Virus record (IMG/VR): IMGVR_UViG_3300033182_000709
Span: 17,449 to 81,448 of that record
Source: a virus
Reading direction: 5' to 3' (one strand)
DNA length: 64,000 nucleotides
Both the position numbers and the translations under genes were made by a program. Under the pieces are notes generated by a model. That model worked only from the letters and a program-made list of their open reading frames with translations, searched no databases and was not told where the DNA came from. Shown piece by piece: positions 1-64,000 of this stretch (position 1 is its first letter; the number at the start of each line of letters is the position of its first letter).

Positions 1-34
1 TACGTCAATTTGGATTTTCTTTAAAGTTTGTTGC

Positions 35-62
35 TTGACAATGCCGATAACTATAGTAGAAT
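35..62 (+). promoter_or_regulatory. early-type promoter
   Basis: TTGACA (35-40), 16 bp spacer containing CCGATAAC, then TAGAAT (57-62). It matches the early promoter class found about ten times in the first 10.3 kb. The only thing downstream before the next promoter is a hairpin-rich non-coding stretch. Confidence 0.75.
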
Positions 63-67
63 GATAC

Positions 68-148
68 TTGGGTGGGCAGCACTTACAGGCCGATGCCCAC
101 ATGTGACAAATCCGAAACCTGCGGGACAGTGAGAGGCTGTCTTTTCTA
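68..148 (+). ncRNA. candidate small RNA between promoter and terminator-like hairpin
   Basis: The stretch after the promoter at 35-62 has no ORF with a ribosome-binding site. It carries TGGGCA (73-78) pairing with TGCCCA (94-99), and GACAG (125-129) pairing with CTGTC (137-141) followed by a short T-run, which looks like a weak intrinsic terminator. The expected transcript is about 75-80 nt. Its function and family are unknown. It could instead be an untranslated leader for the gene at 277, but that gene has its own promoter at 213-240. Confidence 0.4.
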
Positions 149-212
149 TTCTAGCTTCTTTAGATTATTACTAAATAGCACGCGAGCACGCGAGTTTTTT
201 CTAAAGTTTTAC

Positions 213-240
213 TTGACAATTAGCCGATAAATGTTATACT
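213..240 (+). promoter_or_regulatory. early-type promoter
   Basis: TTGACA (213-218), 16 bp spacer with GCCGATAA, TATACT (235-240), 36 bp before the first gene. A doubled GCACGCGAG motif lies just upstream at about 179-195. Confidence 0.8.
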
Positions 241-276
241 GGAAGAGTAAACAACACTACTTTTAGGAGAAGCGAA

Positions 277-522
277 ATGAGAGTTATGGAAAAGAATGGA
301 AAACCGCTTGAGGTTAAAGAGCACATTATGACCAAGAACTTTTGGGAATTCTTTTTACTGGAGGAACCAGACGAGAATGGAGTGGCATTTGCCTTAGTGT
401 GTGGAGATTATGACGAATTGGGTTATGTATCCTTGGACGAGATTAAACCATTCATTATTTCTAGAACAAAACAAATGGATGGAATTATGCCCGCTCCCGG
501 TTATTCTTGGCTTGACAATTAG
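277..522 (+). CDS. small acidic hypothetical protein
   Basis: 81 residues; function not recognised. It has a strong Shine-Dalgarno (TTTTAGGAGA) 7 bases before the ATG and its own early-type promoter. The protein is rich in acidic and aromatic residues with no membrane segment. The next promoter (512-539) overlaps its last codons, so genes here are packed as single promoter-gene units. Likely an early host-takeover protein, inferred from position only. Confidence 0.75.
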   Translation: MRVMEKNGKPLEVKEHIMTKNFWEFFLLEEPDENGVAFALVCGDYDELGYVSLDEIKPFIISRTKQMDGIMPAPGYSWLDN

Positions 523-539
523 GATTTGTATAGTACAAT
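512..539 (+). promoter_or_regulatory. early-type promoter without CGATA spacer motif
   Basis: TTGACA (512-517), 16 bp spacer, TACAAT (534-539). Spacing is identical to the other early promoters but the spacer lacks CGATA. It overlaps the 3' end of the preceding gene. Confidence 0.7.
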
Positions 540-573
540 AGAAGCACAACATTACTTTTTTAGGAGAATGGAA

Positions 574-897
574 ATGAGTAAGATTGAGGAAGCTATTGAA
601 GATGTTATCAATGGGCATATTAGTGAATTGGACTTTCATGATATGATTACCACTGAGGTTCGTGATACTTGGGACATGGATGAACTGGATCGTGTAGATG
701 AGACAGTTGATAGAGTGGATGCTCTTGAGGCATGGATAGTTGATGCAGAGGATAAACTGAGTATTCAAAATGTTATTAACTTGGAAAGTTCAGTTAAGAA
801 TCTTACTAAGTATACCCAGCAACTAGAACTTCGTATTACAGAACTTGAGCAACAAGCAAACAAGTCCTTTATTGAGAAACTTATGTTTTGGAGGTAG
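574..897 (+). CDS. acidic coiled-coil hypothetical protein
   Basis: 107 residues from the ATG at 574, chosen because AGGAGA (562-567) is correctly spaced for it and too close to the ATG at 568. The N-terminal two thirds are strongly acidic. Residues from about 70 on form heptad-like leucine repeats (coiled coil), ending in a short basic/aromatic tail. Function unknown. It begins a run of five tightly packed genes up to 1616 sharing one promoter. Confidence 0.75.
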   Translation: MSKIEEAIEDVINGHISELDFHDMITTEVRDTWDMDELDRVDETVDRVDALEAWIVDAEDKLSIQNVINLESSVKNLTKYTQQLELRITELEQQANKSFIEKLMFWR

Positions 898-899
898 TG

Positions 900-1046
900 A
901 TGAGATACACAAATATGGTAGGAAATCCAGTTGACGGATTCAAATGTTATGGTATCTTTGATAATCTACAGGATGCTATTGACTGGCAGGATGGATGTGA
1001 CGAGTCTTGTTGGGTTGTAGAATTGGAGGTTGAAGATGACAATTAA
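900..1046 (+). CDS. small hypothetical protein (48 aa)
   Basis: 48-residue reading frame with a strong GGAGG 5-6 bases upstream, inside the end of the preceding gene. Sequence starts MRYTNMVGNP and ends in acidic residues. No family recognised. It overlaps the next gene by 11 bases, as expected for translational coupling. Confidence 0.6.
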   Translation: MRYTNMVGNPVDGFKCYGIFDNLQDAIDWQDGCDESCWVVELEVEDDN

Positions 1047-1170
1047 AGAATTGATAAAAGAATTTGTTGATGACCACAAAGCACACTTTGACTGTTATCC
1101 AATGGAAGTTGAAGTAAACGATATTGTTTATTCTTGGGATCAGTATTGGGAGATTTTGGACAATGAGTAA
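1036..1170 (+). CDS. small hypothetical protein (44 aa)
   Basis: 44 residues, starting MTIKELIKEF, with a GGAGG-type ribosome site inside the preceding gene and an 8-base overlap with the following one. Acidic, no membrane segment, function unknown. Supported by gene packing and SD rather than by homology. Confidence 0.6.
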   Translation: MTIKELIKEFVDDHKAHFDCYPMEVEVNDIVYSWDQYWEILDNE

Positions 1171-1336
1171 ACCTGAATACACACCAGAGAATTGCGAAAC
1201 ATTAGCTAATACTGTTGTAGATAGTATGTCATGGGATGAACTTAGACAATTTGTTTATGATGATGTTTATTCTATTATGATGGAAGAAAAAGATGTTTTC
1301 CTTGCTAACGTAGAACATTATTGGGAGGGAGATTGA
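1163..1336 (+). CDS. small acidic hypothetical protein (57 aa)
   Basis: 57 residues from the ATG at 1163 (MSKPEYTPEN), preceded by GGGAG. An upstream in-frame ATG at 1124 has no ribosome site and lies deep in the previous gene, so the shorter form is preferred. Acidic helical composition; function unknown. Confidence 0.65.
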   Translation: MSKPEYTPENCETLANTVVDSMSWDELRQFVYDDVYSIMMEEKDVFLANVEHYWEGD

Positions 1337-1337
1337 A

Positions 1338-1616
1338 ATGAAGAAGAAGTATAGACTTTTTAGTGATCCCGGTCACGCTTGGCTTGAGGTTGACTTTAAC
1401 GAACTGGTTAGTTTAGGAATAAATAAAAAGATTACTGCTTGGTCCTACCATAAGGGTAACAATGTGTATCTGGAAGAGGATTGTGATGCTCCTTTATTTT
1501 TACAAACTAAAAAAGATCTTACAGGTGAGGTAACACAGTATGAAGAGATTACAAGCGATTACAATTCTCCAATACGAAACTACAGTCCATATTATTTTGG
1601 GACTATGTATGATTAG
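1338..1616 (+). CDS. hypothetical protein (92 aa)
   Basis: 92 residues, starting one base after the previous stop, with GGGAGGGA as ribosome site. Mixed composition with many aromatic residues, no membrane segment, family not recognised. It is the last gene of the 574-1616 unit; GT-rich spacer and a GC-rich repeat follow. Confidence 0.7.
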   Translation: MKKKYRLFSDPGHAWLEVDFNELVSLGINKKITAWSYHKGNNVYLEEDCDAPLFLQTKKDLTGEVTQYEEITSDYNSPIRNYSPYYFGTMYD

Positions 1617-1652
1617 TTGATTCTCCTTGTTGTGTGTTGTGTGTTGTGTGTG

Positions 1653-1744
1653 GCCCTAAGTCCTTACCCCGCAAGGGGTTAGGGCGGCGGGCCGGGGGGC
1701 GGATCGACCTAAGTCCTTACGACACAAGGATTTACGACTATTTG
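1653..1744 (+). repeat. GC-rich double-hairpin repeat, copy 1
   Basis: Two units of CCTAAGTCCTTA. In the first, CCCTAA and CCCC pair with GGGG and TTAGGG across a GCAA tetraloop. A GC-rich linker (GGGCCGGGGGGCGG) separates it from a second, weaker inverted repeat ending in TTACGACTATTT. Related copies sit at 2479, 3246, 4381 and 5620, each ahead of a promoter. It is far more GC-rich than the genes around it. Confidence 0.85.
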
Positions 1745-1776
1745 GGTTTTTTCTGGTTTTGACTGGAGAAAATCCC

Positions 1777-1804
1777 TTGACAATGACGATAAGTATTGTA
1801 TAAT
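1777..1804 (+). promoter_or_regulatory. early-type promoter driving a tRNA-like RNA
   Basis: TTGACA (1777-1782), 16 bp spacer with GACGATAA, TATAAT (1799-1804): a near-consensus promoter. The expected start (about 1811-1813) coincides with the 5' end of the tRNA-like sequence. Confidence 0.85.
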
Positions 1805-1812
1805 GGTAGCAC

Positions 1813-1920
1813 AGGAGAGGATGGTTTTCCTACTGTGGACGCTCGATCAGAAGCGTAGTCCCAGAGCGGGGATGGGCGTGATGATCCCACGGTATTCTGG
1901 TTCGATCCCAGTTTTTCCTA
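1813..1920 (+). ncRNA. tRNA-like structured RNA, non-canonical
   Basis: The 3' part is tRNA-like: T-arm with loop TTCGATC (1901-1907) and CTGG/CCAG stem, then TTTTCCT plus A, which pairs with AGGAGAG at 1813-1819 (two G-U pairs), followed by a T-run. The middle has ACGCT/AGCGT (1839-1856) closing an 8-base loop and a further hairpin with GGGAT/ATCCC. At about 108 nt, with an 8-base anticodon-type loop and no clear D-arm, it is not a normal tRNA. It could be a degenerate tRNA or a tRNA mimic. Confidence 0.45.
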
Positions 1921-1964
1921 CTTTTTTCACTTTTGTTTAGTACTTTAAAAGGAAAGAAAATGTT

Positions 1965-2255
1965 ATGCGATCTTATACAACTGATGACGGATTTACTGTC
2001 CGTGTGTTTAGCACTATGTATCTTGATTGGGGTCTCGAAATTTTGGCACCTAGTGGGGAATCTTTGTATTATAATCCCCATTGTATCGCTTCTGATTGTG
2101 TAGGATTCTATTGGGAAGATGATGAAGGAGAACCATTAGAGGAAGGTATTGATTGGAGCGATGAAGATTGGCAGGAGTATCTTGAATGTGAAGCAGATTC
2201 ACTAATTGAGTGCTTTGTTGCCGAAGATGATTTTGGAGAAGCATTAAATGAATAA
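1965..2255 (+). CDS. acidic hypothetical protein (96 aa)
   Basis: 96 residues starting MRSYTTDDGF, with AAAGGAAAG upstream. Very acidic C-terminal half rich in Asp, Glu and Trp, so a DNA-mimic role is imaginable but unsupported. It overlaps the next gene by 8 bases and probably shares the promoter at 1777, by read-through of the tRNA-like RNA. Confidence 0.7.
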   Translation: MRSYTTDDGFTVRVFSTMYLDWGLEILAPSGESLYYNPHCIASDCVGFYWEDDEGEPLEEGIDWSDEDWQEYLECEADSLIECFVAEDDFGEALNE

Positions 2256-2472
2256 TGAGATTGAAACCGTATCTATTTGGTGTGACGCACCTGATAGTTA
2301 TGATGAGATGGTAGGCCAAGAACCATATTTCAGTTGGTTTTGTTGTGACTCTTGTAATGAGCGTTTAGGTGGTAGTCGATATGACGTTGTGGGTTTCAAC
2401 CCCGGCGATGATCCTGACGACTACCTTGAGTTGTCAGTTTGTGTTGATTGTTATTGTGAGTTAGTTGGTTAG
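2248..2472 (+). CDS. small Cys-rich protein, possible zinc binder
   Basis: 74 residues. Two Cys pairs (CCDSC near residue 33 and CVDC near residue 67) could form one zinc site of the treble-clef or ribbon kind. Acidic overall. Translationally coupled to the upstream gene by overlap. Function unknown. Confidence 0.7.
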   Translation: MNNEIETVSIWCDAPDSYDEMVGQEPYFSWFCCDSCNERLGGSRYDVVGFNPGDDPDDYLELSVCVDCYCELVG

Positions 2473-2478
2473 TTAATC

Positions 2479-2570
2479 GCCCTAAGTCCTTACCCCGCAA
2501 GGGGTTAGGGCTACGGGCCGGGGGGCGGCTCGCCCTAAGTCCTTATACTGCAACAACTTACGGCTATTTG
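2479..2570 (+). repeat. GC-rich double-hairpin repeat, copy 2
   Basis: Same plan as copy 1: CCCTAAGTCCTTACCCC-GCAA-GGGG-TTAGGG, a GC-rich linker, then CCCTAAGTCCTTA and an inverted partner ending CTTACGGCTATTTG. Confidence 0.85.
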
Positions 2571-2602
2571 CTTTTTTTCTTATTTTGAGTGAAGATTGCC
2601 CC

Positions 2603-2630
2603 TTGACTTTGACGATAACTATTGTATAAT
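2603..2630 (+). promoter_or_regulatory. early-type promoter
   Basis: TTGACT (2603-2608), 16 bp spacer with GACGATAACTAT, TATAAT (2625-2630), 19 bp before the ATG at 2650. Confidence 0.85.
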
Positions 2631-2649
2631 GGAAGCAAAGGAGAACGCT

Positions 2650-2997
2650 ATGCTTAAAATCGTTACTAACAATGTGCCTAGAGATGTTTTGAGTGGGTAT
2701 GAAATGGACCCGCAGATTCTGAGAGATGAATTTGATATTGAAGTCGAAGGTATGAATGATGACCAGATTGGTGATCTTTGCTCAATGCAGTTTGTAAAGT
2801 TTCGGGGTGTTTGGTATGATGTTAGTGACTTTATCACAACGTCACCCGGACCTTGGAATCATGGATTGCCTGAAGAATTTAGACAGTGGGATGGGTATGC
2901 TTCCGATAGTTTCTTTTCTGGCACCCTCTTGAAATATGCAAGAGACGATGATAGAATGGACTTTGACCGAGTGGTTATGGCAACTTATTACAGTTAA
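2650..2997 (+). CDS. hypothetical acidic protein (115 aa)
   Basis: 115 residues from the ATG at 2650, which follows AAAGGAGAA. The upstream in-frame ATG at 2596 lies before the promoter -10 and cannot be used from it. Acidic and aromatic, no membrane segment. No family recognised. Co-transcribed with the gene at 3009. Confidence 0.7.
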   Translation: MLKIVTNNVPRDVLSGYEMDPQILRDEFDIEVEGMNDDQIGDLCSMQFVKFRGVWYDVSDFITTSPGPWNHGLPEEFRQWDGYASDSFFSGTLLKYARDDDRMDFDRVVMATYYS

Positions 2998-3008
2998 GGA
3001 GAAATCGC

Positions 3009-3233
3009 ATGAATGGTTGGAGAAATCGTGAAACGTGGTTAATTAATCTTTGGTTTGGAGATCATTGGACAGAAGAAGGAGATGTCCAAACGACCAGAGA
3101 TTACATTGAAGAAATGATAGACGAGCAAAGAGAAAAGATGCCTGATTGGATGGTTGATATTTTGGGCGTAAATTTTGTGATGGAAGAAATCGACTGGGAT
3201 GAATTAGGGGGACATATAGAAGCTATGCCGTAA
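3009..3233 (+). CDS. small phage protein with N-R-E-T-W-L motif
   Basis: 74 residues. The N-terminus MNGWRNRETWLINLWFGD resembles a widespread family of small phage proteins (DUF7249-like, from memory) that share an NRETW-x2-x-LW start; no function is established. Ribosome site AAGGAGAA. Second gene of the unit from the promoter at 2603. Confidence 0.7.
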   Translation: MNGWRNRETWLINLWFGDHWTEEGDVQTTRDYIEEMIDEQREKMPDWMVDILGVNFVMEEIDWDELGGHIEAMP

Positions 3234-3245
3234 GTGGTGCTGATT

Positions 3246-3340
3246 GCCCTAAGTCCTTACCCCGCAAGGGGTTAGGGCGACGGGGGCCGGGGCCGCTGGC
3301 CCTAAGTCCTTACGCCACAACGATTTACGACGATTTAGAA
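3246..3340 (+). repeat. GC-rich double-hairpin repeat, copy 3
   Basis: CCCTAAGTCCTTACCCC-GCAA-GGGG-TTAGGG, linker GGGGGCCGGGGCCGC, second CCCTAAGTCCTTA half ending TTTACGACGATTTA. It lies directly after one gene unit and about 40 bp ahead of the next promoter. Confidence 0.85.
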
Positions 3341-3380
3341 ATACTTTGGGAATATTCCCGTTTTGTTCTCATGTTTCTCC

Positions 3381-3408
3381 TTGACAATGACGATAACTAT
3401 AGTATAAT
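3381..3408 (+). promoter_or_regulatory. early-type promoter
   Basis: TTGACA (3381-3386), 16 bp spacer with GACGATAACTAT, TATAAT (3403-3408). The -10 is followed by AAAGGAG and an ATG at 3423, giving a very short leader. Confidence 0.9.
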
Positions 3409-3422
3409 CAAAGGAGTAAGAC

Positions 3423-3509
3423 ATGAGTGAGTTTTTTACCTTAGCAGGGTGTGTCACCCTCATCTTTATTTGGAGTTTATGGAATGAAGCTGCTAGGAAT
3501 TGGGTCTGA
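3423..3509 (+). CDS. single-span membrane peptide (28 aa)
   Basis: 28 residues with one hydrophobic segment (residues 4-20). AAAGGAG is 5 bases upstream of the ATG. Overlaps the next gene by 26 bases. Function unknown; one of many tiny membrane peptides in this genome. Confidence 0.5.
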   Translation: MSEFFTLAGCVTLIFIWSLWNEAARNWV

Positions 3510-3651
3510 TTTGGGAACGGGAAAAGTTACGGCAATCCTGAAAAATAAGGTTGAGATTTCTTATCAGGATGGTACAATAGAGTTTGTAAGTTTCAAGGAA
3601 GCAGAACGAAGGTTGTACTTCGATAACCTGCAAGGTTGGAAAAGCGTTTAA
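3484..3651 (+). CDS. small hypothetical protein (55 aa)
   Basis: 55 residues starting MKLLGIGSDL, preceded by TGGAG. The pattern GKVTAILKNKVEISYQDG suggests a small beta-barrel (KOW/SH3-like) fold, by inference only. The start at 3484 is preferred over the upstream 3451, which has no ribosome site. Confidence 0.6.
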   Translation: MKLLGIGSDLGTGKVTAILKNKVEISYQDGTIEFVSFKEAERRLYFDNLQGWKSV

Positions 3652-3680
3652 GTTTCTTTCTTTTTTAGGAGTTGTTTGCT

Positions 3681-3965
3681 ATGCAAAAGCGAACCAGTTA
3701 CGAGTTTGAGGGCAAGTGCGGTTATAGTTACGTCACCAAGGCGTATTCCTCCAACGATGTGAAGTTTGAGGTTCATTTTCGAGCGAATGAGAATGACACC
3801 GATACCGTCCAGTTTGGAGTGGATGCCTCTACTGCTCGCAACATCTTGCGGTCTTTGACTCGCGCAGTTATCGAATCCGATCCTGAATTGGGTATTGACG
3901 CTCTCCGATGCATTGTCGATGAGCATAAGGAAAAGTTGGAACAATCTTCCGATTGTGAAGAATAA
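3681..3965 (+). CDS. hypothetical protein (94 aa)
   Basis: 94 residues from the ATG at 3681, 9 bases after AGGAG; a TTG at 3672 is too close to the SD. Composition is soluble, with a C-terminal acidic helix. From here to about 5560 codon use shifts to more G/C in third positions than in the genes after 8 kb. Function unknown. Confidence 0.7.
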   Translation: MQKRTSYEFEGKCGYSYVTKAYSSNDVKFEVHFRANENDTDTVQFGVDASTARNILRSLTRAVIESDPELGIDALRCIVDEHKEKLEQSSDCEE

Positions 3966-3968
3966 TCC

Positions 3969-3996
3969 TTGACTTCTGTTTGTTGTGTGCTACAAT
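3969..3996 (+). promoter_or_regulatory. early-type promoter without CGATA
   Basis: TTGACT (3969-3974), 16 bp spacer, TACAAT (3991-3996). The start region is a hairpin: GGCAAC pairs with GTTGCC just downstream, and outer GGGG (3997-4000) pairs with CCCC before a TTCTTTC tract. Confidence 0.7.
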
Positions 3997-4057
3997 GGGG
4001 TAAAGGCAACAAGGTGTTGCCGCCCCTTCTTTCTCTCTCTTTATGAGGTATTTTGTT

Positions 4058-4297
4058 ATGGCTAATGTTAAAAACTTTCGTGACCTTCGTTCCACTCGCT
4101 ACATCAATGTTGGAGAGGTCGTTTCCGTCAATTATCCCAAACATGGCAAGCGTAACGTCTTGACCAAGCACTCTGGTGAAGTGGTTGCTACTGGAACTGG
4201 TCCCGGTGGTCGATACATTACAATCAAGGGTGAAGGCGGGATTATTCGCTCGCTATCCGAGGCCAAGATGGTAAAGCTCCGCAAACACCTTGCATGA
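4058..4297 (+). CDS. small basic hypothetical protein (79 aa)
   Basis: 79 residues, starting MANVKNFRDL. The ATG at 4058 is 8 bases after TGAGG and is preferred over the ATG at 4043. Basic, glycine-rich and beta-prone, so possibly nucleic-acid binding (inference). A strong intrinsic terminator follows at 4339. Confidence 0.7.
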   Translation: MANVKNFRDLRSTRYINVGEVVSVNYPKHGKRNVLTKHSGEVVATGTGPGGRYITIKGEGGIIRSLSEAKMVKLRKHLA

Positions 4298-4338
4298 TTT
4301 TACTGCTCTTTGTTTTATTTATATTTCTTACGTTTTAC

Positions 4339-4363
4339 GGGGTCGCCTAGCGGCCCCTTTTTT
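4339..4363 (+). terminator. intrinsic terminator
   Basis: GGGGTCGC-CTA-GCGGCCCC (one G-U pair) followed by seven T. It closes the 4058 gene unit. Confidence 0.9.
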
Positions 4364-4380
4364 ATTAGCATAAGAGAAAT

Positions 4381-4476
4381 CGACGTAAACCCTTACCAGT
4401 AAACGACTTAGGACGACGGGGGGCCGGGGCCGCTGCCCTAAGTCCTTATATAGCAACAACTTACGACGATTTACTT
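4381..4476 (+). repeat. GC-rich double-hairpin repeat, copy 4
   Basis: Variant copy. The first half is degenerate (CGTAAACCCTTACCAGTAAACGACTTAGG); the linker GGGGGGCCGGGGCCGC and the second CCCTAAGTCCTTA half are kept. The next promoter starts 39 bp further on. Confidence 0.8.
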
Positions 4477-4514
4477 TTTCTAGAAAATAATTCTATTCTG
4501 CTAAAGAAAAACGC

Positions 4515-4542
4515 TTGACATAGACGATAAATATAGTAGAAT
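4515..4542 (+). promoter_or_regulatory. early-type promoter
   Basis: TTGACA (4515-4520), 16 bp spacer with GACGATAAATAT, TAGAAT (4537-4542), 50 bp before the DUF932-type gene. Confidence 0.85.
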
Positions 4543-4592
4543 TAAGGCATAACCAAGTCTGTTACTTTTTTCTTTTTTGAAAGGTGAGCAAT

Positions 4593-5561
4593 ATGTCTCA
4601 TGAAATCGAGTCTGTAAACGGTCGTGCTTCTATGGTTTTCGCTGGGGAAACCCCTTGGCATGGTTTGGGTCATCGTCTTGAGGGCAACGAGTCCGCAAAC
4701 GAGATCCGCGAATTGGCGGGTCTAGATTGGAATGTTGAGGTTGAACCGTTGTATCGTAAGATCGATGGGGAGTTCGTTGAGTTCCCATTGGCAAACGCCA
4801 GCGTCCGCGATATGGATAACTCAAATCTAGGTTGCGTCGGTCCACGTTGGACACCGTATCAAAACGAATCGATGTTTGAGTGCTTCCGGCCTATGGTCGA
4901 AAATGGTCTAATGAAGTGGCATACTGCCGGATCGCTTCGCAATGGTCAACGTGTTTGGTGCTTGTGCGAATTGAATCTTGATAATTCGGAAATCACTCCG
5001 GGCGACGAAATTCGCAAGTTCGCTATGCTTTCCAACGGTCACGATGGCAAGCTTGCGGTTCACTTTGGTTTCACTCCGATTCGCGTTGTGTGTGCAAACA
5101 CTGAAGCAATGGCAAGGGGTTCCAAAGCGTCAAAACTGATTCGCGTGCGTCACTCGCGTATGGTCGAGCAGAATGTTGAGCGGTTGCGTGACATCATGAA
5201 TGTCGCCAATCAAGAGTTTGAAGCAACGTGCGATCAATATCGTTTCCTCGCTTCGCGTGACATCAACAAAGCGGATCTTGAGAAATATATCAAGGTTGTC
5301 TTTGACCTTCAGACCAAGAAAGACGATGACATCTCTACCCGTCAGAAAAATATCAACTCTCGCATTGTCGAGTTGTTTGAGACTGGTCGCGGTTCTGATG
5401 TTGCCGGTTCGACTTGGTGGGGTGCTTACAATGCTATGACCGAATACGCGAATTGGGAAAAGGGACGAAACGAAGAAAACCGCATGGACTCTGTGTGGTT
5501 TGGGCAAAATGCCACGTTTGTCTCAAAGTCGCTAGATGCCGCTCTTGCGTTGTCTGCCTAA
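4593..5561 (+). CDS. DUF932-type phage/plasmid protein
   Basis: 322 residues. The N-terminus (MSHEIESVNG, then GETPWHGLGH) and the later VCANTEAMAR match the DUF932 / TIGR03299 phage-plasmid family, common next to replication or early genes; its biochemical role is not established. Start at ATG 4593 after GAAAGGTGAG; a GTG at 4584 is too close to that SD. Single-gene unit with its own promoter and a perfect terminator behind it. Codon use is distinctly more GC-rich than most of the window, so it may have a different history. Confidence 0.85.
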   Translation: MSHEIESVNGRASMVFAGETPWHGLGHRLEGNESANEIRELAGLDWNVEVEPLYRKIDGEFVEFPLANASVRDMDNSNLGCVGPRWTPYQNESMFECFRPMVENGLMKWHTAGSLRNGQRVWCLCELNLDNSEITPGDEIRKFAMLSNGHDGKLAVHFGFTPIRVVCANTEAMARGSKASKLIRVRHSRMVEQNVERLRDIMNVANQEFEATCDQYRFLASRDINKADLEKYIKVVFDLQTKKDDDISTRQKNINSRIVELFETGRGSDVAGSTWWGAYNAMTEYANWEKGRNEENRMDSVWFGQNATFVSKSLDAALALSA

Positions 5562-5580
5562 CTTATCACTAACCTTTGCG

Positions 5581-5603
5581 GGGGACTTCGGTCCCCTTTT
5601 TTT
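5581..5603 (+). terminator. intrinsic terminator
   Basis: GGGGAC-TTCG-GTCCCC followed by seven T: a textbook UUCG-loop terminator for the DUF932 gene. Confidence 0.95.
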
Positions 5604-5619
5604 ATGCCGTGACACAAAT

Positions 5620-5708
5620 CGTCGTAAGTCCTTATGTAGCAACAACTTAGGGCGACGGGGGCGGGGGCGGCTCACCCTAAGTCCTTATGTAGCAACGACT
5701 TACGTCAA
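5620..5708 (+). repeat. GC-rich double-hairpin repeat, copy 5
   Basis: Both halves read GTAAGTCCTTATGTAGCAAC-type inverted repeats (CGTAAGTC against GACTTACG in the second), separated by GACGGGGGCGGGGGCGGC. A further half unit (GTAAGTCCTTATGTGG) follows at 5824, and the window's first bases (TACGTCAATT) look like the end of another copy. Confidence 0.85.
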
Positions 5709-5790
5709 ATTCCTAAATTAAGTACTAAACAGGAAGTATTTAGAATAGCTGTAAGTCTAATAATAGTAAGGGTTTATGTCAAGTTATGTA

Positions 5791-5818
5791 TTGACTATGC
5801 CGATGTATATACTATAAT
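5791..5818 (+). promoter_or_regulatory. early-type promoter
   Basis: TTGACT (5791-5796), 16 bp spacer with GCCGATGTAT, TATAAT (5813-5818). A GTAAGTCCTTA half-repeat begins 6 bp after the -10, in the initially transcribed region. Confidence 0.8.
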
Positions 5819-5884
5819 AGGTGATGTAAGTCCTTATGTGGTAAGGGTTTAGGTTAAATTACTCTTTTTTAAAACGGAGGTTCT

Positions 5885-5941
5885 ATGATTCTAGGCTTGA
5901 TGGTAATCTTTATAATCTTAGTAACTTACGGTGGTGTGTAA
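5885..5941 (+). CDS. tiny membrane peptide (18 aa)
   Basis: 18 hydrophobic residues (MILGLMVIFI start) with an excellent ribosome site (ACGGAGG, 5 bases before ATG), its own promoter and its own terminator (5951-5982). This complete single-gene transcription unit argues that the peptide is real despite its size. Function unknown; toxin-like or membrane-modulating peptides have this form. Confidence 0.55.
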   Translation: MILGLMVIFIILVTYGGV

Positions 5942-5950
5942 ACTTAGGTA

Positions 5951-5982
5951 AGCTGGGCAGCTTTGGCTGTCTGGCTTTTTTT
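5951..5982 (+). terminator. intrinsic terminator
   Basis: AGCTGGGCAGC pairs over 11 positions (with G-U pairs) with GCTGTCTGGCT around a TTTG loop, followed by seven T. Ends the 5885 unit and faces the minus-strand block. Confidence 0.85.
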
Positions 5983-6017
5983 GTATCATCTATTCTAGAT
6001 TCTTACCGTTCTTATAG

Positions 6018-6034
6018 TGTAGCACGCGAGTTTT
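6018..6034. repeat. AGCACGCGAGTTT motif, copy 1 of 3 in the minus-strand block
   Basis: TAGCACGCGAGTTT recurs at about 6019, 6213 and 6409, and doubled at 179-196. On the minus strand (AAACTCGCGTGCTA) each copy follows closely after a small gene and precedes the leader of the next, so it may be a minus-strand regulatory site. Confidence 0.75.
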
Positions 6035-6041
6035 TATAGTA

Positions 6042-6170
6042 CTAAGTGAAAAACAGATAAAACAAAAATCCTAACAATACATAAGACATACTATATATAA
6101 CTCCCATTGTTACTATTATATATAATAATACTTGCATATCATCTACTGGATCTCTTCTGGGTAACTTCAT
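6042..6170 (-). CDS. single-span membrane protein (42 aa)
   Basis: 42 residues starting MKLPRRDPVD, with a hydrophobic segment from about residue 13 to the end. On the minus strand AGGAAA lies about 9 bases before the ATG, preceded by TATATT and the AAACTCGCGTGCTA motif. Last gene of the minus-strand block. Function unknown. Confidence 0.55.
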   Translation of the reverse strand: MKLPRRDPVDDMQVLLYIIVTMGVIYSMSYVLLGFLFYLFFT

Positions 6171-6210
6171 GTATGTATTTCCTAATATAGATTTTTACGG
6201 TCCATAAATG

Positions 6211-6225
6211 ATAGCACGCGAGTTT
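6211..6225. repeat. AGCACGCGAGTTT motif, copy 2
   Basis: Identical 14-base motif, about 194 bp from copy 1, immediately after the stop codon of the 6224-6364 gene (minus strand). Confidence 0.75.
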
Positions 6226-6364
6226 ATATAAAATTATCTTTTGCCTGTTGTCTTAGTTCTTTAGGATAACACTTAAGAGATATAATTAGTACAAGTGAAG
6301 CAAGTAAATAAAATAATGAACCAATTAAAATTCTAAATGTTTTCCACATTCTTGAAACTGACAT
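6224..6364 (-). CDS. single-span membrane protein (46 aa)
   Basis: 46 residues starting MSVSRMWKTF, with a hydrophobic span at residues 11-30 and a basic tail. AAGGTG upstream on the minus strand. The span (FYLLASLVLIISL) resembles that of the 29-residue peptide at 6427, suggesting duplication. Function unknown. Confidence 0.6.
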   Translation of the reverse strand: MSVSRMWKTFRILIGSLFYLLASLVLIISLKCYPKELRQQAKDNFI

Positions 6365-6406
6365 ATTTGTATCACCTTATATATCTTGATACGCCTAATA
6401 GAAGAT

Positions 6407-6421
6407 AGCACGCGAGTTTAT
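6407..6421. repeat. AGCACGCGAGTTT motif, copy 3
   Basis: Third copy, about 196 bp from copy 2, between the minus-strand genes at 6427 and 6224. Confidence 0.75.
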
Positions 6422-6426
6422 GCCGC

Positions 6427-6516
6427 TTATTGTCTTTTACTATAAATATAAAGTGAAGCAAGTATTATAGCAAAAAAAATAAACGAACCATATAACTCAA
6501 TATAAAAATTCCCCAT
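6427..6516 (-). CDS. tiny membrane peptide (29 aa)
   Basis: 29 residues, MGNFYIELYG then a hydrophobic span and SKRQ tail. A strong minus-strand SD (GGGGAGGACAGGT) precedes the ATG. Its start region is duplicated at 7093-7125. Overlaps the preceding Ser-repeat gene in another frame by 20 bases. Confidence 0.5.
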   Translation of the reverse strand: MGNFYIELYGSFIFFAIILASLYIYSKRQ

Positions 6517-6619
6517 ACCTGTCCTCCCCGCTTCCAGATCTAGACCAAGACCTAGACCCGGACCCAGCCCAAGACTTAGACCTAGACCTAGACCAAGACC
6601 CAGACATCTTTCCTCTCAT
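6497..6619 (-). CDS. Arg/Trp/Gly-Ser repeat protein, short copy (40 aa)
   Basis: 40 residues: MRGKMSGSWS start, then alternating Ser with Arg, Trp, Gly or Lys encoded by hexamer repeats (GGTCTA variants). It starts in a TGATG overlap with the stop of the longer copy upstream, so the two are coupled. A paralogue of the 6619-6825 protein, ending in a non-repeat tail. Function unknown. Confidence 0.5.
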   Translation of the reverse strand: MRGKMSGSWSRSRSKSWAGSGSRSWSRSGSGEDRYGEFLY

Positions 6620-6797
6620 CAACCACCCTCCCTGCTTCCAGATCTAGACATAGACCTAGACCTAGACCTAGACCAAGACCCAGACCTAGACCCAGACCAA
6701 GACCTAGACCCAGACCAAGACCAAGACCACGACCACGACCACGACCCAGACCTAGACCTAGACCTAGACCTAGACCTAGACCTAGACCTAGATCCAG
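6540..6797. repeat. GACCTA-type hexamer repeat tract
   Basis: Two blocks (about 6541-6605 and 6643-6793) of GACCTA hexamers with variants GACCAA, GACCCA and GACCAC. On the minus strand they encode Ser alternating with Arg, Trp and Gly. Block edges share TTCCAGATCTAGAC and CTTTCCTCTCAT, so one block is a duplication of the other. Confidence 0.9.
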
Positions 6798-6825
6798 GCC
6801 AACACCAAGACACCTTTCCTCTCAT
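6619..6825 (-). CDS. Arg/Trp/Gly-Ser repeat protein (68 aa)
   Basis: 68 residues: MRGKVSWCWPG followed by about 24 dipeptides of Ser with Arg, Gly or Trp, ending SREGG. The start codon overlaps the stop of the conserved 84-residue gene (TAATG), indicating coupling. It looks like the RS domains of RNA-binding proteins, but the simple hexamer tract could also be repeat expansion inside a small gene. No family recognised. Confidence 0.6.
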   Translation of the reverse strand: MRGKVSWCWPGSRSRSRSRSRSRSRSGSWSWSWSWSWSGSRSWSGSRSGSWSRSRSRSMSRSGSREGG

Positions 6826-7079
6826 TATTTCATCACCCCATAGCTCTCAATAGCCGATGTGCGAATGTGCCAATCGCTGGGTAATGGCTGTGCATCCTGA
6901 AATCCATCCTCAGCAAGCGGGCCAGTCTCGTAAATTATTTTGGCATCAGACAGTTTAATGTCGCTGTCACTAACCCCGTCCAGCACTCCAGCGTAAATAT
7001 AATTCATGCACCAGATTGCCACTCGCTCACCCAGCAAGCCGTCCAATCCGCCACCAGTCGTTTCCACAATAGTTTTCAT
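6825..7079 (-). CDS. conserved hypothetical protein (84 aa)
   Basis: 84 residues starting MKTIVETTGGGLDGLLGERV, with a VYETG-like IYETGPLAEDGF later. From memory this matches a small conserved family on phages and integrative elements, of unknown function. Minus-strand SD AAAGGGAG before the ATG. GC content is higher than its surroundings, which suggests separate acquisition. Confidence 0.8.
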   Translation of the reverse strand: MKTIVETTGGGLDGLLGERVAIWCMNYIYAGVLDGVSDSDIKLSDAKIIYETGPLAEDGFQDAQPLPSDWHIRTSAIESYGVMK

Positions 7080-7092
7080 TTCAAATCTCCCT

Positions 7093-7125
7093 TTAGTATC
7101 CCATGTCCAAATAAAAATTCCCCAT
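7093..7125 (-). CDS. possible leader peptide (10 aa)
   Basis: MGNFYLDMGY then stop, directly upstream of the 84-residue gene on the minus strand, with SD GGGGAGGGTAGGT. Its start region is a near-exact copy of that of the 29-residue peptide at 6516, so it is either a truncated duplicate or a true leader peptide. Confidence 0.35.
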   Translation of the reverse strand: MGNFYLDMGY

Positions 7126-7131
7126 ACCTAC

Positions 7132-7243
7132 CCTCCCCTTGCGGGTACTCCTAAATAATGTATCGTTACCTTGTGGATGAGACAAGATTGAAGGGGTCAT
7201 CCCCTGCCGAAACAGGCCGCACTTCTAGATACATGTAATTATA
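7132..7243 (-). promoter_or_regulatory. minus-strand promoter and leader
   Basis: Reading the minus strand, TAGTATAATTA lies at about 7228-7238, followed by a leader containing GCGGCCTGTTTCGGCAGGGG and GGGGATGACCCC, which can form small hairpins, before the SD of the 10-residue frame. No riboswitch class was recognised. Confidence 0.4.
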
Positions 7244-7450
7244 CTATGAATCTGACTGATTATCATATACATTCTTGAGTGTTTCGTAAAATTCTCCAGC
7301 ACTGGACTTGTGCTCATGTAATTCATCTACTGTTATAATTCCTTTTTCAATTAAAATATTAGATATGGCCCATAACATAATAGTTAACTCTTTATCTTTA
7401 TTAGTACTAAATACATTCAATGATATGTCTTTAAGTAATTCTTCTGACAT
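7244..7450 (-). CDS. small acidic helical protein (68 aa)
   Basis: 68 residues starting MSEELLKDIS; mostly helical and acidic, no membrane span. ACAGGAT lies 7 bases before the ATG on the minus strand. First gene of the minus-strand block. Function unknown. Confidence 0.65.
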   Translation of the reverse strand: MSEELLKDISLNVFSTNKDKELTIMLWAISNILIEKGIITVDELHEHKSSAGEFYETLKNVYDNQSDS

Positions 7451-7476
7451 TTAAAATCCTGTTTAAAAAAGTATAT

Positions 7477-7493
7477 ACTTCGGGCCACGAAGT
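7477..7493. repeat. short hairpin ACTTCG/CGAAGT
   Basis: ACTTCG-GGCCA-CGAAGT inverted repeat just upstream of the minus-strand gene at 7450. It could be an operator or a 5' leader hairpin. Confidence 0.5.
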
Positions 7494-7762
7494 AAAAATA
7501 TAATTTAGTATTATTTAGAATAGTCTTACTCACTCTTACTTACTACTATATCTGTATATCCCATATTACAATACGTTCTATACTGTTATCGGATTGAGTA
7601 TGTGCCTTACAGTTATCTATTTAATAAGGAAAGTATACTATTACTACTGTTCGTAAGTACTATTATTATACCTGTGGCGAATGTTAATCAAGGAAATAAA
7701 ATATAAAGAAAGTGTAAAATTGTCAAAATCTCAAGATTCTCATGGACTTTGTAGAAACTGAT
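7494..7762. other. non-coding stretch
   Basis: No ORF with a ribosome site was found on either strand. It holds scattered TACTATTATTA-type direct repeats and no clear structure. It separates the divergent minus-strand and plus-strand blocks, a position where replication origins or control regions often lie. Confidence 0.4.
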
Positions 7763-7837
7763 GGTATAATTACTTGAAGCAAGTTAGGATGACATAAACA
7801 AGCTGATTACTGTGTTTTAGGTCATTTTTTAGGTATT
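7763..7837 (+). ncRNA. candidate small RNA (promoter to terminator, no ORF)
   Basis: TATAAT at about 7763-7768 is followed by ACTTG-AAG-CAAGT and then by ATGACATAAACA pairing with TGTTTTAGGTCAT before six T. The expected transcript is about 65 nt with no coding frame. Function unknown. Confidence 0.4.
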
Positions 7838-8025
7838 TTTACTACTAAGGGTTACTATTACCGCATTGGAGGTGTGTCCAGACGTTACTAAGTTAATAAA
7901 ATACGCCCTTAAGTTATTCAAATATACACTATTTGAGTACTAAAATGTGGTGTAAAATGGGGAAAAGTGGGGTAAAATGTGCTAAAAACCCTCTTATTGG
8001 GGGGTGCCCACCTTAAATCTGATTA
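7838..8025. other. non-coding stretch with GTAAAATG repeats
   Basis: Contains GTGTAAAATG, GGGTAAAATG and related direct repeats around 7950-7985, then GGGGGGTGCCCACC. No coding frame with a ribosome site was seen. Confidence 0.4.
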
Positions 8026-8063
8026 AAACAACTGTTTAAAACAACTGTTTGAAACACATGTTT
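8026..8063. promoter_or_regulatory. three phased 12-bp palindromes (AAACA-NN-TGTTT)
   Basis: AAACAACTGTTT at 8026-8037 and 8039-8050, and AAACACATGTTT at 8052-8063, with an exact 13-bp period, 18 bp before the first gene of the rightward block. The arrangement is that of a cooperative operator or origin iterons. Confidence 0.7.
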
Positions 8064-8080
8064 AACTAGTATATATATAT

Positions 8081-8143
8081 ATGATTGTATTACTATTATT
8101 GTTATTTATGTTTTTGTTAATGTATGGATGTATGAATGAGTAG
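8081..8143 (+). CDS. tiny membrane peptide (20 aa)
   Basis: 20 residues, almost entirely Leu, Ile, Met and Phe, ending CMNE. No clear SD, but its end overlaps the start of the next membrane peptide. Tentative. Confidence 0.3.
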   Translation: MIVLLLLLFMFLLMYGCMNE

Positions 8144-8240
8144 ATTTTTGAAGAGTAGTTTATACTTTATCTTATGGGTAGTATTTATCGTTATTCCCTG
8201 TGTTTTTTGGGGTTTTTACTTCTATTATATGGTATCTTAG
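8136..8240 (+). CDS. single-span membrane peptide (34 aa)
   Basis: 34 residues starting MSRFLKSSLY, with a hydrophobic core at residues 9-32. Overlaps the preceding frame. Function unknown; part of a run of tiny membrane proteins. Confidence 0.45.
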   Translation: MSRFLKSSLYFILWVVFIVIPCVFWGFYFYYMVS

Positions 8241-8250
8241 GGCGTGAAGA

Positions 8251-8382
8251 ATGGACTTACATATTAAATTTATCTTGACACTTATTGCTTGTATGCTATC
8301 CTATTATATCGGGTATAAAGTTGGTATTTATATGACCTTTAAGAACTTTATTGAACGGGCCTTAAAATCAAAAAAGAAGTAA
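8251..8382 (+). CDS. membrane peptide with basic tail (43 aa)
   Basis: 43 residues starting MDLHIKFILT, with a span at residues 5-28 and a Lys-rich C-terminus, which predicts a cytoplasmic tail. Weak upstream SD (GTGAAGA). Function unknown. Confidence 0.5.
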   Translation: MDLHIKFILTLIACMLSYYIGYKVGIYMTFKNFIERALKSKKK

Positions 8383-8486
8383 ATCAAATATCCTTATTTC
8401 AGACTTATATATCTAATTAGAAAGTAATTGAATGTTAATCAACTTGGTAATCATTTATGTAATGGATTATAAAGGACTTTATACTG

Positions 8487-8660
8487 ATGACAGAGACTGA
8501 ACTAAAATATTATGAAATAAAAAGGTTCGTAATGAAGGTTATCAGGTTATATAATAATGAAGAGAATGAATGGGAAAGAGGTTATAGTGCATGTGCAAAG
8601 GTTATTTTATCAAAAATGAATCCTAATAGTGATTGGAAACATTGTGGAGAAAAGAAATGA
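8487..8660 (+). CDS. small hypothetical protein (57 aa)
   Basis: 57 residues starting MTETELKYYE; helical, mixed charge. AAAGGA lies about 11 bases upstream. The stop overlaps the next start (ATGA), supporting its reality. Function unknown. Confidence 0.55.
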   Translation: MTETELKYYEIKRFVMKVIRLYNNEENEWERGYSACAKVILSKMNPNSDWKHCGEKK

Positions 8661-8968
8661 GTTGGTTAGATTTAGTTACTGCTTATCTTGGTGCTATTGC
8701 ATCTGGAGATGTTAGGGCAGTTAAACAGTTAGTATCAGAAGATGTTCAGTACAAAGATGAGATTATAGAACTCAATGGTATTGATGAGTTATTAACTATT
8801 GTTGGACCTGACTATAGGATGCAAATACAAAATTGGGCATATAAAAATAAACTAGTATTTGTAGAATATACTTACTGGGACTATACAGGCGATTATTCAA
8901 AAGATATGGTTGGTGTATATAATATTAACCCCATGGGAAAGATTTCACAAATTAGGATGTATTCATGA
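8657..8968 (+). CDS. NTF2/SnoaL-like protein (103 aa)
   Basis: 103 residues. The N-terminal helix (LVTAYLGAIASGDVRAVKQL) followed by SEDVQYKD and a C-terminal beta sheet has the pattern of the NTF2-like/SnoaL fold. Members bind small ligands or act as isomerases or hydrolases; no catalytic residues can be assigned here. Start 8657, after GGAGAAAAG. Overlaps both neighbours by 4 bases. Confidence 0.55.
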   Translation: MSWLDLVTAYLGAIASGDVRAVKQLVSEDVQYKDEIIELNGIDELLTIVGPDYRMQIQNWAYKNKLVFVEYTYWDYTGDYSKDMVGVYNINPMGKISQIRMYS

Positions 8969-9216
8969 AGATTCCAAATGTAGAAGATAAACACATGGAT
9001 AGGGCATTGGAGTTTGTATTAAAACTTCCTGATAATGATTCTTTAAAAAAACTAATACAAAAAGAAAACCCCGGAATGTATGAAGTACTAAAAGGACAAC
9101 TAAAAGTATTAGCATACAATGGAGAATCAGAAGAATACATTCAAACGTATCTTACTGGATTTTATAGTTGTTTCTTTATGGTTAGGGAAGCAATGAAAGA
9201 TGAAAATTTGAATTAA
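8965..9216 (+). CDS. hypothetical protein (83 aa)
   Basis: 83 residues, helical; starts MKIPNVEDKH in an ATGA overlap with the NTF2-like gene and is followed without spacing by the next frame. No family recognised. Confidence 0.65.
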   Translation: MKIPNVEDKHMDRALEFVLKLPDNDSLKKLIQKENPGMYEVLKGQLKVLAYNGESEEYIQTYLTGFYSCFFMVREAMKDENLN

Positions 9217-9378
9217 ATGTATTTTAATATATTGGTATATAGTATTTTTAATTTAGTTGCCATGACCGCTTATTTCAAGAATTTTTGGCATAAGAATGCC
9301 GAAGCACAAGATATCATGGTATACTTAATTATACATATTTTGATGTGTCTTATTTTTATAAAGGTGTTTGGAATATGA
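9217..9378 (+). CDS. two-span membrane protein (53 aa)
   Basis: 53 residues with two hydrophobic segments (about 2-20 and 34-52). Starts directly after the previous stop (TAAATG) and overlaps the next gene by 4 bases. Function unknown. Confidence 0.5.
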   Translation: MYFNILVYSIFNLVAMTAYFKNFWHKNAEAQDIMVYLIIHILMCLIFIKVFGI

Positions 9379-9533
9379 AAGGTTCGGTTGAGTCGATTAA
9401 AGATAGGATTTATGAATTGAGTTTAAGGATTGATAAGGAAACTTATAATCCAAATGGATCAAGGAGTGAGATCAAAAAACTTATTAAACAAAAATCTAAA
9501 CTGGAGAAACAACTAGAAAAGATTAATCGTTAA
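9375..9533 (+). CDS. small coiled-coil protein (52 aa)
   Basis: 52 residues starting MKGSVESIKD; Lys/Glu-rich heptads. The start at 9375 is preferred over the upstream in-frame ATG at 9345 because of the ATGA overlap with the preceding gene. Function unknown. Confidence 0.55.
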   Translation: MKGSVESIKDRIYELSLRIDKETYNPNGSRSEIKKLIKQKSKLEKQLEKINR

Positions 9534-9552
9534 TTTTTTTTGGAGTTTCAAA

Positions 9553-9702
9553 ATGTTAAAGTATCTTCATAGTTGTGATTATGAGGAATTGATTGCAAGG
9601 GTATCTTTTTGTGTCTTTATTGGTTTTTGTTTTTATCTATTAGTAAATAGAGCAGTTTTTTCAGTAGTAATGAAATACTTTAATGATGGGGTCTATTTTT
9701 AG
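9553..9702 (+). CDS. single-span membrane protein (49 aa)
   Basis: 49 residues starting MLKYLHSCDY with a hydrophobic segment at 15-40. TTTTGGAG lies 8 bases upstream. Its end abuts the promoter-hairpin element at 9703. Function unknown. Confidence 0.55.
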   Translation: MLKYLHSCDYEELIARVSFCVFIGFCFYLLVNRAVFSVVMKYFNDGVYF

Positions 9703-9728
9703 TGTATAAATAGTTGTAACTATTCTTT
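9703..9728 (+). promoter_or_regulatory. -10 box overlapped by terminator-like hairpin
   Basis: GTGTATAAATAG (-10 at about 9705-9710) runs into AATAGT-TGTA-ACTATT (9709-9724) and then CTTTG. The hairpin's first arm abuts the -10. It is one of about ten such boundary elements in the window. Confidence 0.45.
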
Positions 9729-9750
9729 GTTCAACTATGGAGGTATGAAA

Positions 9751-9900
9751 ATGCCCAGAAAACCACTTTTTAATGGTCCTATCATGACTTTTGTTAGAAA
9801 GCACAGGATTATCAGAAGAGTCGCTTTGGTAGGTGGTATCGTAGTTGGAGTTTACTTTGCCGGAGTAGCAATGGGATGGTGGCCTAATATTTTAGGATGA
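9751..9900 (+). CDS. membrane protein with basic N-terminus (49 aa)
   Basis: 49 residues starting MPRKPLFNGP; basic residues to about 24, then a Gly/Val-rich span to the end. GGAGG about 10 bases before the ATG. A terminator follows at 9940. Function unknown. Confidence 0.6.
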   Translation: MPRKPLFNGPIMTFVRKHRIIRRVALVGGIVVGVYFAGVAMGWWPNILG

Positions 9901-9939
9901 AATATAAAAGGTCTTATGACCTAGCTTTGTGGCACTAGG

Positions 9940-9977
9940 GGTGGGCCTTGTATCTTTCAAGTAACCCACCTTTTTTT
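9940..9977 (+). terminator. intrinsic terminator
   Basis: GGTGGG pairs with CCCACC across a 19-base loop, followed by seven T; ends the 8.1-9.9 kb gene run. Confidence 0.75.
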
Positions 9978-9998
9978 GGATTTCTATCAAGTAGTCTG

Positions 9999-10026
9999 TT
10001 GACAATACCGATATCTATTGTAGAAT
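9999..10026 (+). promoter_or_regulatory. early-type promoter
   Basis: TTGACA (9999-10004), 16 bp spacer with ACCGATATCTAT, TAGAAT (10021-10026). Confidence 0.85.
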
Positions 10027-10063
10027 CAAAGCGTTGTCACTAACTTACTTTCTGGAGAATGGA

Positions 10064-10249
10064 ATGAGTAAAAAAATGACTATTGCTTACTTTAAAGAAG
10101 CAATCAAACAAGATGGTAATGTACACTATGGAATTAATGCATTACTCTATGTTTTACGACAAATTGAATATGCACATACAGATGGTCAAATAACTGATAA
10201 ACAAAAGGATAAACTTTGGCATTGGGCTTATGATAAATATGCAGAATAG
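10064..10249 (+). CDS. small hypothetical protein (61 aa)
   Basis: 61 residues from the ATG at 10064 (MSKKMTIAYF), after TGGAGAA. Helical, no membrane span; function unknown. Own promoter upstream and another directly after it. Confidence 0.65.
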   Translation: MSKKMTIAYFKEAIKQDGNVHYGINALLYVLRQIEYAHTDGQITDKQKDKLWHWAYDKYAE

Positions 10250-10263
10250 TTTCAAGAATCCAC

Positions 10264-10291
10264 TTGACACTGACGATACCTATAGTATAAT
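10264..10291 (+). promoter_or_regulatory. early-type promoter
   Basis: TTGACA (10264-10269), 16 bp spacer with GACGATACCTAT, TATAAT (10286-10291). Confidence 0.88.
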
Positions 10292-10330
10292 TGAAGCATA
10301 ACCTGTTACTTACTTTACGGAGTTTTTACG

Positions 10331-10528
10331 ATGGCACTCTTTGATGACTTGAAAAATGCGGCACAGGAAATGTTTGACTGCGAGCAGAAAGAAGATCAAA
10401 AGATTGGTAATGTTCAGATACCATACAAGATCTGGATTAATTTTAAGAAAGAGTTTGAGATTAACTTTGTTGAGCCAGAAGATGATCAGGATTGGCAAGA
10501 TTACAAGGGGGATATTCATGCGACATGA
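10331..10528 (+). CDS. small acidic hypothetical protein (65 aa)
   Basis: 65 residues starting MALFDDLKNA; acidic. ACGGAG is 8 bases before the ATG. Overlaps the next gene (ATGA). Function unknown. Confidence 0.65.
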   Translation: MALFDDLKNAAQEMFDCEQKEDQKIGNVQIPYKIWINFKKEFEINFVEPEDDQDWQDYKGDIHAT

Positions 10529-11157
10529 TTGATGATGAAATTGCTTTTGTTAGTATTTGTCTTGTATTGTTTGTATCTACTTTATTAATCGCTTTTAGTT
10601 TTAGGAAAAAGAAAATGGGAACTGATATCTATTCTGGTAAAGGTGTTATTGCTGATATTGATGATATTGTTCGTTTCGTAAATGGTAAGAATAAAAGGAT
10701 AGTTATTAAAACCTGCCAAGAATGGTATAATGGAGTTCTTGATGAATATAAAGAGAATCCAGATGAATGGAGAAAACAGGTTGTAGATGATTTTGATGGG
10801 ATTTATAACATCTCTACTAAAGCAACTATTGCTGAGGTTCGTAGAGCATTACAATCAGTTGTTAAAGTTGAAGGTGAAGTTGCAAAGTATGGTGACTGCT
10901 ATGTGGAACACTCTGATTACTTGATGGATTTATTTAGTACACTATTTGAAGTATGTGGTTTAGATGTGCCATACTTAGAGAATGTTACTGCTTTTGGTAG
11001 TGCTAGGTATAATGGTTGGGATGTACCTCTTGGAGTTGCTTGTTTTATCTTTTCCTCTGACGAATGTTTTGTAAGGACTTTATCAGAAAAGGGCGAGAGC
11101 CTACAGAAAATGATTGGTCATTGTCATGAAACTGAGTGGACTGAAATGAGTTATTAA
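10525..11157 (+). CDS. membrane-anchored hypothetical protein (210 aa)
   Basis: 210 residues. One N-terminal membrane span (residues 5-26) followed by KKK and a soluble domain of about 175 residues without a recognised motif. Start at 10525 from the ATGA overlap with the upstream stop. An internal ATG at 10615 with a purine-rich SD could also give a soluble form, residues 31-210. Function unknown. Confidence 0.65.
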   Translation: MIDDEIAFVSICLVLFVSTLLIAFSFRKKKMGTDIYSGKGVIADIDDIVRFVNGKNKRIVIKTCQEWYNGVLDEYKENPDEWRKQVVDDFDGIYNISTKATIAEVRRALQSVVKVEGEVAKYGDCYVEHSDYLMDLFSTLFEVCGLDVPYLENVTAFGSARYNGWDVPLGVACFIFSSDECFVRTLSEKGESLQKMIGHCHETEWTEMSY

Positions 11158-11162
11158 TTATA

Positions 11163-11222
11163 CAGATTGGGATTCAGCCGATAATTTAGGCATGATCTAA
11201 ATTCACGTCGTAATCCCAACTT
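11163..11222 (+). ncRNA. structured RNA family, copy A
   Basis: Outer stem TTGGGATT/AATCCCAA, inner stem CGAT/GTCG (one G-U), and a hairpin TTTAG-GCATGAT-CTAAA followed by the invariant ATTCAC. Copies B (14795) and C (16004) share the fold with compensatory changes. It sits 3 bases before the tRNA-Ile gene. It is too short for a tRNA, has no T-arm, and the 7-base loop lacks U33. No known RNA family was recognised. Confidence 0.7.
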
Positions 11223-11224
11223 AT

Positions 11225-11295
11225 AGGACAGAGAATCGGTTATTCAAGTAATTCTTATAAAGTTGCCTCCGCAGGTTCAACTCCTGCCTGTCCTA
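11225..11295 (+). tRNA. tRNA-Ile (anticodon TAT), slightly irregular
   Basis: Acceptor AGGACAG/CTGTCCT plus discriminator A; T-arm GCAGG-TTCAACT-CCTGC. The anticodon arm loop CTTATAA gives TAT (reads AUA). The D-arm GAAT/ATTC is short and positions 8-9 are unusual. CCA is not encoded. AUA is used often in this AT-rich genome, which gives a reason to carry it. Confidence 0.65.
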
Positions 11296-11330
11296 CTTTT
11301 TGTTTCTTTTTACTTTTTTGGAGTATAATT

Positions 11331-11534
11331 ATGAAGACGTTTCTAGCAGGTGCATTAGGATTTTTTCTTTCTCAAACTTTATGTCTCACTACATATATAG
11401 TATGGGAAGAGTTTAGACCTCAAAAACCTATGCAGTTCAATCTTATGTTGGTTCCACCCGGAACACAGGTTGATCCTAATAAGTTTAGTAGTGAAGAAAT
11501 TTATAAAGTAGAAGAATATAAAAGTGTAAGTTAG
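11331..11534 (+). CDS. small protein with N-terminal membrane/signal segment (67 aa)
   Basis: 67 residues. Hydrophobic segment at residues 3-24 followed by a polar, Pro-containing domain. TTTGGAG is 8 bases before the ATG. Lies between the tRNA-Ile and tRNA-Thr genes. Function unknown. Confidence 0.6.
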   Translation: MKTFLAGALGFFLSQTLCLTTYIVWEEFRPQKPMQFNLMLVPPGTQVDPNKFSSEEIYKVEEYKSVS

Positions 11535-11541
11535 TTTTATT

Positions 11542-11612
11542 GGCACTATAGTTAAATGGTATAACTATTGATTTGTAATCAATGATTTTCAGTTCGATTC
11601 TGAATGGTGCCT
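11542..11612 (+). tRNA. tRNA-Thr (TGT)
   Basis: Acceptor GGCACTA/TGGTGCC, anticodon arm ATTGA-TTTGTAA-TCAAT with anticodon TGT, T-arm TTCAG-TTCGATT-CTGAA, discriminator T. CCA not encoded. Confidence 0.93.
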
Positions 11613-11617
11613 CTTAC

Positions 11618-11691
11618 GGTTGCGTAGCTCAGTGGATCAGAGCAAGCGGTTTCTACCCGCTAGGTCGGGGGTTCAAATCCCTCCGCAACTA
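11618..11691 (+). tRNA. tRNA-Arg (TCT)
   Basis: Acceptor GGTTGCG/CGCAACT (G1-U72), anticodon arm AGCGG-TTTCTAC-CCGCT with anticodon TCT, T-arm loop TTCAAAT, discriminator A. Reads AGA, the favoured Arg codon in these genes. Confidence 0.93.
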
Positions 11692-11696
11692 CTTCC

Positions 11697-11768
11697 CTCT
11701 ATGGGAATAAACATGTAGATGTTATTATTGAAATTATTCTGGACGGGGCTTCGATGCCCCCACCTCCA
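11697..11768 (+). ncRNA. ssrA: tmRNA acceptor piece (3' half of a permuted ssrA gene)
   Basis: AATAAACATGTAGATG and TTCTGGACGGGG, then a T-arm GGGGC-TTCGAT-GCCCC and CACCTCC plus A, match the 3' end of tmRNAs. CACCTCC pairs fully with GGGGGTG at 12387-12393, with a G-U at position 3, the alanine identity pair. CATG...TGTTATTAT and ATTATTCTGG pair with CAG..AATAA..ATAATAAC..CATG in the coding piece (helix P2). The acceptor piece therefore lies upstream of the coding piece, as in circularly permuted two-piece tmRNAs. The 5' end is estimated. Confidence 0.9.
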
Positions 11769-11799
11769 CTTTTTTTCGACCATCTCCACTATTTTTGGT

Positions 11800-11812
11800 A
11801 TATAATAAGATA
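11800..11812 (+). promoter_or_regulatory. possible promoter of the HNH gene
   Basis: TTTGGTATATAATAAG contains an extended -10 resembling the other non-TTGACA promoters here, 25 bases before GGGGG and the HNH start codon. Confidence 0.4.
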
Positions 11813-11836
11813 TACTATTAAATAAAGGGGGTTGGA

Positions 11837-12394
11837 ATGTCAAAGATAACTTTAACATGTGATACTTGTAACAAAGAATTTGAAAAAGAGAGGAACGAAT
11901 ATAACAGAAGAATAAGGTTGGGTAAGAATAAGTTTTACTGTGGGTTGTCTTGTGCTGGTAAAAGTCCTGACAATACCAAACACATTAATGATGTTAGGTC
12001 TAATTTTCCAGTTTGGAAACTTTCCAATCCAAAAAAGCATGACCAATACAGTATATTTCGTCCAACCTTAAAAGCTATCAGACAAAGAGTCAAAGATAAA
12101 CCAAAAGATTTTGACCTTACGGCTGAATATCTCAAAGAAATTTGGGATGAGCAAGACGGTAAATGTCCTTTCACTGGTTTTGACCTTGAGTTAAGAACAT
12201 ACTCTTCAAGACGCAACTTTAGAGATAAAACACTTCATATCAAGAGTGCAAGTCTTGACAGAATAGACAACACAAAAGGGTATGTTCAAGGTAATGTTAG
12301 ATGGGTTTCTGTTATGTTTAATTTTGCTCGCAATACTTTTTCAGATGAAGATGTTGTTGAGTTTGCACAGGCCATTGTAGAAAATCGGGGGTGA
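11837..12394 (+). CDS. HNH endonuclease inside the split tmRNA gene
   Basis: 185 residues. N-terminal zinc-finger-like part (CDTC at 9-12, CGLSC near 35-39). The catalytic-type C-terminal half has CPFTG, then ASLDRIDNTKGYVQGNVRWV, the core of a homing-type HNH family also present at 62413. SD GGGGG, ATG at 11837. It fills the interval between the two tmRNA pieces. Its last codons CGG GGG TGA contain GGGGGTG, the 5' acceptor strand of the tmRNA coding piece. It probably acts as a mobility endonuclease (inference). Confidence 0.85.
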   Translation: MSKITLTCDTCNKEFEKERNEYNRRIRLGKNKFYCGLSCAGKSPDNTKHINDVRSNFPVWKLSNPKKHDQYSIFRPTLKAIRQRVKDKPKDFDLTAEYLKEIWDEQDGKCPFTGFDLELRTYSSRRNFRDKTLHIKSASLDRIDNTKGYVQGNVRWVSVMFNFARNTFSDEDVVEFAQAIVENRG

Positions 12395-12555
12395 ATTGGT
12401 TTCGACAGGTAATAAGATATAATAACTGCATGTGGTAGTTGGTCCAAGGCTACCTTAAAATGGACTAAACTTTATTTGCAGAGGAAACTCTTGCACTTGC
12501 AGCGTAAGCTGTCTGGGGCGGTCTGAGCCTTATTACCCAATCAGACCAGTTTTTA
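12387..12555 (+). ncRNA. ssrA: tmRNA coding piece (5' half of a permuted ssrA gene)
   Basis: Begins GGGGGTGAATTGGTTTCGACAG, the universal tmRNA 5' end. Pseudoknot PK1: GGTAG (12434) with CTACC (12450), and TTGGTCC (12439) with GGACTAA (12462). The tag frame resumes at GCA 12478: A-E-E-T-L-A-L-A-A, stop 12505-12507. A hairpin GGTCTGA/TCAGACC (12520-12547) follows. No 3' acceptor half occurs downstream; it is at 11697-11768 instead. The 3' end is estimated; a CCGTTTT/AAAACGG hairpin at 12563 may mark processing or termination. Confidence 0.92.
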
Positions 12556-12590
12556 TGCCCAACCGTTTTCTGTAAAAAAACGGGGATTAT

Positions 12591-12662
12591 TCCGAAGTAG
12601 CTCAATGGTAGAGCGGGTGGCTGTTAACCACTAGGTTACTGGTTCAAGTCCAGTCTTCGGAG
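12591..12662 (+). tRNA. tRNA-Asn (GTT)
   Basis: Acceptor TCCGAAG/CTTCGGA, anticodon arm GTGGC-TGTTAAC-CAC type with anticodon GTT, T-arm CTGG-TTCAAGT-CCAG, discriminator G as expected for Asn. CCA not encoded. Confidence 0.93.
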
Positions 12663-12685
12663 CTTTACTTTTATAGGAGTTTATT

Positions 12686-13084
12686 ATGTCAGAAAAAAAG
12701 AATAGTATCGGAACCATTGTATTTGGTTGGTGTTGTTTAATAGGTTTCTTTATTGGTGGTATGTGGTTAGGAGATTACAGGGCAGATAGGAAAACTAAAG
12801 AACAAATAACTGAGATGTATGAGGAGCAATACAAAAAAGAATTAGATGCAGTCTATGAGCTACTGTCTGCTCAAGCATTTAGTATTAGGGCAAATATGAA
12901 CTTGTCTTTAAAGACTAATCATTATCTTACACATGAGTTCCATGAAAAACTTTGTCCTGACTGTATAGAACATTACCAATATATAGTTGAAAAAATGCCA
13001 CCTATGCCAGAAAGAGATCAGGTTTGGTTTGATTACTTTAATAAAACTTTAACGGAAATTGCAGAGGAGATTGCAGATGAATAA
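12686..13084 (+). CDS. membrane-anchored coiled-coil protein (132 aa)
   Basis: 132 residues. One membrane span (about 9-30), then a helical region rich in Lys/Glu and a CPDC pair near residue 93. ATAGGAG before the ATG. The next gene starts inside it. Function unknown; the layout resembles small phage envelope proteins but no lysis motif is seen. Confidence 0.65.
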   Translation: MSEKKNSIGTIVFGWCCLIGFFIGGMWLGDYRADRKTKEQITEMYEEQYKKELDAVYELLSAQAFSIRANMNLSLKTNHYLTHEFHEKLCPDCIEHYQYIVEKMPPMPERDQVWFDYFNKTLTEIAEEIADE

Positions 13085-13499
13085 GTACATTATTATTTTA
13101 GTTGTTTTTATCTTGGGTTGTGTTGCATCTAGTGCTGTAGGTCAAGATAGAACTTATAAAGATGATATTGAGCAAAGAAAGAAAGTTGCTGAACAGGTTA
13201 GAAAATATCGTCAAAAAACTATTGAATTTAAACAGGGACCATTCCCACCACCTAAGATTGAAAGAGGATATCAATATCTAAGACCTGAACTTCCTAGACC
13301 AGATTATTATAGGCACAGAGGTATCCATCCTAATGTTGGATATAGACCAGTGATTACATGGCTACCACAAGGCACTATAATGGGTGTTGGTGGTTACGTT
13401 ACTCCTGATAGAAGAAGAGTTATCATTGGTGGCAATTTTGGATTTTATGGGATTCAGGGAGTAAATACATTTAATTTTAGAACTGGAGAATACCGATAA
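13077..13499 (+). CDS. secreted or lipoprotein-like Pro-rich protein (140 aa)
   Basis: 140 residues from the ATG at 13077 (after GAGGAG). Signal peptide MNKYIIILVVFILGC with ILGC as a possible lipobox, followed by a Pro/Arg/Tyr-rich middle (PFPPPKIERGYQYLRPELPR) and a Gly-rich beta C-terminus. Likely exported to the periplasm or outer surface; function unknown. Confidence 0.65.
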   Translation: MNKYIIILVVFILGCVASSAVGQDRTYKDDIEQRKKVAEQVRKYRQKTIEFKQGPFPPPKIERGYQYLRPELPRPDYYRHRGIHPNVGYRPVITWLPQGTIMGVGGYVTPDRRRVIIGGNFGFYGIQGVNTFNFRTGEYR

Positions 13500-13500
13500 A

Positions 13501-13692
13501 ATGAATAACAGGATTGCTGAAAGGTTAAGAGCAAAAGGTATGAATGAAGAAGCGATGTATATTATGTCTCTTGAACAAATTAATAATGAACTAAAAAAAG
13601 AAAGAGATAGATATAAGGATATACTTGATGACATTAGGGCTTTTGGCTCATTAAGACCTAAAACGATTGAAGATATTCGGGATTTGAAGTAG
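13501..13692 (+). CDS. small coiled-coil protein (63 aa)
   Basis: 63 residues starting MNNRIAERLR, charged and helical, one base after the preceding stop. Function unknown. Confidence 0.6.
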   Translation: MNNRIAERLRAKGMNEEAMYIMSLEQINNELKKERDRYKDILDDIRAFGSLRPKTIEDIRDLK

Positions 13693-13700
13693 GATTTTGT

Positions 13701-13755
13701 TTGACATATACAATTGGTAATGTATAATTAAGGGGTAAGCTAATTTACCCCTTTC
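13701..13755 (+). promoter_or_regulatory. promoter with overlapping terminator hairpin
   Basis: TTGACA (13701-13706), 16 bp spacer, TATAAT (13723-13728), then GGGGTAA (13732-13738) pairing with TTACCCC (13745-13751) and a T-rich tract. A start near 13735 would remove most of the first arm, so only transcripts from upstream should form the full hairpin. Confidence 0.7.
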
Positions 13756-13771
13756 TTTTTAGGACTAGGAA

Positions 13772-14065
13772 ATGAAAACAAAAACAGAACACAGAATGGA
13801 AAAAAGTCTTCACAAGATTGCTGAGAAGATTTGTTGGAACTTTGGAGATAACTTCGGTTATGCTTTTCAAGGTGCTCCACTAACTATGTTTGTTTATGAT
13901 TTTGACAAAGATACTTTTCATGAGAAAGAAGTATTGAAGATTAGATTGTGGCAAGATAAGTATCACATTTTTAAGAGATTGCCTACGGGTAATTATAAAA
14001 CTCTTGGTTCTACTTCTGAAACTGATAAACTTTACTCTTTTATTAAGAAAGCTTGCAATGTTTAA
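13772..14065 (+). CDS. hypothetical protein (97 aa)
   Basis: 97 residues starting MKTKTEHRME; soluble, with an alpha/beta pattern. First gene after the promoter at 13701; overlaps the next by 8 bases. No family recognised. Confidence 0.65.
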   Translation: MKTKTEHRMEKSLHKIAEKICWNFGDNFGYAFQGAPLTMFVYDFDKDTFHEKEVLKIRLWQDKYHIFKRLPTGNYKTLGSTSETDKLYSFIKKACNV

Positions 14066-14399
14066 ACAAATCTCTATTGTTTGGGATCAACTTCCACTTC
14101 ACATTCAAGAGTGGTATCGTGATTTGCCTGATGAAGATGTTGATTACATGGATAATGTTATTTATCAAATAATGCAGGCACGACATGATGAAATCCTTGA
14201 GCAAGGTACAGATCTTGGATTTAGTGATGGTTATGATGAGGGATTTAAAGAAGGTAAGTTGGAAGGTGATTCAGATGGTTATGAAAGAGGACTTGAAGAC
14301 TCGTCTGCACAAAGTTATAATGACGGTTATGATGATGGATTTGCTGATGGATATGCGGAGGGTGTCAAGTATGAAATGGAGAGGAAAAATGGTCATTGA
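14058..14399 (+). CDS. GY-repeat acidic protein (113 aa)
   Basis: 113 residues from the ATG at 14058. The C-terminal half consists of repeats of the form DGYDEGFKEG, DGYERGLED and DGYDDGFADGYAEG, strongly acidic and Gly/Tyr-rich. Similar Gly-Tyr repeats occur in membrane-associated or assembly-prone proteins. No catalytic motif; function unknown. Confidence 0.65.
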   Translation: MFKQISIVWDQLPLHIQEWYRDLPDEDVDYMDNVIYQIMQARHDEILEQGTDLGFSDGYDEGFKEGKLEGDSDGYERGLEDSSAQSYNDGYDDGFADGYAEGVKYEMERKNGH

Positions 14400-14583
14400 T
14401 TATAAAAAAGTATTGCTTCAAAATGTTATGGACTGTTCTGGTATGGGACTTGATAACCATGAAGAGATTATTAAACAAGCAATTGAATGGACTGTTGATG
14501 ATTGCATGAACCATTTAAATAATGAACTAAAAGATTATATTGAAACAGAAGAGTTCTCAAAAAAGATGGAGAGAGTAATATGA
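14389..14583 (+). CDS. small helical protein (64 aa)
   Basis: 64 residues starting MVIDYKKVLL at 14389, preceded by GGAGAGGA. The longer in-frame reading from 14185 is only the shadow of the repeat gene. It overlaps both neighbours. Function unknown. Confidence 0.6.
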   Translation: MVIDYKKVLLQNVMDCSGMGLDNHEEIIKQAIEWTVDDCMNHLNNELKDYIETEEFSKKMERVI

Positions 14584-14786
14584 CAGTAGATGAAGCTATT
14601 AAAGTACTTCAAGAAATCAAGGATAGAGGTCATGGAGACTTTGAATTAAGGGCATGGAATGATACTGGTTATTATTGTGAAGTAAGTATTGGTTCTGAAT
14701 ATTTGCAAAGGAAGCGTATCATTGAACCAATTGAAGATAAGGATATCAATAGTGAGAATTGTTTTGTAATGATTTATGAATGTTGA
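14580..14786 (+). CDS. small conserved-type phage protein (68 aa)
   Basis: 68 residues starting MTVDEAIKVLQEIKDRGHGD. This opening, followed by a short beta domain, recalls small conserved phage proteins of unknown function. SD GGAGAG; ATGA overlap with the upstream gene. Confidence 0.65.
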   Translation: MTVDEAIKVLQEIKDRGHGDFELRAWNDTGYYCEVSIGSEYLQRKRIIEPIEDKDINSENCFVMIYEC

Positions 14787-14794
14787 GTTTTTTT

Positions 14795-14852
14795 GATGGG
14801 GATTCGGGGTTTAACTTAGACTAGATCTAAATTCACAAACTAATCCCCACTT
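14795..14852 (+). ncRNA. structured RNA family, copy B
   Basis: Outer stem TGGGGATT/AATCCCCA, inner stem GTTT/AAAC, hairpin CTTAG-ACTAGAT-CTAAA, then ATTCAC. Relative to copy A, T-A has become G-C in the outer stem and CGAT/GTCG has become GTTT/AAAC, so pairing is kept by double changes. Lies 30 bp before the putative RNase H-fold gene and is followed by a T-run. Confidence 0.72.
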
Positions 14853-14881
14853 TTTTACTTTTTTTAGAAGGATTGACGCAT

Positions 14882-16000
14882 ATGTCAACAATGTTAATTC
14901 CAGTTTTAATAGCTAAGTGTTTTACAGATGTAAAAGATGCTTATACTATGGATTTTGGTGCTAAAGGAATTACCATTAGAACATGGAGATATGGTAAGAG
15001 CATTAGTGTAGATAGAGTTAATGGAACTGATTTATCGACTATGCTTAGTATTCTAAAGAGCTTGCCATCAGGAGCAGTACTTGTAGTTGAGGATGCACAT
15101 CTAGGTATTCCAAGAGCAGGTAGATTATCTTTAGCCCAATACTATGAAGCAGAAGAACTAATTACTATTTATCAAACAGCAGAAGAACTCGGTATTCATC
15201 TTCGATTAATTTCTCAAGTAGTTACTCCTAAAGGTAGAGCTATGATGGGGGTAGAGAGTGACAAGTCAGATGAAATTGATACCATGGCTATTGGTGAATA
15301 CTTGAAAAAAGTCCCAAATGCTTTTCAATCTCTAAAAAAACCACGATATAATTTTGAATACTCACCTAAAGATCTGAGTTATTTTGAGATAAAAAGAGAT
15401 ATTGATGAAGAACTAAATTTTATGAGGGCTTTTCATCATGAACATGAGGATGATAAGTGTAGTGAATTTGTTGAAAATAATTTATTAGAAATTGCAAGGC
15501 AAATGTCACCAGAAGCAAGATATTTTTTCAATATTCATTTAGATGCTATAGAATCTAATTGGGATATTAGTATAAATAAAAGTTTTAGATACAGTAAAAG
15601 ATCTAAACTTAGAGAAGGTCAGATTCACGACGACTATTGGCCTGATAAGCAATTTTTCTCTTTGATGAGTATTTGGTTGAAAATGGATGGTGGACCAAGA
15701 CTACACCCACACACTAAAAGACTACCCGGAATGGATAATGTATTTCAATATCTGATAACTACTGGACCATTTCATTTGAGAGGTGGTGTGGCAAGAAGTA
15801 ATATGTATCATCACAAATTTAAACATGTGATTGCTACAAAGATTGGTAAAGTAAAAGGTCAACCAAAGAAAAGATATTCATATAGTAAAGACGATTGGAA
15901 GACCCATCAACTTACCATGAAAGAATGCAAGGTGGCAATGAGAAATACTTTACAAGCTATGAAAAGAGTTGTTGTATCTAAGTTCAACTTGGATTATTAA
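14882..16000 (+). CDS. putative RNase H-fold (RuvC/DEDD-like) protein (372 aa)
   Basis: 372 residues. TMDFGAKG near residue 23, VLVVEDAHLG near 89 and DKSDEIDTMAIGEYL near 147 sit where the acidic triad of RNase H-like nucleases and IS110-type transposases falls (D, E, then D-x2-D). The rest, about 200 residues, is basic towards the C-terminus (PKKRYSYSKD) and unrecognised. Start ATG 14882; an in-frame TTG is at 14873. Flanked by structured RNA copies B and C. Might be a resolvase, a transposase relative or a new nuclease; the family call is by eye. Confidence 0.45.
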   Translation: MSTMLIPVLIAKCFTDVKDAYTMDFGAKGITIRTWRYGKSISVDRVNGTDLSTMLSILKSLPSGAVLVVEDAHLGIPRAGRLSLAQYYEAEELITIYQTAEELGIHLRLISQVVTPKGRAMMGVESDKSDEIDTMAIGEYLKKVPNAFQSLKKPRYNFEYSPKDLSYFEIKRDIDEELNFMRAFHHEHEDDKCSEFVENNLLEIARQMSPEARYFFNIHLDAIESNWDISINKSFRYSKRSKLREGQIHDDYWPDKQFFSLMSIWLKMDGGPRLHPHTKRLPGMDNVFQYLITTGPFHLRGGVARSNMYHHKFKHVIATKIGKVKGQPKKRYSYSKDDWKTHQLTMKECKVAMRNTLQAMKRVVVSKFNLDY

Positions 16001-16003
16001 AAT

Positions 16004-16062
16004 AGATTGGGGTTCAACGTCAAACTTAGACTAGATCTAAATTCACGGACTAACCCCAACTT
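16004..16062 (+). ncRNA. structured RNA family, copy C
   Basis: Outer stem TTGGGGTT/AACCCCAA, inner stem GTC/GAC, hairpin CTTAG-ACTAGAT-CTAAA, then ATTCAC. The outer-stem A-T pair of copies A and B is G-C here. It starts 4 bases after the stop of the 14882 gene and ends 2 bases before tRNA-Leu. Confidence 0.72.
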
Positions 16063-16064
16063 AT

Positions 16065-16149
16065 GGCATGATGGTGGAATTGGCAGACACTCAGGATTTA
16101 AAATCCTGTGCTCATTTAGAGCGTGCGGGTTCAAGTCCCGCTCATGCTA
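16065..16149 (+). tRNA. tRNA-Leu (TAA)
   Basis: Acceptor GGCATGA/TCATGCT, TGGTGGAATTGG D-region typical of Leu, anticodon arm CAGGA-TTTAAAA-TCCTG with anticodon TAA, long variable arm, T-arm GCGGG-TTCAAGT-CCCGC, discriminator A. Reads UUA, very common in this genome. Confidence 0.93.
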
Positions 16150-16194
16150 CTTAGGTGTATAAAATGATATTTAACCTTGGAGTTATATATCAAA

Positions 16195-16500
16195 ATGAAA
16201 GAAAAAATAATATTTATAACATGCTGTATAATTATAGTCTTAGTGGCAGCAGTTGATATTTATTGGTTAATTAAAAACTCAGAAGTGATTCTTGAGTACG
16301 AAAAGAATCCTATGGGGACTTGGTTAATTAATAGAGATAATGGTTCTGTTGCTCTCTTTACAAGTCTAAAGATGCTTGGGACTTTTATAGTTATTACAAC
16401 TTTATCTGTATTGTATAAATTACATGCCATTAAAACAATAATAGTGGCAGGTATTTTAGCATTAGCACAACTCTTACTATTATGTGTGCTATTATGGTAA
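16195..16500 (+). CDS. three-span membrane protein (101 aa)
   Basis: 101 residues from the ATG at 16195; an in-frame TTG at 16177 overlaps the SD. Spans at about 5-26, 50-75 and 80-101. NPMGTWLI and SLKMLGT resemble small bacterial membrane proteins of the DUF5658 kind (weak recollection). Function unknown. Confidence 0.6.
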   Translation: MKEKIIFITCCIIIVLVAAVDIYWLIKNSEVILEYEKNPMGTWLINRDNGSVALFTSLKMLGTFIVITTLSVLYKLHAIKTIIVAGILALAQLLLLCVLLW

Positions 16501-16808
16501 AGTTTCTTTTACTAGCGATGTCTTTAGTAAACACTTCTTTACTAGATGATAGAATAGTTGAGATGCAACCGTTACAGTGGAAGGAATATGAAAAGAAAGC
16601 TTACCCTACAACATTAAGACAGTTTATCTTTCCTATTCCAAAACCAAAACCATTTAATAAACCAGACCCACTTCCACCATATTATCCCATGTCTGATTAT
16701 ACAATGAGGTGGATAAAGGAAAAGCAGGCATGTATAGATGCCTTTTATTTAACCACACCACAATATTACATGACACCATTTATAACAAGGGAACACACAC
16801 GGGAATGA
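16494..16808 (+). CDS. exported Pro-rich protein (104 aa)
   Basis: 104 residues. Short hydrophobic N-terminus (MVKFLLLAMSL) consistent with a signal peptide, then a Pro-rich middle (PIPKPKPFNKPDPLPPYYP). Overlaps both neighbours. Function unknown. Confidence 0.6.
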   Translation: MVKFLLLAMSLVNTSLLDDRIVEMQPLQWKEYEKKAYPTTLRQFIFPIPKPKPFNKPDPLPPYYPMSDYTMRWIKEKQACIDAFYLTTPQYYMTPFITREHTRE

Positions 16809-17035
16809 TTTATAAAAAATACGAAATAACTAAGCAAAAGGATGTATTTACAGGTAAAGGATTTCTTTATGTAGTTCATAGTCCAAATAAGGATGATTAT
16901 TATCATCATGCTAAGAGTTTACAAACATGTAAAAAATGGATTGATGAGAATGATTTTCCTGTTAGACCATTAACTCCAGCAAGAAAAGCTAAGTTAGAGA
17001 AGGAAAAAAGGAGAAAAAGAGCTAAGAAAAGGTAG
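16805..17035 (+). CDS. small basic protein (76 aa)
   Basis: 76 residues from the ATG at 16805 (ATGA overlap). The C-terminus is Lys/Arg-rich (EKEKRRKRAKKR), suggesting nucleic-acid contact. Function unknown. Confidence 0.6.
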   Translation: MIYKKYEITKQKDVFTGKGFLYVVHSPNKDDYYHHAKSLQTCKKWIDENDFPVRPLTPARKAKLEKEKRRKRAKKR

Positions 17036-17079
17036 AACTATCCCTGTATTGACCTATAAATATTTAATTCCAGTGGCGA

Positions 17080-17113
17080 AAACAGTGTATATACTTATAG
17101 ACTGTTTCTTTAT
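17080..17113 (+). promoter_or_regulatory. -10 box inside a terminator hairpin
   Basis: AAACAGT (17080-17086) and ACTGTTT (17101-17107) form a hairpin followed by CTTTATTT; TATACT (17090-17095) lies in its loop. Transcripts starting after this -10 lack the first arm. Confidence 0.55.
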
Positions 17114-17132
17114 TTAACCTCTGGAGGTTCCA

Positions 17133-17585
17133 ATGAGACATACCAAAATGGTATATGGGAACTGTTTATTAGGAGGGATGTACTTATGTTTAAGGGGAAA
17201 AGCTAAAAAAGTTGGTCTAGTTTCTTCACATGTATGGTATGTGCCTGCACATGTCGTAGTTGAAACAAAGAACCATAACATTCTTCATTTTAAATATGCA
17301 ATGGAACAGAACCCATTGTACTTTAAAGGCTCCTTTGAAGGTGTCAAGTCAAGTGAGATATTTGATTATCTTGAACGAGAAAAGCGGAAGATCGTAGCAG
17401 TTATGAATCCGTTTACTTTTCTTTTACTTGGTTTGTTTTGTTTCGCCTTCTTACTAATCCCATGGATTATGTATTGGCCTTGTGAAGTTTTATTATGGAG
17501 AATCCCCAATGATATCTTTAATCTGGTTAAAAGATCTATTACTAGATTGGCTTTTAATCTTTTTAGCAATCGCGATAGGTCTTAA
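17133..17585 (+). CDS. membrane protein (150 aa)
   Basis: 150 residues. Soluble N-terminal part with many His and Val residues, one strong hydrophobic region at about 92-120, amphipathic C-terminus. CTGGAGG before the ATG. Overlaps the desaturase gene by 77 bases. Function unknown; the context suggests a partner of the desaturase. Confidence 0.6.
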   Translation: MRHTKMVYGNCLLGGMYLCLRGKAKKVGLVSSHVWYVPAHVVVETKNHNILHFKYAMEQNPLYFKGSFEGVKSSEIFDYLEREKRKIVAVMNPFTFLLLGLFCFAFLLIPWIMYWPCEVLLWRIPNDIFNLVKRSITRLAFNLFSNRDRS

Positions 17586-18255
17586 TTTCTGGTATCTTAT
17601 TCCTGTTTCAATTTTTATTATAGGTAATCGTCAACATGCGTTGGCGATTTTAGGTCATGATGCAACACATAAATTGGTTAGTAAAAACAATAATATTAAT
17701 TATTTGCTTGGCAACTTCCTATGCTATACCCCTCTTGGACTTCCATGGGAAGGCTATCGTAAATTTCATATGTCTCACCATCGTTGGTTGGGTACGGTTC
17801 AAGACCCTGAGCTTGAACGTAAGATAGCATCAGGTATGGTTGTTAAAAATGCAACTAAAAAGAATATTATAATCCAGTTCATCAAAGATCTACTTGGTTT
17901 AAATGTCTTTAACTTGAAAAAATTTCAAATCAAAGGCACAAAAATTGATGAAGCTTGGATTGAATTTACTCACATATTTATTATTTTAAGTGGCCTTATT
18001 GATTGGAGAATACCATTAATGTGGTATATCTCTATGGGTACAAGTTTATTGGCATGTTCAAGATTAAGAATATGGCATGAACATGTTGGTACAGATAAAA
18101 CTCATATGATTAAAGCAACTTGGTGGCAGAGATTATTATTCCTACCACATTATGCAGAGTATCATCATGAGCATCATGAGAAACCAAATGTTCCTTATAA
18201 TAAACTAAAAGATATTGCGACTGGACCCCGCAAGAAAGTTTCTGAAATCCATTAA
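17509..18255 (+). CDS. fatty acid desaturase family protein (248 aa)
   Basis: Membrane di-iron enzyme family. Three His boxes are visible: HDATH near residue 52, HMSHH near residue 88 and HHEHH near residue 222. Hydrophobic spans precede and separate them, and the length fits small desaturase/hydroxylase members. Start ATG 17509 after TATGGAGAA; a GTG start at 17482 has a poorer site. It should introduce a double bond or hydroxyl into a lipid chain; the substrate cannot be told. A lipid-modifying enzyme is unusual in a phage. Confidence 0.85.
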   Translation: MISLIWLKDLLLDWLLIFLAIAIGLNFWYLIPVSIFIIGNRQHALAILGHDATHKLVSKNNNINYLLGNFLCYTPLGLPWEGYRKFHMSHHRWLGTVQDPELERKIASGMVVKNATKKNIIIQFIKDLLGLNVFNLKKFQIKGTKIDEAWIEFTHIFIILSGLIDWRIPLMWYISMGTSLLACSRLRIWHEHVGTDKTHMIKATWWQRLLFLPHYAEYHHEHHEKPNVPYNKLKDIATGPRKKVSEIH

Positions 18256-18264
18256 AGATTTTAG

Positions 18265-18311
18265 TTGACAAGGGCCGATTGAGTATTATAATCAAGATAC
18301 AATTTCGGCCC
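18265..18311 (+). promoter_or_regulatory. early-type promoter within an inverted repeat
   Basis: TTGACA (18265-18270), 16 bp spacer with GGCCGATT, TATAAT (18287-18292). AAGGGCCGA in the spacer and TCGGCCCTT downstream of the start form an inverted repeat around the -10, so only transcripts from upstream could form the hairpin. Confidence 0.75.
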
Positions 18312-18329
18312 TTACTTATAGGACTTCTT

Positions 18330-18845
18330 ATGAACATCTTCGTATTGGATAAAGACCCCGTTAAAGCTGCCCAGATGCATTGTGACAAGCATTGTGTCAA
18401 AATGGTATTGGAACTCTATCAACAACTTGGAAGTGCGTTACGTCGCCATGGAGCAACTGATAGCATGATGCCAAAGACACAGAAGGGAACTCCACTTAAA
18501 GGGGGTTATCATAATCACCCATGCACCCGTTGGGTTGGCGATAGCAGAGCAAACTTTGAGTGGGCATGTAAACATGCTATTGCTTTAGCAGAAGAATATA
18601 CTTATCGTTATGGTAAGCGTCATTCATGTTTAAATGGAATTTTGCAAATGAAGGACTTGACAAACGTCATTCCTCATGGTAAAATGACACCATTCGCACA
18701 AGCGATGCCAGATGAATACAAGCATGAAGATGCGGTAGTTGCTTACAAGCAGTATTACTGGTATGATAAGAGAGAAAACATTTCTATGACTTGGAAGTGT
18801 GACCGTAAACCATCGTGGTTTATGGCAAACGAAGTTTTTGCTTGA
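18330..18845 (+). CDS. Pyr_excise-like conserved phage protein (171 aa)
   Basis: 171 residues. The N-terminus MNIFVLDKDPVKAAQMHCDK then VKMVLELYQQL resembles the phage family grouped with pyrimidine-dimer glycosylases (Pyr_excise). The N-terminal Thr of T4 endonuclease V is absent, so repair activity is not assured. Start ATG 18330 with TAGGAC upstream. Own promoter. The family call is moderate. Confidence 0.6.
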   Translation: MNIFVLDKDPVKAAQMHCDKHCVKMVLELYQQLGSALRRHGATDSMMPKTQKGTPLKGGYHNHPCTRWVGDSRANFEWACKHAIALAEEYTYRYGKRHSCLNGILQMKDLTNVIPHGKMTPFAQAMPDEYKHEDAVVAYKQYYWYDKRENISMTWKCDRKPSWFMANEVFA

Positions 18846-18855
18846 AAGGATGATT

Positions 18856-18951
18856 ATGGGATTTATTGAATTGGTTGTTACTTTTAGTGTTGTGTTTGGT
18901 GTTGCTGGTTTGGCAGCATTTATTAGTTCTTTTTTTATCTTGAGGAAGTAG
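18856..18951 (+). CDS. tiny membrane peptide (31 aa)
   Basis: 31 residues starting MGFIELVVTF, one hydrophobic span and an RK end. GAAAGGA upstream. Function unknown. Confidence 0.5.
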   Translation: MGFIELVVTFSVVFGVAGLAAFISSFFILRK

Positions 18952-18952
18952 A

Positions 18953-19192
18953 ATGGCTAAATATTCTAACAAAAAGCGTCATGAAACTGGTAGGCAGATT
19001 ACCACTGAAACTTGGTTTGGTAGTCATGCGTCAATGGTAGTAGACCATACGGAGTTTGGTTTGGAACTTAATAATAATGAGGTGCTATTGAAGGATGATA
19101 CGCATTATTACGTTACTACGAAAGATAGATTGGATACTGGTATCTCTGACCCAAATCGTTACGCAAACTCCAAGGCCACTTATGTACCGTGA
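18953..19192 (+). CDS. small basic hypothetical protein (79 aa)
   Basis: 79 residues starting MAKYSNKKRH; soluble, mixed beta. SD GAGGAAG at the end of the previous gene. Function unknown. Confidence 0.6.
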   Translation: MAKYSNKKRHETGRQITTETWFGSHASMVVDHTEFGLELNNNEVLLKDDTHYYVTTKDRLDTGISDPNRYANSKATYVP

Positions 19193-19331
19193 AAGTTATC
19201 CTGCTGAACAAGATTTTTGTGATCTATGTGGTTGTAGCGGTAATACTTATTTAGTTGAAGACGAAGGTCTTAGAGTTTGTCAAAGTTGTTTAGAAGTTTC
19301 TTTTTTTGAGGATTTACCTAATGAAGAATGA
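19182..19331 (+). CDS. zinc-ribbon mini-protein (49 aa)
   Basis: 49 residues with CDLC and CQSC knuckles 20 residues apart, so a likely single zinc ribbon with an acidic tail. Starts 11 bases before the upstream stop and overlaps the next gene. Confidence 0.6.
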   Translation: MYRESYPAEQDFCDLCGCSGNTYLVEDEGLRVCQSCLEVSFFEDLPNEE

Positions 19332-19614
19332 TATTTTGAAGAAAGTTTATTCTATTATTCCACCTGATTCTCTGCACTACATTGAAGGAGAAGATCATCG
19401 GACTCTTTTATCTGAAGAGGAAGTTGAGGTGGTTGTTGAGTATTGTGTTGAAAATGATATGGATGATATGGACAAATATATTCTCCCTATTATTCGTAAG
19501 TTGGAACTTGCTAGAGTTGCCAGTATCACCAGCGAAAGATTTTTCAAAGGCGAATTAGATATTCTTGAACTAAACGAAAACGGCGATATTATTTGGAGTC
19601 CTAAAGATGCCTAA
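19321..19614 (+). CDS. hypothetical acidic protein (97 aa)
   Basis: 97 residues from the ATG at 19321, overlapping its neighbours. Acidic helical protein with no recognised motif. Confidence 0.6.
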   Translation: MKNDILKKVYSIIPPDSLHYIEGEDHRTLLSEEEVEVVVEYCVENDMDDMDKYILPIIRKLELARVASITSERFFKGELDILELNENGDIIWSPKDA

Positions 19615-19993
19615 ACGTACCTCAACGAAAAAGTATAAATTTAATCCAGATCCTCTTGAAGAAGTGACAAAGAATAAAAAGGAGATTAAAAAAGAAAAAG
19701 ATCCTCAACCTGTAATTGATTATGTACTTGAAAAACTTGGAACTCCTGATAATCTTGTAAAGGTAGAAGCCTTTCATTATGATTGGGGTGAAGGTAGAGA
19801 TAATCGTTGGCGAGTGAATATTGTTACTGAAGAGATGTTAAGGACTGATCTTGGTAACTTAATTCCTACTTGGAAAAGAAACCATTGTTACTTTTTACGT
19901 TTTGATGATGATATGGGAGTTGCAACTTATTGTAATCCACCTATTGAAAGAGCATATGACTCAGAAGGAGAACTAATTGATGGAACAGTATAA
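19607..19993 (+). CDS. hypothetical protein (128 aa)
   Basis: 128 residues. Basic N-terminus (MPKRTSTKKYKF) then a compact alpha/beta domain with FHYDWGEGRDNRWRVNI. It overlaps the sigma factor gene by 14 bases and is probably co-translated with it. Family unknown. Confidence 0.65.
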   Translation: MPKRTSTKKYKFNPDPLEEVTKNKKEIKKEKDPQPVIDYVLEKLGTPDNLVKVEAFHYDWGEGRDNRWRVNIVTEEMLRTDLGNLIPTWKRNHCYFLRFDDDMGVATYCNPPIERAYDSEGELIDGTV

Positions 19994-20711
19994 AAAAGAA
20001 ATTACTAAACTATTTGATAAGATGACTAAGGATGATCAAATAGAACTCCATGGAAAGATTGTTAGGGGAGATGTCAATGCTAGAAATAAAGTTATTGAAA
20101 ACTGTTTACCTCTAGCTTACAGGATTGCTGATAACTATCATGTAAACAATAAGCATATTGACTTTGAGGATTTGCTCCAAGAGGCTAATATGGCATTGAT
20201 TAGGGCAGTTGATAAGTGGGATGTAGAAAGAGGTAATATCACTACTGTTGCTACATTCTATATTCGTAATGCTCTAAACGACATGATTAATGATGCTCGT
20301 TATAAAGTTATTAGTCCTTATACCTTGAGTCGTACAGCAGCAGAAGATTTACGAAAGATTAAAAGTGTAGATTCAACTGATGCCTATGAGATTGCTACAA
20401 GAATTAACATGAAACCCAAGCGAGTTAAAAGACTTATTAACTCTAAAGCCAGTCGTGTTGATTTTGATTATGCAAAAGATGTATCTGGGGAAGAGCAAGA
20501 GGAACCAAGGAAATGTATCTCTGACCTCTATGAACTTTGTGAAAATCATCTAGAAGGTATTGATAAACAGGTATTTGGATTGTATATTGGTATGCATGGT
20601 CATCGTATGAAGATTAAACAGATCTGCACTAATCTAAATATGATTGAGCAAGATGTGCGTTCTATTATCAATCGGTGTAAAACTATGTTAAAGGGGATTG
20701 CAAATGCCTAA
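19980..20711 (+). CDS. sigma-70 family RNA polymerase sigma factor (243 aa)
   Basis: Region 2 is clear at about residues 35-100: CLPLAYRIADNY, DLLQEANMALIRAVDKWD and TTVATFYIRNAL are the core-binding and -10 recognition helices. A weaker region 3/4-like helical segment follows with an HTH-like C-terminus (IKQICTNLNMIEQDVRSIIN). It should redirect host RNA polymerase to phage promoters. Start ATG 19980 after GAAGGAGAA. The -10-only promoters at hairpin boundaries are candidate targets. Confidence 0.88.
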   Translation: MEQYKKEITKLFDKMTKDDQIELHGKIVRGDVNARNKVIENCLPLAYRIADNYHVNNKHIDFEDLLQEANMALIRAVDKWDVERGNITTVATFYIRNALNDMINDARYKVISPYTLSRTAAEDLRKIKSVDSTDAYEIATRINMKPKRVKRLINSKASRVDFDYAKDVSGEEQEEPRKCISDLYELCENHLEGIDKQVFGLYIGMHGHRMKIKQICTNLNMIEQDVRSIINRCKTMLKGIANA

Positions 20712-20940
20712 GTATTATATTCAAGATGATGTAAAGGGTTGGATTATTGATGGTAAAGATCCTTTCTCTGCTTGTGTTAAAGGTATTTATTTTAAAATGA
20801 TTGATAGTTTCCAGTTCAATACAAAAACTAAACAGATTGATGGAAATTATCTTGTATCAGAAACTGGTTTTGATGACCCTAAAGGTGAAGTTATTCCTAC
20901 TAAAAAGGTGATACAAAAATGTCTGGAGCTAATGGGATGA
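20704..20940 (+). CDS. hypothetical protein (78 aa)
   Basis: 78 residues from the ATG at 20704, overlapping the sigma gene by 8 bases. Beta-rich, no recognised family. Confidence 0.6.
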   Translation: MPKYYIQDDVKGWIIDGKDPFSACVKGIYFKMIDSFQFNTKTKQIDGNYLVSETGFDDPKGEVIPTKKVIQKCLELMG

Positions 20941-21107
20941 GTTGGTTTGATGCATTTGTAAATGCTGCTCTTATGAGTTTGTGCTTGGGTTGGTTATTCT
21001 TTGATGAGGGTGATACTCTTGTAGAAACTGAAGGGGAAGTGATTGATTGGGATGGTGATTCCGGTTGTGAAGTTGAAGACTATGATTGGGAGTATATAGA
21101 TGAGTAA
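20937..21107 (+). CDS. membrane-anchored acidic peptide (56 aa)
   Basis: 56 residues from the ATG at 20937 (ATGA overlap; GGAG 8 bases before). The ATG at 20919 is an alternative start with AAAGGTG. One hydrophobic span (residues 4-22), then a highly acidic tail. Function unknown. Confidence 0.55.
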   Translation: MSWFDAFVNAALMSLCLGWLFFDEGDTLVETEGEVIDWDGDSGCEVEDYDWEYIDE

Positions 21108-21264
21108 ACATAACTTAAGTGTTGGTGTTGTTATGATGTTAATCAACGAAGGTTTTATTCAAGAGAAAGATGAAGAAGAGGCAGTTGATGCAGTAAACGA
21201 TTTGCTTGATGATTGGTTTGCACTTTCTAATGCTGACTTGGATTTTCCTTGGGATGAGGATTAG
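21100..21264 (+). CDS. small acidic hypothetical protein (54 aa)
   Basis: 54 residues starting MSKHNLSVGV, with an acidic C-terminal half. Overlaps both neighbours (8 and 11 bases). Function unknown. Confidence 0.55.
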   Translation: MSKHNLSVGVVMMLINEGFIQEKDEEEAVDAVNDLLDDWFALSNADLDFPWDED

Positions 21265-21571
21265 AGTCAAAGGTTCTGACCTAAAACAAGATAATCCTGT
21301 TGCATATCGTATCTGGAAAGATACAGGTATTGACCAGCATTACATTGAATTTACTCAAAAGGTTATTACTTTTCGTAAGGATGACATTACTATTTTGGCA
21401 ACTCTAAAAAATACTAAATGTCTTGAAAGAATCTGGAAAGACATAACTGAAGGTAGAAGCCCAAAAAAATGTTCATTTGAAATTTCTGACAGTATTATTA
21501 TGGCAGTGCTTTATGGTTTAGACCCATCGTTAGATTGGTATGATTTTGATTGGTTGGATTACTCTAACTAG
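21254..21571 (+). CDS. hypothetical protein (105 aa)
   Basis: 105 residues starting MRIRVKGSDL at 21254, within the preceding gene's end. Soluble alpha/beta composition; no family recognised. The longer upstream reading is out of the gene pattern. Confidence 0.6.
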   Translation: MRIRVKGSDLKQDNPVAYRIWKDTGIDQHYIEFTQKVITFRKDDITILATLKNTKCLERIWKDITEGRSPKKCSFEISDSIIMAVLYGLDPSLDWYDFDWLDYSN

Positions 21572-21575
21572 GTTG

Positions 21576-22013
21576 ATGAGAATGGAAATAAAGAGATTAT
21601 TCGTTGCGTTATTATTTTTATTGTTTGTTTTTTATAGTTGTTTAGATTTTAGTAAAGTTTCCTATCGTGGATTACCGATAACTATTGAACACGAAAAGGG
21701 AACTATTAGGTCTGGTGTTGATAGAGAGGGTAATCCTTGGCAACAAGAGATGTTTCATCACTATGGATACTTTAATGGTATTATAGGAGCAGATGAAAAA
21801 GAGTTAGATGTTTATTATAATCCAGATGGTAAATCTGATAAAATCTTTCGTGTTATTCAACTTGATACCTTGACAAAAGAGTTTGATGAGTATAAAATAA
21901 TGATAGGCTTTGACACTATTGAAGATGCCAAACAAGGATACTTGGTTCATTATCCAGATGGATGGGTTGGTTTTGGTGGTATTGAAGAAATAACTTTGGA
22001 GGAAATAAAATGA
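21576..22013 (+). CDS. InPase-like phage protein with signal/anchor (145 aa)
   Basis: After an N-terminal hydrophobic segment (about residues 6-22, ending SC, a possible lipobox) comes a domain with IEHEKGTIRSGVD, GADEKELDVY, FDEYKIMIGFD and YPDGWVGFGGI. This is the conserved order of the inorganic-pyrophosphatase-like domain found fused to phage head or portal-region proteins. Here it stands alone with an export or anchor signal, which is odd. The ATG at 21582 is an equally possible start. Confidence 0.65.
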   Translation: MRMEIKRLFVALLFLLFVFYSCLDFSKVSYRGLPITIEHEKGTIRSGVDREGNPWQQEMFHHYGYFNGIIGADEKELDVYYNPDGKSDKIFRVIQLDTLTKEFDEYKIMIGFDTIEDAKQGYLVHYPDGWVGFGGIEEITLEEIK

Positions 22014-22126
22014 CATTATTAGGATGTAGTCAGTGTTGGTTTAGTATTACTCAAGTAGTAAGTTTTGCTGTTGTTTTTGGTGGTTCTATGCTTTATTGTA
22101 TAAAAGATTTTACGAAACGGAGTTGA
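22010..22126 (+). CDS. single-span membrane peptide (38 aa)
   Basis: 38 residues starting MTLLGCSQCW, one span at about 15-31 and a basic tail. TTGGAGG upstream; ATGA-type overlap. Function unknown. Confidence 0.5.
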   Translation: MTLLGCSQCWFSITQVVSFAVVFGGSMLYCIKDFTKRS

Positions 22127-22129
22127 CAA

Positions 22130-22348
22130 ATGATAGGTGGTAAACAATTAACAGTTGTAATTCTAGGTATTGTTATCATCTTTCTCATCATTTATGATAT
22201 TTTTGCTTTGACATTCTTTGGTATTGACAGTACAATAAGTGTTGTGCTTAATGAATGGTCTTTTCAGGCACATCCACTCTTTGTATTTTCTTTTGGTATG
22301 ATTATTGGTGGTTTGATTGTTCACTTTTTTAGATGGAAACCTAAATAA
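22130..22348 (+). CDS. two-span membrane protein (72 aa)
   Basis: 72 residues with spans at about 8-30 and 48-68 and a basic end (RWKPK). SD ACGGAG. Function unknown; holin-like in size and topology, but not near other lysis genes. Confidence 0.6.
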   Translation: MIGGKQLTVVILGIVIIFLIIYDIFALTFFGIDSTISVVLNEWSFQAHPLFVFSFGMIIGGLIVHFFRWKPK

Positions 22349-22770
22349 TGAAACTTAAACGAGGTCAGAAACTTTGTCCTAAGTGTGGAGAGGTTCAAGC
22401 TGCTCGTCAATGTGAGTGTAAACATTGTGGTTATCAGATGCGTCAGCGTAAGAATAGAACACAAACAGTTCACGATTGGACAGAACTGGAGAAGGGAGAC
22501 TTCATTAAAGTATTTCAAGGGACTGGTTCTTATTATCTCAATAGTGAAGGTGATAAGGTTTATCTATCTGTTCCGGGTGCATATAAAGTTTATTCAACAG
22601 ATGAAAATGGTATTCATTGTTATGGAGTAGGTAAAAGAAATAGTGGTATGAACTACGTCTACATGGGACCACATATGAAATCCCCTGTATTTAGTAGCAT
22701 CTATCGTAACCCACACAAAATTGTAAAAATTAAGGCACCAAGAGCATTTATTTCTAAAAATGGGGTATAA
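22348..22770 (+). CDS. zinc-ribbon protein (140 aa)
   Basis: N-terminal zinc ribbon CPKC...CKHC (residues 10-27), Arg-rich linker, then a beta-rich domain of about 90 residues. The layout suggests a nucleic-acid or protein adaptor; function unknown. Its end overlaps the -10-like TATAAT of the next unit. Confidence 0.65.
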   Translation: MKLKRGQKLCPKCGEVQAARQCECKHCGYQMRQRKNRTQTVHDWTELEKGDFIKVFQGTGSYYLNSEGDKVYLSVPGAYKVYSTDENGIHCYGVGKRNSGMNYVYMGPHMKSPVFSSIYRNPHKIVKIKAPRAFISKNGV

Positions 22771-22795
22771 TTATTTATGTCCCACATATTTTTGG
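22760..22795 (+). promoter_or_regulatory. extended -10 with possible overlapping hairpin
   Basis: TGGGGTATAATTA (-10 at 22765-22770) with TGGG upstream and CCCA about 15 bases downstream, followed by CATATTTTT. A weaker example of the promoter/terminator boundary type. Confidence 0.4.
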
Positions 22796-22804
22796 AGGTA
22801 AAAG

Positions 22805-23386
22805 ATGGCAACAACAGCAACAGTTACAATATCTTCCGATATTTACTATACTGTGGTAGAGGAAGTAGATCAGTTTAATGTAAATAGGTATTCTAATTCT
22901 TTAGATTATTCTCTAGTATATAATTATGGAACAGGGCAACTCGGTAGTGGTATCAATAGTGGAACTCCAACTACTTCTCAAGTAAATTTATTTGTAAAGA
23001 GTTCTGGAACTATATCTGGTGGTGAGAATGTTGTAATAGACTTTGAGGCATATCCAAAATACAATATAGGTCTTGAGTCTACAATTTCTTTTAGTGGGTT
23101 AAAAGGTCTTGTTATAGAAAATGTGAATAGTGGAACTGGAGAAATATTAAATATAAGAGCAACAGGGTCAAATGCTTTTACAAATATGTTTAATGGTGGT
23201 AGTGGCAACGTAAATATTAACCCATTAGGGACATATATGTATACAGATATATACGATACAGATGTAACATCTTCTAATAGATTATTATACATTCATAACG
23301 ACACTTCAACTGGTATAGATTATCAAATTGTAGCAGTTGGTGTTGATCCTAGTATATTAGTAACAGATTCTATTGGAACTCCTTAA
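22805..23386 (+). CDS. beta-rich, virion-like protein (193 aa)
   Basis: 193 residues of Ser/Thr/Gly/Asn-rich beta sequence without charged clusters, typical of phage fibre, decoration or head-surface proteins. TGGAGG before the ATG. It shares a YNYGTG-like motif with the protein at 48232. Structural role inferred from composition only. Confidence 0.5.
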   Translation: MATTATVTISSDIYYTVVEEVDQFNVNRYSNSLDYSLVYNYGTGQLGSGINSGTPTTSQVNLFVKSSGTISGGENVVIDFEAYPKYNIGLESTISFSGLKGLVIENVNSGTGEILNIRATGSNAFTNMFNGGSGNVNINPLGTYMYTDIYDTDVTSSNRLLYIHNDTSTGIDYQIVAVGVDPSILVTDSIGTP

Positions 23387-23396
23387 AGAGGTAATT

Positions 23397-24005
23397 ATGA
23401 AGGGTAGACTTAAAGGGATGAGGGCTTATCTGATAGGTCCAATGGATGAGTGTGGAGATTTAGGTAAAGGTTGGAGATTAGATATACAAAAGTTCCTATG
23501 GGGTCTGAGATGCGGAGTTTTGAATCCTTGCGACAAGGCAATTAATGTAGGAATTGAAGATGAAGAACTCCACCTAAAATTAGGTAAATTAAGAGAACTA
23601 ATTAAGTACAATGAAAATGCAGGTTGTGGCAAACTTGTAGATGATTGCTATGATGAAATAGAAAAGTTAATGAACCCTGTTGTTGCTATTGACTTTGCCA
23701 TGGTTGATAGGGCAGATTTTATTGTAATGTTTATTGATAGAGATATGCATATGTGTGGAACTTATGCAGAAGAGACTTTAGCAGTTTCACAAAAGAAACC
23801 AGTTGTTATTTGTTGTCGTCAAGGAAAACATGCTATTCCTAATTTTTGCTTTAAAAGAATGGGAAGGCATAACATGATGTTTAGTAACTGGGATGGTGTT
23901 AAAAGTTATTTAATTAGTGTTGATGCCAATCCACAGTTTGAAGATCCAAGTAATACATGGAAGTTTTTCGATTACGATAAAGTATATAATGGAAAATTAA
24001 AATGA
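23397..24005 (+). CDS. nucleoside 2-deoxyribosyltransferase-like protein (202 aa)
   Basis: MRAYLIGPMDE near residue 8 and DFAMVDRADFIVMFID followed by CGTYAEETLAVSQKKPVV match the fold of nucleoside 2-deoxyribosyltransferases, where the Glu in the G-T-Y-x-E element is the usual nucleophile. Members swap bases on deoxynucleosides or remove modified bases. Length is about 50 residues more than classical members. Start ATG 23397 after AGAGGT. Confidence 0.75.
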   Translation: MKGRLKGMRAYLIGPMDECGDLGKGWRLDIQKFLWGLRCGVLNPCDKAINVGIEDEELHLKLGKLRELIKYNENAGCGKLVDDCYDEIEKLMNPVVAIDFAMVDRADFIVMFIDRDMHMCGTYAEETLAVSQKKPVVICCRQGKHAIPNFCFKRMGRHNMMFSNWDGVKSYLISVDANPQFEDPSNTWKFFDYDKVYNGKLK

Positions 24006-24430
24006 AACAGTATAACATACCAAATGGTGGGTATATACCAGTAGATAATGTTACTTATTTGATGGAAAATGATATCAGTCAAATAAATAAAATACCATAC
24101 CTACAAGATTATGAAGGTTATGCGGTTATAACAGTTGGACCGATTTATCTGGATAAAGAAATAAATATAGAAGATTTTATACAAGACAAAGCTATAGTGA
24201 CCAATGAAGACAAAAATATATTCATTATAAATTGTCAGCATCGAGACCTTTCAGATAAATCCTTAATGATGTCACAAAAGTTTAATATAGATGATGCACT
24301 ATGTAACAATTCTTTAACGGATCACTTTTCTGAAAGGTGTGTTAAAGATTTAGAAGTAGATATAGGACATCAGGATTTACATGAAGAACTAAAAAAATAT
24401 TGTTATAAGGAGCATGTATATGAAAGTTGA
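24002..24430 (+). CDS. hypothetical protein, paralogue of next gene (142 aa)
   Basis: 142 residues. The central pattern EDKNIFIINCQH is echoed by the following gene (PDKKVFVVNCDH), and both are acidic alpha/beta proteins, suggesting tandem duplication. ATGA overlap with the upstream gene. Function unknown. Confidence 0.6.
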   Translation: MKQYNIPNGGYIPVDNVTYLMENDISQINKIPYLQDYEGYAVITVGPIYLDKEINIEDFIQDKAIVTNEDKNIFIINCQHRDLSDKSLMMSQKFNIDDALCNNSLTDHFSERCVKDLEVDIGHQDLHEELKKYCYKEHVYES

Positions 24431-24821
24431 ATTTTATGTAGTAGAAAACTTAACAGATGTTTGGACTCTTGCTGGTGAGCAAGGGGAAGGACTTGCTATA
24501 TGTCATGCGGCAGATGTTGAACCAAAAGTAGATTTTAATCCTGAAAATTATAAAGCAGATTTTCCTTTGGTTTACTTATCTCCTGATAAGAAAGTTTTTG
24601 TTGTAAATTGTGACCATTTATGGTTAACTAATGTATTAGATTTGAAGAGACCAGAAGACTATATATCATTTGATATTGGTGGTCCAAAGAGATGTGTGGT
24701 TAGTATGGATCTTGCAAATGATTTTGTTGGATGTGAAGTGCCTTCTGCACCAGCACCTGAACCTGAATCATTCACACCAGTAGATTATCCAGTAGACGAA
24801 TTGCCAGATAATGAAGAATAA
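24420..24821 (+). CDS. hypothetical protein, paralogue of previous gene (133 aa)
   Basis: 133 residues from the ATG at 24420, 8 bases after GGAG. The C-terminus is Pro/Glu-rich (SAPAPEPESF). Shares the VFVVNCDH motif with the preceding gene. Function unknown. Confidence 0.6.
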   Translation: MKVEFYVVENLTDVWTLAGEQGEGLAICHAADVEPKVDFNPENYKADFPLVYLSPDKKVFVVNCDHLWLTNVLDLKRPEDYISFDIGGPKRCVVSMDLANDFVGCEVPSAPAPEPESFTPVDYPVDELPDNEE

Positions 24822-24846
24822 TCTTCACTTATCATAAAATTAATGG

Positions 24847-24881
24847 TATAATTAGGGGTAGAGAAATCTGCCCCTTTTTTA
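24847..24881 (+). promoter_or_regulatory. -10 box overlapping a terminator
   Basis: GGTATAAT (24847-24852) is followed by GGGGTAGA-GAAA-TCTGCCCC (24855-24874) and six T. The likely start (about 24859) falls inside the first arm, so new transcripts would lose the G-tract while read-through transcripts form the full terminator. Opens the sugar cluster. Confidence 0.7.
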
Positions 24882-24892
24882 TTGGAGTTGTA

Positions 24893-25252
24893 ATGCAAAA
24901 TATAGTAAGTAAAGGTTGGGGATATGAACTTTGGGTAGAGAATAATGAACTCTACTGTGGTAAGCATTTACATGTATTACCTACTAAATGGTGCTCTGTT
25001 CATTATCATAAAAATAAGAAAGAAACATTCTATGTTATCGGTGGTGAACTAAAATTAGAATATTCTAACAATTTAGAGTGGAGTAGTCCTCATGATATTG
25101 AGACTATAATTTTAAAAAAGGGAGATTGCTTTACTTTAGAGACTTTAGTCGCACACAGATTTACAAGTAATACAAGTTATCCATGCGACTTTATAGAATT
25201 TTCTACTCATCACGAAGATTCAGATTCTTACAGGGTAATAAAGGGTGACTAA
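24893..25252 (+). CDS. cupin-fold sugar-isomerase-like protein (119 aa)
   Basis: Single cupin: HYHKNKKETFYVIGGELKL is cupin motif 1 (His, His, Glu) and the later GDCFTLETLVAHRF is motif 2 with the last His. Close in type to phosphomannose-isomerase C-terminal cupins and small D-lyxose-isomerase-like proteins. First gene of the surface-sugar operon, so an isomerase or epimerase step on a sugar phosphate is likely. Confidence 0.7.
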   Translation: MQNIVSKGWGYELWVENNELYCGKHLHVLPTKWCSVHYHKNKKETFYVIGGELKLEYSNNLEWSSPHDIETIILKKGDCFTLETLVAHRFTSNTSYPCDFIEFSTHHEDSDSYRVIKGD

Positions 25253-26008
25253 ATGAAGATTGCTATTGTAGGAGATGCATGTACGGATATCTATGTCTAT
25301 GGATCATGTGAGAGATTGTGCCCAGAAGGTCCGGTGCCAGTATTAAATAAAATGCATCAAATTGATTCTGGTGGTATGGCATTGAACGTATTTAATAATT
25401 TAAAAACATTTTTTGGAAAAGATATTCGTCTTTATTCTAACGATATCAATAATATGATGAAGGTAAGATATGTCGATGAGAAAACAAATCAGTTATTATT
25501 AAGAGTAGATCACAATGATATCTGTGATAGGATTACTAAAACTACAATACAGGAAGTTAAAGATGAAAAGTATGATGCAATAGTTGTTTCGGATTATTGC
25601 AAAGGGTTTATGACTGATGAAGATTTAATCGAACTTGGTCAGGCGGCACCTATATCATTCTTAGACTCAAAAAGAAAACTTACTACAGATATTGCATTCT
25701 CCTATAATCTAATTAAACTTAACGAATACGAATATCATCAAAATATGAGAATTGTAAAAGCATCGCCTCAGAGATTTGTTATTACTTTAGGTAGTAAGGG
25801 TGTGAAATTTATGGATAATAAATATGATCCACCTAAAGTATTACAAACATATGATGTATCTGGTGCTGGAGATACATTTTTAGCAGCAGTTGTGGCCCAA
25901 GTTATTCAAAATGAAGGTATACATACGGCAATAAAGTTTGCTCAAGAATGTTGTAATAAAGTTATTCAAGAAAGAGGTACATGTGTCTACAAAAAAGATA
26001 TGGACTAA
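25253..26008 (+). CDS. PfkB-family kinase, HldE kinase-domain-like (251 aa)
   Basis: Carbohydrate kinase with IVGDACTDIY at the start, PEGPVPVLN, and the catalytic DVSGAGDTFLAA near the end. This order fits the N-terminal (RfaE domain I) heptose-7-phosphate kinase of HldE. At 251 residues it lacks about 60 residues of the standalone domain. The cognate nucleotidyltransferase is the overlapping next gene, so HldE is split in two. ADP-heptose synthesis is the likely pathway. Confidence 0.75.
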   Translation: MKIAIVGDACTDIYVYGSCERLCPEGPVPVLNKMHQIDSGGMALNVFNNLKTFFGKDIRLYSNDINNMMKVRYVDEKTNQLLLRVDHNDICDRITKTTIQEVKDEKYDAIVVSDYCKGFMTDEDLIELGQAAPISFLDSKRKLTTDIAFSYNLIKLNEYEYHQNMRIVKASPQRFVITLGSKGVKFMDNKYDPPKVLQTYDVSGAGDTFLAAVVAQVIQNEGIHTAIKFAQECCNKVIQERGTCVYKKDMD

Positions 26009-26378
26009 TGGTTGTTACGATATACTTCATGTAGGTCATATTGCTTTATTTGAATATGCTAAATCTTTAGGTGGTCAACTGATTGTTGGTATTGATAGTG
26101 ACAAAAGAGTTAAGAAATTAAAGGGAGAAGATAGACCTTTCAATTGTGAGTCTGATAGAAAGAAAATGCTTGAGTCTATTAAGTATATAGACAAAGTATT
26201 TATTTTTGATAGTCAGGAGCAAATGTGTAATATTGTAAGGTATAATTCTATAGATGCCATTGTGGTAGGTGATGAATATAAAGGTCGTCATGTGACTGCT
26301 TCAGATATTGTTGATGAGGTCATCTACTTTACAAAAATTAAAGGTTATTCTACTACTTCAATCTTGGATCAAAAATGA
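25983..26378 (+). CDS. cytidylyltransferase-type, HldE domain II-like (131 aa)
   Basis: 131 residues. TNGCYDILHVGHIALFEYAKSLG is the nucleotidyltransferase HxGH signature, and later VVGDEYKGRHV and GYSTTSIL complete the family. GTG start at 25983 chosen because AAAGAGGT precedes it and it gives the natural N-terminus; it overlaps the kinase gene by 26 bases. Likely adds AMP to heptose-1-phosphate. Confidence 0.8.
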   Translation: MSTKKIWTNGCYDILHVGHIALFEYAKSLGGQLIVGIDSDKRVKKLKGEDRPFNCESDRKKMLESIKYIDKVFIFDSQEQMCNIVRYNSIDAIVVGDEYKGRHVTASDIVDEVIYFTKIKGYSTTSILDQK

Positions 26379-27217
26379 AAAAAATTCTTATTACAGGGCA
26401 TATGGGATTCATAGGTTCTTGTTTCTTAAAGTCTCTCTCGGACACATATGAAATTATCACATCTGATTATAAGGGTGGAGACTATTGTCCAGATAACCTA
26501 CCAGACTTGTCTGATGTAGATATTGTCGTCCATATGGGTGCAATGTCATCTACAAACTCTACGGATAGAGAAGAGGTGTTTACAAGGAATATTATGAGCA
26601 CCTTAAACATAATTGAAAAGGCAAAGAACGCTAAAATTATCTATGCGTCTTCCGCTTCTACATATGGATCTATTAATGCAAAGAGATCAGAGTCTGATAA
26701 ACTACAACCTGAATCACTATATGCTAAATCAAAAGCAGTTATTGATGATATAGTACTAAAATATCTTCCTCATAGAAAGATTGTTGGACTACGATTTTTT
26801 AATGTTTGCAGTTTTAGTTTTGAAGGACATAAGACACAGCCTAGCCCAACCTATAGTTTTTATAAGCAATTAAATGAAACGGGTCAGGTTAAGTTATTTA
26901 ATGGCTCTGACAATATCTTTAGAGACTTCATTTATATAGAAGATGTTGTAAAAGTTATGCACTACTTTATTGATAATCAAGTAAATGGAAGTGTTGTTGT
27001 CAATGTAGGAACAGGTAAGCCAGTATCGTTTGAGCAGATCGCTGATAAGATGATTGATAAACTTGGTTTTGGTGAAAAAGTATATATTGATAGACCTTCA
27101 GATATACTCAACTCTTATCAGACCTATACTGAAGCGGATTTGAAATACTTAAGAACTTTAGGATATGATAATAAAATTCCAACGATCCTTGATTATATAG
27201 AGGAAAGAGCACTGTGA
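26375..27217 (+). CDS. NAD-dependent sugar epimerase, HldD-like (280 aa)
   Basis: Short-chain dehydrogenase: GHMGFIGS nucleotide-binding loop at residue 7, VHMGAMSST, ASSASTYGS and the catalytic YAKSK. The MGA-x-SST and late FRDFIY elements resemble ADP-glyceromanno-heptose 6-epimerase, fitting the split HldE upstream. Could be another nucleotide-sugar epimerase. Confidence 0.75.
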   Translation: MKKILITGHMGFIGSCFLKSLSDTYEIITSDYKGGDYCPDNLPDLSDVDIVVHMGAMSSTNSTDREEVFTRNIMSTLNIIEKAKNAKIIYASSASTYGSINAKRSESDKLQPESLYAKSKAVIDDIVLKYLPHRKIVGLRFFNVCSFSFEGHKTQPSPTYSFYKQLNETGQVKLFNGSDNIFRDFIYIEDVVKVMHYFIDNQVNGSVVVNVGTGKPVSFEQIADKMIDKLGFGEKVYIDRPSDILNSYQTYTEADLKYLRTLGYDNKIPTILDYIEERAL

Positions 27218-27597
27218 TAGATAATGATCAAGTAAAACACATAGCAGGACAATTAAATAATAACGATAAGAAAAAGCTACTATTTATAGTTCCCGAAAGT
27301 GCAGGAGATATATTTTTATCTACAAGCTTGTTGCCTTCTATGTCTAAAAATTATGATGAGTATGAGATTTATTTTGCTTGCAAACCAGAGTATAAGGATA
27401 TACTAATTAATAATCCATACATTACTAAAGTTTTAGACTATCTACCTATTATGGATAATCAAATACTAATGGAAGGAACTGCTCAATGGAAGGGACTCTT
27501 TGATATTTCAATTATGGCGACTGTATTAACTCAAAGGGTTATTAACTATTTAAATAATGGTGAAACAAGAATTATGTTTGACTTGAGGGAAGATTAA
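27214..27597 (+). CDS. GT9-like glycosyltransferase, N-terminal half (127 aa)
   Basis: LLFIVPESAGDIFLSTSLLPSM is the N-terminal Rossmann entry of heptosyltransferase-like (GT9) enzymes, including the G-D pair. The frame ends where the second domain should begin, and the next gene supplies it. The stop overlaps the next ATG (TAATG). A natural two-subunit split or a recent nonsense/frameshift event is possible. Confidence 0.65.
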   Translation: MIDNDQVKHIAGQLNNNDKKKLLFIVPESAGDIFLSTSLLPSMSKNYDEYEIYFACKPEYKDILINNPYITKVLDYLPIMDNQILMEGTAQWKGLFDISIMATVLTQRVINYLNNGETRIMFDLRED

Positions 27598-28151
27598 TGC
27601 ACATTTTAGAAACTTATGCTTTACTGTCTGGATGTAAGATTAGTAAGTGTTTTATTCAAGAGATGCCAACTGTATTGCCAATTGGAAAATACATTACCTT
27701 TCATCCTCATAGCACAAAGGGTGACAGTAAGCAGTACGATAAATGGGATCTCGTTTTAAATTTATTAAATGACAATGATAAGTTTGACTATGAAATAATT
27801 CAAGTGGGAGATACTAATGACAGAAAGTATGTAGATAATACATCTTACTTGGGAAATACAAATAGGTGGCAACTCGCGTATCTAATCAAAAATAGTTCTT
27901 TACATCTGGGCTATGATAGCTTTCCTATACATCTAGCATCTCATTATGATATACCTCTTGTAGGCTTGTATTCGTATCATATCAATACATGCGGCCCATA
28001 TTTCTCTAGTAAAGATAAGGCTAGATTATTTGAGCCAGACTTTACAAAGATCAAGCCAACATTTAGCTATAATGATCCTCATAGACTTATCAATACAATT
28101 GACCATATGGATGTATACAATTCTATAATTGACCTTTTGGGGATTAAGTAA
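27597..28151 (+). CDS. GT9-like glycosyltransferase, C-terminal half (184 aa)
   Basis: YITFHPHSTKGDSKQYDKW, then LGYDSFPIHLASHYDIPLVGLY, is the donor-binding C-terminal domain of GT9 transferases (ADP-heptose side). Starts in the stop of the N-terminal half, so the two may be translationally coupled to form one enzyme. Confidence 0.7.
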   Translation: MHILETYALLSGCKISKCFIQEMPTVLPIGKYITFHPHSTKGDSKQYDKWDLVLNLLNDNDKFDYEIIQVGDTNDRKYVDNTSYLGNTNRWQLAYLIKNSSLHLGYDSFPIHLASHYDIPLVGLYSYHINTCGPYFSSKDKARLFEPDFTKIKPTFSYNDPHRLINTIDHMDVYNSIIDLLGIK

Positions 28152-29071
28152 TGAATATTAATGTAAGGATGGAGGGCGGATTAGGAGATCATCTACTAGC
28201 TAATAGATTTATTCCTGCTATACTTGATAAGTACCCTAATGCCAATATAAATGTGTTCTCAGATACAGAGGGGAATCACAGGACTTTAAATTTATTATTA
28301 AAACTTTTCCCACATTTTTATAGAAGTGGAGAGGTTATAGAAGAGAGGGAAAGTAAAGAATTTTTAATCAATAGTAAGTTTGGGCGAGAAAATTATCCTG
28401 CTCATATCAAAAATCACAAAAAAGAAACATTAAATAAGCTGTATGATTGCGATAAATTTTATGACTTACACATTGACGGCTTGAAATGGTTGGACTATGA
28501 TTTTGAATGGTTAAGGTATTATTATCATTTCCCCAAACCGCTATTTGATTTTGAAGAAAATGGATATAAAGATGATTATTTACTAGTACATCTACATTCA
28601 AGACCAAATTCGCCGTATAATTTAGAACAGGGATATGTAAATGCGTTATTGCATACTCTTAGTAGGTATATTAAAATAGTTATTGTTATAGAAAAACAAT
28701 ATATGGATTACTATAATGATTTTTTCAATCATCCAAATATAACTATTAATACAGCAGATTCTATTGAGGATATTTTTCAATTAGCAAAAAATTGTAAATG
28801 TTTTTTAGGTATAGATAGCGGTATTAGATATATACCATATCATTTTGGTAAACCCGTTTTCTTATTCAGTAAATATTGTAGTCAATACGGACAAGTTGCA
28901 CCATCGCATTTAGTTAGATGGCTTATATTTGATAAAAATGTATTCCCTTTAAATTTTGATGTGAACATTGTTAGTCAAATGATTCAAAATGTGTTTAATA
29001 ATCCCGCGAGCGCTTTGTTTCCTGAAATATTAAATGATCTTAATTCTTATATTGTTAAAAGGAATATATAA
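28151..29071 (+). CDS. GT9-like glycosyltransferase (306 aa)
   Basis: 306 residues. Acceptor-side start MEGGLGDHLLANRFIPAI and donor-side CFLGIDSGIRYIPYHFGKPVF match the two-domain GT9/GT-B plan, and the length is normal for the family. Likely transfers a heptose or related sugar in the pathway set up upstream. Confidence 0.7.
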   Translation: MNINVRMEGGLGDHLLANRFIPAILDKYPNANINVFSDTEGNHRTLNLLLKLFPHFYRSGEVIEERESKEFLINSKFGRENYPAHIKNHKKETLNKLYDCDKFYDLHIDGLKWLDYDFEWLRYYYHFPKPLFDFEENGYKDDYLLVHLHSRPNSPYNLEQGYVNALLHTLSRYIKIVIVIEKQYMDYYNDFFNHPNITINTADSIEDIFQLAKNCKCFLGIDSGIRYIPYHFGKPVFLFSKYCSQYGQVAPSHLVRWLIFDKNVFPLNFDVNIVSQMIQNVFNNPASALFPEILNDLNSYIVKRNI

Positions 29072-29800
29072 ATGTTAGGTATCCAGTTAGATAGTTATTT
29101 AGGTATTGGAGATGCTATTCAATTTACTCATATACCTGAAAATATTTACCACAACACAGGGCAGAAAGTATATGATGTTTCTAACTCGTGGGTTTTTGAT
29201 CACAACCCATATGTTATTAGAGGGTCTGTACCAAGTAATATCAATACGCTGAATATGTGGAATGTATCTCGCCATTTTCCAGCAGAGGGCTTTAAGTCTC
29301 ATGCTGATAGATTTTTTATGTTTTTCAATAATGCGTTCAAAACATCATATTCTCCCTGTTTAAGGCACCCTAGACTATACTATAATGAAGAAGGAAAAAT
29401 AAATACTAATAGGATTCTTGTACATACAACTGGCAAGTCAGAAACAGAACCGATGCACGATAATGTCATTAATCATATCTCAGAAACATATAAGGATTTT
29501 GAGATAGTGCAAATAGGTGGACCCAAAGATAAACCAACTCCATTCAAGAAAATGTTGGGGTTGGGACTATGGGAGACAGCCAAGTTGATATCTGAATCTA
29601 TGATGTTTATTGGTATTAATAGTAGTATGATGAATATGGCGAATTGCTACACAAGGGTTCAGAAAAAAATACTCTTGCCGAGAGACATCGAAAGTTTTTT
29701 ACCTATGTCTCATCATAACGTATGGTTTGACCATGGAAATATGTATTATAACAATACAGAAATAGATACTGGTGCAACTTATTCATATACTAAAATCTAG
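29072..29800 (+). CDS. GT9-like glycosyltransferase (242 aa)
   Basis: YLGIGDAIQFTHIPENIY at the N-terminus and MFIGINSSMMNMANCY near residue 190 repeat the GT9 pattern in a shortened form (242 residues). Starts immediately after the previous stop. Acceptor unknown. Confidence 0.6.
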   Translation: MLGIQLDSYLGIGDAIQFTHIPENIYHNTGQKVYDVSNSWVFDHNPYVIRGSVPSNINTLNMWNVSRHFPAEGFKSHADRFFMFFNNAFKTSYSPCLRHPRLYYNEEGKINTNRILVHTTGKSETEPMHDNVINHISETYKDFEIVQIGGPKDKPTPFKKMLGLGLWETAKLISESMMFIGINSSMMNMANCYTRVQKKILLPRDIESFLPMSHHNVWFDHGNMYYNNTEIDTGATYSYTKI

Positions 29801-29812
29801 AGGATAATTATT

Positions 29813-30387
29813 ATGGGTTCATTAAAAAGATTTGACGTATGTAAATATGGATGTAATATCTATATCGAAACAGGTACGGGTTCCGGGTCATGTCTAGACA
29901 AGGCAGTTAATTCTAAATGCTTTGATAAGTGTTATTCGGTAGATATAGATGCAAAAATGGTTAATCGTGCTAGGCAAAGATTTCCTTCTTCGCAAATAGA
30001 AATAGGTACTTCTGTTGAAATTTTAGAAAAATGGTTAAGTTCTGGTGATATCAAGCAGGAAGATAATGTTCTGTTTTTTTAGATGCTCATTTTCCAAATG
30101 CAGATTTTAATGGTGCAAAATTCGATGTATCGGCTCTAAATGCCGTCCCCTTACAAGAGGAACTCGCATTAATTAAGAAATACAGAGGTAGTTCTAATAA
30201 CTATATTATTTGTGATGATGCTAGAATTTATAGAATTGATGAGTATCAAAATGGTAATGTTGAATGGCTACAGGTTCCCGGTGGTATGTCATTTATTTAT
30301 AATATGTTTTCAAAGGATCAGGTTTCAATAAACCTTTTGGATGAAGGTTATATTCTTATAGATGATAGGGGAAATAATGAATATTGA
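29813..30387 (+). pseudogene. methyltransferase-like gene with -1 frameshift in a T7 run
   Basis: Residues 1-89 (frame ending TAG at 30082) contain YIETGTGSGS and YSVDID, the SAM-binding start of a class I methyltransferase-like family. The missing continuation, LDAHFPNADF through EELALIKKY and IICDDAR, is intact in the -1 frame up to 30387. The frames meet at CTG TTT TTT TAG (30071-30082), a slippery run: slipping one base back gives TTA GAT GCT. It is either programmed -1 frameshifting or an indel in a homopolymer. Together about 190 residues, normal for the family. Confidence 0.7.
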
Positions 30388-31036
30388 TAACTCGGTAGAT
30401 AATTTTTATCAAAAAAATGCATCATCTAACTACGAAGATCATTATGATGTAGAACACGGTCCAAGAATTGATTGGATTGTTGATAGATTCAATCTAAAAT
30501 CAATAGAAAATAAAAGAATTATTGATGTTGGGTGTGGAAAAGGAAACTTTTTCAAGAGACTTAATCCTAACAATTTTTTTGTGGGTATAGATGGTGCTAA
30601 AATTAATAAGAAGTTATGTGATTTCTTTTTACTTAAAGTAAATCTAGACTATCCATTCTCTTATCTATTCGACAATGAGGAGAAGTTCGATTTCTTAATC
30701 GCTAGTGAAGTTATAGAACATATCTCTGGTCTAGATAATATTTTATTAGAGATGAAAGGATTGTTAAAAGAAAATGAGAAAGCTTTATTTACAATACCTC
30801 ACGTTTCAATTACCCATCCAACTATTTATCCCGGTATATTTTATCCAGAAAATAATTTTAAAACATTTATTGAGCAATATGGTTGGATTGTTGAGGAAGT
30901 AGATTATTGTAATATCGGTTGTAAGTCTGTCTGTTTTCTAGTTAGAAATGCCCCACTTACAGAGTCAAGACCTATGTTTGTAAAAAATGAACCAAAGTTT
31001 TATGGTAAAACACCAAGGGAGTATACGAATCTATGA
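30377..31036 (+). CDS. SAM-dependent methyltransferase (219 aa)
   Basis: Class I methyltransferase: RIIDVGCGKGNFF motif I near residue 48, then FDFLIASEVIEHI typical of small-molecule and lipid/sugar methyltransferases. Start ATG 30377 after AGGGGA; overlaps the end of the frameshifted gene by 11 bases. Likely modifies the sugar made in this cluster. Confidence 0.8.
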   Translation: MNIDNSVDNFYQKNASSNYEDHYDVEHGPRIDWIVDRFNLKSIENKRIIDVGCGKGNFFKRLNPNNFFVGIDGAKINKKLCDFFLLKVNLDYPFSYLFDNEEKFDFLIASEVIEHISGLDNILLEMKGLLKENEKALFTIPHVSITHPTIYPGIFYPENNFKTFIEQYGWIVEEVDYCNIGCKSVCFLVRNAPLTESRPMFVKNEPKFYGKTPREYTNL

Positions 31037-31854
31037 GGGCTATAGGTTGGAATTTGGGTCAACGTGGAGATATTATTATGAACACCGTAGTTGCTAGGGG
31101 GTTCAAAGAGATGTATCCTAATAGTCATTTGACGCTGGGGATATATAAAGAATATAGTGATATGCAAAGTTTATTTAAAAATCATAAATACATAGATGCG
31201 GTTCACTGCTACGACAGTTACCACGGTTGGCCTAATACAAAAGATGTGGACTTCCTGAGAAAAGAAAATTTTGATATAGTATTCAATGGAATGCCTCAAC
31301 ATAAAAGAGCAGATTGGTATAATCATTGTGTATCTCAGACAGAAGAATCCTGTCTGATGAACGATATTACTCCACCTAAAGATTTACAATGTAATCTAAT
31401 AAAATGGTTTAACGACAATGAGAATTACAAAAATTGTGTATGCATAGCCCCTTTTACATCGTCAGCACCTAAAGATTTATCTATTGATAGAGCAAATGAA
31501 ATCGTATCTATGGTAAGGAGACAGGGTTATGAGGTACTTCAACTTAGTTCTGCTAATCAGCCCCTGTTAGAAAATGTTATTTATGAAGATACAGACTATT
31601 TCAATAGCGTAGTCAATATGTTAAGTTGTAAGTTACTTATCACTGTCAATACTGGTATGTCTTGGGTAGCTTCTGCGTATAGTCATAAAACATTAGGTCT
31701 TTATTCTATAGAAAGTTGGGGTTATAAAGGTTTAAACTCTTCAGTGATTTATGAACCAATTAATCCAAATGCCGTTTATCTTAGGGGGAACCATCCTAAT
31801 ACTATTGATATGAATTTAATTGAAAGCACCTTCCAAAAAATTATAAAGGAATAA
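31033..31854 (+). CDS. GT9-like glycosyltransferase (273 aa)
   Basis: NLGQRGDIIMNTVVARGFKE and KLLITVNTGMSWVASAYSHKTLGLY fit the N- and C-domain signatures of GT9 heptosyltransferase relatives. ATGA overlap with the methyltransferase. Acceptor unknown. Confidence 0.68.
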   Translation: MRAIGWNLGQRGDIIMNTVVARGFKEMYPNSHLTLGIYKEYSDMQSLFKNHKYIDAVHCYDSYHGWPNTKDVDFLRKENFDIVFNGMPQHKRADWYNHCVSQTEESCLMNDITPPKDLQCNLIKWFNDNENYKNCVCIAPFTSSAPKDLSIDRANEIVSMVRRQGYEVLQLSSANQPLLENVIYEDTDYFNSVVNMLSCKLLITVNTGMSWVASAYSHKTLGLYSIESWGYKGLNSSVIYEPINPNAVYLRGNHPNTIDMNLIESTFQKIIKE

Positions 31855-31857
31855 AAT

Positions 31858-32670
31858 ATGTTAGTTGATTGTTTTCCGTTTTTTAATGAATTAGATTTAC
31901 TCGATATTAGGCTTCACGAATTAGATGAAATTGTAGATTATTTTATCATCGCAGAGGCAAACAAGACACAAAGTCTTATAGATAAACCCTTTTTCCTTGA
32001 GGCAAATATGGATAGATTTGCTAGATTTAAAGAAAAAATTATCTATCTAAAAATTACAGAATGCCCTAGTAATGATGGCAACTTATGGACTATGGAAAAT
32101 TTCCAAAGGAACTATCTAATTAACGGTCTGTCTCAACTAAACATATGTTCTACTGATAGAATTATGATTTCAGATCTCGATGAGATTCCAAATGCTAAAG
32201 TGTTAAAGAATGCGTTAGATAATGATTATAGAGATCTAGATGTGTTCACTTGCGACATAGATTTCTTTGTTTACTTTATGAATCTAAAGGCAAAAAATAA
32301 AATTTGGCCCGGAACAGCAGTGTTTAAGCCAGAGCTATTACAACGTGCGACTATCCAAAATATCAAAGATGGTAAAAATCATTATCAAAAATTACCAAAC
32401 GCTGGATGGCATCTAAGTTGGCTGGGAGGTTATAAGAAAATTATTGAAAAGGCTTATTCGTGTATTGAGCCGTATGATAAAACAAAGATTCCTAGTGAAG
32501 AGCAGTTCAAGGTTTATTTCGACCAGTACTTGAAAAATCCAGATAAAAAATTCATCCATATTGAAAATTTAAATATGGTAGGTATCGAGCTAGGGATTAC
32601 TGACGATACTAATTATCCGTCTTACGTTGTTAATAATCCACATATTTACAAAAAATACTTTTACAAATAA
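31858..32670 (+). CDS. glycosyltransferase family 17 protein (270 aa)
   Basis: DCFPFFNELDLLDIRLHELD then YFIIAEANKT and ISDLDEIP are the hallmark motifs of GT17 (beta-1,4-N-acetylglucosaminyltransferase-like), including the D-x-D-type metal site in DLDE. Normal length. Transfers a sugar, probably onto the glycan assembled by the neighbours. Confidence 0.88.
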   Translation: MLVDCFPFFNELDLLDIRLHELDEIVDYFIIAEANKTQSLIDKPFFLEANMDRFARFKEKIIYLKITECPSNDGNLWTMENFQRNYLINGLSQLNICSTDRIMISDLDEIPNAKVLKNALDNDYRDLDVFTCDIDFFVYFMNLKAKNKIWPGTAVFKPELLQRATIQNIKDGKNHYQKLPNAGWHLSWLGGYKKIIEKAYSCIEPYDKTKIPSEEQFKVYFDQYLKNPDKKFIHIENLNMVGIELGITDDTNYPSYVVNNPHIYKKYFYK

Positions 32671-32685
32671 TATTAGAGGCTAATT

Positions 32686-33429
32686 ATGAATGATAAAATT
32701 AATACCATTAAATCTCTACTAGTGCCATATGAATATAAACATCTACAGAGATATGGTGGTAATTATGATGGTGCCTATATACTTTCATCCGCCCTACTAG
32801 ATGATACAGACATAATCTACTCATATGGAGTTGGTCCTGAAGAAAGCTGGATCACTTTTGACAGGCATATGACAAAATTACAAAAGCACGTTTATATGTA
32901 TGACAATTTAAAAAATGGATTTTGGACATCCGATCCATACATTCATTTCAAAAGTCAATATGTAAATTCTACAAATATTTACAAGCATATTGTAGATAAT
33001 AATCATACAGAAAAAACAAATATGGTTTTAAAAATGGATATTGAAGGGAATGAGTTTGAGACACTTTTATATTGTCCAGAGAAAATTTTTGATCATTTTA
33101 ATCAATTAGCCATTGAGATACATGATGTCGTGAACTCTCATCTTGAACCACAATATTTGATCAATGCCTATAATCAAGAGTTAAGATGGCAAAATAAGAT
33201 TGACCTATTAACCCTTATTAACAAACACTATAAATTAGTACATATTCACGGTAATAATAATTCTGCTGCTGTTGTAGAGGGGATTCCAGATGTATTAGAG
33301 CTACTTTATATTAGAAATGATTGCATTTTTGAAGAATCGTTGTTGCAAGAAAGTTTTCCAAGGTACGGGTTGGATTTTCCAAATAATCCTGCTGCGGCAG
33401 ACATAACATTAGATTGGTGGATTAAATAA
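32686..33429 (+). CDS. FkbM-type methyltransferase (247 aa)
   Basis: YSYGVGPEESWITFDRH near residue 45 and VLKMDIEGNEFETLL near residue 122 match FkbM (Methyltransf_21) methyltransferases, which methylate sugar or polyketide hydroxyls. AGAGGC before the ATG. Part of the glycan operon. Confidence 0.8.
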   Translation: MNDKINTIKSLLVPYEYKHLQRYGGNYDGAYILSSALLDDTDIIYSYGVGPEESWITFDRHMTKLQKHVYMYDNLKNGFWTSDPYIHFKSQYVNSTNIYKHIVDNNHTEKTNMVLKMDIEGNEFETLLYCPEKIFDHFNQLAIEIHDVVNSHLEPQYLINAYNQELRWQNKIDLLTLINKHYKLVHIHGNNNSAAVVEGIPDVLELLYIRNDCIFEESLLQESFPRYGLDFPNNPAAADITLDWWIK

Positions 33430-33440
33430 GGGTTTATATT

Positions 33441-33791
33441 ATGATTGAATTATTGGTAGATGAGGCGTATGCATTTGATTACTTGGCTATTTTAGATGTA
33501 AAAAACACACTACATCCTTCTGTGGAAAAAAAAGAAACATATAATGAATGCTGTAATCATTTGAGTTCACAGGTTGATAATTTTGACGAGATTGTATCTT
33601 CTCAAGAATATCAGGAGTTATTTGATATCAATAAGATAACATTTTTTCTAATTGATGAAATGAGGTGCGGTAACGAGATTACTGCAAAACAAATTGATGA
33701 TGCAAATATCGAAAGATTTAATAAGAAAAAAGCTTTACAGGATAAATTTTTCAATAGTAAATTGAGAGAAGAAAAAATCTTGTATAAATAG
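33441..33791 (+). CDS. hypothetical protein in the sugar cluster (116 aa)
   Basis: 116 residues, acidic and helical, with several Cys (ECC, MRCGNE). No family recognised. Position suggests a role or partner in glycan modification. Confidence 0.6.
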   Translation: MIELLVDEAYAFDYLAILDVKNTLHPSVEKKETYNECCNHLSSQVDNFDEIVSSQEYQELFDINKITFFLIDEMRCGNEITAKQIDDANIERFNKKKALQDKFFNSKLREEKILYK

Positions 33792-33803
33792 GAGTAGATA
33801 ATA

Positions 33804-34232
33804 ATGAAGAGATATGGAATAGTTTCTGGATATTTTAATCCAATCCATAGAGGGCATATCGAATATATTAATGCTGCCAAGCAGGATTGCGATCATCTTG
33901 TAGTTATTGTTAATAACGATTATCAGGTTAAGCTAAAAGGTTCTACTCCTTTTATGGATACTAAGCATAGGGCGTTTATTGTTAAAAATCTAAAATCTGT
34001 AGATGAAGTATTTTTATCTATTGATGACGATAGATCTGTTGCTAAAAGTATTAGTATGTTGGCACTAGATTATAATGATAAAAATTTAGTATTTTACAAT
34101 AGTGGTGATAGAAATCCAGAAAATTATGAAAGTCAAGAAGATATTGTCTGTCATAAATATCATATAGAGACAAAGTTCCTAGATTTACCCAAAGTTTATT
34201 CTTCTAGTGAACTTAAAAAAAGTGTATATTAA
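33804..34232 (+). CDS. cytidylyltransferase-family nucleotidyltransferase (142 aa)
   Basis: GYFNPIHRGHIEYINAAK is the H-x-G-H signature; NPENYES and YSSSELKK complete the small nucleotidyltransferase fold. Normal length for TagD/RfaE-C-like members. A second such enzyme in this cluster, so at least two activated sugars or alditols may be made. Confidence 0.82.
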   Translation: MKRYGIVSGYFNPIHRGHIEYINAAKQDCDHLVVIVNNDYQVKLKGSTPFMDTKHRAFIVKNLKSVDEVFLSIDDDRSVAKSISMLALDYNDKNLVFYNSGDRNPENYESQEDIVCHKYHIETKFLDLPKVYSSSELKKSVY

Positions 34233-34267
34233 TATATAAGATTTCTTTTTTAAATGAGGATAGAAAT

Positions 34268-34540
34268 ATGCCTTTGAAAAAATGTTCTGAGGATAAACAA
34301 AGTGGATGGAAGTGGGGAGATGAAGGAAAATGCTATACTGGACCAGAAGGTAAGAAAAAAGCAATTAGGCAAGGAGTTGCTATTGAAGGTCCAGAAAAGT
34401 TTTCTAAGAAAGTCAAGGCAGGCGAACTAGAATTTGCAGAAAAAGATTGGGAATATATTGATGATGCATTGGGTCATATTGGTTTAGGTATTGGTGATAG
34501 ACTTGCTTATGCAGTTGATTTACAGAGGTATTTAAAATGA
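34268..34540 (+). CDS. small phage protein with GWKWG-KCYTG motif (90 aa)
   Basis: 90 residues. MPLKKCSEDKQSGWKWGDEG then KCYTGPEGKKKAIRQGVAI is a motif seen in many phage proteins of unknown function, often near head genes. ATGA overlap with the peptidase gene. Two Cys could be structural. Confidence 0.65.
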   Translation: MPLKKCSEDKQSGWKWGDEGKCYTGPEGKKKAIRQGVAIEGPEKFSKKVKAGELEFAEKDWEYIDDALGHIGLGIGDRLAYAVDLQRYLK

Positions 34541-35463
34541 GTGATTATAACAGTCCTAGAGAATTATTAAATGCTTATAGGAATGGTTTTGTAGGAGTTG
34601 ATTGTGATGAAGAAGATGTAAGAAAACTTCTTGGTGAACTTCCTATGCCTATGTTTGGTGCTGCGGCATACGAACTTTATGGTGCTGGAGAAGGTAAAGT
34701 CAGTGCTCCATTTAAATCTTTACTTAAATTTGATCCCGGCTTTGGTCCTTCTGAGAGACAAACTACAGGTGATTGTGTATCTCATTCTACTAGAAATGCT
34801 GTAGATATTACTAGAGCAGTAGAAATTGATATTAAAAAACAACCTGAAGAGTTTGATGCTAGAGGTGCTACTGAAGCAATCTACCAATCTAGAGGTCACA
34901 GAGGTCAAGGAATGTCTTGTTCTGGTGCTGCTAGATATGTTCATCAGAATGGTGGATTATTGATTAGAAAAGATTATGGTAAAGTAGATTTATCTAAATA
35001 TAATTCTAGTCTTGGTGCAAATCATCGCATCCCTAATAGTATTTATAAAGATGAAGCAAAGAAACATCAAGTCAAAACTATCTCATTGATTACAACTGTA
35101 TCAGAGGCTAGAGATGCCTTAGCTAATGGTTATGGAATTTCAGTTTGTTCTGGTTATGGTTTTTCAAGTAAAAGAGATAAATATGGTATTGCTAAAAGGA
35201 GTGGTGGTTGGTCACATGCTATGGCATGGATTGCTTGTGATGATAGTCATGAAGTTTATAAAGAAACTCTCTTTTTAGTACAAAACTCATGGGGTAAATG
35301 GAATAGTGGTCCTAAAAGATTAGGTCAACCAGATGGTAGCTTTTGGATTAGAGAAAAAGATGCTAGAGGTATGTTGTCTGGTAGAGGTTCATGGGTATTT
35401 AGTGATGTTGATGGATTCCCTGCAAGAAAATTACCTGATTATGGAACAGGAGATTACCTATAA
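34537..35463 (+). CDS. papain-like cysteine peptidase (308 aa)
   Basis: Peptidase family C1-like: oxyanion Gln and catalytic Cys in ERQTTGDCVSHS (about residues 72-83), His in GGWSHAMAWIA (about 224) and Asn in VQNSWGKW (about 250). No signal peptide. Phage papain-like proteins may process virion proteins or act in lysis or host takeover. Followed by a Cys-rich secreted protein in a TAATG overlap. Confidence 0.85.
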   Translation: MSDYNSPRELLNAYRNGFVGVDCDEEDVRKLLGELPMPMFGAAAYELYGAGEGKVSAPFKSLLKFDPGFGPSERQTTGDCVSHSTRNAVDITRAVEIDIKKQPEEFDARGATEAIYQSRGHRGQGMSCSGAARYVHQNGGLLIRKDYGKVDLSKYNSSLGANHRIPNSIYKDEAKKHQVKTISLITTVSEARDALANGYGISVCSGYGFSSKRDKYGIAKRSGGWSHAMAWIACDDSHEVYKETLFLVQNSWGKWNSGPKRLGQPDGSFWIREKDARGMLSGRGSWVFSDVDGFPARKLPDYGTGDYL

Positions 35464-35828
35464 TGAATAAAATACTTTTAGTTATTGCTGGTTTATTAGG
35501 TATGGGTGCTGCTATTGAAAAGGAACACCTTGATTTTAGACCTGAAATATCTACTGGGATTACAAATGTCGTTCTTGGTGGAGAGGACGACATCCCAGTG
35601 GTTCCTCCAGATGAAAACAATAATTGTCCATGCAATAAAAAAACGGGTATAATTACTCAAGGTGATGGTCATCAAACTAAATGTCCATGTGACAATGGTG
35701 AATGTGGATGTGTAAATAAACCATCAGGACCAGAACCACCAACACCAGAACAAGAGGATTGTGATCAAAATACAAGTTCTCCTCGTAAGGGTTTATTGCA
35801 AAGAATTTTTGGAATTTTTAGGAGATAA
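35463..35828 (+). CDS. Cys/Pro-rich exported protein (121 aa)
   Basis: Hydrophobic N-terminus (MNKILLVIAGLLGMGAAIEK) as signal or anchor, then CPC, CPC and CGC clusters in residues 58-84 and a Pro-rich linker to a basic tail (RIFGIFRR). Directly coupled to the papain-like gene, so possibly its partner or substrate. Confidence 0.65.
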   Translation: MNKILLVIAGLLGMGAAIEKEHLDFRPEISTGITNVVLGGEDDIPVVPPDENNNCPCNKKTGIITQGDGHQTKCPCDNGECGCVNKPSGPEPPTPEQEDCDQNTSSPRKGLLQRIFGIFRR

Positions 35829-35830
35829 GT

Positions 35831-36178
35831 ATGTCAGATCCATCCAAGCAAGTTATAGATTTTACTAATAAGGTATTTGATGATATTGATAATGATAAGT
35901 ATGGATTTGATCCATTATTGATTATTGCAATCGCTAATATTATTATTAATCTTATCAAAGCAATAAATGTTATTTACTTTTCTAAATCTTCTAAAAACAT
36001 TCATAACTTCATTAAAAAACGTGGTTTAATGATGAGGATATTAATGAGGAGAGAAGCAAGAAAAGAACTGAAAGAATATACTGATGATGAAAGAGATGCT
36101 GTTATCTCTTCTATTGGTAATGTAGTTCGTGACTATGGAGAAAGCGAATTTAAAGATTTAGTTTCCTCAATTAGATAA
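35831..36178 (+). CDS. membrane-associated hypothetical protein (115 aa)
   Basis: 115 residues with one hydrophobic helix (about 27-48) and a basic helical C-terminal half. AGGAGAT upstream. Function unknown; sits in a run of membrane proteins. Confidence 0.6.
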   Translation: MSDPSKQVIDFTNKVFDDIDNDKYGFDPLLIIAIANIIINLIKAINVIYFSKSSKNIHNFIKKRGLMMRILMRREARKELKEYTDDERDAVISSIGNVVRDYGESEFKDLVSSIR

Positions 36179-36191
36179 TGGGAGAAAAGTT

Positions 36192-36365
36192 ATGGATAAA
36201 TTGCAAAGTATTTGGAAAAGTCGTCGTGTTTGGGTTGCTGTTGCTGGTGTTGCTGTAGCATGTGCAAATAGCCTTGGAGTTGAAGTTGATCCAGAAACAG
36301 TTCAGTATGTTGTTCTTTTAGCTGCCTCTTGGATTGTTGGTGACTCACTACGCAAAACGGAGTAA
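36192..36365 (+). CDS. holin-like small membrane protein (57 aa)
   Basis: 57 residues: WKSRRVWVAVAGVAVA, then a second hydrophobic stretch ending WIVGDSLRKTE. Two spans with an R-rich start and a G-x-SLRKT end are typical of small phage proteins annotated as holins. GGAGAAA upstream. Confidence 0.55.
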   Translation: MDKLQSIWKSRRVWVAVAGVAVACANSLGVEVDPETVQYVVLLAASWIVGDSLRKTE

Positions 36366-36369
36366 TATG

Positions 36370-36675
36370 ATGTTTGAAAATCTAGATATTGTTCAGGTGA
36401 TCTTGATTGGATTAGGACTTGTTATTGTTGCTTCTGTATTTTTGAAGTCTGATGAAAAGAAACCTGATCCTGTAATTCCTCCTCCGGTTGTACCACCACC
36501 TGTTGTGCCTTCACCAGTTTTGGATGACGGTCACGATTTTATGTGTTTGGTGCAGAAATGGCATGATCTCAAAGCATGTGCTCACGAACAGGGATTGCAT
36601 GAGGTATGTAAAGTACTTGATACAGATGTATTTCCCTTGTTGAATAAGCCAGAAAAACATGAGGTTAAATCATGA
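36370..36675 (+). CDS. membrane-anchored Pro-rich protein (101 aa)
   Basis: One span (about residues 7-25), a Pro/Val linker (PPPVVPPPVVPSP) and a C-terminal domain with paired Cys and His. The ATG at 36370 fits the CGGAG site better than 36367. A spanin-like arrangement is imaginable but not shown. Confidence 0.55.
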   Translation: MFENLDIVQVILIGLGLVIVASVFLKSDEKKPDPVIPPPVVPPPVVPSPVLDDGHDFMCLVQKWHDLKACAHEQGLHEVCKVLDTDVFPLLNKPEKHEVKS

Positions 36676-37193
36676 AAGATTCTACTAAATTAAGCATTGG
36701 GTTACTTATTGTAGCCCTTGGTTTATTTTGGCCTAAAATTAAAGAAGGAGTTCTAAATAACTTACCTGATGATAGCTTTGGTTCTTCTACAGTAAATGTG
36801 GTTTTTGAAAAGGTTGATGAGCCATCTGATGCCTTGAAAGAAGAAGTTGCTGGTATTCGTGATCTTGTTATTGGTGATACTGCGGAAACTATTCGCGAAG
36901 CTGATGATGATAGAATCAGATTAGCACAGTTCTATGCACAATTATCACATATTGTTAGAAAAGAACCGGGATTTTTGAAGACTACAGGACAATTTAGAGA
37001 GTATAATTCTACTGCTGGTCAGATTAACTACGCAGGTATTTCCTTGAAAGGTAAATATACAGGTCTTGGTCAAGCAATTGATCAAGCAATTGTGGATCAG
37101 ATAGGTCTAGAAAATATTGAATTAGATATTGACAGACGGGATGATCTTGCTAAAATACTTGCAGCTATTTCATGGGAACTCTGGCATGAGTAA
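36672..37193 (+). CDS. membrane-anchored hypothetical protein (173 aa)
   Basis: N-terminal span (residues 7-24), then a soluble helical domain of about 140 residues with DDDRIRLAQFYAQL. ATGA overlap with the upstream gene. Function unknown. Confidence 0.6.
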   Translation: MKDSTKLSIGLLIVALGLFWPKIKEGVLNNLPDDSFGSSTVNVVFEKVDEPSDALKEEVAGIRDLVIGDTAETIREADDDRIRLAQFYAQLSHIVRKEPGFLKTTGQFREYNSTAGQINYAGISLKGKYTGLGQAIDQAIVDQIGLENIELDIDRRDDLAKILAAISWELWHE

Positions 37194-37383
37194 TGAAGAA
37201 GAGAGATTTGGCGGTGGCATTATAGAAAATGCCATTGATGGTATCTTAAAGAAATATAATATTTCTCGTAAAGATATTGATAAGGTTAAGTCGATTATAG
37301 ATAAAGTTGAGATTAGTCATGTTGGTAAATCTACTGTAATCGAAATTAATCTGAAAAAACTCAAGATTGTAATTGACAGTTAG
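37186..37383 (+). CDS. small hypothetical protein (65 aa)
   Basis: 65 residues from the ATG at 37186 (MSNEEERFGG), overlapping the upstream stop. Helix then two strands (STVIEINLKKLKIVI). Function unknown. The next promoter overlaps its end. Confidence 0.6.
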   Translation: MSNEEERFGGGIIENAIDGILKKYNISRKDIDKVKSIIDKVEISHVGKSTVIEINLKKLKIVIDS

Positions 37384-37415
37384 TGAATTTGACGTATAAT
37401 TAAGCATACGTTTTT
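37373..37415 (+). promoter_or_regulatory. promoter inside a terminator hairpin
   Basis: TTGACA (37373-37378), 16 bp spacer, TATAAT (37395-37400). ACGTAT (37392-37397) pairs with ATACGT (37406-37411) followed by TTTT, so the -10 lies in the first arm of the hairpin. Confidence 0.7.
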
Positions 37416-37448
37416 AGTGTTTCTTCACTTTTTATAGAGGACTGTTTC

Positions 37449-37679
37449 ATGAGAACTAGTGAAACTACAGATTGGAATGTTTTGTTGGGATGCGATAACA
37501 CTTTGCAAGCATTAGCAGATTTTGCGTTTAATGACGTTTCTGCAAGTGCTACGACTAAAGCACTATCATTTACTGATGCTGCTGGTCAGTTTCGCAATTT
37601 GCTTCGTTCCAACGGGACGCAGTACGCTCGTCGCCTTGCTCGTAAGGCTTTACGTTATCGTGGTTATGATGTTGTTTAG
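37449..37679 (+). CDS. small basic hypothetical protein (76 aa)
   Basis: 76 residues, Ala/Arg-rich C-terminus (ARRLARKALRYRGYD). AGAGGA upstream. Same promoter as SSB. Possibly DNA-binding; no family recognised. Confidence 0.6.
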   Translation: MRTSETTDWNVLLGCDNTLQALADFAFNDVSASATTKALSFTDAAGQFRNLLRSNGTQYARRLARKALRYRGYDVV

Positions 37680-37688
37680 GAGATTTGT

Positions 37689-38084
37689 ATGAGTGATTTG
37701 AATCAAGTTATTATTAGTGGTCGCTTGACTAGGGATGCTTCTTTGAAAACCCTTCCTTCTGGATCTAGTGTGGCAGAACTATCTGTTGCTTCTAATCGTA
37801 TTTGGAATGATAGGAATGGTGAAAAACAAGAAGAGACTGTTTTTGTAGACGTTGATCTATGGGGTAAGCAGTCAAACTATTTTGGTAACAATCTAAAGAA
37901 GGGTGATTACGTCATGGTGACTGGTCGTCTTCGTCGTGAAACATGGGAAACTGATGGGCAAAAGCGTTCAAAGATTTCCTTGCGTGCTGACAAGATTGAT
38001 CTCCCTCCAAAGGTTGTAAATAGTTCTGTTGCTAAAGAACCGGAAGTAAACTTTGATGAGCCAGTAGGTTCTGCTCCATTTTAG
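37689..38084 (+). CDS. ssb: single-stranded DNA-binding protein (131 aa)
   Basis: Bacterial-type SSB: NQVIISGRLTRDASLKTLPSG, FVDVDLWGKQ, LKKGDYVMVTGRL, then RADKI. OB-fold of about 105 residues and a short acidic tail ending EPVGSAPF, where the final PF is the usual partner-binding tip. Binds ssDNA during replication and recombination. AGGAG before the ATG. Confidence 0.93.
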   Translation: MSDLNQVIISGRLTRDASLKTLPSGSSVAELSVASNRIWNDRNGEKQEETVFVDVDLWGKQSNYFGNNLKKGDYVMVTGRLRRETWETDGQKRSKISLRADKIDLPPKVVNSSVAKEPEVNFDEPVGSAPF

Positions 38085-38101
38085 TTGATTTCTCTTTATA
38101 G

Positions 38102-38139
38102 AAACCCATCAGTGACACTGTTTGCTGGTGGGTTTTTTT
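38102..38139 (+). terminator. intrinsic terminator
   Basis: AACCCATCAG pairs with CTGGTGGGTT (one G-U) followed by seven T; ends the SSB unit 11 bases before the next ATG. Confidence 0.85.
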
Positions 38140-38149
38140 AGGTATTATT

Positions 38150-38611
38150 ATGGATAAAGTTATAAATAAGAAAGTTGTCCTAAATACCCTAGATTTGTTT
38201 CAAAATCAATTTGGTTGGACAACTGATGAAGATCAAAAATCTATCTTTCTAGATGAGTTTCTTTTCTTAAAAGATTTTGAAGATAATGAATTTGCAGTAA
38301 GAGCAGAAATAAAAGACGAACTTTGGAAAAAAGGTGGTAGAATTAGATATAGCACCATCATTACTTCTGCTCACGATGACTATATTAATTATGATATAAA
38401 TACAGAGGTAGATTACTTTGTTTTCTTGAATAAGAAATGTGACCAAGCATTCATTTGTAAGAGAGAAGATTTAGTACAGAAAGACAACCTTATCTTCCGT
38501 AATCAGGAACATGAAGGTAAGACACATTATAATAAACCTTGTTATGAAATACACATGAGTATGTGTGAACTTTATGAAAAAAGAGAGGATGGATGGTATG
38601 AAAAAGATTAA
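38150..38611 (+). CDS. hypothetical protein, possible PD-(D/E)XK-like (153 aa)
   Basis: 153 residues. IKDELWKKGG and VDYFVFLNKKCDQAFICKRED have the feel of the core of a restriction-like nuclease fold (E...D-x-F...), but no full PD-(D/E)XK triad can be assigned. ATG is 11 bases after the SSB terminator, with only TTAGG as ribosome site. Confidence 0.5.
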   Translation: MDKVINKKVVLNTLDLFQNQFGWTTDEDQKSIFLDEFLFLKDFEDNEFAVRAEIKDELWKKGGRIRYSTIITSAHDDYINYDINTEVDYFVFLNKKCDQAFICKREDLVQKDNLIFRNQEHEGKTHYNKPCYEIHMSMCELYEKREDGWYEKD

Positions 38612-39668
38612 TGTTATGGCAGCAGTGAATCCTTTAGGTTACGGTGTTGCCGGATTGAATATCTTAAAGGAACTAGATAAAGTTGCTGATGTAGCATTGT
38701 TTCCTATTGGTCAACCTCAACCAACAACACAAGAGGATGCTGATTTTGTTCAAGGTCTCATGAATAAACAAAATGACTTTGACGCTTCTGCTCCTTGTTT
38801 GAAAATTTGGCATGAGCATAGTCTCGCAGAAAGAATTGGTAGAGGTAAATATTATGGATTTCCAATATTTGAATTGAATAAATTTGATAAACGTAGATTG
38901 AAAAATCTAGACTGTTGTGATGAAGTCATTACATGTACCGATTGGGCCAGAGATATTGTCTTAGAGCAAACTGGAAGACCTGAAAATGAAGTTCACACTA
39001 TTCCACTGGGAGTCGATAGATCAGTCTTTAATGAAGATAAAAGTAATGTTTCTGGGACTCAGTTTGTAATATTTAATTGCGGTAAGTGGGAAGTGCGTAA
39101 AGGTCATGATGTGCTTTTTAGGGCATTTAAAATGGCATTCCCAGATGAAGTTAGGGATGTTAAACTTTTCATGATGTGTGAAAATCCTTTCCCTCAAGCG
39201 AAGCAGCAATCAGAACAGTTCCAAAATATGTATGCTTCTGATATTAGAGTGAAACTTATTCCAAGGGTGAATACTTCTGAAGAGGTTGCACAAATTATGG
39301 GGCAGGTTGATTGTGGAGTTTTCCCTGCAAGAGGTGAAGGTTGGAATCTAGAACTACTAGAAATGATGAGTATGGGTAAGCCAGTCATCGCTACTAACTA
39401 TTCTGGTCACACACAATTCTGTGATACATTGAATTGTGCTCTTGTTGACATTGAAAAAACAGAACCGGCATTTGATGGTGTTTGGTTTGACGGTAAGGTT
39501 GGAGAGTGGGCAAGTCTTGGTCAAGATCAAGTTAAGCAACTTGCTGATCATATGAGAACTGCTTATGAAAGTTGGAAAAAAGAACCAGTAACTAATCCTG
39601 CTGGTATTGAAACTGCAAAGAAATTTACTTGGGCACATACAGCAGAAAAACTATTAGGTGTACTATGA
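38598..39668 (+). CDS. GT4-family glycosyltransferase (356 aa)
   Basis: GT-B enzyme: FNCGKWEVRKGHDVLFRAF, then ARGEGWNLELLEMMSMGKPVI is the E-x7-E donor-site motif of GT4. Start ATG 38598 (MKKINVMAAV) after GAGGATGG; it overlaps the previous gene by 14 bases. Separate from the main sugar cluster, so perhaps decorating DNA bases or virion proteins. Confidence 0.85.
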   Translation: MKKINVMAAVNPLGYGVAGLNILKELDKVADVALFPIGQPQPTTQEDADFVQGLMNKQNDFDASAPCLKIWHEHSLAERIGRGKYYGFPIFELNKFDKRRLKNLDCCDEVITCTDWARDIVLEQTGRPENEVHTIPLGVDRSVFNEDKSNVSGTQFVIFNCGKWEVRKGHDVLFRAFKMAFPDEVRDVKLFMMCENPFPQAKQQSEQFQNMYASDIRVKLIPRVNTSEEVAQIMGQVDCGVFPARGEGWNLELLEMMSMGKPVIATNYSGHTQFCDTLNCALVDIEKTEPAFDGVWFDGKVGEWASLGQDQVKQLADHMRTAYESWKKEPVTNPAGIETAKKFTWAHTAEKLLGVL

Positions 39669-40210
39669 CAGATGATATGTGGGATTTTGAGTATACAAAT
39701 CCTATAAAGACTCGTAAATATTATTGGGATAATGTCTATCTTTTAGATGCAGTTTATTGGTCTAGAAAAAGTCATGACCCAGAAACTCAATGTGGATGTG
39801 TTATCGTAAATCCTATGGATAACACTCCCGTTTCTCACGGTTACAATGGATTCATTAGGGGTATTAATAACTCTAAACTACCAAATAAAAGACCTGATAA
39901 GTATCCATTTATGATACATGCTGAAGCGAATGCAATTTATAATGCAGTTCGTCAAGGTAAATCTACACAAGGCATGAGGGTTTATGTTACAGGTAAACCC
40001 TGTGCCTCTTGTTATCAGATGATGCATCAGTGTGGTATTGATGAAATAGTTTATACTAATGTTTCTAAACCAAAAATGATTGACAATTGTGAATCTTTTG
40101 ATAGAATAAGAGATGTTCTTGGCCTTGGTGGTCCTGAACTTATTTTTATTGACAAGTCCACATTGGACTACTCTTTTTTCAATGAATGTATAAGGGAGAT
40201 TAATAAATGA
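39665..40210 (+). CDS. dCMP deaminase-like (181 aa)
   Basis: Cytidine-deaminase zinc motif: HAEANAIYNAV and later PCASCYQMM, with the catalytic Glu in HAE. Length and N-terminal YWSRKSHDPETQCG fit phage dCMP deaminases, which make dUMP for ThyX. Start at 39665 (ATGA overlap). Confidence 0.9.
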   Translation: MTDDMWDFEYTNPIKTRKYYWDNVYLLDAVYWSRKSHDPETQCGCVIVNPMDNTPVSHGYNGFIRGINNSKLPNKRPDKYPFMIHAEANAIYNAVRQGKSTQGMRVYVTGKPCASCYQMMHQCGIDEIVYTNVSKPKMIDNCESFDRIRDVLGLGGPELIFIDKSTLDYSFFNECIREINK

Positions 40211-40623
40211 GTGGATTGGACGATCATAACGCAAGAATGAACATGTTGAATAACGATACTGTATTGCAAGCCTTTGTTGAGGATGATATTATTTATATAA
40301 ACGAAGAAGATAAACCAGAACCCACATTGTCTTTATTTATTGATAATGTTGTTCAGTGGCATCATGATAGAAATCTTATTGATGGGAGTACTGATAAAGA
40401 CCAGACTCTAAAACTACTACAGGAACTTGGTGAGTTATCTGATAGTGTTTGCAAAGGTAAAGATATCAAAGATGATATTGGTGATATGTTGGTTGTAATG
40501 CTCAACATCACTACTCGTAATGGAGTTACTCTATCTGAATGTTTAGCAAGAGCATGGGATGATATCAAAGACCGTAAAGGCAAAATGGTTGATGGCATTT
40601 TTGTGAAAGAAGCAGATCTATGA
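40207..40623 (+). CDS. MazG-like NTP pyrophosphohydrolase (138 aa)
   Basis: LLQELGELSDSVCKGK followed by DDIGDMLVVMLNI is the E-x2-E ... E/D-x2-D metal-binding arrangement of MazG-type enzymes. They hydrolyse nucleoside triphosphates or, as suggested for phages, ppGpp-like alarmones. Between dCMP deaminase and GMP reductase. Confidence 0.85.
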   Translation: MSGLDDHNARMNMLNNDTVLQAFVEDDIIYINEEDKPEPTLSLFIDNVVQWHHDRNLIDGSTDKDQTLKLLQELGELSDSVCKGKDIKDDIGDMLVVMLNITTRNGVTLSECLARAWDDIKDRKGKMVDGIFVKEADL

Positions 40624-40808
40624 TTTTTAGACTTGGGGAAAAGTATCGGATATACCCTCCCGGTTCTTTATGGACTTATGAGGGCATAGATACTGGAGAG
40701 CATGTTTTTACTATGGCAGAGGGAAAAATATCTTGGAAGATCCCTCCTCATTTACTTAAACATTACAAGATTGTAGAAGATGAAAATACAAAACGAGACG
40801 AAACTTGA
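40620..40808 (+). CDS. small hypothetical protein (62 aa)
   Basis: 62 residues starting MIFRLGEKYR; small beta-rich fold. Overlaps the GMP reductase start by 29 bases. Function unknown. Confidence 0.6.
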   Translation: MIFRLGEKYRIYPPGSLWTYEGIDTGEHVFTMAEGKISWKIPPHLLKHYKIVEDENTKRDET

Positions 40809-41847
40809 CTTTGATGATGTTTTACTTGTGCCTCAAAGATCAAGAACGGCGAGTAGGAAACAAGTAGATATTCAAAAGAAGTATCTATTCTATCATTCTC
40901 ATCGTGAATGGAATGGTGTTCCTATCATGGCGGCGAATATGGATACTACTGGAACTTTCGCTATGGCAGAAGCAATGGCGAGAATGGGACATATCTGTTG
41001 TCTACATAAACATTATGATGTTAGAGATCTTGTTGGATTTTATGATCAACATAATATCGCTGCTCTTCAATACATTTGGTATTCTATGGGTATGAAGCCT
41101 ACTGAGTTTATTAAACTAAAACAATTTCATACTGATAGTGGTCTACAACCGAACATTTGTATTGATGTGGCGAATGGTTATAGTGAAGGATTTGTAGACT
41201 TCTGTAGAATGGTCAGGAAAGACTTTAGAAAGTCTATTATTATGGCAGGTAATGTTGCTACTCCAGAAATGGTTCAGGAACTTATTCTTCATGGTGGAGT
41301 TGACATTGTAAAAGTTGGTATCGGTCCCGGTTCTGCTTGCACTACAAGATTGAAAACTGGAGTTGGCTATCCTCAACTTTCTGCTATTGATGAATGTGTT
41401 CATGCAGCACACGGTTTAAAATCAGAAGATAAGCGTCACGGTCTTGTATGTGGAGATGGTGGTTGTAGACTACCTGCTGATGTAGTCAAGGGATTCGCTG
41501 CGGGTGCTGACTTTATGATGCTTGGTGGTATGCTTGCTGGTACAGATGAGTGTGATGGCGAGTGGGAATACAGCCAAGAAACAAAAGAAAAGAAAAACCT
41601 TGTCTTCTATGGTATGTCTTCTAAGAAAGCACAAGAGAAACATGGAACTGGATTAAAAGACTACAGAAGTAGCGAAGGAAGAGTTATGAAAGTCCCTTAT
41701 AAAGGTCCAGTTGCTGATGTTCTTAGAGATATTGATGGTGGTATTAGAAGTGGTTGCACTTATACTGGTGCTACAACACTAAAAGATTTACCTAAAACTG
41801 CTATGTTTGTAAGAGTGAATAGAACTCATCATGATAGGAGCGTGTAA
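40780..41847 (+). CDS. guaC: GMP reductase (355 aa)
   Basis: IMPDH/GMPR family barrel. LDFDDVLLVPQRS at the start; VDIVKVGIGPGSACTTRLKTG with the catalytic Cys, then GVGYPQLSAIDEC and AAHGL, are specific to GMP reductase rather than IMP dehydrogenase. There is no CBS insert. It would convert GMP to IMP with NADPH. Rare in phages; it could steer host purines towards adenine nucleotides. Confidence 0.88.
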   Translation: MKIQNETKLDFDDVLLVPQRSRTASRKQVDIQKKYLFYHSHREWNGVPIMAANMDTTGTFAMAEAMARMGHICCLHKHYDVRDLVGFYDQHNIAALQYIWYSMGMKPTEFIKLKQFHTDSGLQPNICIDVANGYSEGFVDFCRMVRKDFRKSIIMAGNVATPEMVQELILHGGVDIVKVGIGPGSACTTRLKTGVGYPQLSAIDECVHAAHGLKSEDKRHGLVCGDGGCRLPADVVKGFAAGADFMMLGGMLAGTDECDGEWEYSQETKEKKNLVFYGMSSKKAQEKHGTGLKDYRSSEGRVMKVPYKGPVADVLRDIDGGIRSGCTYTGATTLKDLPKTAMFVRVNRTHHDRSV

Positions 41848-41849
41848 GG

Positions 41850-42317
41850 ATGCATTTAGACTACATCAATTGTAAGTTTCTCCATAGATATAATAATGCT
41901 CGTAAATTAGTAGATGCAGAACTTGGAGAAGGTTATTTTAGTGAGCATTTAGAAGTTATTGACCATGCATGGATGTCTTTTGCTGGAAAATTAGTTGCTT
42001 GGGCATCTGTTGTAATTGAAGGTTATGTAGGTATACTTAAGTGTGTTGTAGTTCATCCAGACTATAGAGGCAAAGGTATTGCAAAAGAATTAACTGACAT
42101 TAGATTAAAATATCTAAAAGATCAAGGTTGTAAATATGTTAGATCATATGCTTGGGTAAGACCAGATGGTAGTTGTCCAAGTTGTAGTATTTTAGAAAAG
42201 AATGGTTTTGAAGTGATAGAAGAACTAAACGGATACTATGATAGTTATAAACATAGTTGTCCTTATTGTGATAAAGATTGTCAATGTATTGCTAGAGTTT
42301 ACCAGAAGGAGTTATAA
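41850..42317 (+). CDS. GNAT acetyltransferase with C-terminal Cys cluster (155 aa)
   Basis: VVVHPDYRGKGIAKELTDIR is the acetyl-CoA binding motif A of GNAT enzymes. Extra CPYCDKDCQC at the C-terminus looks like a small metal site, unusual for the family. Substrate unknown; sits among nucleotide genes, so modification of a base or protein is possible. Confidence 0.8.
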   Translation: MHLDYINCKFLHRYNNARKLVDAELGEGYFSEHLEVIDHAWMSFAGKLVAWASVVIEGYVGILKCVVVHPDYRGKGIAKELTDIRLKYLKDQGCKYVRSYAWVRPDGSCPSCSILEKNGFEVIEELNGYYDSYKHSCPYCDKDCQCIARVYQKEL

Positions 42318-42685
42318 TGAAATTAGAAATGCCTGCCAACAGAAAAACTTATTTATTAGACATTGATGGAACACTTATTCATCATAAGAATAATTTAGCG
42401 GATATGATTAGAGGTAATATGGAAGTACTTGATGGAACGGTAGAAAAACTCCTAGAGTGGAGAATGGGCGGTCATTATATTATTTTGACAACTGCTAGAC
42501 CTGAAGGTGTAAGGGCATCTACGGAAAGGCAATTGCATGAGGCGGGAATTTTTTATGACCAACTAGTAATGGGATTGCCAACTGGTCCTAGAGTACTTGT
42601 TAATGATGCTAAACCAGATGGTATGAAGACCGCACATGCTGTGAATTTAGTAAGAGATACTGGCATTTACGAAATAAAGGAATAA
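42317..42685 (+). CDS. HAD-family phosphatase (122 aa)
   Basis: LLDIDGTLIHH is HAD motif I with the nucleophile Asp; ILTTARPEG gives the motif II Thr and VLVNDAKPDG the acidic end. Small uncapped HAD. Might dephosphorylate a sugar (heptose bisphosphate step, missing in the cluster) or a nucleotide. Confidence 0.75.
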   Translation: MKLEMPANRKTYLLDIDGTLIHHKNNLADMIRGNMEVLDGTVEKLLEWRMGGHYIILTTARPEGVRASTERQLHEAGIFYDQLVMGLPTGPRVLVNDAKPDGMKTAHAVNLVRDTGIYEIKE

Positions 42686-42686
42686 G

Positions 42687-43319
42687 ATGAAAAATAGTGT
42701 AGAACTATTAGGTTATTATGGTAGTGATGAAGTTATTGCTTGCTCTGCTTGGACATCTACATCAAGGGATTTGACAGATGAGAAAAGACAAAGAGTTGGA
42801 AAACTTATTGATATGCTTTGGTCAAACGGGCACGAAACACCATTTGAAAAAGGCGTTGTGCATTTCTTGGTTGATACAGATATTGCTAGTCATATACATC
42901 TGCTCAAACATCGTGTTTCATCACTAAATGCAGAGTCTGCTCGTTATAAAGAACTAAAAGAAGATAAGTATTATATTCCAGAAGATTGGTCTGATGAATG
43001 GGCAAGGAAACTTTCTCTTTATACTCAAGAAGGTAATCAACTGTATCATGAGTGTATTGCAGACCTTGAACCAGTCTTGGGGCGTAAAAGAGCAAAAGAG
43101 TCAGCACGATTCTTCAAAACCTATAACAGTCAAATCCAAGCAGATATTATGTTTAATATGCGTAGTTTTGCAAACTTTATCAAACTTCGTAACTCTGAAC
43201 ATGCACAAGTAGAGATTAGAGAGATTGCACAGCAGATGTGGGATCTGGTTGCTACTATTGATGGTGAGCCTTTCAAGCACACATTAGATACTATTTGGAA
43301 ACGAATAAGTGGTGTATAA
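42687..43319 (+). CDS. thyX: flavin-dependent thymidylate synthase ThyX (210 aa)
   Basis: ThyX motif present as KHRVSSLNAESARY (residues 73-86) in place of the usual R-H-R-x7-S, with the key Ser and the final RY kept, and the NEQS position changed to NAES. FAD- and folate-dependent conversion of dUMP to dTMP. Close after the deaminase, GMP reductase and HAD genes. Confidence 0.9.
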   Translation: MKNSVELLGYYGSDEVIACSAWTSTSRDLTDEKRQRVGKLIDMLWSNGHETPFEKGVVHFLVDTDIASHIHLLKHRVSSLNAESARYKELKEDKYYIPEDWSDEWARKLSLYTQEGNQLYHECIADLEPVLGRKRAKESARFFKTYNSQIQADIMFNMRSFANFIKLRNSEHAQVEIREIAQQMWDLVATIDGEPFKHTLDTIWKRISGV

Positions 43320-43342
43320 TATATAGTATTTCTACTATACTT
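43315..43342 (+). promoter_or_regulatory. extended -10 with overlapping hairpin
   Basis: GTGTATAATA (-10 at 43315-43320), then TATAGTA-TTTC-TACTATA (43322-43339) and CTTATT. Lies at the boundary between ThyX and the next gene. Confidence 0.5.
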
Positions 43343-43358
43343 ATTAGGAGTTCTACCA

Positions 43359-44678
43359 ATGAAACAAGAAGATTTATTTAATAGCTTATCAGAACATTTT
43401 GAGTCCAAGGCAGCAGATTTAGGTGATACTGAAGAATTGACAGAGGCAAACTTTGTTATTCCTGAAGAATCAGATTATGTTGATTTTGGAGAGGAAACAG
43501 AAGAAGTTGATGTTGCTGGTCTATGGGAAAATATTCGTAAAAAGAAAGAAAGAGAAGGTAAAAACTATCGTCCTGCAAAACCGGGAGATAAGGATAGACC
43601 ATCTCAAGAAGCTCTAAAAAGAGCACAAGGAGCATTTAAATATAAAGACCCTGTAACCGGAGAGTTGTTTTATTTTGAGAGAAGAGGTAACTATAAGAAA
43701 AATGGTAGAATGTTATCCTTTGTCTCTAAAGCAGATTTAAGTGAACCTGATTCAGTTTGTAAAGACCCTGAACCTAAAAAGAAAGATACCTCTTTTGTAG
43801 GCAAACATCAAGTAACTGCTCCTCCAACTATGACTTGGCAAGGTGCTACAGCAGAAGAACTTTCTAAAGATGTATTTGATAATCCCGGTGAAGCTATGGA
43901 AAGAGCAAAAGAGCTTGGATTAGATGATATTCATTCTCATAAAAGTGAAGATGGTAAAAATGTATTTATGCCCGGAAAAGATCATGGAGAGTACATGAAA
44001 GCAATTAAGGGTAAGGCAGACTATGCAGAAGCAGATAAACCGGGACCAAAAGATCCTAGAAGAACCCCTGCTCCTAAGAAAGATCAAAAGAAAGGATCTA
44101 AAAAGAACAAGCCTGATAGTGCTAAGGATAAGTCAGGTAAGATTACTTTTAGCAAAGAAACTACTGCAAAGTTGTCAAAGAAAGTAGCAGAGCATAATGC
44201 AAAAGGTAAAGGCTCAAAAGCAACTTTAGGTATGCTTAAGGCTGTCTATCGTCGTGGTGCAGGAGCGTACTCATCAAGTCATGCCCCTAAAATGTCTAGA
44301 GATGGATGGGCTATGGCTAGAGTAAATGCATTCCTTACTCTATTGAGAACTGGTAAGCCATCTAATTCTGCCTATACTACAGATAATGATCTTTTGCCGA
44401 AGGGTCATCCAAGAGCTAAAGCATCTACATTTGCTGCTGAATATAAAGGTAGAAAAGTTACTCTTAATAAGCCTTTTAGAACCCCTAAAGGTCCAAAAAA
44501 GTTCGCTGTTTATACCAAGAATCAAAGTGGTAATGTAGTTATTGTTCGTTTTGGTGATCCTAATATGAAAATCAAAAAGAATATTCCTGAACGTAGAAAA
44601 AGTTTTAGAGCAAGACATAATTGTGATAACCCCGGTCCAAAGTGGAAGGCACGATACTGGTCTTGTAGAGCTTGGTAA
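43359..44678 (+). CDS. phage protein with conserved basic C-terminal domains (439 aa)
   Basis: Acidic N-terminal 60 residues, Lys/Pro-rich linkers, then a helical segment TLGMLKAVYRRGAGAYSSSH and a final domain KKFAVYTKNQSGNVVIVRFG ... RRKSFRARHNCDNPG ... YWSCRAW. These two C-terminal modules recur in phage proteins near head-assembly or protease genes; exact role unknown. The Cys pairs in the last domain may bind metal. TAGGAG upstream. Confidence 0.65.
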   Translation: MKQEDLFNSLSEHFESKAADLGDTEELTEANFVIPEESDYVDFGEETEEVDVAGLWENIRKKKEREGKNYRPAKPGDKDRPSQEALKRAQGAFKYKDPVTGELFYFERRGNYKKNGRMLSFVSKADLSEPDSVCKDPEPKKKDTSFVGKHQVTAPPTMTWQGATAEELSKDVFDNPGEAMERAKELGLDDIHSHKSEDGKNVFMPGKDHGEYMKAIKGKADYAEADKPGPKDPRRTPAPKKDQKKGSKKNKPDSAKDKSGKITFSKETTAKLSKKVAEHNAKGKGSKATLGMLKAVYRRGAGAYSSSHAPKMSRDGWAMARVNAFLTLLRTGKPSNSAYTTDNDLLPKGHPRAKASTFAAEYKGRKVTLNKPFRTPKGPKKFAVYTKNQSGNVVIVRFGDPNMKIKKNIPERRKSFRARHNCDNPGPKWKARYWSCRAW

Positions 44679-44692
44679 ATTGGAGGTTTATA

Positions 44693-45925
44693 ATGGATAG
44701 AAGAAATTTTCTATTGACTACTGGTGCCATGGGAGGCATGTTAACTCAAGGGAATGTTTCATTCGCACAAGATACGAATGAGAAGGATAAAAATGCAGTT
44801 ATTTATGTTTTTCTTGGTGGTGGTGCTACCCATATTGAAACTTTTAACCCAATTCCCCTTGCTCCATCTAACTACAGGTCTGTCACTGGCACTGCTCGCA
44901 CTAATGTTGCTGGTATGGAACTTGGCGGTTTATTTAAGGAACTTGCGAAAAAGGGAGATAAAATTGCTCTCGCGAGGGCTTTCCATCATAGGGATGCTAA
45001 TCATGCTAGTGCTACTCATTGGGTGATGACTGGAGAACCTAATTTTGGTGCAGGAACTACTCAAAAGTGGCCTAGTTATGGCAGCGTAACTGCTGGTGCT
45101 CATGGAACCAATGCTCCTAATGGCTTGCCAACTTATATTAAAGTAAATAGCATTCAACATGACGATGCTGCTTGGATGGGTGGTAGATATACTGGATATG
45201 ATGCTACTAGAGAAGGTAGAAAAGACCTGCAACTTGGAGTACCTGATAAAAGGTTTGCTGCTCGTATTGCCATGTTAAATAAGGTTGAATCAAACTTCCA
45301 AAACAAAAGTATGCTTGCTAAATCATGGAAAGAGTTGAGAGGTCAGGCAGTAGAGGTTATCTTGGGTGAGGCATCAAAAGCCTTCAAAGTAGAACAAGAT
45401 ACTGAATACGAAGATTATAAAGAGACAAGTTTTGGTAAAGACTTACTAACTGCTGTAAGATTGATAGAAACCGGATCAAAGTTTATTACTATCAATTATG
45501 GCGGTTGGGATATGCACAATAACATTTCTGCTGGTTTAAATAATAGACAAGTAGAACTAGATACTTATCTTGCTAAACTTATTGATACATTAGAGAAAAG
45601 AGGACTATATGAAAGAGTTATGCTGGTTGTAACATCAGAGTTTGGTAGAACTCCTAAAGTTAATGCTAATGGTGGTCGTGACCACTGGGCAAGACTTGCT
45701 CCACTCATGATTAGTTGTGGTAGTTATGATATGGGTAGAATTATTGGAAGTTCTGATAAGAACGCAGAGGCACCAGATGATGGGTCATGTGAACCAGAGG
45801 ATTTGAAGTGGACTATCTTTGACCATCTTGGCATTGACAAAAAAATGTCATGGTCATCAATTGAAGGTCGCCCAATGTATATAGTAAAAGAAGAAGCAAA
45901 GAATATATTGACAGATATAGTATAA
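44693..45925 (+). CDS. DUF1501 family protein with Tat-like signal (410 aa)
   Basis: DUF1501 (alkaline-phosphatase/sulfatase-like fold). The N-terminus MDRRNFLLTTGAMGG has the twin-Arg and hydrophobic stretch of a Tat signal. GGGATHIETFNPIP, ARAFHHRDANHASATHW, NYGGWDMH and TSEFGRTP are family motifs with His/Asp ligands. Such proteins are abundant in Planctomycetes and some other bacteria, and unusual in a phage. Start ATG 44693 after GGAGG. Confidence 0.88.
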   Translation: MDRRNFLLTTGAMGGMLTQGNVSFAQDTNEKDKNAVIYVFLGGGATHIETFNPIPLAPSNYRSVTGTARTNVAGMELGGLFKELAKKGDKIALARAFHHRDANHASATHWVMTGEPNFGAGTTQKWPSYGSVTAGAHGTNAPNGLPTYIKVNSIQHDDAAWMGGRYTGYDATREGRKDLQLGVPDKRFAARIAMLNKVESNFQNKSMLAKSWKELRGQAVEVILGEASKAFKVEQDTEYEDYKETSFGKDLLTAVRLIETGSKFITINYGGWDMHNNISAGLNNRQVELDTYLAKLIDTLEKRGLYERVMLVVTSEFGRTPKVNANGGRDHWARLAPLMISCGSYDMGRIIGSSDKNAEAPDDGSCEPEDLKWTIFDHLGIDKKMSWSSIEGRPMYIVKEEAKNILTDIV

Positions 45926-45935
45926 ATACTATAAT
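45908..45935 (+). promoter_or_regulatory. promoter
   Basis: TTGACA (45908-45913), 16 bp spacer, TATAAT (45930-45935), overlapping the end of the DUF1501 gene. Confidence 0.75.
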
Positions 45936-45965
45936 GTCAGAAAAACTTCAATAGGAACTACTTTA

Positions 45966-45996
45966 GGGGGTATAATTGTATATCCCCTTTTTTATT
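45966..45996 (+). promoter_or_regulatory. second -10 inside a terminator
   Basis: GGGGGTATAATTG (-10 at 45971-45976) with GGGG-x-TATA pairing TATA-x-CCCC (45966-45988) and six T. Transcripts from the promoter at 45908 would meet this terminator; those starting after the second -10 would not form it. Confidence 0.65.
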
Positions 45997-46006
45997 AGGA
46001 GTATAT

Positions 46007-46438
46007 ATGTTTAACTTTTTAAGAAAAAAAGAACAACCTAAAGAAGTAAAAGAAGAACAAATAAAATTTAGAGCAGAAGAAGCATTGATGGATAATCCCT
46101 CTTTTTCTCTGCTATTACAACTTAACCAAGAAACTGGAGAATATATTTTTGCAGTAGATGCAAATGATAAAAGTGTAGAGAGTGCAGAAATGACAGCAAC
46201 TCTAATATGTAACCTAGTTCATGGTGAATTAAATCCAGTACTAATTGATGCAATTAAAAATTATGCAGAAAGTGAAGATGAACAAGTATTTACAGAGGCA
46301 ACACTTAGTTTTTGGAAAGAATACGAAATACAAATATTAGATGCACTACAAGAACAAGTAAAAGAATTAGAAAAAGAAAAAAAACGTAAAATAGACCCCA
46401 CCAAAATATTTAATATAAGAGGTGAGAAAAATGAGTGA
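46007..46438 (+). CDS. hypothetical protein (143 aa)
   Basis: 143 residues. MFNFLRKKEQ start, acidic, largely helical with a Lys/Glu C-terminal helix. AGGAG upstream. Function unknown; in the segment that also carries the ClpP-like gene. Confidence 0.65.
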   Translation: MFNFLRKKEQPKEVKEEQIKFRAEEALMDNPSFSLLLQLNQETGEYIFAVDANDKSVESAEMTATLICNLVHGELNPVLIDAIKNYAESEDEQVFTEATLSFWKEYEIQILDALQEQVKELEKEKKRKIDPTKIFNIRGEKNE

Positions 46439-46925
46439 TGATATGAAATACTCTGATGATTATGATATTGGATGGGAAAAGTGGATTGATGCTTACGATC
46501 AGACACTAGAAGATCTTGCAGAAGAGATGGATGATTTTGATGATGAGATTGATCCTGAAGATTTAGAGGCACTTGGATTAGATGAAGGTTTGGGTCAAAT
46601 GCAACCTATGATTAGGTCTATTATGACTCCATTTGGAATATTACCTCTTACAGAACAATCTCTTGCTAGTAGACATTTTAAATTCTGGGTTGGACATACT
46701 AACTTTATGTTGGGCGATGGAAATAAAACTGGAACTGAAGAGTTTGAGAAACTTATAGGTAATGTTTTAGGTGTAGAGACAGTTGATGTATTGACATCTT
46801 ATAGATTTAGAATTGCTATCGGTAAGATGTTTAAGGATAGAGATGTGATGGATAATATAAAGAAGCGATTAGTTGCCTTTGTTAAGGGTAATGAAGATGA
46901 CGAACAAGAATCAGGATCTGACTGA
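46431..46925 (+). CDS. hypothetical acidic protein (164 aa)
   Basis: 164 residues from the ATG at 46431 (after GGTGAG). Very acidic first 60 residues, then a helical domain with FKFWVGHTNF. No recognised family. Overlaps both neighbours. Confidence 0.65.
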   Translation: MSDDMKYSDDYDIGWEKWIDAYDQTLEDLAEEMDDFDDEIDPEDLEALGLDEGLGQMQPMIRSIMTPFGILPLTEQSLASRHFKFWVGHTNFMLGDGNKTGTEEFEKLIGNVLGVETVDVLTSYRFRIAIGKMFKDRDVMDNIKKRLVAFVKGNEDDEQESGSD

Positions 46926-47532
46926 TATATTTGATAACAACCTTTCTGTAAGTACTAGAGAAATTTATTTATGTGGTAATGAAGGAGAGGTTGATGAAAA
47001 ACTTACAATGGGGTTCTTGAAGAACTTACGAATATTAGAGAATAAGTCTAAAGACCCCATTATTATTCATCAATATAGTATTGGTGGAGACTGGAATGCT
47101 GGCATGGCTATGTATGATGCTATTCGTAATAGTCCATGTCAGTTTGTTTATATCTGTTACGGAATTGCTGCCTCTATGGGTAGTATTATTCCACAGGCAG
47201 TATTAGGCAAAGGTTTAAGAATAACATCAGAGAACTGTGAATGGTTAATACATGATGGAAGTAGTAATGTTTCTGGAACTCATAAACAAGTTATCTCTGG
47301 TATTAATCATAGTAAAATAGCACTTAAAACAATGTATGATATTTATACAGATGCTTGTAATAATGGTGAGTTTTTTGTAGACAAAAATAAATCTCAAGTA
47401 AAGAAGCATATCCAATACCAACTAAACACCAAAGAAGATTGGATATTTAATGGACGAGATGCTGTATGGTATGGATTTGCAGATGGTGTTTTAGGTGATG
47501 AAGGATATCAAGATGTACTACGAATATTGTAA
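46897..47532 (+). CDS. clpP: ClpP-like serine protease (211 aa)
   Basis: S14/crotonase fold: YSIGGDWNAGMAMYDAI, catalytic Ser in GIAASMGSIIPQA, His in EWLIHDGSS, as in ClpP (Ser-His-Asp). Phage ClpP-like enzymes often serve as head maturation proteases. Start at 46897, 9 bases after AAGG; 46891 is an alternative. Confidence 0.85.
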   Translation: MTNKNQDLTDIFDNNLSVSTREIYLCGNEGEVDEKLTMGFLKNLRILENKSKDPIIIHQYSIGGDWNAGMAMYDAIRNSPCQFVYICYGIAASMGSIIPQAVLGKGLRITSENCEWLIHDGSSNVSGTHKQVISGINHSKIALKTMYDIYTDACNNGEFFVDKNKSQVKKHIQYQLNTKEDWIFNGRDAVWYGFADGVLGDEGYQDVLRIL

Positions 47533-48157
47533 CTATAATACCCAAGATGTATTGAATGCTAAAGATGAGATGGGTAAAGTATTCAATATGATTGATAAGG
47601 GTTTAAATGGATTTTGCACAGACATTTTCCAAATGAGAGAGATAGCAAAGTTTTTACCTGAAGGATTCGTACTTTCTGGACCTGTAGACTATCCTCTTGG
47701 TAAATCTGATAGGAAAGTGCGTCAGCATGAAGCTATTACCTTACTCAAATCTGGAGCTAATGCTATTGATTTAGTGTGTCATAGACACTATCTAATGAAT
47801 AATGATTGGATACCACTTAAAGTTGATGTAGAATGCATGGCAGAAATCTGTAAAGATTACAATGCTACATTAAGAATTATGATCAACTGGCAAGATGATA
47901 AGAGTGGTGAGATTATTGTTCAGATAGCAAAGTTATTACAAGAGTATGGTGCTGACATTTTTATACCTTCTCTCGGTTATTATAATGATGACTTTATAGA
48001 CAATCTAGTTATCTCTCATGTTACTCAAGAAGATGCTAATGTCCCTACTATTTGTAACGGATATTTACATTTAGATAAACATATAAATTCTCTTAGTAAA
48101 GCAGAGGTATTTGGATTACGGTTATACCCCTCTAACTATAAGATGGTGTATAAATAG
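47513..48157 (+). CDS. DeoC-like TIM-barrel protein (214 aa)
   Basis: VLSGPVDYPLGKSDRKVRQHE then SGANAIDLVCHRH matches the first strands of deoxyribose-phosphate aldolase-type barrels. The strand that should carry the Schiff-base Lys (K-T-S-T-G) reads IFIPSLGYY, with no Lys there. So it is either catalytically different or inactive as an aldolase. Start ATG 47513 after AAGGA, overlapping ClpP. Confidence 0.6.
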   Translation: MYYEYCNYNTQDVLNAKDEMGKVFNMIDKGLNGFCTDIFQMREIAKFLPEGFVLSGPVDYPLGKSDRKVRQHEAITLLKSGANAIDLVCHRHYLMNNDWIPLKVDVECMAEICKDYNATLRIMINWQDDKSGEIIVQIAKLLQEYGADIFIPSLGYYNDDFIDNLVISHVTQEDANVPTICNGYLHLDKHINSLSKAEVFGLRLYPSNYKMVYK

Positions 48158-48190
48158 AATAGGATTAGGATTTACATTGTTAGGATATTG

Positions 48191-48208
48191 TTTGGAACTT
48201 TCTTCCAA
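48191..48208. repeat. short hairpin TTTGGAA/TTCCAAA
   Basis: TTTGGAA-CTTTC-TTCCAAA lies in the leader of the 48232 gene, without a T-run. Possibly an mRNA 5' structure. Confidence 0.45.
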
Positions 48209-48231
48209 ATGCTAATTTATGAGGTGATATT

Positions 48232-48855
48232 ATGGCATTTTGGAATGTTACTGGTGGTGCTCAAGTTACCACCTTTGATGCAAATGGTTTTGCAGTAGGC
48301 ACTGATGTTGATCAAGGATCTATTCGTGCTATGTCAACTGGAACAGTGTTTGGTGCTAATCCAAAATTTACCAATGTTCCTTTGGGTGAAGAAAATCCTG
48401 TGATTACTATTGTTTCTGGAATTGATGAAGGCGGAAGAGGTGTTGTTGCGGCAAATGCAGCAGGTACTTTCAATGGTGGCGATCAAGTAATTGTTAAGTC
48501 AACTACAGATATCGCAGGTGTTGGTAATTCTGGTATGTTGTTTGGTGCTTCCAATAGTGCAGATTCTCCTGCAATTAACCAAGCAGCACAGATTGAAGTT
48601 AAACTGTATAAAACTGCTATTAGAAATGGTGAGTGGAATCCTGTTACCGCACAATTCGATACAGAACCACTTACAGTTGCAGTTTCTGGTGGTTGGAATC
48701 TTGGAGAAGGAGTTGATAACTCTGCTACTCTTATTCCTTCTGGCACAGACAATGCAGCTAATCCAACCCAAGATGTTCCCGGTGAGCTTGTATACAACTA
48801 TGGTTCTGGATCTGATCCAACCCAAGATGAATACAAAGCTAAAAATCTTTGGTAA
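48232..48855 (+). CDS. Gly/Asn/Thr-rich virion-like protein (207 aa)
   Basis: 207 residues, beta-rich, few charges, with repeats such as NAAGTFNGG and NYGSGSDPTQ. Composition like phage head-decoration or fibre proteins; shares VYNYG-x-G with the protein at 22805. GAGGTG upstream. Structural role inferred only. Confidence 0.5.
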   Translation: MAFWNVTGGAQVTTFDANGFAVGTDVDQGSIRAMSTGTVFGANPKFTNVPLGEENPVITIVSGIDEGGRGVVAANAAGTFNGGDQVIVKSTTDIAGVGNSGMLFGASNSADSPAINQAAQIEVKLYKTAIRNGEWNPVTAQFDTEPLTVAVSGGWNLGEGVDNSATLIPSGTDNAANPTQDVPGELVYNYGSGSDPTQDEYKAKNLW

Positions 48856-48884
48856 ACTTAATTTCCTAGACGGAGGTGCATTTA

Positions 48885-49208
48885 ATGCTAGAATCATGGG
48901 AAATGATACGACATGTAGCCGAAGTTTTAGGGATGATATTTTTACCGATTTTGGGATGGATGCTTTTTACCTTAAACAATCACTCTAAAAAGATTATTCT
49001 TTTGGAGGAACGGGTGAACGAAACTATTACAACCAGATTAAGTAATTTAGAAGAACATATGGATGATGTTAATAAGAAAGTTGAAGAAAATCATACTCTG
49101 ATTAATGACATCGCCATGAATGTTAATAGTTGTAAAATGGTATTAAATGACAGAGATAAAAAACTTGACTCTATTTTAGAACAAGTTAAAAAAATGTCAG
49201 AAAAATAG
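48885..49208 (+). CDS. membrane-anchored coiled-coil protein (107 aa)
   Basis: N-terminal span (residues 10-30) followed by a long coiled coil to the end (LEERVNETITTRLSNLEEHM). Similar in plan to XhlA/hemolysin-type phage proteins and to i-spanins. CGGAGG is 8 bases before the ATG at 48885. Confidence 0.6.
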   Translation: MLESWEMIRHVAEVLGMIFLPILGWMLFTLNNHSKKIILLEERVNETITTRLSNLEEHMDDVNKKVEENHTLINDIAMNVNSCKMVLNDRDKKLDSILEQVKKMSEK

Positions 49209-49226
49209 CATAGTTTTGTGTAGAAT

Positions 49227-49274
49227 ACCGTGGACTTAGTGGTATAATTTATCATTGAGTTCACGGTTTTTTTA
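49227..49274 (+). promoter_or_regulatory. terminator with a -10 box in its loop
   Basis: ACCGTGGACT (49227-49236) pairs with AGTTCACGGT (49258-49267) before seven T; GGTATAAT (-10 at 49243-49248) lies in the loop. Clean example of a boundary that stops upstream transcripts and starts new ones. Confidence 0.75.
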
Positions 49275-49298
49275 TAGAGTTACCTTAAGGAGAATATA

Positions 49299-49595
49299 AT
49301 GGATTTTGTTATTAAAGGATTAGTAGCAGTTTTAATGTTATCATTAGTAGATAATCCAATTTGGACTGATAACATGACGGATCAGGAAAAGTGTCAAGCA
49401 GAAGCGGATTATATGGCGAAAAATTATGCTTACCGTCATGTTTATAAATGTATTGGTAAGTTTGAAGGTATCGGTTATGGTGGTTCTCACCCCAAGATTG
49501 GCACCTGTACCCCAAGGTATAAAATGAAACTGACTGGTGATGCGTCAGCCCAATGTGCTAATGGCACATGGGTTCGTGTCCGTAGCTGGAGGTAA
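49299..49595 (+). CDS. small exported protein (98 aa)
   Basis: Hydrophobic start (MDFVIKGLVAVLMLSLVDN) as a signal, then several Cys and a C-terminal module GGSHPKIGTC ... WVRVRSWR. That module is repeated after a tRNA-like insert at 49694-49810. AAGGAG upstream. Function unknown; the exported Cys module might be a surface or lysis factor. Confidence 0.65.
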   Translation: MDFVIKGLVAVLMLSLVDNPIWTDNMTDQEKCQAEADYMAKNYAYRHVYKCIGKFEGIGYGGSHPKIGTCTPRYKMKLTGDASAQCANGTWVRVRSWR

Positions 49596-49602
49596 TTAAG
49601 AT

Positions 49603-49692
49603 AGCCAACCTCATGGGGTCAAAAGTCGGAAGCCTAGAGCGATTAGACAGATGGACAACACTAGACTCGTGGGTGCAAATCCCACTTGGCTC
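49603..49692 (+). ncRNA. tRNA-like sequence, degenerate
   Basis: T-arm GTGGG-TGCAAAT-CCCAC (49669-49685) followed by TTGGCT, which pairs with AGCCAA at 49603-49608. About 90 nt, but no standard anticodon arm with U33 was found and the T-loop has TGC for TTC. It may be a decayed tRNA or another structured RNA. It lies between two copies of the same coding module. Confidence 0.4.
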
Positions 49693-49693
49693 T

Positions 49694-49810
49694 GGGGGTA
49701 GTCATCCGAAGATTTCTACTTGTACTCCAAGATACAAGATGACTCTTACTGGTGACGTATCTGCACAATCACCAAATGGTAAATGGGTTAGAGTAAGGAG
49801 TTGGAGATAA
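49694..49810 (+). pseudogene. duplicated C-terminal module of the 49299 gene
   Basis: GGSHPKISTC ... WVRVRSWR repeats the last 39 residues of the upstream protein with many synonymous changes, so selection acted on it after duplication. An open frame from ATG 49613 runs through the tRNA-like sequence into it, but that part reads as translated tRNA. No good start was found for the module alone. It could be a remnant, or an exchangeable C-terminal cassette. Confidence 0.55.
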
Positions 49811-49832
49811 TAAATTAATTGAGGTATTTATA

Positions 49833-50039
49833 ATGGATCAAATGGAAAAGGATGAAATTCTTCGTCAAGCAGAAATTGAAAACAAAATAGAAACTGCTAA
49901 GATTTATGCAAAGAAGGGTTGTAAAGAATGTAATGGGAAAGGATATTATTTATTAGATATGATTAATAAAAATAGACCAGCGGATAAATATCTACAATAC
50001 TGTGCATGTGTCTATAAAAATATGAAAAAATATTCGTAA
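49833..50039 (+). CDS. small protein with DnaJ-type CxxCxGxG motif (68 aa)
   Basis: 68 residues; CKECNGKGYY (residues 30-39) is one repeat of the DnaJ zinc motif and CAC near residue 57 may complete the site. Charged helical N-terminus. Function unknown; perhaps a small chaperone-like adaptor. Confidence 0.65.
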   Translation: MDQMEKDEILRQAEIENKIETAKIYAKKGCKECNGKGYYLLDMINKNRPADKYLQYCACVYKNMKKYS

Positions 50040-50065
50040 AAAATTTGAAGTGTAATTTCTAGGTG

Positions 50066-50071
50066 TATAAT
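50066..50071 (+). promoter_or_regulatory. extended -10 of the nrdA leader
   Basis: AGGTGTATAATTA, with a weak TTGAAG 15 bases upstream. The start is expected at about 50078, at the first stem of the leader RNA. Confidence 0.6.
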
Positions 50072-50076
50072 TATTT

Positions 50077-50277
50077 GCTGGGATATAAAGACGCTATATA
50101 TGAGCTAAAGCGACACTTTCCAGCCAATACTAGATGTTAGTTAAGAGCATACAATTTATTATAAACGTATATTAACCTTGATGAAGATAATTGATATATG
50201 TTCAACACTAACAACATACCCTGTGTCGCTTATGAAAATTACACCCGTTGAAGTTTATTCTTTAACGGGTTTTTTTA
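50077..50277 (+). ncRNA. structured leader RNA with terminator before nrdA
   Basis: GCTGG (50077-81) pairs with CCAGC (50120-24), and inside it CGCT (50092-95) with AGCG (50109-112). AAGCGACAC (50108-116) is perfectly complementary to GTGTCGCTT (50223-231), which excludes the CGCT/AGCG pairing. TGTTAGT (50135-141) pairs with ACTAACA (50207-213). ACCCGTT (50243-249) and AACGGGT (50264-270) with seven T form an intrinsic terminator 20 bases before the nrdA ATG. It is either a riboswitch-like attenuator or a separate small RNA; no known class recognised. Confidence 0.6.
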
Positions 50278-50296
50278 TCTACTACAAGGAAAAAGT

Positions 50297-52534
50297 ATGA
50301 ACATTAGAGTTAAGAAGCGTAATGGAAAACTGGAAGAGTTTAATGTTGAAAAGATTCATCAGATTGTAGATTGGGCATGTAAAGGTATTAATGGAGTTAG
50401 TTTTTCTGATATTGAAATGAATGCAGAACTTGCTCTACATGACAAGATACATTCTACTGAGATACATGATATTCTTATTGATTCTGCAAATGATTTGATC
50501 TCTGAAGAGGAACCTAACTATCAGTTCGTTGCGGCGAAACTTCTTAATTTTAAGCTTCGTAAAGATGTATGGGGTGGTTATAATCCTCCTCGTTTGTTTG
50601 ATCACATTAAAGACTTAGTAAAATTAGACCTATATGATCCATCTGTAAAGTCAGCATACACTAAAGAAGAAATAAATAAGCTTGGTGAATATATCAAGCA
50701 TGATAGAGATTATCTATTCACCTATTCTGGTTTGCAACAAATGGTTGATAAGTATCTACTGAAGAATAGAAATACTGGAGTACTCTATGAATCTCCTCAA
50801 TTCGCTTATATGCTTATTGCCATGGTTTTATTTATGGATTATGGAGAAGATAGAATCAGAAGGGTAAAAGAGGCATATGATTATTTTTCTACTTTTAAGA
50901 TTAACTTACCAACTCCAGTTATGGCAGGTGTTAGAACAAAGATTCGTCAGTTTGCTTCCTGTGTGCTTGTGGACGTTGGGGATAGCTTAGATAGTATTAC
51001 TTCGTCTGTAGCAAGTGTTGCTAAGTATACTGCTCGTCGTGCTGGTATTGGATTGAACTTTGGCAGGGTTAGACCTCTGAATTCACCAATTAGAGGTGGA
51101 GAAGTCATTCATACTGGCATTATTCCATATCTCAAGCTATTTGAGTCAGCAGTAAAAGCTACAAGTCAGAATGGTATTCGTGGTGGTAGTGCTACGGTCA
51201 ATATTCCGTTTTGGCATTATGAGATTGAAGATGCAATGGTATTGAAGAATAATGGTGGAACTGACGATAATAGAGTTAGAAAACTTGATTATTGTATTCA
51301 ATTCTCCAAAGTATTCTATGAACGATTAATTAAAGATGAAGAGATTACACTACTATCTCCATCGGAATGTGAAGGTCTATATGATGCTTTTGGTCATGAG
51401 GAATTTGATAATTTATACTTGGAATATGAGTCTCGTAATGACTTACAGTTTAGTAAGAAAGTTAAAGCAAGAAAACTTGCAGAACTATTTGCGAGAGAAA
51501 GATTAGAGACTGGTCGTATTTACGCAATGAATGTAGACCATTGCAATCAAAATGGTAGTTGGAATGTTGATGTAAAGATGACAAACCTTTGCGTAGAGAT
51601 TACCCATCCAACTAAACCATTAAATCACATTGATGACCCAGAAGCAGAGATTGGTATTTGTATTCTATCTGCTATCAACTTGATTGAAATTAATAATGAT
51701 GACGAGTTGCAAAAAGCATGTGAGATTACAATTAGATTACTTAATTCACTAATTGATTATCAGGATTATCCTATTAAAGCAGGAGAAACCTTTACATTAA
51801 ATCGTCGTTCATTGGGAGTTGGTATCACTAATCTTGCTGGATTCCTAGCAAAGAATAAATTATCTTATTACACTCCAGAAAGTTTGGAAGTTGTTGATGA
51901 ATGGATGGAAAAGATACAGTATTATTTACTTGATGCCTCTTGTATGATGGCAGAAGAAAGTGGTGCTTGTCCTAAGTTTGATGAAACAAAATATGCACAA
52001 GGATTATGTCCATATGATTGGGCGAATGATAATGCAAAAAAGATTGTAAAAAGAAAACCTTCTATGGATTGGAAGGGTTTAAAGAAAAGAATCCAAGAAC
52101 ATGGGTTGAAAAACTCTACTGTTAGTGCTATAATGCCTTGTGAATCGTCAAGTGTTATTCAGAATAGTACTAATGGAGTTGAACCAGTGAGGAGATTACT
52201 GACATATAAGAAAGCTAAAAATGGAATGTTGAAGCAGTTAGTTCCTTCATTTCATAAGAATAGAAAGTATTATGATTTGGCATTTGATTTTCAGAACAAT
52301 AAACCCTTGATGGATATGATTGCTACTTTACAGAAATGGATTGATATGTCTATTTCAACTAATAGTTATTACAACTATGCTCATCATGAAGGTGGTAGTA
52401 TTCCATTGAGTGTTATTATTAAAGATTTAGTTTATGCTTACAAGGTAGGAGTTAAGACTTTGTATTACGCTAATAGTCCAGATGGTGATGTTGATGCTAC
52501 AAGTGGTTGCGATGGTGGAGGTTGCTCGGTATGA
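50297..52534 (+). CDS. nrdA: ribonucleotide reductase class I, alpha subunit (745 aa)
   Basis: ATP-cone at residues 1-90 (VKKRNGKLEEFNVEKIHQIV). Catalytic barrel with ASCVLVD (active-site Cys near 216), NMT-type VDVKMTNLCVEI with the second Cys, PCESSSVIQNSTNG, and the redox-relay C-terminus CDGGGCSV. Reduces ribonucleoside diphosphates. Ends in an ATGA overlap with nrdB. Preceded by a terminator-bearing leader. Confidence 0.96.
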   Translation: MNIRVKKRNGKLEEFNVEKIHQIVDWACKGINGVSFSDIEMNAELALHDKIHSTEIHDILIDSANDLISEEEPNYQFVAAKLLNFKLRKDVWGGYNPPRLFDHIKDLVKLDLYDPSVKSAYTKEEINKLGEYIKHDRDYLFTYSGLQQMVDKYLLKNRNTGVLYESPQFAYMLIAMVLFMDYGEDRIRRVKEAYDYFSTFKINLPTPVMAGVRTKIRQFASCVLVDVGDSLDSITSSVASVAKYTARRAGIGLNFGRVRPLNSPIRGGEVIHTGIIPYLKLFESAVKATSQNGIRGGSATVNIPFWHYEIEDAMVLKNNGGTDDNRVRKLDYCIQFSKVFYERLIKDEEITLLSPSECEGLYDAFGHEEFDNLYLEYESRNDLQFSKKVKARKLAELFARERLETGRIYAMNVDHCNQNGSWNVDVKMTNLCVEITHPTKPLNHIDDPEAEIGICILSAINLIEINNDDELQKACEITIRLLNSLIDYQDYPIKAGETFTLNRRSLGVGITNLAGFLAKNKLSYYTPESLEVVDEWMEKIQYYLLDASCMMAEESGACPKFDETKYAQGLCPYDWANDNAKKIVKRKPSMDWKGLKKRIQEHGLKNSTVSAIMPCESSSVIQNSTNGVEPVRRLLTYKKAKNGMLKQLVPSFHKNRKYYDLAFDFQNNKPLMDMIATLQKWIDMSISTNSYYNYAHHEGGSIPLSVIIKDLVYAYKVGVKTLYYANSPDGDVDATSGCDGGGCSV

Positions 52535-53592
52535 TGACTGTATTAAATAAAAAAAACGTAGATACTACAACTCAACCTTTGTTTTTAGGTGAACCTTTAG
52601 GTTTACAAAGATATGATAGATTTAAATACCCTGTCTTCTGGGAACTTTATAATAAACAAATAGAGTTCTTTTGGCGACCAGAAGAAATTGAGCTTAAAAA
52701 AGATAGGGCAGATTTCCAAACACTTACAGATAATGAGAAGTTTATTTTTACTTCTAACTTAAAGTATCAAACAATGCTTGATAGTGTTATCTGTCGTGGT
52801 GTTCCTACACTGCTTGAATACGTTAGCAATCCTGAACTGGAAGCATGTCTAAATGTATGGGGTTTCTTTGAGCAAATTCATAGTACATCATACAGTTATA
52901 TCATTAAGAATGTTTATGCAGACCCAAGTTCTGTATTTGATTCTACACTGGAAGATAAAGAAATTCTTAAGAGAGCAGAAAGTGCTATTGAGGATTATAA
53001 TAAACTAGGATATGGAACATATAAAGACATTAAAGAACAACTTTATATGACCCTTATCAGCATTAACATTTTAGAAGCGGTTCGCTTTTATGTTTCATTT
53101 ATTTGTTCTTTCTCTTTTGCAAAGAATAAAAAGATGATTGGTAATGCAGATATTATTCGTCTAATCAAGAGGGATGAAGCGGTTCATCTATACAACACTC
53201 AAACTATTCTAAACATCTTGAAAGATGAAAAGTCTGAAGGATTTCAAGAGGTAGTTAAGAAGTGTCATGATGATGCAATTGCTATGTTTGAAAGAGCAGC
53301 AAATGAGGAAAAGGAATGGGCATCTTACCTATTTAAGGATGGATCTTTGATTGGTTTGAATGAAACTACTCTTCATGGTTATATTGAGTGGTTAGTTGAT
53401 TCGCGTCTTGATACACTTGGATTTCCAAAGATTTATAATGCAAAGAAAAATCCTATCAAGGGTTGGTCAGATGCATTTATGAATAGTGAAGCAGTCCAAG
53501 TTGCACCACAAGAAAGTGAAATCACATCCTATAAAATTGGTGCATCTAAAAATGATTTAGATGATTTGAGTTTTGATGACTTAAGTTTATGA
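52531..53592 (+). CDS. nrdB: ribonucleotide reductase class I, beta subunit (353 aa)
   Basis: FFWRPEEIELKKDRADFQ, SNLKYQTMLDS (iron-ligand Asp), FFEQIHSTSYSYII with Glu and His ligands and the radical Tyr, and later RDEAVH. All residues of a class Ia di-iron tyrosyl-radical subunit are present. Start 52531 after GGTGGAGG. The acidic tail contains repeated DDL motifs, probably for alpha binding. Confidence 0.95.
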   Translation: MMTVLNKKNVDTTTQPLFLGEPLGLQRYDRFKYPVFWELYNKQIEFFWRPEEIELKKDRADFQTLTDNEKFIFTSNLKYQTMLDSVICRGVPTLLEYVSNPELEACLNVWGFFEQIHSTSYSYIIKNVYADPSSVFDSTLEDKEILKRAESAIEDYNKLGYGTYKDIKEQLYMTLISINILEAVRFYVSFICSFSFAKNKKMIGNADIIRLIKRDEAVHLYNTQTILNILKDEKSEGFQEVVKKCHDDAIAMFERAANEEKEWASYLFKDGSLIGLNETTLHGYIEWLVDSRLDTLGFPKIYNAKKNPIKGWSDAFMNSEAVQVAPQESEITSYKIGASKNDLDDLSFDDLSL

Positions 53593-53600
53593 GGTAAGAA

Positions 53601-53909
53601 ATGTTTACAAAAGTATTTCCTGAAGTTGGTAAAATGACTACCATTGAAAATGGTAATGCACATTATAATGCTGAGAAAACCTATCGTCATGTTAGAGTTT
53701 TTATTGGCAAGAATAAGATGCATTTGTTGTTTACCGATAAAGATATTGAAAAAGCAATATATCGTGTTCAACGAAACAGGGATGATATTGAAGAACAAAT
53801 CCCTCCAGATAGACAAGTTGCTACTGCTAATCTTTGGTGGGCAATTTATAGTGGTCTTGTTACTGTAGGTTTAGTCACAGCATTGGTGGCACGATTCTTG
53901 GGAGTTTAA
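53601..53909 (+). CDS. tail-anchored membrane protein (102 aa)
   Basis: Soluble N-terminal 75 residues and a C-terminal membrane span (WWAIYSGLVTVGLVTALVA). AGGTAAG upstream. Directly after nrdB; function unknown. Confidence 0.6.
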   Translation: MFTKVFPEVGKMTTIENGNAHYNAEKTYRHVRVFIGKNKMHLLFTDKDIEKAIYRVQRNRDDIEEQIPPDRQVATANLWWAIYSGLVTVGLVTALVARFLGV

Positions 53910-53910
53910 T

Positions 53911-54441
53911 ATGAATCACCAACCCGCACTGGTTTTGAATACAGACGGGCTTCCATTAAGGGTTATTAGTTGGAAAAGGGCGATTTGTTTAGATATTCTA
54001 GGAAAAGAGATACCAGAGGAAGGTATTACAGTTATAAAGTACTATGATGATTATGTGGAATCTGCCGGTGGCTTAACTATACAAGTCCCAGCAGTTGGTA
54101 TGACTAATAGATATATAAACGTCAAGAAAAAAATACCACTTACTAAACATAATCTTATGGTCAGAGATAAAGGTAGATGTCAATACTGTTATGAAAAATT
54201 ATCAGATAGTATATCTACCATTGACCATGTTATACCTAAAAGAATGTATAATAAGAAAGCTGATTGTCACATTTGGGAAAATGTGGTTATTGCATGTAGG
54301 TCTTGTAATATCAAGAAAGGTGGAAGAACGCCGGGACAGGCAGGGATGCCTTTGATTAATAAACCATACGAACCAAACGCTTACAATTTCTGGGGTTTTA
54401 AGAAACTTCCAGAATGGGAAGAGTTTCTAGGGTATAATTAA
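53911..54441 (+). CDS. HNH endonuclease (176 aa)
   Basis: Standard HNH core: CQYC near residue 90, TIDHVIPKRM with the catalytic His, and ENVVIACRSCNIKKGGRTP with the second Cys pair. The N-terminal half (LVLNTDGLPLRVISWKRAI) is that of the common bacterial and phage HNH family. Could be homing-type or a DNA-processing nuclease. Different family from the 11837 and 62413 enzymes. Confidence 0.9.
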   Translation: MNHQPALVLNTDGLPLRVISWKRAICLDILGKEIPEEGITVIKYYDDYVESAGGLTIQVPAVGMTNRYINVKKKIPLTKHNLMVRDKGRCQYCYEKLSDSISTIDHVIPKRMYNKKADCHIWENVVIACRSCNIKKGGRTPGQAGMPLINKPYEPNAYNFWGFKKLPEWEEFLGYN

Positions 54442-54659
54442 TGAAGAGAAAAGATGTTTGTGATAACTGTAAGAGAAAGATAAACCATAAAGATAAAGTT
54501 ACAGTTATTATTCCAAATGTAGAAGCATCTACTAAGATTGCAGAAGAAGATACTATGCATTTGAAGTTATCTAAATACTCTTTAACTACTAGAGCAATGA
54601 AAGTTTATTGTTCTAAATGCTTGAATCCAAAGGATTATATAGGGGAAGAAGATGCCTAG
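54441..54659 (+). CDS. small zinc-binding protein (72 aa)
   Basis: 72 residues: CDNC at residues 7-10 and CSKC near 57-60 form a likely zinc site. TAATG overlap with the HNH gene. Function unknown. Confidence 0.65.
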   Translation: MKRKDVCDNCKRKINHKDKVTVIIPNVEASTKIAEEDTMHLKLSKYSLTTRAMKVYCSKCLNPKDYIGEEDA

Positions 54660-55023
54660 ATATACATTTGTGTGTGAAGACTGTGGAGAGTATTCAGAAA
54701 TGGTTTCGTCTATTTCTGAGTATGATAAATCACTCGCAGAATATGAATGTCCACACTGTCAAAGTAAGAAAGTTGTTAGGTCTTATGAGGATGATAATAC
54801 TTATTGCTCTGTAAAAGAGATTAAGACTATTATGCAGCTTGCAGAAGCGAATGAAAAGAAGTATGGTAAAGAACTTACTGCAAAAATGAGAGAGGAGCAT
54901 AAGACAAAAAGAAAAGAAGGTATGAAAGAATTACCTAAAGGTATGAGTAGAATTAATTCTGCTAGTGATATGAAAGATAATTATACTAAAGCAGATTGGA
55001 AAAAGAAAGGAAGATTGAAATGA
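54652..55023 (+). CDS. FmdB-type zinc-ribbon protein (123 aa)
   Basis: MPRYTFVCEDCGEYSEMV and ECPHCQSKKVVRSY match FmdB-like putative regulatory zinc ribbons, followed by a basic C-terminal region. Likely a transcription or assembly accessory factor. Confidence 0.75.
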   Translation: MPRYTFVCEDCGEYSEMVSSISEYDKSLAEYECPHCQSKKVVRSYEDDNTYCSVKEIKTIMQLAEANEKKYGKELTAKMREEHKTKRKEGMKELPKGMSRINSASDMKDNYTKADWKKKGRLK

Positions 55024-55418
55024 GTGAGCATGTAATTAGACAAAATAAAGATAGAGTAGATCCTCTTAGAGAACCTAAACCAAATGAAATCTACTTATAT
55101 ACTATTAGTAGCAGGCAAGATTATAAGGATGAGGATGGTAATTTTAGAATAACATCAATGGATTTAGATAAAGCAAGAGTGCATCCATATATTCATGCTA
55201 TCCAAACTCCTAATAGATTTATGGTTAAGGTTGGGCAGAATGGTAGGCTATTCAATCCTTATGGACTTTATAGCGAAGGTATGGAAACTAAGCAAAGGGT
55301 TGGTAGACCTACTTGGAAGTTTGTAACTACTAATGAAAATAACTTTAAGAACTATGTAAAGTTTTTAACAACTAAGAATGAGATATTTCTAAAGAATGCT
55401 GAGAGGGAGATTATCTAA
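55020..55418 (+). CDS. hypothetical protein (132 aa)
   Basis: 132 residues from the ATG at 55020 (ATGA overlap). Soluble alpha/beta protein, no recognised motif. Part of the recombination/replication operon by position. Confidence 0.65.
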   Translation: MSEHVIRQNKDRVDPLREPKPNEIYLYTISSRQDYKDEDGNFRITSMDLDKARVHPYIHAIQTPNRFMVKVGQNGRLFNPYGLYSEGMETKQRVGRPTWKFVTTNENNFKNYVKFLTTKNEIFLKNAEREII

Positions 55419-55768
55419 TGGCAAAATTTGCAAATACAAAAGGATTGAGTAAACAAGAAAAGTTCATGATTCAGGGTATGATTATTGAAGATAATTCCGT
55501 AGAGGATATTGCTAAGTATCTTGATCGTGAGATGGAGTTAGTAGAGACTTTTATTGAAGATTTTAAACCTGAAGTAAAACCTGTAGAAACTCAAGAGGTT
55601 CCAGTTCAACATCCTACAAGACATGTTATTAATAAAACTGGTAAAGGAAATAATGGAGTTGCAGTAATGACCCCAGCGGGTTCTCAACAAGGTGATGAAA
55701 GTCACAGTCGCCATAATCGTGGAAATCATGGTGCAAAAAGTCAAGGGTATACACATAAAATCAAATGA
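55418..55768 (+). CDS. HTH-like small protein with His-rich tail (116 aa)
   Basis: The N-terminal 50 residues (LSKQEKFMIQGMIIEDNSVEDIAKYLDRE) look like a resolvase-type helix-turn-helix. The second half is disordered, rich in His, Gly and Asn. Possibly a DNA-binding regulator. Confidence 0.55.
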   Translation: MAKFANTKGLSKQEKFMIQGMIIEDNSVEDIAKYLDREMELVETFIEDFKPEVKPVETQEVPVQHPTRHVINKTGKGNNGVAVMTPAGSQQGDESHSRHNRGNHGAKSQGYTHKIK

Positions 55769-56205
55769 GTAAAAAATACGAAAGTAAATATCAGTCAAGA
55801 CATAATCCCGGTAAGAAAGTAACACTGGGACAATGGATGGCTGAGTTGATGTGTGAAAGAAAAGCACAGGCTGATGAGAATAAGGAACTGCCACGCAGAT
55901 TCTGGATTGAAAAACATAAAGATAAAGAGTCTTATCAAAAGTGGCAACCTTATCTCAAACGCCAAGTGTATACTGCATATAGATTGATTGATGAGTATGG
56001 TGATGATAAGGTATTACAATTTGTAAGGAATAATAGAAATATATACTCCTTGACTCCTAAATGGGTTAAGGATAAGTTGGCACAGTATCAGATTCCTAAA
56101 ATTATTAAACCTGATACAGATGATACTCCTGTTAAGTACAAAGAGAATCCCACTTGGAGTACTGACAGAGTTAAGAAGAAAAGCTTATATGACAAATTTG
56201 ATTAG
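55765..56205 (+). CDS. hypothetical protein (146 aa)
   Basis: 146 residues, basic, helical (LGQWMAELMCERKAQADENK). ATGA overlap with the preceding gene. Located directly before the recombinase, so a possible recombination accessory; no family recognised. Confidence 0.65.
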   Translation: MSKKYESKYQSRHNPGKKVTLGQWMAELMCERKAQADENKELPRRFWIEKHKDKESYQKWQPYLKRQVYTAYRLIDEYGDDKVLQFVRNNRNIYSLTPKWVKDKLAQYQIPKIIKPDTDDTPVKYKENPTWSTDRVKKKSLYDKFD

Positions 56206-56213
56206 GAGATTGT

Positions 56214-57212
56214 ATGACAGTGGCAGAGAATCCGTTATATAAAGATTTAGTAAAACAGTTTGGCGATGCATTGCATGATGCTGCATTTATTACAGAGAAA
56301 CCAAAACAGATTATTTCTGTGTCACCAAAGCTTGACCTTGCTCTTGGTGGAGGTGTTCCTGAAGGTTCATTGTTTATTATGACTGGACCTGAAAAGATTG
56401 GTAAGACCGTTACGGCATTATCTTTCTGTGCAAATGCACAATCACAAGAAAGATTTGTATACTATGGTAATATTGAAGGTCGTTTGAAAAAACGAGATCT
56501 AGAGGGAATTAGAGAGTTACAACTCGGTCCTGAACAGTTCCAGATGGTTGGTAGTTCTGAAGGTAATATCCTCTCTGGAGAAGATTATCTTGGTATCTTT
56601 GACAAAGTTGTTCATGGTCATCCTAAAGCAGTTGCAGTTGTAGATTCTTTCTCTGCTCTTGCCGCTGAAGCAGAACTTGCTGGTGAACTAAAAGATATTC
56701 AGGTTATGAGTATTCAGAAGACACAGGCAAAGTGGTGCCGTCGCATTGGTAATGTTCTACCAATCAATAATGTTACTGTTGTTGGGATTACACATATGAT
56801 GGCGAATGTATCATCTTTTGGTAGTAGAAAAACTAAGACTGAAAAGAGTGGCACATCTTTAAAATATCAAGTAGATGTAAAACTTGAAGCAAGTCATTCT
56901 GAAGCAGTTATGCAGGGTGACACTCAAATTGGTCAGAAGATCCATTGGAAGGTTGTAACTTCGGCAATTGGACCTCCGGGTCAGAAAGTTCAGAGTATAA
57001 TTAAATATGGAAGAGGGGTATGGCGAGAGTTTGAGATTGCAGAACTCGCATGTGACTTTGGTATTGCTCAAAAGAAAGGTGCTTGGATTACTTTGTCTGA
57101 TACAGAAAAGTTCCAAGGTATGCCTAACTTTGCACAATATCTTGAAGACAACCCTGAACGCTGTATTGAGTTAGAAAAAGAAGTTTTTGACACTGTAGGC
57201 ATTGAAAGATGA
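56214..57212 (+). CDS. RecA/UvsX-like recombinase (332 aa)
   Basis: RecA-fold ATPase: Walker A GPEKIGKT near residue 61, Walker B-like AVAVVDSFSAL, and VVGITHMMANVSSFGSRKTK for the DNA-binding loop region. Size and divergence fit phage UvsX/RecA-type strand-exchange proteins. AGGAG upstream. Followed by a nuclease gene in ATGA overlap. Confidence 0.85.
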   Translation: MTVAENPLYKDLVKQFGDALHDAAFITEKPKQIISVSPKLDLALGGGVPEGSLFIMTGPEKIGKTVTALSFCANAQSQERFVYYGNIEGRLKKRDLEGIRELQLGPEQFQMVGSSEGNILSGEDYLGIFDKVVHGHPKAVAVVDSFSALAAEAELAGELKDIQVMSIQKTQAKWCRRIGNVLPINNVTVVGITHMMANVSSFGSRKTKTEKSGTSLKYQVDVKLEASHSEAVMQGDTQIGQKIHWKVVTSAIGPPGQKVQSIIKYGRGVWREFEIAELACDFGIAQKKGAWITLSDTEKFQGMPNFAQYLEDNPERCIELEKEVFDTVGIER

Positions 57213-57619
57213 AAGTAAAAGATTTAGATTTTAATGAGCATAGACTTAATTTAAAAGGTCGTGTTGTTAAAGCAGATGAAAGTAGACCTCGTTCTAGTTA
57301 TCATCTAAACGCTAGAGGTATTCTCAAGCAACTATTTCCAACTTCTCAGGTTCTAGAAGAAGTTCCTGTGATTTTAAGAAAAGGTAAGAGCATTTCTCTT
57401 GACTTTTTCATTAGTCAGTTTAGAATAGTTGTTGAAGTACATGGTCAGCAACACTATAAATTTACTCCTATGTTTCATGCTTCTGCCCAAGATTTTATCA
57501 AGCAGAAGAAGAGGGATGCCGATTTAAAAGAATGGTGTGAGTTAAATAATCTTACTTACATTGAACTACGTTATGATGAGAAGCCAGAAGAATGGATCAA
57601 CAAAATAAACATGCGTTAA
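57209..57619 (+). CDS. PD-(D/E)XK-type endonuclease (136 aa)
   Basis: SLDFFISQFRIVVEVHGQQHY followed by KKRDADLKEWCELNN and TYIELRYDE is the Vsr/DUF559-like nuclease core (D...E-x-H/Q). Small single-domain enzyme next to the recombinase, so likely in recombination or repair. Confidence 0.75.
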   Translation: MKVKDLDFNEHRLNLKGRVVKADESRPRSSYHLNARGILKQLFPTSQVLEEVPVILRKGKSISLDFFISQFRIVVEVHGQQHYKFTPMFHASAQDFIKQKKRDADLKEWCELNNLTYIELRYDEKPEEWINKINMR

Positions 57620-58089
57620 TAGAAAAGATGGATAGGATTGATACTATCCTTGATGAGTATGAGAGTAGTATTGGTTTAGCTACATATCAGAATGAATTCG
57701 CTAATACTAATACAGCTTATGCATATATGAATATGTCTAGAGATCAAATTGAGAAAATGGATATTGAGGGTTGTGCTGAAGCAGCATATATTCTTGGTAG
57801 TCTATCTTTTCATCTGCAAAGATCAATCAATAGAGAAACCGCGAGGTTAAATTGGGCAAAGTCAACTATAAAGGAGATTATTTGTAAGAAATCAGCACAG
57901 TATACTGGTGCTTGGGGCAATCAGGATATGCAAGCAACTTTGGACAATGATGCTAGTAGAAAACTTCATGATATACAAAAATATTGTCAACAAAGAATTG
58001 ATAGATTAACATATTTAGCAACTTCAACTAAGAATATGAGTGATCTATTCATTAACCTTCAACGAGCAAAGGTGGCTAACAATGGATAA
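57592..58089 (+). CDS. hypothetical helical protein (165 aa)
   Basis: 165 residues, mostly helical, starting MDQQNKHALI inside the nuclease gene's end. No recognised motif. Position suggests a recombination or helicase-loading accessory role. Confidence 0.65.
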   Translation: MDQQNKHALIEKMDRIDTILDEYESSIGLATYQNEFANTNTAYAYMNMSRDQIEKMDIEGCAEAAYILGSLSFHLQRSINRETARLNWAKSTIKEIICKKSAQYTGAWGNQDMQATLDNDASRKLHDIQKYCQQRIDRLTYLATSTKNMSDLFINLQRAKVANNG

Positions 58090-58489
58090 ATCAGATTTGA
58101 ATGAATTGAAAAACATGCTGAGTGGATTAGTAGAAGAGATTATTGATGAGAAATTAGATAAAATTACTACCAAGCATGAACAGAAAAAAGAAAAGAAACA
58201 AAAGTATCGTCGTAGAAAACAAAAAGAAAGAGAGTCTGGTAGTTTTGATGTTGGTTCTTTAGACCTAACTGCTGCTGAAAAGAAAGAATTAGCACAAGCA
58301 TCAAAGTCTGATAAGAAAAATAATGTTCATATTCAAAGAGAAAGGTTGATAAAACGTAGACCTTCTGGTAGAATTGAAGTGAGATGTAGAAGCTGTGGTA
58401 AAACTGAAAAAGTTTCGCCAGCACTTGTCGTCAAAGATGAAGATGGTTATCGTTATAAGTGTAACAAGTGTTCTTGTAGTCCGGGGTAA
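58082..58489 (+). CDS. basic protein with C-terminal zinc ribbon (135 aa)
   Basis: Acidic N-terminal helix, very basic middle (KKEKKQKYRRRKQKE), and a C-terminal zinc site CRSCGKTEK ... CNKCSC. Start ATG 58082, overlapping the upstream gene by 8 bases. Likely nucleic-acid binding. Confidence 0.65.
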   Translation: MDKSDLNELKNMLSGLVEEIIDEKLDKITTKHEQKKEKKQKYRRRKQKERESGSFDVGSLDLTAAEKKELAQASKSDKKNNVHIQRERLIKRRPSGRIEVRCRSCGKTEKVSPALVVKDEDGYRYKCNKCSCSPG

Positions 58490-58493
58490 AGAG

Positions 58494-58787
58494 ATGAATT
58501 TAAGACAGTATTATCAGTATTATTTGACTTTACATCAAAATCCAACATGTAGACTATTGCATTTTATTGGTCAGCTTGCTACAATAGCATTCACGTTTTG
58601 TGTTTTTTACTTTTGGTTGTGGTATTTGATTCCATTGATTCCATTTGTGGTTTATCCATTCGCATGGTCAGGTCACTATTTCTTTGAAAAAAATGAACCC
58701 GCAGCATTTAAGAATCCGTTATACGCTAAGATTTCTGATTGGATGATGTTTAAAGACATCTTGTTGTTTAAAGTCAAACTTTGGTAG
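58494..58787 (+). CDS. DUF962/Mpo1-like membrane protein (97 aa)
   Basis: YYLTLHQNPTCRLLHFIGQL, then YPFAWSGHYFFEKNEPAAF and DWMMFKDILL are the His-containing motifs of the DUF962 (YGL010w/Mpo1-like) family; yeast Mpo1 is an iron dioxygenase acting on 2-hydroxy fatty acids. Three His motifs retained, two membrane spans. Start ATG 58494. Second lipid-type enzyme in the window besides the desaturase. Confidence 0.8.
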   Translation: MNLRQYYQYYLTLHQNPTCRLLHFIGQLATIAFTFCVFYFWLWYLIPLIPFVVYPFAWSGHYFFEKNEPAAFKNPLYAKISDWMMFKDILLFKVKLW

Positions 58788-58796
58788 AGGTAGGTT

Positions 58797-60245
58797 ATGC
58801 CGTTTCAAGATGTAGCAGCAGAGAGAGCAATTCTTGCTGGTGTTTGTAGGTATGGTATTGATGCATACTATGATGTAGCAGATTTGGTTGAACCTAATAG
58901 TTTCTCTTTAGATTCTAATCAGATTATTTACTCATGTCTGCAACATATTTTTACAGTAGAAGAAAAGACAACTATTGATCTAGCATCTATTCTGTCTGCT
59001 GCCAAAGCGATTGGTGTTTCTGAGTTTCTGTCTAGTAAATCAGAGCAGCAACACTTAGCAAGTATCATCAAGTTTCCTGTAGATCAAACAAACTTAAGAA
59101 GTTTTGCACAGATCGTTGGCAAACTAAATATATCTAAAAAGATTTATGATCAGCTAGAGATTACAAGAGAAAAGTATTTACATCTAAAAGGTCATGAGCC
59201 ACTATCTCACATCTTGGGTATTGCTGAAGAATCTATCTTTGATTTTATGTCATTACTAAATGGTGGTGATGAAAATCCTAAACAATTATTTGAAGATATT
59301 GATGAGTACTTAGATGAACTTGCAGAAAACAAAGTTGAACAAGTTGGTATTCCAACCGGATTTACACGCTATGATTTTGCTATCGGTGGTGGTCTTCGCC
59401 GTGGAACTGTTAATGTTATTGGTGCGAGGCCAAAGACCGGAAAAACACTCTTGGCCCAGAATATGGGGATGAATATCGCCAAGCAAGGTGTTCCTGTATT
59501 AGACCTTGATACAGAAATGATGTTTAATGATTTTCGTAATCGTGCTATTGCTTCTGAATCACAAGTCGCTATCAATGCTATTGAATCAGGTCAGTTTGAT
59601 AGTGATGCAGTATGCAAAAATAGAGTCTATAATAAAACGCAAGCAGTAAAAGGTGTTCCATATTATCATATCAATATTGGTGGTAAACCATTTGAAGACC
59701 AGTTGGCAATCATGAGAAGATGGTTAGCAAGACATGTAGGTCTTAATCCTGATGGAACAGCAAAACAATGCGTTATTATTTATGACTACTTGAAGTTAAT
59801 GAATAGTGCAGATATTAAAGATGTTGCAGAGTTTCAAGCTCTTGGATTTATGATGACTGCACTTCATAATTTTGCCTTGAAATATTCTGTTCCTATATTA
59901 TCATTTATACAATTGAATCGTGACGGTATTACTAAGGAGAGTACGGATGCAGCTTCGGGATCAGATAGAATCATTTGGCTATGCTCTAACTTTACTATCT
60001 ATAAGGTTAAGTCAGATGAAGAGATTGCACAGGATGGCGAGGAACATGGGAATCGTAAGTTGGTTCCGATTATCGCCCGTCATGGTCAAGGTCTAGAAGA
60101 TAAGGATTATATTAACGTAAAGATGAAAGGGCAATTTGCCCACTTAGAAGAAGGTCTTACTGCTAAAGAATTAGAGGATGGTGGTAACTATGTTGACGAC
60201 GAAGACGAAGAATTCCAAGGTAGCCAAGAAGATGTCCCATTCTGA
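58797..60245 (+). CDS. dnaB: DnaB-type replicative helicase (482 aa)
   Basis: N-terminal DnaB-like domain (DVAAERAILAGVCRYG), linker, then the RecA-type motor with Walker A GARPKTGKT near residue 208, TGFTRYDFAIGGGLRRG before it, DTEM motif, Walker B CVIIYDYLKL, and FIQLNRDG. Hexameric 5'-3' helicase. AGAGGTAGG upstream; overlaps the primase gene. Confidence 0.9.
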   Translation: MPFQDVAAERAILAGVCRYGIDAYYDVADLVEPNSFSLDSNQIIYSCLQHIFTVEEKTTIDLASILSAAKAIGVSEFLSSKSEQQHLASIIKFPVDQTNLRSFAQIVGKLNISKKIYDQLEITREKYLHLKGHEPLSHILGIAEESIFDFMSLLNGGDENPKQLFEDIDEYLDELAENKVEQVGIPTGFTRYDFAIGGGLRRGTVNVIGARPKTGKTLLAQNMGMNIAKQGVPVLDLDTEMMFNDFRNRAIASESQVAINAIESGQFDSDAVCKNRVYNKTQAVKGVPYYHINIGGKPFEDQLAIMRRWLARHVGLNPDGTAKQCVIIYDYLKLMNSADIKDVAEFQALGFMMTALHNFALKYSVPILSFIQLNRDGITKESTDAASGSDRIIWLCSNFTIYKVKSDEEIAQDGEEHGNRKLVPIIARHGQGLEDKDYINVKMKGQFAHLEEGLTAKELEDGGNYVDDEDEEFQGSQEDVPF

Positions 60246-61377
60246 TGATTATAATGATCAAGCAAAACTAGAACAACTATGTTGGGATGCTGTAGAATTT
60301 ATTGATAACATCTACGAGTATTTTAATATTGATATTAAGTATAGGAATGACCAGTTAATTAAGTCTGCTTGTCCTGTTCATGGTGGAGACAATCCAGTTG
60401 CTTGCAACTTTTATCCTGCTGGTGATCATGTAGTTCATTGGAAATGTAGAACTCATAGTTGCGAAGACCACTTTGGTAAAACTATGATTGGTTTTATTAA
60501 AGGTTGTCTGTCTAGAGCAAGATACGATTGGGAAAAGGATGGAGATAGGGAAGCAACATTTAAAGAAACAGTTGATTTTCTACTTGAGATTACTGGACAA
60601 AAGTTTGGTGATATCAAACAGAAAAGTAATACTGTATTAGAGATGAAACAGTTCAACACTATGGTGTGGACTATGTTTGGAGAGGAAGAGGATAAGCCAG
60701 AAACTATCATTACTAGAGACTTTTATAGGTCCAAGACAGAAATCCCTGCACAATACTATTTAGATAGAGGATATTCTGCGGAGATACTAGATAAGTATGA
60801 TGTTGGTTTTTGTGCCACTAGGGGCAAGCAAATGTATAATCGTTGCATTGTCCCTATTTATTCTCATAATATGGATTATATCGTAGGTTTTAGTGGAAGG
60901 AGTGTATTTGACCAATGCCCGAAATGTAAATTTTATCATGACCCAGAAGAAAGATGTAAGTTTTTTCCAAAATGGAGACACTCAAAAGGTTTCCAGAAGG
61001 AAAAGTGGTTGTATAATTACTGGTATGCAAAGGAACATATCTCTAAAACTGGTGTCGCTATTATTGTAGAGTCACCCGGAAATGTTTGGAGATTAGAAGA
61101 AGCAGGTATTCATAACTCAGTTGCGATATTTGGAACAGCACTCAATCAATCACAAAAGGATTTATTAGATGGTCTTGGTGCTATGTCTTTAATTATTCTC
61201 ATGGACAATGATGAAGCAGGAGAAAATGCTGCTAATAAAATCATTGAGACATGTTCAAATCAATACAGGATTTATAAGCCAGTTATCAATACAAATGATA
61301 TTGGCGAAATGAACCTTAATGATATTCGTAATTTGATTTTACCACAGGTTTTAGAAGCAAAGGACTATTACAAATGA
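60232..61377 (+). CDS. DNA primase with CHC2 zinc finger and Toprim domain (381 aa)
   Basis: CPVHGGDN ... HWKCRTHSC (residues 47-81) is a CHC2-type zinc finger. A second Cys cluster CPKCKFYHDPEERC lies within the RNAP-binding core. VAIIVESPGNVWRLEEAG and IILMDNDEAGENAA are the Toprim Glu and DxD motifs. Start 60232 preferred; earlier in-frame starts lie deep in the helicase gene. Confidence 0.88.
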   Translation: MSHSDDYNDQAKLEQLCWDAVEFIDNIYEYFNIDIKYRNDQLIKSACPVHGGDNPVACNFYPAGDHVVHWKCRTHSCEDHFGKTMIGFIKGCLSRARYDWEKDGDREATFKETVDFLLEITGQKFGDIKQKSNTVLEMKQFNTMVWTMFGEEEDKPETIITRDFYRSKTEIPAQYYLDRGYSAEILDKYDVGFCATRGKQMYNRCIVPIYSHNMDYIVGFSGRSVFDQCPKCKFYHDPEERCKFFPKWRHSKGFQKEKWLYNYWYAKEHISKTGVAIIVESPGNVWRLEEAGIHNSVAIFGTALNQSQKDLLDGLGAMSLIILMDNDEAGENAANKIIETCSNQYRIYKPVINTNDIGEMNLNDIRNLILPQVLEAKDYYK

Positions 61378-61601
61378 ATGAAAAAGTAAATGCGTTGATT
61401 CTTATTTATCAGGCAAATTTGCAAGCGGCAAAAGCAAACCTATTGACTTATCTTAATAATTCTGTAGGTGTTGGAGAACATCCAGATACTGTTGGCGAAT
61501 GTGCAAACTTGGTAGATAAGATGGCACATGCCAAGGGTTGTTTAGATTTGTTGCAGGAAATGTTTCCTCCACAAGACCCACAACAAGTAGAAGGTGAATA
61601 A
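61374..61601 (+). CDS. small helical protein (75 aa)
   Basis: 75 residues, helical, Ala/Leu-rich, with a Pro-rich end. Overlaps both neighbours by one to four bases. Function unknown. Confidence 0.65.
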   Translation: MNEKVNALILIYQANLQAAKANLLTYLNNSVGVGEHPDTVGECANLVDKMAHAKGCLDLLQEMFPPQDPQQVEGE

Positions 61602-62341
61602 TGACTAAAATTCTAGGATTTGCAGGTAAAAAACAAAGCGGTAAAAATACATGTTGTAACTTTTTACAGATGCTTAAATTCCATGAGTATGGAGTATGTA
61701 AAAATGCAAGTCTTAATGAACAAGGTCAAATTTTAGTTTCTGATCTTTTTGGTGAGACGGTATCCGGTTCCGACTGGATACCCCTCACTGAAGAGTATGT
61801 TGATATTTCTCAACTTCTGGAAAGTTTTCGCCCTTGTAAGATTTATGCCTTTGCAGATGTATTGAAAGAGTTTGCGGTTGATGTGTTAGGGCTTGAGCAT
61901 AATCAGGTCTATGGAACTAATGAAGAAAAGAATTCCCCTACTCATCTACTATGGGAGAATATGCCAACAGGAAATAATAAAGGACCAATGACGGGTAGAG
62001 AAGTCCTACAATACTTTGGTTCTGACATCTGTAGAAAGATGTATGAGAACATCTGGTTTGATGCTTGTATTCGTAGGATTAAAAAAGATAATCCAGAACT
62101 TGCACTTATCTCTGATGTAAGATTTCCTAATGAGATTCAGGGAGTACAAAAAGAAGGTGGTATTGTGTTTGGACTACCAAGAGATATTGTAAATGGTAAA
62201 GATACACATAGTAGTGAACAAGTAGATTTGTCTCTATGTGATTATCTATTACCAGAAGGAGATATTGATACTACAACTAAATCACTATATAAAATTATAA
62301 CAGAAAATAATATTCATCCCTTTAGATCAAAGGTGAGTTAG
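61601..62341 (+). CDS. deoxynucleoside monophosphate kinase (246 aa)
   Basis: P-loop GFAGKKQSGKNT at residue 6, then YGTNEEKN, GPMTGREVLQYFGSDICRKM and LISDVRFPNEIQGVQKEGG, the order seen in phage dNMP kinases (T4 gp1-like). Phosphorylates dNMPs released from host DNA or made by ThyX. TAATG overlap with the preceding gene. Confidence 0.88.
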   Translation: MTKILGFAGKKQSGKNTCCNFLQMLKFHEYGVCKNASLNEQGQILVSDLFGETVSGSDWIPLTEEYVDISQLLESFRPCKIYAFADVLKEFAVDVLGLEHNQVYGTNEEKNSPTHLLWENMPTGNNKGPMTGREVLQYFGSDICRKMYENIWFDACIRRIKKDNPELALISDVRFPNEIQGVQKEGGIVFGLPRDIVNGKDTHSSEQVDLSLCDYLLPEGDIDTTTKSLYKIITENNIHPFRSKVS

Positions 62342-62367
62342 TTTTGTCCTCAACAATACTTTTGGTG

Positions 62368-62397
62368 TATAGTAAAGGGTAGTTCTTTTACTTTATT
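62368..62397 (+). promoter_or_regulatory. extended -10 overlapping a hairpin
   Basis: GGTGTATAGT (-10 at 62368-62373); AGTAAA (62371-62376) pairs with TTTACT (62387-62392) before TTATT. Sits between the kinase and the HNH gene. Confidence 0.5.
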
Positions 62398-62412
62398 ATC
62401 AGGAGAAACGTC

Positions 62413-62916
62413 ATGACAAAACCATCAAAAGATATTATGTATGATCTTTATATCACTCAAAATTTAGAAAGATCAGAGATTGCTGAAATGTTTAATAAGA
62501 GTATATCTACCGTTAAAGGTTGGTTGGTTGAATATGGATTAACTAACCATCCTAATAGAGTAAAAACATCCAAAAAAATTAGAAAAGGTTGTGGAGAAAT
62601 TACTGGAAGTTATATTTGTGCTTTGAGATCTAGAAATCGTGAGTATAATTTATCAACAGAGTATTTGTGGGATTTATTTCTAAAACAAGATAGGAAGTGT
62701 GTATATACTGGTTTTGAACTCGTATTTCCTCCAACATCAAGAATTCAAGACAGAAATAAACAAACTGCATCTTTAGATAGAATAGATAGTTCTTTAGGTT
62801 ATATTGTTGGGAATGTTCAGTGGATACATAAGGACTTACAATCTATGAAACTAGATTTATCAGAAGAAAAGTTTTTATACTTAATAAAATCAATTAGTGA
62901 TTATAGGAGTTTGTAA
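62413..62916 (+). CDS. HNH endonuclease, same family as the tmRNA insert (167 aa)
   Basis: N-terminal helix-turn-helix (MYDLYITQNLERSEIAEMFN), then KCVYTGFEL and TASLDRIDSSLGYIVGNVQW, matching the catalytic core of the 185-residue protein at 11837. AGGAG upstream and its own promoter element. Inserted between the kinase and nuclease genes of the replication operon, as expected for a homing-type element. Confidence 0.82.
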   Translation: MTKPSKDIMYDLYITQNLERSEIAEMFNKSISTVKGWLVEYGLTNHPNRVKTSKKIRKGCGEITGSYICALRSRNREYNLSTEYLWDLFLKQDRKCVYTGFELVFPPTSRIQDRNKQTASLDRIDSSLGYIVGNVQWIHKDLQSMKLDLSEEKFLYLIKSISDYRSL

Positions 62917-63977
62917 TGGGAATCCCGATTGTTTATTTCAGGAGCAGTTCTTTTAATTGTCATAGATTTTGTGCCCAGCAGTACCTCATTGAATATTTTC
63001 TTGGTTGGAGAGGTCCAAGTAATAAGAAGGCAGATAAAGGAACTATTGTTCATAAAGTACTAGAAGTAGCAGCACTTGCTAAAAAAGCAGCACAAGATGG
63101 TAAAAAGACATTTATTGATGATGTAGTAGGTGAAACTAAAACTGCTGATTATAGAGAAGCATATCTAGAAGAACTTATTGAAAAAGTTTATAACTATTAT
63201 ACAAAAGCATTTAGTCATCATGAATGGACTGATAAAGATTTAAAAGATTGTAAAAACTGGACATGGAAGGCATTGCAGATTAATGGAGGTATGTTTGACC
63301 CTAGACATATGAATGTTGTTGCTGCTGAACCTCATTTTGATTTTGAAATAAAAGAAGATTGGGCAAAATATCAACATGAACTTCCAGACGGGACTAAACT
63401 AGACGGTTATTTGTCCATGAAAGGCACCGTAGACCTCGTTACAGACCTTGGAGATGGTGTCTATGAGATTATTGACTGGAAGACTGGAAAGCGTTTAGAT
63501 TGGGCCACAGGAGAGACTAAGGACCAAAAGAAACTATGGCGTGATGCACAACTTCGTATGTATCACCTTGCTATGTCTCATAGATTTCCAGAAGCAAAAA
63601 CTTTTCTTATTACTATTTACTTTATCAATGATGGTGGTCCTTTTACTGTCCATTTTCAGGATAAAGACTTGCCAAAAACAAAAGAGATGATACAAAAGAA
63701 GTTTGAGTTCATTAAGTCAACTCAACAACCGACACTTATTAAAGAGACAGATCCATCTCAATCTTGGAAGTGTAGGAAGTTGTGTCATGCTGGAATGACA
63801 AGTTTTGAGGGAACACATATTGAACCTATCAAAAACGTAAGGTATAATAGAGATATGACAAAGTGTGAACAGATTAAATACATGATTAAGAAAAAAGGTG
63901 TGGAGTGGGTTGTTCAAAACTACAATGCACCAGAATTTAACTTTGCCTCTTACAAAGCTCCGGGGAGTGTTGAATGA
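62916..63977 (+). CDS. RecB/Cas4-like PD-(D/E)XK nuclease (353 aa)
   Basis: GTIVHKVLEVAA gives the early His, and VYEIIDWKTGKR the D-W-K core of the RecB-type nuclease (PDDEXK_1). Cys at FNCHRFC near the start and CRKLCHAG near the end could hold an iron-sulfur cluster as in Cas4/AddB. Likely a replication or recombination exonuclease. ATGA overlap with the next gene. Confidence 0.82.
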   Translation: MGIPIVYFRSSSFNCHRFCAQQYLIEYFLGWRGPSNKKADKGTIVHKVLEVAALAKKAAQDGKKTFIDDVVGETKTADYREAYLEELIEKVYNYYTKAFSHHEWTDKDLKDCKNWTWKALQINGGMFDPRHMNVVAAEPHFDFEIKEDWAKYQHELPDGTKLDGYLSMKGTVDLVTDLGDGVYEIIDWKTGKRLDWATGETKDQKKLWRDAQLRMYHLAMSHRFPEAKTFLITIYFINDGGPFTVHFQDKDLPKTKEMIQKKFEFIKSTQQPTLIKETDPSQSWKCRKLCHAGMTSFEGTHIEPIKNVRYNRDMTKCEQIKYMIKKKGVEWVVQNYNAPEFNFASYKAPGSVE

Positions 63978-64000
63978 GTTATACGCCACTACATGTCCAT
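63974..64000 (+). CDS. dnaE: start of a PolIII alpha-like DNA polymerase (partial)
   Basis: Only 9 codons: MSYTPLHVH. The L-H-x-H element right after the start is the opening of the PHP domain of DnaE-type polymerases, which fits the helicase-primase-nuclease operon. Runs off the window. Confidence 0.5.

What the first reader, a model, noticed from the sequence alone, without database searches (positions are those of the whole stretch)
50066..50296. Pseudoknot-capable leader RNA with terminator in front of nrdAB
Within 200 bases there are two long-range helices (9 bp and 7 bp, perfect), a competing local hairpin sharing the same bases, and an intrinsic terminator ending 20 bases before the nrdA start. 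Mutually exclusive pairing plus terminator is the layout of an attenuation switch. Ribonucleotide reductase is a natural target for nucleotide-sensing control. No known riboswitch consensus was recognised.
Basis: partly seen in the sequence, partly recalled or inferred. Interest (0 to 1): 0.75.

Follow-up and report, generated by a model that had tools for sequence, protein, structure and literature searches.

The report
Pseudoknot RNA before phage ribonucleotide reductase
Just before their DNA-building-block enzyme gene, some uncultured phages make a short, intricately folded RNA that ends in a stop signal for transcription; the RNA has been kept while the enzyme gene behind it was swapped, even for an unrelated cofactor class, so it looks like a previously undescribed RNA control element for that enzyme.

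Summary
Window 50077-50276 encodes a ~200-nt RNA: a promoter-like -10 element, helix P1 starting at the predicted +1, hairpin P2, a 9-bp pseudoknot (50108-116/50223-231), hairpin P3, an intrinsic terminator, then the nrdA ribosome site. I found 13 distinct members in IMG/VR phage contigs, none in Rfam, cultured-phage blastn searches or a pattern scan of 84,980 bacterial/archaeal genomes. The pseudoknot pairs in 116/117 cells with two compensated pairs; P1 covaries at nearly every pair. Eight members precede class Ia nrdA and five precede class II nrdJ. Trees show the reductase gene was replaced under a retained RNA. No promoter fits between terminator and start codon, so the reductase must be reached by read-through: a conditional terminator is the best reading. 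Not supported: the 50050-58 helix (in the promoter, absent from distant members), and a terminator/antiterminator exchange (no conserved antiterminator); the competing hairpin occurs only in nrdA-linked members. A small Cys4 protein gene upstream occurs in every RNA-bearing locus and in no RNA-less one, which suggests a protein partner but may be shared ancestry. Ligand or partner unknown; no transcript data.

The parts
49833..50039 (+). 68-aa Cys4 protein (CxxCxGxG ... CxC..K..KKY); possible partner, found in every RNA-bearing locus
   Evidence: ORF; present in all RNA+ loci and in no RNA- locus; invariant Cys; no Pfam/PHROG match
50062..50071 (+). promoter-like element GGTGTATAAT (-10 50066-50071)
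   Evidence: GGTGTATA in 13/13 members, 5-7 nt before P1; 6 copies on + and 0 on - strand of the window, mostly just before genes
50077..50083 (+). helix P1, 5' strand; predicted transcription start
   Evidence: covarying helix
50091..50095 (+). hairpin P2, 5' strand (A[C]GCU, C92 bulged)
   Evidence: 52/52 cells paired in the hand alignment; pair 4 is U-A, G-C or U-G
50103..50106 (+). hairpin P2, 3' strand (AGCU)
50108..50116 (+). pseudoknot 5' strand AAGCGACAC
   Evidence: 116/117 cells paired, 2 pairs with double changes
50118..50124 (+). helix P1, 3' strand
50135..50151 (+). hairpin P3, 5' strand (50135-141 and 50145-151)
   Evidence: helix at a fixed place with unrelated sequence in the members
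50197..50213 (+). hairpin P3, 3' strand (50197-203 and 50207-213)
50223..50231 (+). pseudoknot 3' strand GTGTCGCTT
50243..50276 (+). intrinsic terminator (11-bp stem, U7 tail)
   Evidence: a terminator-like hairpin in all 13 members, weaker U run in L254/L258
50286..50290 (+). ribosome-binding site AAGGA of nrdA
   Evidence: sequence
50297..52534 (+). nrdA, class Ia ribonucleotide reductase large subunit
   Evidence: NF006578 913 bits, above cut-off
52531..53592 (+). nrdB, class Ia small subunit (start codon not certain)
   Evidence: NF006576 389.6 bits, above cut-off

Best explanation
A cis-acting leader RNA controls phage ribonucleotide reductase by conditional transcription termination. Transcription starts at about 50077, the RNA folds into a compact P1-P2-pseudoknot-P3 body, and polymerase then meets the terminator at 50243-276. 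Under one condition it stops and releases a ~200-nt RNA; under another it reads through into nrdAB (nrdJ in relatives). Shown: the conserved fold, the order promoter element-RNA-terminator-reductase, linkage to the reductase in every member, and retention of the RNA while the reductase gene was replaced. Inferred: the promoter, that termination is conditional, and that the fold senses something (a nucleotide-type ligand, or the small Cys4 protein encoded upstream).
For: Pseudoknot 99.1% of cells paired, 3 cells with both sides changed, 0/500 shuffles reach that, against 21-54% paired when slid. P1: 6 of 7 pairs with double changes, 0/500 shuffles for paired cells, covariation score 0.68 against at most 0.19 slid. 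P3 at a fixed position with unrelated sequences. -10 element 5-7 nt before P1 in 13/13. Terminator then ribosome site and start codon, with no room for a promoter, whereas many RNA-less relatives have terminator, then TTGACA/TATAAT promoter, then nrdA. In two pattern scans of viral contigs, based on the first members found, every genuine hit lies before a reductase gene. The same RNA precedes class Ia nrdA and class II nrdJ. NrdA tree: RNA label needs 4 changes, at least 2 by starred branches; neighbour-gene tree: 1.
Against: No conserved antiterminator; no transcript, ligand or termination data; terminators could be constitutive but leaky; members of a phage group at one locus would stay linked to the reductase even if the RNA did something else.
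Confidence: 0.6

Rival explanations
1. A trans-acting phage small RNA: promoter, stable pseudoknotted body, constitutive terminator; the reductase downstream lives on leaky read-through.
For: 5' end at a helix and 3' end at an intrinsic terminator are typical of a stand-alone RNA; no conserved antiterminator; the RNA was kept while the reductase gene was replaced.
Against: Always directly before a reductase with no other promoter for it; upstream gene varies (Cys4 gene or dCMP deaminase) while the reductase position does not.
Confidence: 0.2
2. Protein-assisted antitermination (a specific form of the best explanation): the small Cys4 protein acts on the RNA or promoter complex so that polymerase passes the terminator, an arrangement like lambda Q - pR' - 6S RNA - tR' - late genes.
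For: Cys4 gene in all RNA+ loci and no RNA- locus although RNA- loci keep the same neighbour gene; it lies directly upstream in the window; CxxC-X23-CxC resembles the lambda Q zinc motif CxxC-X22-CxxC.
Against: Profile match to lambda Q covers only 30 columns at probability 16%; PHROG hits to a Q-like family are at noise level and at inconsistent places; no fold match; co-occurrence may be shared ancestry.
Confidence: 0.2
3. A metabolite riboswitch for a (deoxy)nucleotide acting on the terminator (another specific form of the best explanation).
For: Conserved junction stretches AUAAAG/UAAAG around P2 and a compact pseudoknot; control target is reductase of either class; dCMP deaminase next door in 5 members.
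Against: No ligand evidence; no conserved antiterminator; junction AUAAAG not strictly invariant (L066, L254).
Confidence: 0.3
4. Ordinary end-of-gene terminator plus chance pairings.
For: An upstream gene ends 23 nt before the promoter element; terminators before nrdA are common in relatives.
Against: Covariation and fixed geometry in 13 members.
Confidence: 0.02

Closest known systems
2'-deoxyguanosine riboswitch of Mesoplasma florum (PMC12268651)
   Same: Leader RNA controlling transcription of a ribonucleotide reductase gene through a terminator
   Different: That is a purine-riboswitch fold with an explicit antiterminator; this RNA has no Rfam match, another topology and no conserved antiterminator
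Cobalamin riboswitch on Streptomyces nrdABS (from memory)
   Same: RNA control of class Ia reductase
   Different: No cobalamin-riboswitch match here; this RNA also precedes B12-dependent nrdJ
Lambda Q / pR' / 6S RNA / tR' late-gene switch (from memory; lambda gene order)
   Same: Gene for a CxxCxGxG zinc-motif protein, then promoter, ~200-nt RNA, terminator, target genes
   Different: Cys4 protein is 63-77 aa and not shown homologous to Q; the RNA body here is conserved and pseudoknotted
HK022 put antitermination RNA (from memory)
   Same: Phage RNA that could act in cis on polymerase at terminators
   Different: put is a pair of simple stem-loops of about 70 nt; no similarity tested or seen
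HDV-like ribozymes (from memory)
   Same: P1 at the 5' end and a nested pseudoknot with two hairpins
   Different: Order of hairpin and pseudoknot strand inside the P1 loop is reversed; no Rfam match

Membership tests
Any Rfam 15 family | score at or above the family's gathering score | tested here: not met
   Window: only tRNAs at gathering level; the leader's best is 23.2 bits against 59. Records of 7 other members: none up to E=1
Purine / 2'-dG riboswitch | Rfam purine riboswitch match | tested here: not met
Cobalamin riboswitch | Rfam cobalamin match | tested here: not met
Terminator/antiterminator attenuator | intrinsic terminator before the controlled gene | tested here: met
Terminator/antiterminator attenuator | conserved alternative pairing that breaks the terminator | tested here: not met
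   best duplexes no better than shuffled leaders; competing hairpin in 8/13 and not overlapping the terminator
Riboswitch | conserved structured aptamer-like domain in a leader, linked to related genes | tested here: met
Riboswitch | direct ligand binding | not testable with these tools
   needs in-line probing
Q-type antiterminator (the Cys4 protein) | sequence or fold similarity to Q | tested here: inconclusive
   probability 16%, motif only; no fold hit

The most novel reading that the evidence does not exclude
A new phage regulatory module, RNA plus a dedicated Cys4 protein or a deoxynucleotide ligand, that sets read-through into ribonucleotide reductase and into which reductases of different class and ancestry have been exchanged.
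Probability: 0.35. Interest if true: 0.85.

Novelty: new variant of a known kind. Interest (0 to 1): 0.72.

Why it matters
Phages must expand dNTP pools quickly, yet RNA-level control of their reductases is little described. A leader RNA kept while the enzyme behind it was exchanged between class Ia and class II means the control outlives the enzyme. It gives a concrete system for asking whether an RNA reads the (deoxy)nucleotide pool or partners with a small phage protein to govern termination.

Tried and rejected
Helix 50050-58/50236-44: 9 bp in the window and its three closest relatives, but runs of 1-3 bp in register in the other nine, and it lies in the promoter region. Leader peptide ATG at 50232 through the terminator: start or frame not kept in L006, L066, L210, L028 (inspection). 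NrdR boxes: none seen by eye, not scanned. Pattern scans: searches (L082, coding; mostly a coding sequence; 28 genome hits, all judged chance), most extra hits coding. Simple structural descriptor too noisy. First covariance model misses long-P2 members at default filters. The pattern used too short a gap and is uninformative. Huge-phage nrdJ loci lack the RNA. Fold searches of the Cys4 protein uninformative.

Full report
1. Observation. The 9-bp (50108-116/50223-231) and 7-bp (50135-141/50207-213) long-range helices, the hairpin GCUGGGA/UUCCAGC (50077-83/50118-124) and the terminator (50243-276, 20 bases before the nrdA ATG) are all present. The first 9-bp strand lies inside the hairpin loop, so it is a pseudoknot. 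A G+C-rich 9-bp helix of this kind is rare by chance (2/1000 shuffles); a second, A+T-rich 9-bp helix at 50050-58/50236-44 is not remarkable. The 745-aa gene behind it is class Ia NrdA, followed by NrdB.

2. Relatives. NrdA-based retrieval gave six close contigs (L002-L007; four distinct leaders) with the same leader, and reading upstream regions of more distant nrdA loci revealed L028, L033 and L066. Two core-pattern scans of 2.9 million viral contigs added L210, where the gene behind the terminator is not nrdA but a class II, B12-dependent reductase. NrdJ-based retrieval added L254, L256, L258 and L261. NCBIfam puts L210, L256 and L258 above the NrdJ cut-off and the window and L033 above the class Ia cut-off. 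In all there are 13 distinct sequences. The pattern scan of one genome per bacterial/archaeal species gave only hits I judge to be chance, and blastn of three leaders against cultured phages found no relative. Rfam has no match.

3. Structure. P1: 87/91 cells paired, with double changes at six of seven pairs in the nine-sequence alignment. Pseudoknot: 116/117 cells, with C-G to U-A and G-C to A-U compensations (AAGUGACAC/GUGUCACUU in L028; AAGCAACAC/GUGUUGCUU in L258). P2: A[C]GCU/AGCU in the window group, AGCG/CGUU or AGCU/GGUU elsewhere. P1 and P2 registers were chosen by hand; the pseudoknot columns come from an ungapped MAFFT block, although the pieces given to it were cut by hand, and the tool-made counts carry shuffle and slide controls. 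P3 begins 9-14 nt after P1' and ends 7-10 nt before the pseudoknot 3' strand in the members, with unrelated sequences.

4. Transcript. GGTGTATA precedes P1 in all 13, with 5-7 nt between the -10 hexamer and P1, so P1 starts at the predicted +1. A clear -35 is missing, and the motif occurs six times on the coding strand of the window and never on the other, mostly just before genes, so it may be a phage-specific promoter. The helix at 50050-58 is therefore outside the RNA made from this promoter, and it is not conserved. Downstream, the terminator is followed at once by the ribosome site. In many RNA-less relatives the order is terminator, then promoter, then nrdA. With RNA, the reductase can be reached only through the terminator.

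5. How it works. This order, and its conservation before two reductase classes, makes conditional termination the best reading. Something else must couple the fold to termination: a ligand, a protein, or a direct effect on polymerase. This step is inference.

6. Partner and evolution. A 63-77-aa Cys4 protein gene is present in every RNA-bearing locus and in no RNA-less one, while RNA-less loci keep the same coiled-coil neighbour gene. On the neighbour-gene tree the RNA label needs one change, although that single origin is weakly supported; on the NrdA tree it needs four, at least two by well-supported branches. L028, L033 and L066 group with nrdJ phages by neighbour gene but sit among RNA-less phages by NrdA. 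The reductase gene was therefore replaced behind a retained RNA, including a change of class. In five members a dCMP-deaminase-like gene lies between the Cys4 gene and the RNA. Co-occurrence may reflect shared ancestry. The Cys4 protein has a lambda-Q-like zinc motif but no demonstrable homology to Q.

7. Known systems. The nearest in function is the 2'-deoxyguanosine riboswitch before a reductase gene in Mesoplasma florum (PMC12268651); the nearest in layout is lambda Q/pR'/6S/tR'. Neither is the same family. A 2013 survey of phage reductases (PMC3653736) does not mention leaders, terminators or promoters in its text, and searches of the paper library found no description of such an RNA. The library is incomplete.

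8. Limits. No expression data; all members are from metagenomic contigs; sampling is limited to patterns and reductase loci that I could scan.

Noticed in passing
49833-50039: Small Cys4 protein gene that co-occurs perfectly with the leader RNA across about 350 fetched loci; no known family.
   Followed up: partly
8912, 16154, 43311, 48145, 50062, 62364: GGTGTATA occurs six times on the coding strand and never on the other, mostly just before genes: a candidate phage-specific promoter motif without a clear -35.
   Followed up: partly
49299-49595 and 49613-49810: Two neighbouring ORFs share a nearly identical C-terminal ~36 aa (GSHPKI..CTPRYKM..TGD.SAQ..NG.WVRVRSWR); the second lacks the N-terminal part, like a partial tandem duplication.
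   Followed up: no
L020, L032, L039, L059, L338-L340 upstream of nrdA: In unrelated phage nrdA leaders a terminator also sits 25-40 nt before the start codon, in several cases (e.g. L032, L039, L339, L340) with a promoter-like site before it; promoter-leader-terminator-nrdA may be a recurrent layout.
   Followed up: partly
L028, L033, L210, L256, L261 just upstream of the promoter: Inverted repeat AAAAGTTG..CAACTTTT (AAAGTTG..CAACTTT in L210) shared by nrdA- and nrdJ-linked members; possible operator or upstream terminator.
   Followed up: no
L028, L033, L066, L210, P3 apical region: Conserved unpaired ACAACAAA motif in the P3 loop.
   Followed up: no
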